Source of the DNA: Flavobacteriaceae bacterium
GTDB lineage: Bacteria; Bacteroidota; Bacteroidia; Flavobacteriales; Flavobacteriaceae
Direction of reading: 5' to 3'
Assembly: GCA_018608485.1 (NCBI GenBank)
Contig: JABAZK010000134.1
Span: forward strand, 1-32,033
DNA length: 32,033 nucleotides
Shown: piece after piece, positions 1 to 32,033 of the stretch
How positions within the stretch are numbered: the stretch's first letter is position 1
Layout of the letters: the number at the start of each line of letters is the position of its first letter
Program-made: the position numbers and the translations under genes
The notes under the pieces: generated by a model
What the model was told of the DNA's origin: nothing
Databases searched by the model: none
What the model saw: only the letters and a program-made list of their open reading frames with translations

Positions 1-1784
1 CCTTCTTGAACAGATTGTTTTAATCCCTTCTTTTTGAACAACCCTTCTTTAATTCTTTCAAATATAATTACGTTGGCATCTACAGACATCCCTATAGTAA
101 GAATAATACCAGCGATACCAGGTAAGGTTAACACCGCATTAAATGATGCTAAAATCCCAAAAATGAATAAGATGTTTACGATCAAAGCAACGTTTGCATA
201 AACACCAGCTCTTCCATAATATATAATCATCCAGACCAATACTAATAAAATAGCTAACATAAATGATCTTGTAGATTGATCTATTGACTCTTGCCCTAAA
301 GAAGGTCCCACTACTTCTGCTTGAATAATTCTTGCAGCAGCTGGTAGTTTACCTGCTTTTAAGACAGTTGCAATATCTTGCGCTTCTTCAATGGTCATAC
401 TTCCACCAGAAATAGAAGTTCTACCTCCTATAATAGCTTGGTTTACAGAAGGAGCTGTATATACATAGTCATCTAACACAACTGCCACAAAACCCCCTAC
501 ATTATCACCAGTTAATTTCTCCCACAACTTAGAACCTCTTCCATTCATAGACATACTAACTTCAGGATCGTTTAGTTGAGAAAAAACTTGAGCAGCATCT
601 GTAATCACATCGCCTTGAATAGGAGCAATATCATTTCTATTAGATTTTATTGCATACAGACCAATTACTTCAGAACCATCTGTAGCAGTATTGGATTTAT
701 AATCCCACAAGAACTTTACATTTTTTATATCATTAGATCTTACGCCTATTACTTTTCGATCAGATAATAATTTATTTACCATGGCAGTGTCACTAACCTT
801 GGCTTGTGCAACAAGAGAACTTAACTGTTGTTCTGATTGAGCAACGTTTACAGTTAAGTAGGTAAATAATGTTTTTTGCTGTACTTCAGTAGAGTCTTTT
901 ACTTCATTTAAAATACTTTGGATGTCATTAGCATCTTCACTCTCCTCTGTTTCTTCTGTAATATCTTCTTTCAGCATTTCAGCTACAACAGCGTTGGCTG
1001 AAAAGAAATAGTTTTGAACTTCGGCATTAGAAAATACTTCCCAGAATTGCAATTCAGCTTTGCTGGTAACAAGTTTAGTTACTCTATCGATGTCTTTTGC
1101 ACCAGGTAACTCTATTTGAATTCTTCCAGAATTACCTATACGTTGAATATTTGGCTGTGTAACTCCAAACTTATCAATTCTACTTCTTAAAACTTCAAAA
1201 GCAGTATTAATAGAGCTATTGATCTCTAGTTGTAATTCTTCTTTAACCTCTTCGTTTGTTTTGTTGAAGTTTATTTTTTCACGAAGTGCTTTTGTGCCAA
1301 ATATTTCAGGATCACTAAGTTTTATGCCACTAGTTCCAGTAGCTATTTCAAATTCTCTAAAAAATAAATCTAAATAGTTATCAGTATTATTTTTCTGAGC
1401 TTCATCAGCAGCTTTTAATGCTTGTCTAAAGACCAAACTTTTTGAGTCATTTGATAAGGAAATCAATACCTCTTTTACAGATACTTGTAAAATTGCATTG
1501 ATACCACCTTTCAAATCAAGACCTAAGTTCATTTCTTTGTCTTTGATATCATTATAAGTAAATTGAGAAATCCCTAGGTTGATCACCTCAAGGTTATTTA
1601 CACTATCTAAATATTTTTTCTCTAAACTTGCTAATTCTCTCCCATTATTCTGATCTCCTCTAGATTTCGCGTATTCTTTGGCTTCATTTTCTACTTTTGA
1701 AGTAAAAAATGAAAAAGACAATTGGTATAAACTTACCAATCCGAAAAGGATTGCAAATAATCTTATAAGTCCTTTGTTTTGCAT
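1..1784 (-). CDS. secD: Protein translocase subunit SecD (probably SecDF fusion), N-terminal part, truncated by the left window edge
   Basis: Reading the minus strand from ATG at 1784 gives MQNKGLIRLFAILFGLVSLYQLSF...LGLDLKGGINAILQVSV... and near the edge LPGIAGIILTIGMSVDANVIIFERIKEGLFKKKG, typical SecD motifs. The ORF is open to position 1, so it is absent from the ORF track. Confidence 0.93.
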   Translation of the reverse strand, partial: MQNKGLIRLFAILFGLVSLYQLSFSFFTSKVENEAKEYAKSRGDQNNGRELASLEKKYLDSVNNLEVINLGISQFTYNDIKDKEMNLGLDLKGGINAILQVSVKEVLISLSNDSKSLVFRQALKAADEAQKNNTDNYLDLFFREFEIATGTSGIKLSDPEIFGTKALREKINFNKTNEEVKEELQLEINSSINTAFEVLRSRIDKFGVTQPNIQRIGNSGRIQIELPGAKDIDRVTKLVTSKAELQFWEVFSNAEVQNYFFSANAVVAEMLKEDITEETEESEDANDIQSILNEVKDSTEVQQKTLFTYLTVNVAQSEQQLSSLVAQAKVSDTAMVNKLLSDRKVIGVRSNDIKNVKFLWDYKSNTATDGSEVIGLYAIKSNRNDIAPIQGDVITDAAQVFSQLNDPEVSMSMNGRGSKLWEKLTGDNVGGFVAVVLDDYVYTAPSVNQAIIGGRTSISGGSMTIEEAQDIATVLKAGKLPAAARIIQAEVVGPSLGQESIDQSTRSFMLAILLVLVWMIIYYGRAGVYANVALIVNILFIFGILASFNAVLTLPGIAGIILTIGMSVDANVIIFERIKEGLFKKKGLKQSVQE

Positions 1785-1923
1785 CTTCGTTTGATTTTAG
1801 TCGACTACTTTTTTAAAACGTGCAAATATAGTATTTACAATAAGATTAGCCTAATGAAATTATGTATATTTACCCGCTTTTAGTAAGCGATTAGCAACCA
1901 ACAATAAAACCATATCATAAATT

Positions 1924-3600
1924 ATGAGTCATCTATCTGACATCGAAATTGCACAAGCTAAGGAGCTTAAGCATGTTATTACTATTGCACACAAAATAGG
2001 AGTTGATGAAGACGACATTGAGATGTATGGTAAGTATAAAGCTAAACTTCCATTACATCTTTTAGATGAGGAAAAAGCAGCTAATAATAATTTAATATTG
2101 GTTACTGCTTTAACACCAACTCCAGCAGGAGAGGGTAAAACAACAGTTTCTATTGGCCTTACAGAGGGTTTAAATAAAATAGGTAAGCAAGCTACAGTAG
2201 TTTTGAGAGAGCCTTCTTTAGGGCCTGTTTTTGGGATAAAGGGTGGTGCAGCTGGTGGAGGTTATTCTCAGGTAGTTCCTATGGAGGATATAAATTTACA
2301 TTTTACCGGAGATTTCAACGCAGTTGAAAAAGCAAATAATTTGTTGTCGGCATTAATAGATAATAACATTCAAAATAAAGTATCTAATTTAAATATAGAC
2401 CCAAGAACCATACTCTGGAAACGAGTAATTGATATGAATGATAGAGCTCTTAGAGATATCACCATTGGTTTGGGAGGAACTGCTAACGGAGTGCCTAGAC
2501 AAGACGGTTTTAATATTACTCCAGCTTCGGAGGTAATGGCTATTCTTTGTATGGCAACAGATTTTGACAATTTAAAAAAGCGTCTAGGTGACATTTTTAT
2601 TGGATTTACTTACAAGAAAGAGCCTGTTTTTGCGAGAGATCTAAAGGCAGAAAATGCCATGGCAATTTTATTAAAAGATGCCATAAAGCCAAATTTAGTT
2701 CAGACTTTAGAAGAAAACCCAGCAATTATTCATGGAGGGCCTTTTGCCAACATAGCTCAAGGAACCAATACTATTATTGCAACTAAAATGGGTTTATCAT
2801 TGTCTAATTATGTGGTAACAGAGGCTGGCTTTGGTGCAGATTTAGGTGCTGAAAAGTTTTTGAATATTAAGTCTACTTTTGCAAAATTAAACCCTAAGTG
2901 TGTGGTTTTAGTGGCCACTATTAGAGCATTACGTCATCATGGAGGTGTAAAAAAAGAGGAGTATAACGTGCAAAATTTAGAAGCTGTAAAAGAAGGTTTC
3001 AAAAATTTAGAGAAACATATAGAGAATATTAGAAAATATAATATAGAACCGGTAGTGGCTGTTAATTCTTTTTTGTCAGACACGTCAGAAGAAGTTAATT
3101 TTGTAATTGAAAAATGTTCAAGTTTAGGAGTTCATGCAGTCTTGTCTGAAGGGTGGTCAAAAGGTGGAGAAGGAACAAAACAACTAGCAAAAGCTGTTGT
3201 TGATATTGTTGAAAATAAAGCAACTCAATACAAACCGCTGTATGATTGGAGAAGTCCTGTAACAGAAAAGATTGAAATAATTGCTAAAGAAATTTATGGA
3301 GCTTCTAAGGTAGAATACAGTAAAAAAGCACAGTTAAATTTGAGAAGAATTAACAGGTTAGGATTTAATGATTTTGCTATATGTATGGCGAAAACACAAA
3401 AATCTTTTTCAGATAACGAACAACTAATAGGAAGACCAGAGGGCTTTACAGTTACTGTCAGAGAAATTGAAATAGCTGCTGGAGCTCAGTTTATTATCCC
3501 AATTTTAGGTAAAATGATGCGGATGCCAGGTTTGCCTGCAATTCCTGCATCTGAAGGAATGACCATAGATAAAGATGGAGTTATTTCTGGGCTATCTTAA
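1924..3600 (+). CDS. fhs: Formate--tetrahydrofolate ligase
   Basis: 558 aa; contains TPTPAGEGKTTVSIGL, REPSLGPVFGIKGGAAGGGYSQVVPMEDINLHFTGD, typical of FTHFS. Confidence 0.97.
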   Translation: MSHLSDIEIAQAKELKHVITIAHKIGVDEDDIEMYGKYKAKLPLHLLDEEKAANNNLILVTALTPTPAGEGKTTVSIGLTEGLNKIGKQATVVLREPSLGPVFGIKGGAAGGGYSQVVPMEDINLHFTGDFNAVEKANNLLSALIDNNIQNKVSNLNIDPRTILWKRVIDMNDRALRDITIGLGGTANGVPRQDGFNITPASEVMAILCMATDFDNLKKRLGDIFIGFTYKKEPVFARDLKAENAMAILLKDAIKPNLVQTLEENPAIIHGGPFANIAQGTNTIIATKMGLSLSNYVVTEAGFGADLGAEKFLNIKSTFAKLNPKCVVLVATIRALRHHGGVKKEEYNVQNLEAVKEGFKNLEKHIENIRKYNIEPVVAVNSFLSDTSEEVNFVIEKCSSLGVHAVLSEGWSKGGEGTKQLAKAVVDIVENKATQYKPLYDWRSPVTEKIEIIAKEIYGASKVEYSKKAQLNLRRINRLGFNDFAICMAKTQKSFSDNEQLIGRPEGFTVTVREIEIAAGAQFIIPILGKMMRMPGLPAIPASEGMTIDKDGVISGLS

Positions 3601-3616
3601 TAATTGGTATCAAGAT

Positions 3617-3658
3617 AAAAAATAAAAAACCAGCCTACAGGCTGGTTTTTTATTTTGG
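3617..3658. terminator. Bidirectional intrinsic terminator between convergent fhs and mdh
   Basis: AAAAAACCAGCC-TACA-GGCTGGTTTTTT perfect 12-bp stem (3624-3635 / 3640-3651), extended by A/T tracts on both sides, between convergent genes. Confidence 0.93.
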
Positions 3659-3669
3659 AGTATGGGTGT

Positions 3670-4596
3670 TTATAATGCCAATAATCCATTTGTTTTAGTG
3701 ACACCTTCTGCAGATTCTTTTAGATGTGCTTTTTCAGCATCACTTAATTGAATCTCCACTATTTTTTCAATTCCATTTTTCCCTAATACAACAGGAACTC
3801 CAATACATAAATCATGTAAACCATATTCTCCATCTAGTAAGGTAGAGCACGGGAATATTTTTTGTTGATTACAAGCTATCGCTTGAACCAATCCACTAAC
3901 AGCAGCACCAGGGGCATACCACGCTGAGGTTCCTAATAAACCGGTTAGTGTAGCACCTCCAACTTTGGTGTCTTGCAATACTCTTTCTAGGCGTTCTTTG
4001 GATATAAATTCTGATACGGGTACAGAATTACGAGTTGCTAATCTTGTTAAAGGAACCATTCCTTTATCAGAATGCCCACCTATAACCATCCCGTCAACAT
4101 CAGAGATAGGAGCATCTAAAGCCTCTGCTAATCTGTATTTAAACCTAGCTGAATCTAATGCACCACCCATTCCAATGATTCTATTTTTTGGGATTCCAGT
4201 TGTTTTGTGAACTAAGTAAGTCATGGTATCCATTGGATTAGACACTACAATGATGATCGTATTTTGAGAATGTTCAATTAAATTTGATGAAACGGTTTTT
4301 ACAATGCCAGCATTAATTCCAATTAATTCCTCTCTTGTCATTCCAGGTTTCCTAGGAATCCCTGAGGTGATTACACAAATATCAGAATTTGCAGTTTTTG
4401 AATAATCGTTGGTTGTTCCTGTTATTTTTGTATCAAAACCATTTAAGGATGCTGTTTGCATTAAGTCCATCGCTTTTCCTTCTGCGTACCCTTCTTTAAT
4501 GTCTAATAATACAACTTCAGAAGCAAAGTTTTTTATAGCAATATACTCTGCACAACTAGCTCCTACTGCACCTGCTCCTACAACTGTAATTTTCAT
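3670..4596 (-). CDS. mdh: Malate dehydrogenase (NAD-dependent, LDH-like family)
   Basis: 308 aa; N-terminal MKITVVGAGAVGASCAEYIA Rossmann motif, GIPRKPGMTREEL, VVSNPMDTMTYLV, GGHSDKGMVPL. Confidence 0.96.
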   Translation of the reverse strand: MKITVVGAGAVGASCAEYIAIKNFASEVVLLDIKEGYAEGKAMDLMQTASLNGFDTKITGTTNDYSKTANSDICVITSGIPRKPGMTREELIGINAGIVKTVSSNLIEHSQNTIIIVVSNPMDTMTYLVHKTTGIPKNRIIGMGGALDSARFKYRLAEALDAPISDVDGMVIGGHSDKGMVPLTRLATRNSVPVSEFISKERLERVLQDTKVGGATLTGLLGTSAWYAPGAAVSGLVQAIACNQQKIFPCSTLLDGEYGLHDLCIGVPVVLGKNGIEKIVEIQLSDAEKAHLKESAEGVTKTNGLLAL

Positions 4597-4644
4597 ATTT
4601 TTTGTTTTTATTTTTTGTAAGTGATTAAATAATATTATTGTATT

Positions 4645-4672
4645 AATAGAGGTACATCACTTTACCTCTATT
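4645..4672 (-). terminator. Putative intrinsic terminator downstream of gyrB
   Basis: AATAGAGGTA-CATCACTT-TACCTCTATT perfect 10-bp inverted repeat 18 nt beyond the gyrB stop. Confidence 0.7.
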
Positions 4673-4690
4673 GAGTTTTATTCATGAAAT

Positions 4691-6631
<1,941 letters not shown>

Positions 6632-6649
6632 TTAAAGTGTTTTTATCAT

Positions 6650-6675
6650 AAAAAATCATCACAAAAAAGTGATGA
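6650..6675 (-). promoter_or_regulatory. Terminator-like hairpin in the gyrB 5' leader
   Basis: On the minus strand TCATCAC-TTTTTT-GTGATGA followed by TTTTTT, between a TAAATTTG box (6688-6695, minus) and the gyrB ATG (6628). Confidence 0.4.
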
Positions 6676-6848
6676 AAATTATATAAACAAATTTACGAAA
6701 AATGAGCATTTAAAGAATGCTGGTTTGCTGATATTACTGCGTTTTATCAACATTTGTTAATTACTAGTAAATGGCTTAAACCTATCTTAAAACCCCTTAA
6801 ATAGGTGCTTTTAGATTTATAAAAACAAGGGCAATGAATAAAATGATA

Positions 6849-6881
6849 AAATGTCTTAAAACAAGTTATTTTAAGACATTT
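6849..6881 (-). terminator. Putative terminator of asnB
   Basis: AAATGTCTTAAAA-CAAGTTA-TTTTAAGACATTT perfect 13-bp inverted repeat just downstream of the asnB stop. Confidence 0.75.
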
Positions 6882-6929
6882 ATTGCACTAATTATTTGAT
6901 GTTTTTTGCAAAATCATCCAAAGCTAAGG

Positions 6930-8618
6930 TTAATAGGCATCTTCATGAACTGTTTTAATTGCTCTCCCGCTCGGCTCATTCATATTTTGAAAACTTTTAT
7001 CCCAGGCCAATGCAGTTGGAGTGCTACACGCTATAGATGGTACAGATGGCACTGTTAATGCTGCAGTATCTGAAGGGAAATGTTCTTCAAAAATAGATCG
7101 GTAATAGAATTCTTCTTTTGTTCTTGGAGTTTGATTTGGAAAACGATGAGTGGCTTGCTTCATTTGTTCACTAGACACTGCTTCATCTACCAATGTTTTT
7201 AAAGTATCTATCCAGCTATATCCAACACCGTCTGAAAATTGCTCTTTTTGCCTCCACGCTACAGATTCTGGTAATAAGCTTTCAAAGGCTTTTCGCAATA
7301 CCCATTTTTCCATACGCTCTCCATTAATCATTTTATCTTGAGGATTTATTCTCATGGCAACATCCATAAATTCTTTATCCAAAAAAGGGACACGACCCTC
7401 AATACCCCAAGCAGCCAAACTTTTGTTAGCTCTTAGGCAATCATATTGATATAGTTTATCCAATTTACGAACAGTTTCTTTGTGAAGCTCTTCAGGGTTA
7501 GGTGCTTTGTGAAAATATAAATATCCTCCAAAAATTTCATCTGCACCTTCTCCAGATAACACCATTTTGATTCCCATAGACTTTATAACTCTAGCTAACA
7601 AATACATTGGAGTTGAAGCTCTAATAGTAGTGATATCGTAGGTTTCTAGATGATAAATAACATCTCTAATTGCATCTAATCCTTCTTGAATTGTAAAGGT
7701 CACTTCATGATGTATGGTTCCAATATGATCTGAAACAATTTTAGCTGCGGCTAAATCCGGAGATCCAACCAATCCAATTGAAAAAGAGTGTAGCTGTGGC
7801 CACCAAGCTTCTTGGGTATCTCCAGATTCAACTCTTTTTTGTGCATATTTTTTTGCTATAGCAGAGGTTATAGATGAGTCTAGCCCTCCAGAAAGTAATA
7901 CGCCGTAGGGTACATCAGACATAAGTTGCCTGTGAACTGCAGCTTCTAAAGCTTTTTTTAATTCATCAATGGATGTTTGATTTTCTTTTACAGCCTCAAA
8001 ATCCATCCAATCCCGATCATACCATTTGGTAAGTTTTCCGTCTTTGCTAGATAAAAAGTGTCCAGGAGGAAACACTTCAATTTTATTACAAACTCCTTCA
8101 AGAGCTTTTAGTTCTGAAGCTACATAAAATGTTCCATTTTTATCCCAACCTATATACAAAGGAATAATACCCATATGGTCTCTGGCAATCAAATATTCGT
8201 CTTTAATACAGTCATAAACAGCAAATCCAAAAATGCCATTTAAATCATCTAAAAAGGCACTTCCCTTTTCTTGATACAATGCCAAAATCACTTCACAATC
8301 AGATTGGGTCTGAAATTTGTAGGAACCCTCAGATTCATTCTCTTCACCAGCTACAAATTGTTTTCTTAATTCTTGATGGTTATAGATTTCACCATTAGCT
8401 GCCAAAACAAGTCGTTTGTCTTCGCTAAATAGGGGTTGTTTCCCTGAAGCAGGATCTACAATTGCAAGTCTTTCATGAGCTAAAATAGCCTTATCGTTAC
8501 TATAAATACCACTCCAATCTGGTCCTCTGTGTCTAATAGATTTAGACATTTCTAAAATTTGAGGTCTTAATTTTTCTGATCTTTCCTTTAAATCAAATGC
8601 ACACACTATACCACACAT
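6930..8618 (-). CDS. asnB: Asparagine synthase B (glutamine-hydrolysing)
   Basis: 562 aa; MCGIVCAFDL N-terminal Cys nucleophile, SIRHRGPDWSGIY, LAANGEIYNHQELR, YGVLLSGGLDSSITSAIA, LSGEGADEIFGGYLYFHKAP. Confidence 0.97.
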   Translation of the reverse strand: MCGIVCAFDLKERSEKLRPQILEMSKSIRHRGPDWSGIYSNDKAILAHERLAIVDPASGKQPLFSEDKRLVLAANGEIYNHQELRKQFVAGEENESEGSYKFQTQSDCEVILALYQEKGSAFLDDLNGIFGFAVYDCIKDEYLIARDHMGIIPLYIGWDKNGTFYVASELKALEGVCNKIEVFPPGHFLSSKDGKLTKWYDRDWMDFEAVKENQTSIDELKKALEAAVHRQLMSDVPYGVLLSGGLDSSITSAIAKKYAQKRVESGDTQEAWWPQLHSFSIGLVGSPDLAAAKIVSDHIGTIHHEVTFTIQEGLDAIRDVIYHLETYDITTIRASTPMYLLARVIKSMGIKMVLSGEGADEIFGGYLYFHKAPNPEELHKETVRKLDKLYQYDCLRANKSLAAWGIEGRVPFLDKEFMDVAMRINPQDKMINGERMEKWVLRKAFESLLPESVAWRQKEQFSDGVGYSWIDTLKTLVDEAVSSEQMKQATHRFPNQTPRTKEEFYYRSIFEEHFPSDTAALTVPSVPSIACSTPTALAWDKSFQNMNEPSGRAIKTVHEDAY

Positions 8619-8825
8619 ATTCTCAATTTATTTATTTAAAATTAGATGATTGTAAAATCTGTGCAAAGAATGGTAATAAAGTTTATAAAAAGAATAAAAT
8701 AATATTATTTAGTTTTAATTTATAATTTTTTTTTAATAAAAAACTATAACATGTAACTTATTTAAATATAATTGCATTGCTTGCCTTACATATTATAAAT
8801 GGTTAAAAAAAAAATATAATAAAAC

Positions 8826-8856
8826 TTGTCATATTTAAATTGAGGGTTTAAATTTG
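8826..8856 (+). promoter_or_regulatory. Predicted Bacteroidota-type promoter of the trp operon (TTG-N20-TAAATTTG)
   Basis: TTG at 8826-8828 and TAAATTTG at 8849-8856, 20-nt spacer; fits the known TTG-N17-23-TAnnTTTG consensus of Bacteroidota housekeeping promoters. Confidence 0.75.
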
Positions 8857-8863
8857 TAGTGTA

Positions 8864-8908
8864 ATGAAAAGACAACAAAATACATGGTGGTGGAATTCTT
8901 TTATCTAA
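8864..8908 (+). CDS. trpL: trp operon leader peptide MKRQQNTWWWNSFI*
   Basis: ATG AAA AGA CAA CAA AAT ACA TGG TGG TGG AAT TCT TTT ATC TAA; three consecutive Trp codons, followed by an intrinsic terminator and trpE. Too short for the supplied ORF track. Confidence 0.88.
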   Translation: MKRQQNTWWWNSFI

Positions 8909-8943
8909 ATAAGTGAGGACCAAACATGTATATATCATATTCT

Positions 8944-8974
8944 AAAAGGCTTATCTCACGATAAGCTTTTTTTT
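8944..8974 (+). terminator. trp attenuator: intrinsic terminator between leader peptide and trpE
   Basis: AAAAGGCTTATC-TCAC-GATAAGCTTTTTTTT: 7-bp perfect core GCTTATC/GATAAGC (8949-8955 / 8960-8966), G-U and A-T extension, 8-nt T-tract. Confidence 0.9.
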
Positions 8975-8975
8975 A

Positions 8976-8993
8976 TGCTGAATTTGTTCAGCA
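8976..8993 (+). repeat. Second perfect hairpin between the attenuator and trpE
   Basis: TGCTGAA-TTTG-TTCAGCA, 7-bp perfect stem, no T-tract. Confidence 0.7.
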
Positions 8994-9032
8994 GACACGT
9001 AAAATTTAATATTGAATATAAATTCAGTCTAA

Positions 9033-10424
9033 GTGAAAAAAGTATCATTTAAAACCATAAGCTCAACAAGAATCTCAGATACAATTACGCCTGTTGGGTT
9101 ATATATTAGATTCAGAGATTTATATGCCAATACACTACTGTTGGAAAGTTCAGACTACCATAGTAAAGAGGAGAGCTACTCTTTCATTTGCATAGAGCCA
9201 GTAGTTTCCATGAAAGTAGAAAATCATCAATTCTCGATAAATCAGAACGGTAATACAGTTTTTAAAGATCAAGTAGAGGGTAATTTTTATACATTATTTT
9301 CAAAATTTAGCCAAAGTATCGATTTGGATTGTGATGAATCTTTAAAGTCATTCAATGGATTGTATGGCTATACTACTTATGATAGTGTTCAGTATTTTGA
9401 AAAAATTAAATTCGCAACCAAGCAAGCAGATTCTTCAATACCATTCATGCAATATGGTTTTTATCGATTTATAATAGCGATCAATCATTTTAACGATGAG
9501 ATGATTCTTATTGAAAACGTAGAAGAGGGAACAGCTTCTAGAATTTCTGATATAGAAACTATTATAGAGTCACACGCCTTTAATACTCAATCTTTTGAAA
9601 TTATTGGTGAAGAATCTTCAAACTGTACAGATAGTGACTTCAAAGATTATGTAAAAAAAGCAAAACTTCATTGTAAAAGAGGTGATGTTTTTCAATTGGT
9701 ATTATCTCGTCAGTTTCAGCAAAAATTTAAGGGTGATGAATTTAATGTGTATAGAGCATTACGTTCTATAAATCCGTCCCCATACTTGTTTTATTTCGAT
9801 TATGGAAGTTTTAAATTGATGGGATCTTCACCTGAAGCTCAAATAAAAATAAATGCTGGAAAAGCAACAATAAATCCTATTGCAGGAACTTTTAGAAGAA
9901 CGGGAGATATGGCCCAAGATATAAAGCTTGGTAAGTTATTGTCAGAAGATGAAAAAGAAACGGCAGAACATGTAATGTTGGTAGATTTAGCTAGAAATGA
10001 TCTTAGTAAACATGCAGAGGAGGTAAGTGTAGCGGTTTTTAAAGAGGTTCAGTTTTTTAGCCATGTCATTCATTTGGTGTCAACTGTTCAAGGAAACATC
10101 AAAGAAAACCCTATGACTATTGTTGGAGATACTTTTCCTGCAGGAACGTTAAGCGGTGCTCCTAAATATAAAGCAATGGAATTAATAGATAGATATGAAA
10201 ATCAATCTCGCGGATTTTATGGAGGAGCTGTAGGTATTATTGGATTGGATGGATCTGTAAATTTAGCAATAGCAATTCGCTCTTTTGTGAGCAAACAAAA
10301 TAAATTATATTATCAAGCAGGGGCAGGGATAGTGATTCGTTCAGATGAAGAGAAAGAATTACAAGAGGTTAATAATAAACTGGCAGCATTAAAAAAGGCA
10401 TTGATTTTAGCTGAAAAAATTTAA
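9033..10424 (+). CDS. trpE: Anthranilate synthase component I (GTG start)
   Basis: 463 aa; chorismate-binding domain: RGDVFQLVLSRQF, PSPYLFYFDYGSFKLMGSSPEAQIK, NPIAGTFRRTGD, EHVMLVDLARNDL, FPAGTLSGAPKYKAMELID, AGAGIVIRSDEEKE. First of the trp cluster. Confidence 0.95.
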   Translation: MKKVSFKTISSTRISDTITPVGLYIRFRDLYANTLLLESSDYHSKEESYSFICIEPVVSMKVENHQFSINQNGNTVFKDQVEGNFYTLFSKFSQSIDLDCDESLKSFNGLYGYTTYDSVQYFEKIKFATKQADSSIPFMQYGFYRFIIAINHFNDEMILIENVEEGTASRISDIETIIESHAFNTQSFEIIGEESSNCTDSDFKDYVKKAKLHCKRGDVFQLVLSRQFQQKFKGDEFNVYRALRSINPSPYLFYFDYGSFKLMGSSPEAQIKINAGKATINPIAGTFRRTGDMAQDIKLGKLLSEDEKETAEHVMLVDLARNDLSKHAEEVSVAVFKEVQFFSHVIHLVSTVQGNIKENPMTIVGDTFPAGTLSGAPKYKAMELIDRYENQSRGFYGGAVGIIGLDGSVNLAIAIRSFVSKQNKLYYQAGAGIVIRSDEEKELQEVNNKLAALKKALILAEKI

Positions 10425-10425
10425 G

Positions 10426-11004
10426 ATGAAAATACTAATTATAGACAATTACGATTCGTTTACTTACAACCTAGTTCACATGGTTGAAAAGATAACAAAT
10501 GAATATCCAACGGTTGTTAGGAATGATGAAATTTCAATTGATGAAATTAACATCTTTGATATGATAATGTTATCTCCAGGACCAGGAATTCCCGATGAAG
10601 CAGGAATTCTTAAAGAAATTATATCAAGGTATGCTGGTAAAAAACCAATCTTTGGAGTATGCCTTGGTTTACAGGCAATTGTTGAAGTTTTTGGAGGAAC
10701 AATAATTAATATGGATGAGGTATATCATGGAGTTGCTACCGAGATGGAAGTGATTATATCTAATGCGATTATTTTTAAAAATATCCCAGTAAAATTCAAA
10801 GCAGCGAGATATCATTCTTGGATAGCATCCAATCAAAACTTTCCTACCGAGTTAGAGATAACTGCAAAAGACGAAGCAGCAGGAATAATGGCAATTCGTC
10901 ATAAACATTTTCCAATTAGTGCAGTTCAATTTCATCCGGAGTCAATTTTAACAGATCAAGGAGAACAAATAGTTAAAAATTTTATAGATGCTTACAAGAA
11001 ATAA
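10426..11004 (+). CDS. trpG: Anthranilate synthase component II (glutamine amidotransferase)
   Basis: 192 aa; MKILIIDNYDSFTYNLVHMVE, LSPGPGIPDEAG, GVCLGLQAI, AVQFHPESILT; directly after trpE. Confidence 0.96.
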   Translation: MKILIIDNYDSFTYNLVHMVEKITNEYPTVVRNDEISIDEINIFDMIMLSPGPGIPDEAGILKEIISRYAGKKPIFGVCLGLQAIVEVFGGTIINMDEVYHGVATEMEVIISNAIIFKNIPVKFKAARYHSWIASNQNFPTELEITAKDEAAGIMAIRHKHFPISAVQFHPESILTDQGEQIVKNFIDAYKK

Positions 11005-11059
11005 ATTTTAAAAGAAAGTTCTAGAAAATAATAACGACTCATTTAAGATTATTTGACAA

Positions 11060-12058
11060 ATGAAAAACATATTAAATCAATTATATCAATATAAAAAACT
11101 ATCAAAGCCTGAAGCAAAACAGATTTTGATAAAGATTGCCAGAGGAGCTTTTAATGAGGCTCATTTAGCTTCTTTTATGACTGTTTTTATGATGCGTCCA
11201 ATCACTGTTGATGAACTTGCTGGTTTTAGAGAGGCCTTGTTAGAATTGGCAATTAAAGTTGATTTATCTGAATATAACACCATAGATATAGTTGGTACAG
11301 GAGGAGACGGTAAAGACACGTTTAATATTTCAACAATCACTTCTTTTGTGGTGGCAGGAACTGGTCAGAAAGTTGCAAAACATGGGAATTATAGTGTATC
11401 CTCAAAATCAGGTTCTTCAGATATGTTACAAAGTTTTGGGTATGAGTTTACAAATAATGAAGCTACTTTAAGAAGTCATTTAGAGAAAGCAAATATTTGT
11501 TTTTTACATGCACCAAAATTTCATCCAGCCATGAAAGCTGTTGGGCCAACAAGAAAAGCATTGGCTTTGAAAACATTTTTTAATATGTTAGGACCATTGG
11601 TGAATCCAAGTTCGCCTCAAAATTTAATGTTGGGTACTTTTAATTTAGAAATAGCTAGATTATACAATTATATTCTACAAGATGAAAAAAGTCAATATGG
11701 AATTATTCATGGGCTTGATGGATATGATGAAATATCTCTTACCAGTGGTTTTAAATTATTTACCAAATCTGGAGAACAACTAATTAATCCAGAAGATAAT
11801 GGTCTAGAAAGAATTTCTCAATCTGAAATTTATGGAGGCAATTCTGTTGAAGATGCTGCTAAGATTTTTAAAAATATTATTGAAGGAAAAGGAACAAAAG
11901 CCCAAAATAGTGTGGTTCTTGCCAACGCTGCTTATGCGTTAAAAATTATAGATAAAAACCTTACGTTTGAAGAGGCTTACAATACTGCAGAGGGTTCTTT
12001 GCTCGGTGGAAAGGCATCTCAATGTTTACACAAATTAATTACCAACTGCTCATCATGA
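11060..12058 (+). CDS. trpD: Anthranilate phosphoribosyltransferase
   Basis: 332 aa; DIVGTGGDGKDTFNISTITSFVVAGTGQKVAKHGNYSVSSKSGSSD, HPAMKAVGPTRKAL, FFNMLGPLVNPSSPQNLMLGTF. Confidence 0.96.
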   Translation: MKNILNQLYQYKKLSKPEAKQILIKIARGAFNEAHLASFMTVFMMRPITVDELAGFREALLELAIKVDLSEYNTIDIVGTGGDGKDTFNISTITSFVVAGTGQKVAKHGNYSVSSKSGSSDMLQSFGYEFTNNEATLRSHLEKANICFLHAPKFHPAMKAVGPTRKALALKTFFNMLGPLVNPSSPQNLMLGTFNLEIARLYNYILQDEKSQYGIIHGLDGYDEISLTSGFKLFTKSGEQLINPEDNGLERISQSEIYGGNSVEDAAKIFKNIIEGKGTKAQNSVVLANAAYALKIIDKNLTFEEAYNTAEGSLLGGKASQCLHKLITNCSS

Positions 12059-12840
12059 CAATATTAGATAAAATAATAGCTTTTAAAAAGAAGGAAATCA
12101 CTAAAATAAAGTCAGATGTTCCACTAAAAAAATTAGTAGGAAGTCCTTTGTTTCAGAGAACTCCACTATCGTTAAAAAAATCATTGTTAGAGGTAAATTC
12201 ATCAGGAATTATTGCCGAATTTAAAAGGCAATCACCCTCCAAAGGGGTTATTAATGACAAAGCTTCCATAGAGGAAGTTACTAATGGGTATTTAGATGCC
12301 AATGTAGCAGCGCAATCTATTTTAACAGATACTTCATTTTTTGGTGGAACCATGGTAGATTTAATGAAAGCTAGAACTATTAACACTGCCAAACCAATTT
12401 TGCGAAAAGATTTTATTGTAGATGGTTTCCAAATTGTGGAAGCTAAAGCAATTGGAGCAGATGTAATTTTATTGATAGCTGCTTGTTTAACAAAAGAAGA
12501 GCTTAAAAATTATGGAAAATTAGCTGAAGACCTAGGGATGGAAGTGCTGTATGAGGTGCACACTCAAGAAGATTTAGATAAGATAGATCTTCACAATAAA
12601 ATTATTGGAATTAACAATAGAAACCTTAATACATTTGAGGTAGATCTTGAAAATTCTGTAAATCTAGCAAATCAAATCCCTGATGATTGTGTAAAAATAT
12701 CAGAGAGTGGCTTGAGTGATCCTAGAATTATTTCGGGTCTTAAGGAGTATGGTTTCAATGGATTTTTAATTGGAGAAAACTTCATGAAAACTGACAATCC
12801 TGGTGAGGCATGTGAGTCATTTATTAGTCAAATTAGATAA
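12055..12840 (+). CDS. trpC: Indole-3-glycerol phosphate synthase
   Basis: MTILDKIIAFKKKEI..., IIAEFKRQSPSKGVI, KPILRKDFIVDGFQI, IGINNRNLNTFEVDL, SESGLSDPRI. Start set to ATG 12055 (ATGA overlap with the trpD stop) instead of the longest ORF at 12022. Confidence 0.95.
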   Translation: MTILDKIIAFKKKEITKIKSDVPLKKLVGSPLFQRTPLSLKKSLLEVNSSGIIAEFKRQSPSKGVINDKASIEEVTNGYLDANVAAQSILTDTSFFGGTMVDLMKARTINTAKPILRKDFIVDGFQIVEAKAIGADVILLIAACLTKEELKNYGKLAEDLGMEVLYEVHTQEDLDKIDLHNKIIGINNRNLNTFEVDLENSVNLANQIPDDCVKISESGLSDPRIISGLKEYGFNGFLIGENFMKTDNPGEACESFISQIR

Positions 12841-12843
12841 AAA

Positions 12844-13488
12844 ATGAAGCTTAAAGTTTGTGGAATGAAATATATTGAAAATATCAAATCTGTTGCAGAT
12901 TTGAACCCCGATTATTTGGGATTTATTTTCTATGAACATTCACAAAGAAATTTTAAGGGAGTGATACCATCACTTTCAAAAAGTATAAAAAAAACAGGTG
13001 TTTTTGTAAATGAAGAAGTGCCTATTGTTCTTTCTAAAATTAAGAAGTATCAACTTGATGCAGTTCAACTTCATGGCGATGAGTCTGTACCTTATATTAG
13101 AGAGTTAAAGAGTCAGTTTTCAAATAAAATTGAGATTATCAAAGTAGTTGGGTTAAATACAACGGTTCAATTTGAGCAGTTAATACCGTTTGAAAAAGAA
13201 GTAGATTATTTTCTTTTCGACACAAAAGGGAAAAATCGAGGAGGCAATGGAATAAAGTTTGATTGGTCTATTTTAAAAGGATATCCTTTCACGAAACCCT
13301 TTTTTTTAAGTGGAGGAATAGGACCCAATGATGTGGAATTAGTTAAAAATATTAAAGTAACTGGATTACCAATATATGCTATAGACATCAATAGTAAGTT
13401 TGAAGATAAGCCAGGCGATAAGAATATTAATAAAGTGAGAAAATTTAAGAATCAGTTAGATTATGAAATCAAAATTTCATCCAGATAA
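12844..13488 (+). CDS. trpF: Phosphoribosylanthranilate isomerase
   Basis: 214 aa; [64 protein letters not shown]. Confidence 0.94.
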
Positions 13489-14644
13489 AAGCGGTTATTT
13501 TGGACAATTTGGTGGGGCATTTGTTCCAGAATTATTATTTCCTAATGTAAAAGAGTTAGAGGATAATTATATTCAAATTATTGAATCTGAAGAATTTCAA
13601 CAAGAATACAAGGATTTATTAAAAGAGTATGTTGGACGCCCAAGTCCATTGTATTTGGCAAAACGTCTATCAGAAAAATACGGAGCTTATATTTACTTAA
13701 AACGTGAGGATTTAAATCATACAGGAGCGCATAAAATAAATAACACCATTGGGCAAGTACTGATTGCAAAGAAATTAGGCAAAACAAAAATTATAGCCGA
13801 AACAGGAGCTGGACAGCATGGCGTAGCAACGGCAACAGTTTGTGCATTAATGGGGCTTGATTGTACCGTTTTTATGGGAGAAAAAGACATTGTAAGACAA
13901 GCACCTAATGTTGCTCGTATGAAAATGTTAGGCGCTACCATAGTTCCTGCAACAAGTGGGAGTAAAACACTAAAGGACGCTACCAATGAAGCTATTAGAT
14001 ATTGGATTCAACATCCAGAAACTTTCTACATGATTGGTTCTGTGGTTGGACCTCACCCTCATCCAGACATGGTTGCTCGCTTACAAGCGGTTATATCAGA
14101 AGAAATTCAATGGCAATTAAAAGAAAAAACTGGTAAAACAACACCAGATACTATCATAGCCTGTGTGGGTGGAGGTAGTAATGCTGCTGGAGCATTTTAT
14201 CATTTTATGGATGATGAAAACGTAGAGTTGATTGCTGTTGAGGCAGCTGGTTTGGGTGTTTATTCAGGTGAAAGTGCTGCTACATCACAATTAGGAGAAG
14301 TAGGGATTATTCATGGAAGTAAAACAATCTTAATGCAAGACGAGTACGGACAAATAAAGGAACCATATTCTATTTCTGCAGGACTAGATTATCCAGGAGT
14401 TGGTCCGTTACATGCATTCTTGTATGAGAGCAAGAGAGCAGCGTTTATGAATGCAACAGATAGAGAGGCCTTAGATGCTGCATATGAGTTAACGAAGTTG
14501 GAAGGAATAATTCCTGCTTTAGAAACTGCACATGCATTGGCAGTTTTACCAAAATTAACATTAAAAAAAAATCAAGTTGTTGTTATTAATTTATCTGGAA
14601 GAGGAGACAAAGATTTGGAAACATTTATTAAACATTTAGAATAA
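13463..14644 (+). CDS. trpB: Tryptophan synthase beta chain
   Basis: 393 aa; [73 protein letters not shown]. Confidence 0.97.
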
Positions 14645-15420
14645 TGAGTATAGAACACATTCAAAAAGAAATTAAAGGTTTAAGACAAGAATTAAAATCA
14701 CATAGACTTTATCAAGAGTTAGAGACTATTGAAGATATAAAGATTTTTACACAGGATCATGTTTTTGCAGTTTGGGATTTTATGTCATTACTGAAAACTC
14801 TTCAAAGAGAATTAACATGCGTTTCTATTCCTTGGGTTCCCAGAAAAAAAGGGAAGCTTACTCAGTTCATTAATGAAATTGCGTTAGCGGAAGAAAGCGA
14901 TGAAGATCTTACAGGAGAAACTAAAAGTCATTTCGAAATGTATCTTGAAGCCATGAGTAAGATGGGTTCTAATACTGAAAAAATTGAAACCTTCATGAAT
15001 GAAATCTCCAATAATCGTTCAGTAAGTGAAGCACTACATATGGCAAAAGTTTCTAAAGCTGTAAAAAACTTTGTAGAAGTTACTTTTAATACAATTTATA
15101 GTAATGATGCTCATAAAGTTGCTTCAGCCTTCACTTTCGGTAGAGAAGATTTAATACCAGATATGTTTGTTGAAATCATTCAACAAACTCAGGATAAAGA
15201 ATCTTTTAAAGATTTTTTATATTATTTAAATAGACATGTTGAATTAGATGGAGATTCTCATGGACCTCTTTCATTAGAAATGATCGTTGAGATGTGTGGC
15301 GATAATCAACAAAAATGGGATGAAGTTTTAGCAACAGCCAAGCAATCTTTACAAGTAAGAATTTCTTTATGGGATTATATTGCAGATCATATTTCTAAAC
15401 GCAAACTTATAAAAATCTAA
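14644..15420 (+). CDS. DUF3050-like, heme-oxygenase-like fold protein embedded in the trp operon; function unknown
   Basis: 258 aa [57 protein letters not shown]...; family recognised from the HVFAVWDFMSLLK and RHVELDGDSHG blocks. ATG overlaps the trpB TAA by 1 nt; stop is 2 nt before the trpA GTG. Confidence 0.85.
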   Translation: MSIEHIQKEIKGLRQELKSHRLYQELETIEDIKIFTQDHVFAVWDFMSLLKTLQRELTCVSIPWVPRKKGKLTQFINEIALAEESDEDLTGETKSHFEMYLEAMSKMGSNTEKIETFMNEISNNRSVSEALHMAKVSKAVKNFVEVTFNTIYSNDAHKVASAFTFGREDLIPDMFVEIIQQTQDKESFKDFLYYLNRHVELDGDSHGPLSLEMIVEMCGDNQQKWDEVLATAKQSLQVRISLWDYIADHISKRKLIKI

Positions 15421-15422
15421 TC

Positions 15423-16190
15423 GTGAGTTCAATTTTTAATTTATTAGAAGAAAAACCAGTAAATAACTTATCAATTTACTTTACTGCAGGTTTCCCTGAG
15501 TTAGAGGATACTGCAAAAGTGATTCAAGAGTTAAGTAATGCTGCTGTAGATTTTATTGAAGTGGGTCTTCCATATTCTGATCCTTTAGCTGATGGTCCTA
15601 CAATTCAGAAAAGTAGTCAAAAGGCATTGCAAAATGGAATGAATTTGGATGTAGTTTTTGATCAACTATTAGAAATTAAAGCAACTAATAACACACCACT
15701 AGTTTTGATGGGTTATCTGAATCAATTATTAAAATATGGAGAAGAGAAATTTTGTCAAAAAGTAGTTGATTGTGGAATAGACACATTAATTTTACCAGAC
15801 TTGCCTATGGTTGAATATGAAAACCATTATCAATCATTATTTAATTCTTACGGACTCAATAATGTATTTTTAATTACGCCACAAACTTCAATAGAGAGAA
15901 TTTTAAAAATAGATTCGTACACTCAAAGTTTCATTTATATGGTTGCTTCAAGCTCCATTACTGGAGCAAAAGGAGAAATCTCTGAAGAGCAATTAGCCTA
16001 TTTTAAAAGAATCAAATCTATGAACTTGAAAAGTAAATTAATTATAGGTTTTGGAATTTCTGATCATCAAACTTTTTCTAAAGCATGTGAGTATGGAAAC
16101 GGTGCCATTATAGGTTCTGCTTTTATAGAAAGTTTAGAGAAAAATGGAGTAGAAAAAACTAATACATTTGTAAAATCAGTTCTAAACTAA
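15423..16190 (+). CDS. trpA: Tryptophan synthase alpha chain (GTG start)
   Basis: 255 aa; YFTAGFPELEDT, DFIEVGLPYSDPLADGPTIQKSSQKAL, LVLMGYLNQLLKYG, ASSSITGAKG, IIGSAFI. Confidence 0.96.
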   Translation: MSSIFNLLEEKPVNNLSIYFTAGFPELEDTAKVIQELSNAAVDFIEVGLPYSDPLADGPTIQKSSQKALQNGMNLDVVFDQLLEIKATNNTPLVLMGYLNQLLKYGEEKFCQKVVDCGIDTLILPDLPMVEYENHYQSLFNSYGLNNVFLITPQTSIERILKIDSYTQSFIYMVASSSITGAKGEISEEQLAYFKRIKSMNLKSKLIIGFGISDHQTFSKACEYGNGAIIGSAFIESLEKNGVEKTNTFVKSVLN

Positions 16191-16241
16191 TAAAAATGGT
16201 TGAAGTAGAATACTTCTATCTAATTCATCCTTTTTATGAAA

Positions 16242-16694
16242 TTAGTTCACACTAAGTAGTCGAATATCAAAAATTAGAACAGAACCACCAGGGATAGAAC
16301 CCCTACCAGATTCTCCATATCCTAAATTGTATGGAATTAATAATATTCCGTCTCCACCTTCCTTAAAATATGTAATTCCTTCTGTCCATCCCTCAATTAC
16401 CTGATTTAATCCAAAAGAAATTCCACTAGAACTACTTTCGTCAAAAACAACTCCGTCCAAGAAATATCCTTTATAAGCTACAGTAACATTTGATGTACTG
16501 GTTGGTCTAGCACCGGACCCTTCATTATTTATTACATAATACAATCCTGAGTTACTTCTGGTTGCATTTAAGTTATTGTCCTCAATGTATTGTATGATAT
16601 CTGCTTCAGTTTCAGGTTCAAAGGTAGAATCAGTTTTAGTTGAACAAGAAATAAAAAAAAGGAATGATGCAATTAAATAGACAGCTCTTTTCAT
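16242..16694 (-). CDS. FKBP-type peptidyl-prolyl cis-trans isomerase, predicted lipoprotein
   Basis: MKRAVYLIASFLFFISCSTKTD lipobox; VTVAYKGYFLDGVVFDES...VIEGWTEGITYFKEGGDGILLIPYNLGYGESGRGSIPGGSVLIFDIRLL. Start moved to Met at 16694 to place the signal peptide at the N-terminus and avoid overlap with the upstream gene. Confidence 0.9.
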   Translation of the reverse strand: MKRAVYLIASFLFFISCSTKTDSTFEPETEADIIQYIEDNNLNATRSNSGLYYVINNEGSGARPTSTSNVTVAYKGYFLDGVVFDESSSSGISFGLNQVIEGWTEGITYFKEGGDGILLIPYNLGYGESGRGSIPGGSVLIFDIRLLSVN

Positions 16695-16737
16695 TTTGAT
16701 GTTTTGATTATTTTTACGCGAATATACTTTGATTATT

Positions 16738-18348
16738 TTAATAAACCTTTTCTCCATTCACATAAGTAGCTGTTGCTTTAGTTTTAGGAATTTTTGCGGC
16801 ATCAATGGTCATAATATTTTGATCTAATATTGTAAAATCAGCTAATTTTCCTACTTCAATACTTCCTTTTTCATTTTCTTCAAAATTTGAATAGGCTGCC
16901 CAAATAGTCATTCCTTTTAAAGTTTCTTCTCTAGAGAGTCTATTTTCTATTTGAAAACCACCATCAGGGTATCCATCTGTATCTTTTCTTACAGCTGCTG
17001 CATAAAATGTTAAAAAAGGATTTACTTGTTCAACAGGGAAATCTGTTCCTAAAACTACTTTACCGTAGACCTCTAATAAATCCTTGTAGGCATAAGCTCC
17101 TTTCATTCGTTCTTTTCCAATTCTGTCTTGTGCCCAATACATATCAGAAGTAGCATGGGTTGGCTGTATAGAAGGAATCACATTTTCAAACAACGTAAAG
17201 TCTTCTGGAGCTATTATTTGAGCATGTTCAATTCTCCAGCGTTTGTTTGTTTTTCCTTGAAGAAATTTTTTATAGGTCTTCAAAATCCATGTATTTGCAG
17301 AATCTCCAATGGCGTGTGTATTCATTTGATATTCTGAAGCAGCAATTTGTTTTGCCATTTCTCTGTAACGCTCTGGTTTATAAATTAAAGCGCCAAAATG
17401 ATTGCTTCGATCACTATATGATTTTCTCATGGCAGCACCTCGTGATCCAAGAGCACCATCTCCATAAATTTTAAAGGATCGGACATGTAACCTGTCGGTC
17501 TTAATAATTCCTTTATTTATGTAATAATCTAGATTTTTTTGAGTAGCTGAAATCATTGCGTAAATGCGAATTTTCAATTCATTTTCTTGTTGTAAACTAT
17601 CTATGAGTTCTACAGTGGATTGATCTAGTCCAGCGTCATCAACAGTAGTTAGACCATAAGAAAAAGCAATTTGTTGCGCATCTTTCAATCCTTGTATTGA
17701 TGTTAGTTTAGTTGGTTTTGGTACCTGAATAAAATCCATAGCAGCATCAATAAAAACACCTGTCATTTTTCCATCTTTTACAATGATTTCACCACCAGTA
17801 ACCGGAGTATTTTTTGTAACTTTTGTAATGTCTATAGCCGCTTGATTTGCCAGCAGAGCATGACCGTCAATTCTTCGAATAGCTACCGGAGTATTAGGAA
17901 ATAGAATATCTAATTTTTCCTTAGTTGGAAATTCTTTCACTTCCCAATCATTTTGATCCCATCCTCGACCCGTTATAAAATTTACATTCTTTTCTTTTTG
18001 AAAAGTGATGAGTCTTTCTAATACTTCATCATAACTTTTGGTACCTTCTAAAGAAACTTTTTGTTGTTGCAATCCCATTCTGAAAAAGTGGCAATGGGCA
18101 TCTATTAGGCCAGGAACAATGGTTTTTCCATTAGCGTCAAGGATTTCTTTAGAGGTATATTTAGTGATTATCTCTGATGTAGAACCCACAGCAACAAATT
18201 TTCCATCTTTAATTGCAAATGCCTCTGCTTTACTAAAAGCATCATTTACAGTATAGATGGTAGCGTTGGTTACAATTAAATCTACTTGTTGTTGTTTGCA
18301 AGAGGAAAAAAATAGAAGCAAACTCAGAGAATAAATAATTTTTTTCAT
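16738..18348 (-). CDS. Amidohydrolase family protein (YtcJ-like), predicted lipoprotein
   Basis: 536 aa; LFFSSCKQQ lipobox, VPGLIDAHCHFFRMGL, GRGWDQNDW, YGDGALGSRGAAM, RIEHAQIIAPED, LGTDFPVEQVNP. Confidence 0.9.
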   Translation of the reverse strand: MKKIIYSLSLLLFFSSCKQQQVDLIVTNATIYTVNDAFSKAEAFAIKDGKFVAVGSTSEIITKYTSKEILDANGKTIVPGLIDAHCHFFRMGLQQQKVSLEGTKSYDEVLERLITFQKEKNVNFITGRGWDQNDWEVKEFPTKEKLDILFPNTPVAIRRIDGHALLANQAAIDITKVTKNTPVTGGEIIVKDGKMTGVFIDAAMDFIQVPKPTKLTSIQGLKDAQQIAFSYGLTTVDDAGLDQSTVELIDSLQQENELKIRIYAMISATQKNLDYYINKGIIKTDRLHVRSFKIYGDGALGSRGAAMRKSYSDRSNHFGALIYKPERYREMAKQIAASEYQMNTHAIGDSANTWILKTYKKFLQGKTNKRWRIEHAQIIAPEDFTLFENVIPSIQPTHATSDMYWAQDRIGKERMKGAYAYKDLLEVYGKVVLGTDFPVEQVNPFLTFYAAAVRKDTDGYPDGGFQIENRLSREETLKGMTIWAAYSNFEENEKGSIEVGKLADFTILDQNIMTIDAAKIPKTKATATYVNGEKVY

Positions 18349-18358
18349 GGGTTAATTA

Positions 18359-18721
18359 TTAGGTAATTGGTAATGAATACAGATAAATTAGATAGGCACC
18401 ATACATTAATAAAAATTGCAGCGGTATTCTAATATATGCTAACTTTTTTGACCCTATAGCTGGTTTTATCTTTGTTGCATCCCAAATATGAATAGGCAGA
18501 AACAATATCAATAAGATGAAAATTCCTAACGAAGCATCATTTGTAAAGGCTGGGAAAAATAAACCTATACCTAAAAAAAATTCAATAAAACCTGCTATAT
18601 AATTTACAGCTAATTTTGGAAGACCAGCAGGGATAAAATGGTTAAAAAATCTAGGTTTAATAAAATGCATGATTCCTGCATATATAAAAAATCCAGCAAA
18701 AATAACTTTAAGTATAAACAT
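18359..18721 (-). CDS. DoxX-family membrane protein
   Basis: 120 aa, four predicted hydrophobic segments; FAGFFIYAGIMHFIKPRFF ... FIEFFLGIGLFFP ... LPIHIWDA. Confidence 0.82.
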   Translation of the reverse strand: MFILKVIFAGFFIYAGIMHFIKPRFFNHFIPAGLPKLAVNYIAGFIEFFLGIGLFFPAFTNDASLGIFILLILFLPIHIWDATKIKPAIGSKKLAYIRIPLQFLLMYGAYLIYLYSLPIT

Positions 18722-18736
18722 ATAGTTTTATATAAA

Positions 18737-20167
18737 TTAGGGCTTTACTGGGGTATCGGTGTAAAGGTACTTATCCATCAGGTATATTAAACTAGTCATG
18801 GATGCACTTCCTAATTCTAACTCTCGCTTATTTACTTTATCAAAGGTATCTGTACTAGTATGATGATAGTCAAAGTATCGCTGACTATCTGGCCTGTACC
18901 CTACCAAGGTTACAGATTCTCCTTTTAATGGAGAAATATCTGCACCGCTTCCTCCTTTGTCGAGATCATGCAATCCGTATGGGGCTAATAATTTTTTCCA
19001 ACTTTGTACAAGTGCAGTGTTTGATGCATTTGCATCAATTGAAAAACCTCTTGGTGTGTGCCCACCAGCATCAGATTCTATTCCACCAATATGAGTCTCA
19101 TTATTTAATTTTGACATTTCTGCATATTTTTTTGCACCACGAGTTCCATTTTCTTCATTCATAAAGAATACCACACGCAGGGTGTTTTTTAAATGAACAT
19201 TGTTCTTCTTTAATAGGTAAGCAACTTCCAACGATTGTACGATACCAGTTCCATCATCATGAGCTCCATCTCCTAAATCCCAAGAATCAAGATGTCCGCC
19301 CACAACCATAATATTTTGAGGTGTTTCAGAACCTTTAATTTCTCCAACCACATTAAAAGATGGTGCATCTGGAAGTGTTTTACATTGTTGTTTAAAGTAA
19401 AATTTTAAAGTTGGGTTGTTTTTTAAGTCAGTACTTAAGATACTTGCAGCTCTAGAACTAATGGCAGCTGTAGGAATGTATTGTTCTTTTGGTAAATCTC
19501 CGTAAGACATTGTACCTGTATGAGGATAATCATCCAACCCATTAGTCATAGATCTAACTATTACTCCTTTTGCACCATATTTTCCACAAACTGCAGCTCC
19601 CTGAACTCGCTGGTCTACACAACCACCATAAGCTTTAAATGTATTGATTAACGTATTGTCAAAAGGACGATTGAAAAATACAATTTTATCTTTCATCCTT
19701 AACCCTAGCGCTTCGGCTTCCTCTAAACTTTTTACTTCAATAACTTCTGCCGTAACTCCATTTGACGGAGTAGCTACAGAAAAGCCAAGAGCACAAATAG
19801 GCACCTGTTTTAGTTTCCCATTAATACGATAGTTAGCAACTTCTTTAGTGCCTCTAACCCAATGAGGTACCATTACTGGTTGAAGCCAAACAGAATCTAA
19901 TCCAATTTCTTTCATTAAAGCTTCCCCCCATTCAACAGCTTTTTGCGCCTCCGGAGATCCTGAAAGTCTACCGCCAACATTTGAAGTTAAATCGCGAAGC
20001 CACTCATAGGATTGTCCTTCTGTTAGTGCCGTATCAAAAATATTTTTGATATTTTTAGCATCTACTTTTTCTTGATTTGATAATTCTTGAGAGGTATTGG
20101 TATTTGGTTCTTTTGTATTGCATGCGAAGAGAATAACAACAGCAATTAAAAAAATAATTTTTTTCAT
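18737..20167 (-). CDS. M28-family metallopeptidase (carboxypeptidase Q-like), predicted lipoprotein
   Basis: 476 aa; VVILFACNTKEP lipobox; VVGGHLDSWDLGDGAHDDGTGIVQSLEVAYLLK; FFMNEENGTRGAKKYAE; YHHTSTDTFDKVN. Confidence 0.92.
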   Translation of the reverse strand: MKKIIFLIAVVILFACNTKEPNTNTSQELSNQEKVDAKNIKNIFDTALTEGQSYEWLRDLTSNVGGRLSGSPEAQKAVEWGEALMKEIGLDSVWLQPVMVPHWVRGTKEVANYRINGKLKQVPICALGFSVATPSNGVTAEVIEVKSLEEAEALGLRMKDKIVFFNRPFDNTLINTFKAYGGCVDQRVQGAAVCGKYGAKGVIVRSMTNGLDDYPHTGTMSYGDLPKEQYIPTAAISSRAASILSTDLKNNPTLKFYFKQQCKTLPDAPSFNVVGEIKGSETPQNIMVVGGHLDSWDLGDGAHDDGTGIVQSLEVAYLLKKNNVHLKNTLRVVFFMNEENGTRGAKKYAEMSKLNNETHIGGIESDAGGHTPRGFSIDANASNTALVQSWKKLLAPYGLHDLDKGGSGADISPLKGESVTLVGYRPDSQRYFDYHHTSTDTFDKVNKRELELGSASMTSLIYLMDKYLYTDTPVKP

Positions 20168-20252
20168 AGTTAGTGTTAATTATTGAGAACCTTAAATTTA
20201 CGGAAAGTTTTGAATATATTTTACTTTAATTTCTAATCATCGAATGATTGTT

Positions 20253-22007
20253 TTAAAAATCAAATTTATAGGTAATTCCTGCCAACGCTTGAAACCCAAG
20301 AACATTATAATTTGCGTATCGATCGTAATCGGTCCCTAAAATATTATTAAGTTTAACGAATGCACTAAAAAAATCACTAAAATGATAGCCTCCATTTAGA
20401 TTCATATCTGTAAAAGCATCTAATGATTCAATACTTGCTATTGTAGATGGGAATGTTCCATTATATTGAACATCCATACGACTACCAACAAAGAAAATAT
20501 TAGCATTGGCGTACCAGTTATTGTTTTTATATTTCCCATAAATTGCTCCCTCAATCTTAGGTAAATTCCAGGCTTCTTGTTGAAAGGTTGTTGAGTATGA
20601 ATTTATTTGAATAGTAGCACCAATAGAAAATCTTTTACTAGCATCAATCTCAATTTCTCCAAAAATTGATAGGGTACTAATATCGTCATAAAAAACATTA
20701 AATGAGTTTCCATATTCATAACCTAATAATGATGTTGAGGCATTAAAAACACCATTTGATTTAGAGTTGTTTCTCACAAACAATGCATGGTCTTCATCAC
20801 TCTTATAACTAGCTTTAACATTAAAACTTATGTTTGATGAGATGATTCCATTAATTCCTCCAAATAGATTGTATTGTTCATTAGTTTGAGTTAAGAAAAG
20901 AGTAGGAGAGACAAACGGATTTTGTTCGCTAAAATTCTGGAAAGAATTCATATGAAGATCTCCACTAGCTCCTGCATAAAAATTAATTAAATTGGAAATT
21001 ACTGGATAGGTTATTTCTAGATCTGGATAAGCAAGAATATCTGTTAAACTATTTTTTATATCTGAGGTTAGATATATTTTTGAGCCTAACTTGATAGATA
21101 ATTTATTCCAATTTACTCTGTAAACTGGATGAATTCCCAGATTAAAAAAACTGTATTTTATATTGCTATTGTTTAGATAGTTTTGTTCAAATTCACCTTG
21201 TAAGTAATTTATATTAGTTTGAAGTTCTAGTTCTGAGAGGTTTTTACTTATGAAACCTAATGGTATTTTTAAAGATGGTTTTAATAAAAAACCAACTTCT
21301 TTACTCCCAAATTTATCATCAAAAAGACTCAAAGCTCCTTTAATATTATCAAAATATGAATCTTCAAAAACAACTTCACTTTCTACCTCATAAAAACCAT
21401 ATGTTTGCTTAGCTGCAATTGAGTTGATGGTGTTATTGTCAAAAGAGATGTTTGGTAAACCATACCAATTATATTGTTTTTGATACATGTTTCCACCAAT
21501 TTTCCATGTAAAACCTCTCTCTTCCTTCAAGTAAAATCCACCTAGATTCAGAGTAGAAAACTCATTGTTTAAAAATGTATTTTTTACTCCATTTTCTGAG
21601 GATGTATATTTCAAATATATACCATAATCAGTTTCAAACTTTCTATTTTGATGTAAGAAAAATTCTATGAAAGGAGTGGTATAATTTCCAAATCCAAGTG
21701 CTAAGTAATTATCAAAAAGTCGTTCTTTTTTACCAACATCAATCCCCTTAACTACACCACTTTTTGGGACAAATGTAGAGGCAACAGGAGCCGAAAAAAT
21801 GGAGTAACTTAATTTTTTCTTTGAGATCGTATTGCTTAAAATAATTTTTGGTGTTTTCTTGATTTTAAAAGCATCTGAAATTGTTGGAGTGTATGATGTA
21901 ATTACATTAATTACTTCAACAATAGAATCCTTCTTTTTAGGTTTTTTTTGAGAGAAAACTTGACCTAAACTCATTATTAAAATTAATACGAAACTATATT
22001 TTTTCAT
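20253..22007 (-). CDS. Outer-membrane beta-barrel protein (TonB-dependent-receptor-like barrel)
   Basis: 584 aa with signal peptide (MKKYSFVLILIMSLGQVFSQ), alternating amphipathic strands, C-terminal aromatic ALAGITYKFDF; lies 5 nt downstream of the TPR gene. Confidence 0.75.
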   Translation of the reverse strand: MKKYSFVLILIMSLGQVFSQKKPKKKDSIVEVINVITSYTPTISDAFKIKKTPKIILSNTISKKKLSYSIFSAPVASTFVPKSGVVKGIDVGKKERLFDNYLALGFGNYTTPFIEFFLHQNRKFETDYGIYLKYTSSENGVKNTFLNNEFSTLNLGGFYLKEERGFTWKIGGNMYQKQYNWYGLPNISFDNNTINSIAAKQTYGFYEVESEVVFEDSYFDNIKGALSLFDDKFGSKEVGFLLKPSLKIPLGFISKNLSELELQTNINYLQGEFEQNYLNNSNIKYSFFNLGIHPVYRVNWNKLSIKLGSKIYLTSDIKNSLTDILAYPDLEITYPVISNLINFYAGASGDLHMNSFQNFSEQNPFVSPTLFLTQTNEQYNLFGGINGIISSNISFNVKASYKSDEDHALFVRNNSKSNGVFNASTSLLGYEYGNSFNVFYDDISTLSIFGEIEIDASKRFSIGATIQINSYSTTFQQEAWNLPKIEGAIYGKYKNNNWYANANIFFVGSRMDVQYNGTFPSTIASIESLDAFTDMNLNGGYHFSDFFSAFVKLNNILGTDYDRYANYNVLGFQALAGITYKFDF

Positions 22008-22012
22008 CAGTC

Positions 22013-25000
22013 TTAATTTTTAGGAGTTGTTACCGAGTTATTTGTTTTAGATTCTTTTAGTTTTATCTTCTTTAATTCACTTTTTGCATCATTTATGATA
22101 TCACTAAATTGAGAAAAATTCTTAATAATATTTTCTAAAATATAAGTGGCTTGATATGGATCAGAATCTTCCAAAGCATAATAGTTTTTAGCCATGATAA
22201 TAAAACTTTTTGCTCCCCAATATTTATAGGTAGAGAAATCAGATGTGATTGTTTGTATTATTTTATTTGAAACATCATACTCTTTTTTCTTATTGGTAAA
22301 ATAAGCGCTATAATACAATGCTTCCGCTTTTAATTCTCCATTTGCATTTCGTTCTACTTCAGTATAAAACTCTTCTGCTTTGATATAATCTTCCGTTTGA
22401 AAGGCAGATCGAGCAATAATAATTTTAGCATCATACTCTACTGTAGCATCTATTTTGTCTTGTAATAATATTTTTTCTGCATAAATAACTGATTTTGTAT
22501 AATCTTGTAATTTATAATAACCTTTCATTAAATTACTCTGGGCGTATATAATGTTCAAGATCAAGTTTGCTTCTTGTTCTAGTCTTACTAGCAGGGGAAT
22601 GGCAGATTCCCAATCTTCTTTTTCTAATAAAATTTGTGATAATTTATTGAGAGCTTCTTCACTAAACTCACTTTGAGGAAGAGATATTACATACTGATAG
22701 TGTTTTACCGACTCTTCATATAATTCTTTATTAACGAGTAATTGAGCTAAATAAAAGTTTGCTTGTAAAGCATGAAGACCATCGGGAAAAGTTTCAATAT
22801 ATTTCTTAAAACCTTTAATGGCTGATGGAGTATCGTTTTCTAAAAATTTATTTTCTGCAGATTGATAAGTTGTATTGTCAATTTCTTCATTAGTAATATT
22901 CACAAAACTAATTCCTTGAACCCAGAGAGCATATTCATCAACAGTTCCAAGATCTATGTATACATTTTTTGCATTGGTAACAGCCTCTCTTGCCTCTACA
23001 GAATTTGGGTAATTTGAAACAATTTCTTGGTATTTTTTTAAAGCTTTTTTATTTTCATCATCATTGTAAAACAGTAATCCATCTCTTAATAGAGCTCTAG
23101 GAATATAAGAGCTTTTTGGGAAGTCTTGAAATAAGATTTTGTAAGCTTGATGAGCTTTTTTGGTTTTTTTTTGAGAAGAATATGTATTTCCCAACTGAAA
23201 CAATGCATCATCTCTGAAATTTGATAAATTAAAATTATTTAGTAAACTTTCTAATTCAGTTATTTTGGTAGTATTCTTTTCTAAGAAGCCGAAACACATA
23301 GCTATTTGATATTGAGCATAATCAGAACTGTTTCCAAGCTGATCAAGAACTTTTTTGTAAGCATCTATAGATTTACGGTATTCTTTGATGGCAAAAAAAC
23401 TATCTCCCATCCTAATCGTTGCATCATCTACTAAAGACAGATCTTTTTGTTTTGTATTTATGAAGTCCTGAAAGACTTTTGCTGAGGTTGAGTATTGTTT
23501 CAGTTTAAAGTAGCCGTATCCCAAATTATAATCTACTAATTGGAATTCTTCACTTTCTTTTGATGCAATTTTTTTAAAGTTAATTAAATCATCTATACTT
23601 TTCTGGTAATTTCCTAATCTAAAATTTGTTTCTGCACACCAATAAAAAGACAATGCTTTAATGGAAGATTCAACAGCGTATTTTCCTTGCTCAAAATAGG
23701 GAAGAGCCTTCGGCATGTTACTCGTATTAAATAACTGTATTCCTCTGTAATAAGAAACCTCTTTAATTAAGTCTTCATTTTGTTTGGTTTTATTTTTACT
23801 CAAAAAATCGAGAGCTCCTTGATAATTCTGTTGATATAAATAAGAGGTAACCATTAAACCATTAATCTCCTCATAACTTGGAGATTTTGGATAAGTTTTT
23901 AAGAAAAACTGAAGTACCTCTGCAACATTTTCATAAGGATTTCCTTCCTCATAGCTGAGCTTTGCATAGTTTAATGAGGCATCTTCTTTTACCTTTAAAT
24001 CAAAACTCATTTCACTGGCACTTTTAAATGCATTCAGAGCTTCTGGTTTTTTTTTCAGATAAATATAACATTCACCTAAATTGTAATATGCTTTTTGCGA
24101 AACATTATTTTTTTCGTCAATTATTTTATTGAAATTATTGACAGCATTTTCAAAATCATTTTGTTTAAAAAAAGCATAGCCTAATTGATAGTAATCGGTA
24201 TTATTCCATTTTCCTTTTTTACCTCTATAAGCTTTCAAATAGTCGATAGATTCTTTATATTTTTTAAGATTGAAATAACTCTCACCAATAATTTTTGAAA
24301 TTTCAGAAACTTCTTTAGGTTTTGCATTTTCAAGTAGTTTTTGTCCCACTTCAATACATTTTTCAAATCGTCCAGCCTTAAAACTAATATCCAATAAGTA
24401 ATAAGTTACTTCACTTTTGTAAGCTTCATCATCTGCAATTTCCTCCAAGGTTTTTTCTGCAATTTCATAATCCTCTTGTTTGTAGGAGATATACCCAAAG
24501 TAGTAGCGAGAGTCATTCCCGTATTTTGGGTCATTGATTAATAAAACAAACTTATTTTTTGCTAAATCTAGGTTTCTGGTTGACAGAAATGCATAACCCA
24601 TTTTAAAATTTAACTCTTTTTTATTGGCTAAAGAAAGGGCTTCTAAATTTACTTTTGAATACCACTTTAAAGCGTATGCTGCTTTTTTATTGGCAAAATA
24701 GTAATTACCTACATTAAAGTATGCTCTGTCTTTTTTTGTACTAGAAGGATAATTATTTACAAATCGTATTACTTTTTTATCTGCATTTGTTTGATTTAAT
24801 TTTATTGCACACATGGCATCATAATAATCAGCATTTGCTTTTAAATCATTTTTAATAGTTGATTTTTCAGAAACTTTAATAAAGTATTTTTGGGAAGCTG
24901 CATATGCTTTGCTATTAAAGAGTTTAATTGCATGATTATATTCGCTCTGAATATTGGTGTCTATTTCTGTTTGCTGACCATAAATTTGAGCATATTGCAT

Positions 25001-25048
25001 AGAAAAAAACAATACTAGTATGTGTAAATAATTATAGCGATTTTTCAT
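22013..25048 (-). CDS. Large tetratricopeptide-repeat protein, exported
   Basis: 1011 aa; signal peptide MKNRYNYLHILVLFFSMQYAQIYGQ and many TPR-like repeats (e.g. YYQLGYAFFKQNDFENAVNNFNKII, YYNLGECYIYLKKKPEALNAFKSA, YNLGYGYFKLKQYSTSAKVFQDFI). Confidence 0.9.
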   Translation of the reverse strand: MKNRYNYLHILVLFFSMQYAQIYGQQTEIDTNIQSEYNHAIKLFNSKAYAASQKYFIKVSEKSTIKNDLKANADYYDAMCAIKLNQTNADKKVIRFVNNYPSSTKKDRAYFNVGNYYFANKKAAYALKWYSKVNLEALSLANKKELNFKMGYAFLSTRNLDLAKNKFVLLINDPKYGNDSRYYFGYISYKQEDYEIAEKTLEEIADDEAYKSEVTYYLLDISFKAGRFEKCIEVGQKLLENAKPKEVSEISKIIGESYFNLKKYKESIDYLKAYRGKKGKWNNTDYYQLGYAFFKQNDFENAVNNFNKIIDEKNNVSQKAYYNLGECYIYLKKKPEALNAFKSASEMSFDLKVKEDASLNYAKLSYEEGNPYENVAEVLQFFLKTYPKSPSYEEINGLMVTSYLYQQNYQGALDFLSKNKTKQNEDLIKEVSYYRGIQLFNTSNMPKALPYFEQGKYAVESSIKALSFYWCAETNFRLGNYQKSIDDLINFKKIASKESEEFQLVDYNLGYGYFKLKQYSTSAKVFQDFINTKQKDLSLVDDATIRMGDSFFAIKEYRKSIDAYKKVLDQLGNSSDYAQYQIAMCFGFLEKNTTKITELESLLNNFNLSNFRDDALFQLGNTYSSQKKTKKAHQAYKILFQDFPKSSYIPRALLRDGLLFYNDDENKKALKKYQEIVSNYPNSVEAREAVTNAKNVYIDLGTVDEYALWVQGISFVNITNEEIDNTTYQSAENKFLENDTPSAIKGFKKYIETFPDGLHALQANFYLAQLLVNKELYEESVKHYQYVISLPQSEFSEEALNKLSQILLEKEDWESAIPLLVRLEQEANLILNIIYAQSNLMKGYYKLQDYTKSVIYAEKILLQDKIDATVEYDAKIIIARSAFQTEDYIKAEEFYTEVERNANGELKAEALYYSAYFTNKKKEYDVSNKIIQTITSDFSTYKYWGAKSFIIMAKNYYALEDSDPYQATYILENIIKNFSQFSDIINDAKSELKKIKLKESKTNNSVTTPKN

Positions 25049-25228
25049 TTTTTTTGAATCTGTAAACTATAAACGAACGATTTCTTTTTTTGTTGGATTT
25101 TTTTTGTTAAAATCGGTTATTTATATTTCAAAAATAGGCATTGATTTTAGGATTATCATCATTCAGTTGGGTAAAATACCACAAAATCTATCCAAAAAAT
25201 TATGTAGGTTTGTATAAAGAACTATTTC

Positions 25229-25915
25229 ATGGGAAATTCAATCTTACATTTAGAAAATGCAGATATTTATCAACGAGATAATTTGGTGTTATCTAAAGTA
25301 AATCTTACTATTAAACAAGGAGAGTTTTATTATTTGATTGGTAAAACTGGAAGTGGGAAAAGTAGTTTAATGAAAACTTTATATGGAGATTTATTACTTC
25401 AAAGGGGAATAGGTTCTATAGTAGGTTTTGATCTAAAAAAACTAAAAGATAAAGAAATTCCTTTTCTTAGAAGAAAAATTGGGATTGTTTTCCAAGACTT
25501 TAAATTATTAAATGATAGAACAGTTTTTGATAATCTTTTGTTTGTTCTAAAAGCTACAGGTTGGAAAGATAAAACATCTATGAAGGCTAAAATTGAAGAG
25601 GTTTTAGATCGTGTTGGTATGAAAACAAAATATTATAAAAGTCCCTATGAATTGTCTGGAGGAGAACAGCAAAGAGTTGCAATAGCAAGAGCTTTATTAA
25701 ATGATCCAGAGTTAATTTTAGCAGATGAACCCACTGGAAATTTAGATCCAAAAACTTCCATAGAAGTAATGGATTTACTTAATAAAATTCATCAAAGTGG
25801 TAAAAGTATTCTAATGGCTACCCATGATTATGCTTTGATAGTAAAATTTAAACAAAAAACACTTAAGTGCGAGGGTGGCGAATTGTTTGAGGTAGTAGCG
25901 CAAACTACTCCTTAA
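25229..25915 (+). CDS. ftsE: FtsE-like ABC transporter ATP-binding protein
   Basis: 228 aa; Walker [34 protein letters not shown], signature [15 protein letters not shown], Walker [14 protein letters not shown]. The FQDFKLL and RTVFDN blocks are FtsE-like. Confidence 0.85.
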
Positions 25916-27023
25916 AGATTGTGTTAACTATTTTTTCTGCTCCATGTATTGGGTCAAAATTTTGCAGCAACTTTTCACGATCTTCCCTGTAAGAGGGTTT
26001 AAAATCTTTCTGAAATAATTCGACTGTTTTTATCAAGTACTCAGCCTTAGTGTTGGCTTTTTCACAAAGTGATTCCAAGCCAGTTTTGTCTACCATATAA
26101 TCATTAGCTATCACAAACCTTCCTTGGCGGAGTGTGTTCAGTAATTTTAATTTGATTCCTGTATTTTGAAAAGTAGGAAGTACATTAATATGAGCTTCTT
26201 GAAATAAATTGTATAGGTCTTTATCTTCATTTAAAGGATTAAAAAATATATTTTCATGTTTCTGAATCTCTTTTAAAACCTCACTGTTTTTATAATTACT
26301 GGCTATCACAAGTTGATAATCTGTTTGTTTGTATACATCAATTAAATACAAAGCTGCCTTTACATTTTCAGAAACTAATAAATGGCCGTGATATAAAATA
26401 AAACTTCCTTTGGAACTAAGGTTTGTGTGTTTCTCTAAATCATGAAATGCAGGAATGTAAATACTTTTATTCCCATATTTATTTTTAAAATATTCTTGTT
26501 CAATTGGAGAAATTGAGAAAACATTTTGCATTTTATTCATGATTTTTTCATAATTCTTAAGTTTTTTAGATTCTTTTTTAAAAAAAGATCGTTTAAAAGT
26601 ATTTGACTCACTTTTTTCTAATCCCTTGTAAAAACGATGTTCTATATTATGAGCTCTTAAGTATATCTTTTTACCATTTAGTTTATCTTCTATTGCGGGT
26701 AATGTTGTGTGTAATCCTTCAAATAAAATTGGATAGGAATCTTTAGTTAGATTTGCTACTAATAAATCATTTCCTCTACTTTTTACGATAAAAGGAGTTT
26801 TAGATAAAAGACTTTTTATGAATGAGTTTCTCTTGTAATAGAAAACTTTTTCACAATACTTAAGAAGTTCTTTTTGCTCACCTTTCCCATATTCGAACAC
26901 ATGTAGATAAATATCAACGCCTACGCTATGTAACGCTTTTATTTTATAAAATACGTCTATGACTCCTCCATAATTAGTTGGATAGGGAACATCAAAAGAA
27001 ACGATGTGTAGTTTATTATACAC
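25905..27023 (-). CDS. Glycosyltransferase (GT-B, family 4/1-like)
   Basis: 372 aa; ...YPTNYGGVIDVFYKIKALHSVGVDIYLHVFE..., RAHNIEHRFYKGL, ILYHGHLLVSEN..., HINVLPTFQNTGIKLKLLNTLRQGRFVIAND. Confidence 0.8.
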   Translation of the reverse strand: MYNKLHIVSFDVPYPTNYGGVIDVFYKIKALHSVGVDIYLHVFEYGKGEQKELLKYCEKVFYYKRNSFIKSLLSKTPFIVKSRGNDLLVANLTKDSYPILFEGLHTTLPAIEDKLNGKKIYLRAHNIEHRFYKGLEKSESNTFKRSFFKKESKKLKNYEKIMNKMQNVFSISPIEQEYFKNKYGNKSIYIPAFHDLEKHTNLSSKGSFILYHGHLLVSENVKAALYLIDVYKQTDYQLVIASNYKNSEVLKEIQKHENIFFNPLNEDKDLYNLFQEAHINVLPTFQNTGIKLKLLNTLRQGRFVIANDYMVDKTGLESLCEKANTKAEYLIKTVELFQKDFKPSYREDREKLLQNFDPIHGAEKIVNTIFKE

Positions 27024-28101
27024 GCTTTAAAAAAATTGAAGTTAGTTTTTCTTTTTCTATAGACCAATTTAGTTCTTCTTTTGCATCTTTAAGCTCTTTT
27101 TTATAACTAACAAATTCCATGCTTTTAATAGTTTTTGCAAGGCATTCTGTAGATCTTTCTTGAAGTACTTTCCCAAACGAATATTGGCTTATGAGTGTTT
27201 TCATTTCTTTTAAATTAGCAACTATTACAGGGACATTCGCATGTAAATAGTCAAATATTTTATTAGGAAGAGCATATCTATAATTTAAACCTAAATCTTC
27301 TTCTAAGCTAATACCAATTGCTGCATTAGGAGTAAGTTTTTTTAATTCATTTGGAGTTTTTTTACCTAGAAATTTAACACGATCAACCAAAGAGAGATTT
27401 TTTACCTTATTTTTTAATTTCTCTGTAATATCACCATCTCCAATAATTACAAATATATATTCCTTAAGAAGCGGCATTGTTTCTATCATTAGTTCTAACC
27501 CCCGACCAATGTTTACTGAACCTTGGTATAAAATGATTTTTTTTCCTTTGGTTTCTATTTTAAATTCTTTCGGATTAATTGTTTTAATTTCTGGAATATT
27601 CCTGACTACTATGGCAGAAATTCCATATAAATTTTGATAATGCTTTTTTATGGAATCACTAACAGTTATAACAGTTTGTAGTTTTGGAATGATTGTTTTT
27701 TCCAGAAAAAGCCATACACTCTTCACTCTTTTTTTATGAACAAGCTCTGGTATTTCAGAGAATAATTCATGACTATCAAAAACTAGTTTTTTATTTTGAA
27801 GTTTACTTATTATATAATTAGGCAAAAGGGTGTCTACATCATTTGAAAATAACAGGTCTTTTTTGGTAAATAATAGATATATAAACAAACGTATATTGAA
27901 TTCAGCATAAAATAAAAAGCCTACATTAAAAAGCAATCGAAACCTAATTGTCTTGTAATTTCTTTGAATAGGAAAACTTTTTTTTAGTTTTCTACCTACC
28001 AAAATAACATCATATCCAATTTCAGATAAAACTTCACACGTTTTTTCAACGCGTTGATCAGTTGATAAATCGTTTGTTACAGAAATTAGTATTCTTTTCA
28101 A
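27016..28101 (-). CDS. Glycosyltransferase family 4-like protein
   Basis: 361 aa; SVTNDLSTDQRVEKTCEVLSEIGYDVILVGRK, FDSHELFSEIPEL, ILYQGSVNIGRGLELMIETMPLL, FVIIGDGDITEKLK, RYALPNKIFDYLHANVPVIVANL. Confidence 0.9.
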   Translation of the reverse strand: MKRILISVTNDLSTDQRVEKTCEVLSEIGYDVILVGRKLKKSFPIQRNYKTIRFRLLFNVGFLFYAEFNIRLFIYLLFTKKDLLFSNDVDTLLPNYIISKLQNKKLVFDSHELFSEIPELVHKKRVKSVWLFLEKTIIPKLQTVITVSDSIKKHYQNLYGISAIVVRNIPEIKTINPKEFKIETKGKKIILYQGSVNIGRGLELMIETMPLLKEYIFVIIGDGDITEKLKNKVKNLSLVDRVKFLGKKTPNELKKLTPNAAIGISLEEDLGLNYRYALPNKIFDYLHANVPVIVANLKEMKTLISQYSFGKVLQERSTECLAKTIKSMEFVSYKKELKDAKEELNWSIEKEKLTSIFLKRV

Positions 28102-28200
28102 GACATTTTATTTAATAAGGCAAGATATAAAAAACTAGGTAGCTTGCTGTAATTCATGTTTTTCGCGATAAAAAGGTAAAGAAAGGATTAGTCAAAAAAC

Positions 28201-29460
28201 TTAATTAAAATATTCAAAAAAGTATTTTTTTGTAAAGAATGTGGAATTTATTTTTTTTCCTAATTTCATGTAATTCTTGAGGTATTTAATATCATTATTC
28301 CAAGCGTATAAATATATGTAATGATATAATAAGGCCATATTTTGATATGATCTACTAAATCCTTTAAGTGTGAAATTTTTATCAATTGAAGTAATTTTTT
28401 CATGATCATTCATTTTAGTGTAATAGATGAGTTTCATGAATATAAAATTATTGTAATGCTCGTACTTGTAGAAGAATGTATAATCTGTTTCAGGTTTTAT
28501 TTTTTCAACAATATATCTCATCACTTCAAAGTTTCTAGTTATAATACATGTAAAGTTTATTTCAAATAAAAATTCTATTGGAATAAATCCATTTACTTGA
28601 TTTTTTTGAAAATAATTATTTAGTTTAAGCATTACTTCAGAATCTTCAATTAATAAATGTTGAGCAAATATTCTACTTTTTAATATGGGATGAAATTCTT
28701 CTTCCTCTTTTAATGTATAAAAAGAATCCTTACTTTTTTTAGTAAAAAACAGGTTTAAATTTAGGATACCTTTAGAGAATTCTTGGATGTCTTTTCTTGA
28801 GGAATTTTTGTAAATTGTTTCAATAATTTTAGAATAATACGTTTTTAAACTTCCATAGTCTACAAAAATTGTAATTACTAAATCCTGAAAATTTTCATTT
28901 AAAAGTAGTTGGTTAAACGCTTCATTCTTTATATCTATAGTGTTCATTATTTGCCCTATAGACATGCCAATAACCACTTTCTCATCATAGTTGAAATTAT
29001 TAGCATTCATTTTTTTGAGTTCAAAAATGTCTCGTATAAGATTAAAGTTTTCAACTAGAAATAACTCTCTTATAATTTGTATTAATTTTAAGTTGAAGCT
29101 TTTTGTTTGATTGAGGTTTTTGTTGATATACTTTAATAATATATCATCCTCATCTTTGTGAATAATTTTTGTAACTTCAAATTCTTGCTTCCATTTGTTT
29201 CTTAGTTTGAAATTAATGAGGAAATCAGAATAACTTTCAAAACTATTAAATTTTGATAAGGTGTCTAATGTGAAGTTACTTGCTTGTACATTTTTAACGA
29301 CTCCAAAAAACCTCCTAATGGTGTTGTAGCTGATGGCTATATCATTTTCTTTAGCTATAATTTGACTTAACCTTTTGCTATCTTTTAGACCTTTTATTTT
29401 AAACCCAATTTTTTCTTCGGTAATGTCTCTTAGCTTTTTTTCCATAGATGTACTAAACAT
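28201..29460 (-). CDS. Uncharacterised protein with HTH-like N-terminal region and long alpha-helical C-terminal region
   Basis: 419 aa; N-terminal KDSKRLSQIIAKENDIAISYNTIRRFFGVVKNVQASNFTLDTLSKFNSFESYSDFLINF resembles a DNA-binding-like block recurrent in Flavobacteriia; the remainder has no recognised family. Confidence 0.6.
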   Translation of the reverse strand: MFSTSMEKKLRDITEEKIGFKIKGLKDSKRLSQIIAKENDIAISYNTIRRFFGVVKNVQASNFTLDTLSKFNSFESYSDFLINFKLRNKWKQEFEVTKIIHKDEDDILLKYINKNLNQTKSFNLKLIQIIRELFLVENFNLIRDIFELKKMNANNFNYDEKVVIGMSIGQIMNTIDIKNEAFNQLLLNENFQDLVITIFVDYGSLKTYYSKIIETIYKNSSRKDIQEFSKGILNLNLFFTKKSKDSFYTLKEEEEFHPILKSRIFAQHLLIEDSEVMLKLNNYFQKNQVNGFIPIEFLFEINFTCIITRNFEVMRYIVEKIKPETDYTFFYKYEHYNNFIFMKLIYYTKMNDHEKITSIDKNFTLKGFSRSYQNMALLYHYIYLYAWNNDIKYLKNYMKLGKKINSTFFTKKYFFEYFN

Positions 29461-29560
29461 GTACCAATATACTAAAATGTTTATTATAATATTGTATAAA
29501 TATATTTTTATCCTCTAAAATTTTTTTTTGGGAAATATTCATTGAAAAAGAGAAAAACTG

Positions 29561-29603
29561 TAATAAAAAAAGTGTAATTAATACAATTACACTTTTTTTA
29601 TTA
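29561..29603. terminator. Perfect 19-bp inverted repeat, bidirectional terminator-like, in a divergent intergenic region
   Basis: TAATAAAAAAAGTGTAATT-AATAC-AATTACACTTTTTTTATTA; A-tract and T-tract flank the stem so it could terminate in either direction. Confidence 0.75.
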
Positions 29604-29652
29604 GTATTGTGAGTAAGTAGATCTAAACTATTTGTAGAATAACTAAACATAT

Positions 29653-30519
29653 ATGATATACCTCATATTATCAAATTTTTTTTATGCTTTGAACAATCTT
29701 TTATGGAAAAGAGCATTGTCTAAATTTAATCTATGGCATATCATCTCTTCGAGATCTTTGTTGACAAGTATTGTCGGTTTTATTGTTATAATTACCTTTT
29801 ATTCAGATGTCATTAATACTATAGACTTCCCTCTTTTTCTTAATATTTTCATCGCTTCAGTTTTTGGATCTTTAGGGTTGATTTGTATGATTCATGCTCT
29901 CAAAAAAGGAAGCTTATCGCAATTAGCTCTCTTTAATTTGATTATAGTTTTTCTTATTGGTTCTTTCTTGTTTTTTTTTGAAGGTTTACACTTTGAAAAT
30001 TACAGGGTTGCCTCATTATTAATAATTAGTGGATTTGTATTATACATATATCAAATTAAAAAAAAGAATACCCAACAAATGTCTTTACATCAGCTATTGC
30101 TGTTTTCTCTTATGTCAATTTTTTTCGCAGGTTCAATTGTTATGCATTGGTATGGTTTAAATAAAGATATTCCAGTAATTTTTTCATTATCTATTCAAGA
30201 AGCGGTGGTTTTTTTATCTTCAATAACTATTGTAATTATTAGCCCGTCTTTCTCTCTGGTGAAATTGCGCTATGAGTTAAAAAAAATATCAACTACTGTT
30301 ATTTTGATGGCTACTGTAATATTTGCAGCAATATGGACAGGTTTCTCAGGATTAAAGTTTACAGATCCGTTAATTTCCTCACTTATTAGTCTTTTAACCC
30401 CTATTTTAACAATACTATTTGGTGTTATTTTTTACAAGGATAAATGGAATTATTTAACGATATTATACTTTTTGCTTATTTCTTCAGGAATCTATTTGAT
30501 AAATTTAGAGATACCATAG
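29653..30519 (+). CDS. EamA/DMT-family transporter
   Basis: 288 aa, about 10 hydrophobic segments; MIYLILSNFFYALNNLLWKRALSKF, FGSLGLICMIHALKKGSLSQLALFNL, DPLISSLISLLTPILTILFGVIFYKDKW. Confidence 0.82.
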   Translation: MIYLILSNFFYALNNLLWKRALSKFNLWHIISSRSLLTSIVGFIVIITFYSDVINTIDFPLFLNIFIASVFGSLGLICMIHALKKGSLSQLALFNLIIVFLIGSFLFFFEGLHFENYRVASLLIISGFVLYIYQIKKKNTQQMSLHQLLLFSLMSIFFAGSIVMHWYGLNKDIPVIFSLSIQEAVVFLSSITIVIISPSFSLVKLRYELKKISTTVILMATVIFAAIWTGFSGLKFTDPLISSLISLLTPILTILFGVIFYKDKWNYLTILYFLLISSGIYLINLEIP

Positions 30520-30533
30520 AGCAATCAGAAAGG

Positions 30534-31817
30534 TTATTTTTTTGAGAATAGTTTTACTATAAAAAACATCAAACTTAAAATAATTAAAACCCCTATAAAC
30601 ACAAATATTTTTTCTTGAGATAATTTGGATAAAAGCCAAACAATAATGGCAGATGATGTTATTGGGATTAAATAGCTCCCAGGAACCTTAAATCCAGCAT
30701 TTTTTTTATTTAACTTGGAAGTCTTTAACTTTACTGTTGCCAAAGATATACCTAGATAAATAAGCAGTGTTGAAGCACTTGAAATAATTGCTAACTCCTT
30801 AAATCCTCCAACTAAAGAAAAACCAAAACCTAAGCAGATATATACTATAATAGCTATATAAGGTGTTGTATATTTTTTATGAATCTTACCTAAACTTTTT
30901 AGCGGGATTACATTTTTTGATGTTGCTGCAAAAATTACTCTTGGCATGCTAAGAATTTTGCTACTTATACTTCCTACCATAGAAACTGCAGCTCCAAATG
31001 TAATGACAGTAAAACCAATTGGTCCAAAGACAACATTTGCAACTTCAGCTAATGGGTTTTTATCATAATTAGTAAGCGTATTCCCTAGAACACCTTGTGA
31101 AATAAGTTGAATTAAAATATAAATAATAAGGATGGTGACAATGCTTAACGCAATGGCTTTAGGAATTGTTTTGTTCGGACTTTTAACTTCTCCACTTAAA
31201 GATAGTCCTTTTTCCGCACCAACAAATGCAAAGAATAAAATTAAAGACATTTCACCAATTTCAGTTGCAGAGGGGGTATTTTCCCAATAAAGATTTGAAA
31301 CACTAACTTCCGAAAAACCAAAAATGATGATTAAGAATAAAGGAGCTAATTTCAGCAGCGTAATAACTTTCACAAACCCAACTCCTTTTTTTAAACCAAC
31401 AATATTAATAAAACCAAAACCAAAAAAAAGTAGAATAAAAAAAAGAGACTGTGTCCAAAACTCATTAAATATTGGTAAAAATGTACTTAAAATATCCACG
31501 ATAGCATTCGCAACAGCAGCATCACCAGTAAATGAGGCTACAACTATTAGTATGGCGGTAAGAAACCCTGGATAATTACCAAAAGATGATTGTATATAGG
31601 TGTAGCTACCCCCATCTTCTGTAAAAACACTTCCTAGTTCAGCAAAGCATGCCATTACTAATATCATTACAAAGCCGCAAAATAAGTAGGCAATGATACT
31701 TGCTGCACCAAGACTAGCAGCAATTACTGCTGGTAATACAAAGATTCCACCTCCTATAATAATATTTACAATATTAGCACTAAGTCCAAAAACTCCGACC
31801 TCTCTTTGTAATTTCAT
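30534..31817 (-). CDS. APC-superfamily amino acid permease
   Basis: 427 aa; MKLQREVGVFGLSANIVNIIIGGGIFVLPAVIAASLGAASIIAYLFCGFVMILVMACFAELGSVFTEDGGSYTYIQSSFGNYPGFL. Confidence 0.9.
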   Translation of the reverse strand: MKLQREVGVFGLSANIVNIIIGGGIFVLPAVIAASLGAASIIAYLFCGFVMILVMACFAELGSVFTEDGGSYTYIQSSFGNYPGFLTAILIVVASFTGDAAVANAIVDILSTFLPIFNEFWTQSLFFILLFFGFGFINIVGLKKGVGFVKVITLLKLAPLFLIIIFGFSEVSVSNLYWENTPSATEIGEMSLILFFAFVGAEKGLSLSGEVKSPNKTIPKAIALSIVTILIIYILIQLISQGVLGNTLTNYDKNPLAEVANVVFGPIGFTVITFGAAVSMVGSISSKILSMPRVIFAATSKNVIPLKSLGKIHKKYTTPYIAIIVYICLGFGFSLVGGFKELAIISSASTLLIYLGISLATVKLKTSKLNKKNAGFKVPGSYLIPITSSAIIVWLLSKLSQEKIFVFIGVLIILSLMFFIVKLFSKK

Positions 31818-32033
31818 ACTCTACATTACTTATATTAAAAACAATTCACAAATTACACCTTTAAAATTAATAGCCATCTAAATTTTTTTTTTAGTTAAGA
31901 TATAGTCATCAAAAAAACAGCTATAAAAAAAGTGAAAAAGTCCATGTTATTAATCATCTATACAATCTGATTATTTTTTTGTTCTATTCATTAAATCTTA
32001 TATCTCACACGAGATTTTTGTTTATATTTTAAC

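Follow-up and report, generated by a model that had tools for sequence, protein, structure and literature searches.

The leader region of the trp operon in the window (the whole stretch of 32,033 nucleotides that was analysed) very probably contains a ribosome-mediated transcription attenuator, as judged from its sequence and from folding models. The original prediction had read the region as a trp attenuator, and this is still the best reading, supported by family-wide conservation of the Trp codons, of the terminator and of where the antiterminator segment lies, and by Trp runs before trpE across the phylum; the antiterminator itself, which the mechanism needs, was missing from it. By homology the element is of a kind already known and predicted in the phylum, a divergent, uncalled and unannotated member of the Rfam family RF01692, to which our analysis adds an explicit predicted 2:3 antiterminator, a putative near-leaderless start and broader sampling. 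The features are as follows, with their basis in brackets.

8826-8828, + strand: putative -33-like TTG of a Bacteroidota sigma-A promoter, a weak element 20 nt before the -7 box (sequence)
8849-8856, + strand: TAnnTTTG -7 promoter box TAAATTTG; putative start at 8861, 3 nt 5' of the leader ATG (sequence and family comparison)
8864-8908, + strand: leader peptide ORF, MKRQQNTWWWNSFI and stop (sequence and family comparison)
8880-8898, + strand: strand 1 of the 1:2 hairpin, AUACAUG (8880-8886, overlapping the first Trp codon, W1), UGG (W3, 8891-8893) and UUC (8896-8898) onward (fold, swap test, RF01692 structure)
8885-8893, + strand: three tandem Trp codons, the control codons (sequence; kept in 104 of 110 family genomes)
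8913-8931, + strand: strand 2, GUGAGG (8913-8918, segment 2), CCA (8920-8922) and CAUGUAU (8925-8931) (fold)
8944-8955, + strand: terminator 5' arm, at the tip of which segment 3 starts (fold, terminator search)
8954-8959, + strand: segment 3, UCUCAC, the 5'-arm tip and whole tetraloop of the terminator (duplex with GUGAGG, the predicted antiterminator)
8960-8974, + strand: terminator 3' arm (segment 4) and U-run (sequence, fold, terminator search)
9033-10424, + strand: trpE, start GTG at 9033, first gene of trpE-G-D-C-F-B-(DUF3050)-A (9033-16190)

Leader ORF, terminator and putative promoter

The sequence and its comparison with relatives show the ORF with its Trp codons, the terminator and a conserved arrangement of the segments. 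The leader ORF has 14 codons, from the ATG at 8864 to the TAA at 8906-8908, and its sequence, spacing and coordinates, including the TGG codons at 8885-8893, had been predicted exactly to the base; equally exact was the hairpin AAAAGGCTTATC-TCAC-GATAAGCTTTTT, announced 35 nt after the TAA and located at 8944-8971, with the T-run extending to 8974. This terminator is the sole one found within 8600-9100, where 0.1 would be expected, and its stem folds with -11.1 kcal/mol (z -7.4). Of 121 loci, 114 have an intrinsic terminator by a strict rule (T5 or more); in most of the remaining seven the T-run is interrupted. Just 3' of the terminator, at 8977-8994, there is a perfect hairpin, GCTGAA-TTTG-TTCAGC, without a T-run, for which no conservation was found beyond the closest relative. 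Within the operon, the gene at 14644-15420 (+) between trpB and trpA encodes a DUF3050 protein (PF11251), weakly similar to the haem-oxygenase-like Haem_oxygenas_2.

The motif TGGTGGTGG occurs once in the window, where 0.06 occurrences are expected, and has 53 matches across the window's own genome. Since it is this frequent elsewhere, the repeat by itself is no proof, and it is the position and the context that provide it. In a set of 110 Flavobacteriaceae genomes, most of which stand for a genus each, a short ORF (at most 40 aa) with WW lies within 350 nt of trpE in 108, and in 104 of them the run is WWW. In controls from a first-order Markov model, the yield per 125 sequences was 0.55 WW and 0 WWW. 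The claim that a run of Trp codons in front of trpE is beyond chance is thereby confirmed; conservation of WWW among relatives had been set beforehand as the test on which the hypothesis could fail, and the hypothesis survived it. Of the two exceptions, one (L053) is a contig end in which TGGTGGTGG can still be seen. In the other (L078) a Trp leader was not found within 350 nt of trpE, and a small GIY-YIG-like ORF is located ahead of the gene, where its insertion may have pushed the leader away.

The Trp runs belong to trpE: they precede it in 108 of 108 loci with usable upstream sequence, and none was found before hisG (0/14), pheA (0/14) or ilvD (0/11). Outside the family, in a phylum draw confined to genomes with a TrpE match of E <= 1e-80, hence without lineages whose TrpE is more divergent or whose operon starts with a different gene, a Trp-run short ORF is present at 34 of 35 trpE loci, 27 of them with WWW, compared with 0-6 and 0 in shuffles. 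The terminators of these loci differ from those of the family. A segment following the Trp codons pairs with the terminator above shuffles (p <= 0.05) in 20 of 34, the automatic terminator call being poor in a few (L130 and L171 among them).

Leaders rich in other amino acids were observed in front of other genes. His-rich leaders (HHH-HHHHHH) with terminators precede hisG in all 14 loci (L175-L188), and Phe/Tyr-rich leaders precede pheA in 13 of 14 (L189-L202), among them MQHICNRFFFYFYFFSKS in the window's own genome (L195, G000:C183). Both fit the pheA and hisG elements that are named as conserved in other genera (PMC9723704). Branched-chain runs precede ilvD in 7 of 11 loci; one of these regions (L238) carries tandem branched-chain leader peptides, MKKQVLNIISVIIVIVIISIG and MVKIVRVIIIIIVIINFFKS, each followed by its own terminator, a possible double attenuator, and L242 is possibly tandem in a similar way. 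Short ORFs with Thr/Ile runs (for example MRTIIRTTTTITL) were detected before the fused thrA-type aspartokinase-homoserine dehydrogenase gene in 4 of 10 regions (L231-L234); by the rule used, there is no such ORF in the corresponding upstream region of the window's genome.

Of 108 family loci, 102 have the sigma-A -7 element, a TAnnTTTG box, no more than 60 nt from the leader start; in shuffles the share is 8%. In Flavobacterium psychrophilum this box spans -12 to -5 (PMC9723704), and applying that spacing to the box at 8849-8856 places the probable transcription start at 8861. In 41 of the 102 loci the distance between box and leader start is 12 nt or less, which suggests 5' UTRs of 0-8 nt, as estimated from boxes and not from mapped starts. 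Genome-wide, leaderless mRNAs make up 5.5% in F. psychrophilum, and UTRs under 10 nt make up 3.7% in Bacteroides thetaiotaomicron.

Alternative pairings and the proposed mechanism

In thermodynamic models strand 2 pairs with strand 1, or alternatively its GUGAGG pairs with segment 3. When the region 8861-8959 is folded, the Trp codons sit in the 5' strand of the 1:2 hairpin, where AUACAUG (8880-8886) pairs with CAUGUAU (8925-8931) and UGG (8891-8893) with CCA (8920-8922), followed by an inner stem that in the window is weak alone (-0.5 kcal/mol). Across 114 loci the outer stem has -4.41 kcal/mol with its native partner and -3.61 +/- 0.12 kcal/mol with swapped partners, none of 50 swaps reaching the native value, a result to which shared ancestry may contribute. 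The hairpin region has a median z of -2.15, and z is below -1 in 99 of the 114 loci.

The alternative duplex GUGAGG:UCUCAC has -7.6 kcal/mol in the window (shuffle p 0.01), and the duplex between segment 2 and the terminator loop is better than dinucleotide shuffles (p <= 0.05) in 85% of the 114 loci, in nearly all of which segment 2 starts 17-20 nt past the last Trp codon. A compensatory change on both sides, GCGA:UCGC for GUGA:UCAC, is found in three loci (L007, L008, L045). The swap test of the 2:3 core is marginal, the observed value being reached by 87 of 2000 shuffles, and covariation events are few because the core is so conserved. A pseudoknot of segment 2 with the loop of the intact terminator was also considered and rejected, as the loop has 4 nt in the window, with no nucleotides joining the two helices.

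The influence of the ribosome was modelled by folding the RNA to just past the terminator loop with its 5' part masked, the mask reaching up to 14 nt past the Trp codon. With the ribosome stalled on Trp, P(2:3) exceeds 0.5 in 111 of 114 loci (W1) and in 113 of 114 (W3); for the window it is 0.99 in stalled states and 0.00 without a ribosome. In 113 of 114 loci, no more than 10 nt separate the leader stop codon from the beginning of segment 2. Once the ribosome is placed at the stop codon, 2:3 pairing drops to zero, which is a result of the masking, and it is the conserved geometry that serves as evidence. On the one hand, the window prefers 1:2 without a ribosome; on the other hand, 2:3 is still favoured in 37 of 114 loci, so that basal termination is not explained everywhere by the model. 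As 2:3 takes no more of the terminator than its loop and roughly 2 nt of the arm, we infer from kinetics that the terminator is blocked.

Transcription start, translation, kinetics and the response to Trp are supposed to be as follows. Transcription would begin about 3 nt 5' of the leader ATG, and a ribosome would immediately start on the 14-codon leader. With ample charged tRNA-Trp, this ribosome would get to the stop codon at 8906, where it either covers segment 2 (8913-8918) or departs and lets it refold into 1:2; the 3:4 terminator (8944-8974) would then form and transcription end ahead of trpE. When tRNA-Trp is uncharged, the ribosome would stall on the Trp codons and open the 1:2 hairpin, and the freed segment 2 could pair with the terminator loop and 5'-arm tip before the 3' arm is made. 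With 2:3 formed, the terminator could not nucleate and trpEGDCFBA would be transcribed. Among the characteristics of an attenuator, the short ORF with tandem Trp codons, the terminator between the leader and the first gene and the 1:2 hairpin that includes the control codons are present; an antiterminator that excludes the terminator and becomes available when a ribosome stalls is predicted, with marginal covariation.

The same conserved codons could be read in another way, namely that the leader peptide or the released leader RNA also acts in trans and that conservation reflects a function of the peptide. The residues N-T-W-W-W-N around the Trp run are conserved in many genera, and peTrpL of Sinorhizobium, which belongs to another phylum, is reported to act in trans (PMC7298713). 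However, the flanking codons are conserved where the RNA is paired, the A-T-A-C ahead of W1 being strand 1 of the hairpin, and the C-terminal sequence and length of the peptide are freely variable. As a cis role already explains the data, an additional role in trans appears improbable.

A different Trp sensor might control the terminator, with the ORF being incidental. T-box, riboswitch or TRAP-type elements regulate trp operons in Firmicutes. Yet no T-box or riboswitch was found at gathering score in the Rfam scan of the window, and no T-box at E <= 10 on 8820-9060, where a peptide leader ranks first among all Rfam families; moreover, retention of the Trp run in 108 of 110 genomes argues against an incidental ORF, and such a sensor is very improbable. 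Least credible of all is a third reading, in which either a partial terminator works constitutively and the ORF is due to chance, or the leader serves translational reinitiation at trpE. A part in reinitiation has been suggested for leader ORFs situated near structural genes (PMC4833913), but shuffles almost never match WWW at such a position, and the leader stop lies 124 nt ahead of trpE with the terminator in between, as against the 11-14 bp reported for the reinitiation effect in Bacteroidetes.

Family membership and comparison with known attenuators

Returning to the ribosome-mediated attenuator, a permissive Rfam scan aligns RF01692 (Bacteroid-trp; Weinberg et al. 2010, PMC2864571) to 8844-8955 over model positions 1-131 of 131, with 40.1 bits and E 0.0014. 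The gathering score of this family is 49 bits, which the window does not reach, and a default Rfam scan therefore misses the element. The empty scan at gathering level had suggested a new kind of RNA, an idea that was rejected when the permissive scan found RF01692. Close relatives of the window that share its anatomy fall on both sides of this score, at 50-56 bits (L005, L006, L009, L010, L043) or not called (L033-L038, L041, L042), and many loci of the family, again with this anatomy, reach 56-75 bits. The window's miss is a matter of threshold, and its identity as RF01692 rests on homology and not on the curated score; the window has what the family describes, a leader with Trp codons ahead of trp genes in Bacteroidota. 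For any other Rfam trp leader family, no similarity was detectable at E <= 10 on 8820-9060. The Rfam cut-off and model boundaries miss much of one RF01692 clade.

The original statement that similar leaders had been predicted computationally in Bacteroidota is true, the prediction being RF01692 of 2010, a family that the statement did not name. Transcriptome clues to leader-peptide attenuation before amino acid operons were described in F. psychrophilum (PMC9723704). Our literature search for earlier work on trp attenuators in Bacteroidota retrieved only that paper and, via Rfam, PMC2864571, with the comparative attenuation survey of Lopatovskaya et al. (2010), which PMC4833913 cites, outside its scope; the papers searched contained no experiment that tests such an attenuator directly in Bacteroidota.

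TrpE proteins of the family fall into two groups, one with 63-83% identity to the window's (Tenacibaculum and relatives) and one with about 53% (most genera), and each group has its own type of terminator. They may represent two lineages of the trp operon, each travelling with its own attenuator. A wider proposal can be put forward tentatively: the trp attenuators of Bacteroidota may be a structural variant that is old in the phylum and near-leaderless in a large share of genera, with a Flavobacteriaceae antiterminator that captures the terminator loop and not the arm. Ribosome-mediated attenuation requires a ribosome close behind RNA polymerase, and therefore a Trp leader conserved throughout this phylum, in which mRNAs are devoid of Shine-Dalgarno sites, is a natural reporter both of transcription-translation coupling and of near-leaderless initiation there.

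The window resembles RF01692 in the leader start, the AAUACAU-UGGUGG strand, the paired downstream strand and the AAAAGGCUU terminator arm, before the same gene and in the same phylum. The RF01692 model ends in the terminator 5' arm, so the terminator and the 2:3 pairing are not part of it. The terminator of the window is of the type GGCUUAUC-UCAC, compared with GGCUUGUC-AUUCAC in most of the family. The candidate attenuators of F. psychrophilum (PMC9723704) come from the same family, and the main text of that paper does not mention a trp element by name. Likeness to E. coli trpL lies in the short tandem-Trp ORF, the exclusive pairings 1:2, 2:3 and 3:4, a stop codon so placed that a ribosome there would cover segment 2, and the terminator before trpE. 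Two differences from E. coli trpL are highlighted: first, the window's leader has no Shine-Dalgarno sequence and a probable 5' UTR of 3 nt; second, 2:3 in E. coli takes the body of the terminator 5' arm, whereas the predicted 2:3 of the window takes the terminator loop and the tip of the arm.
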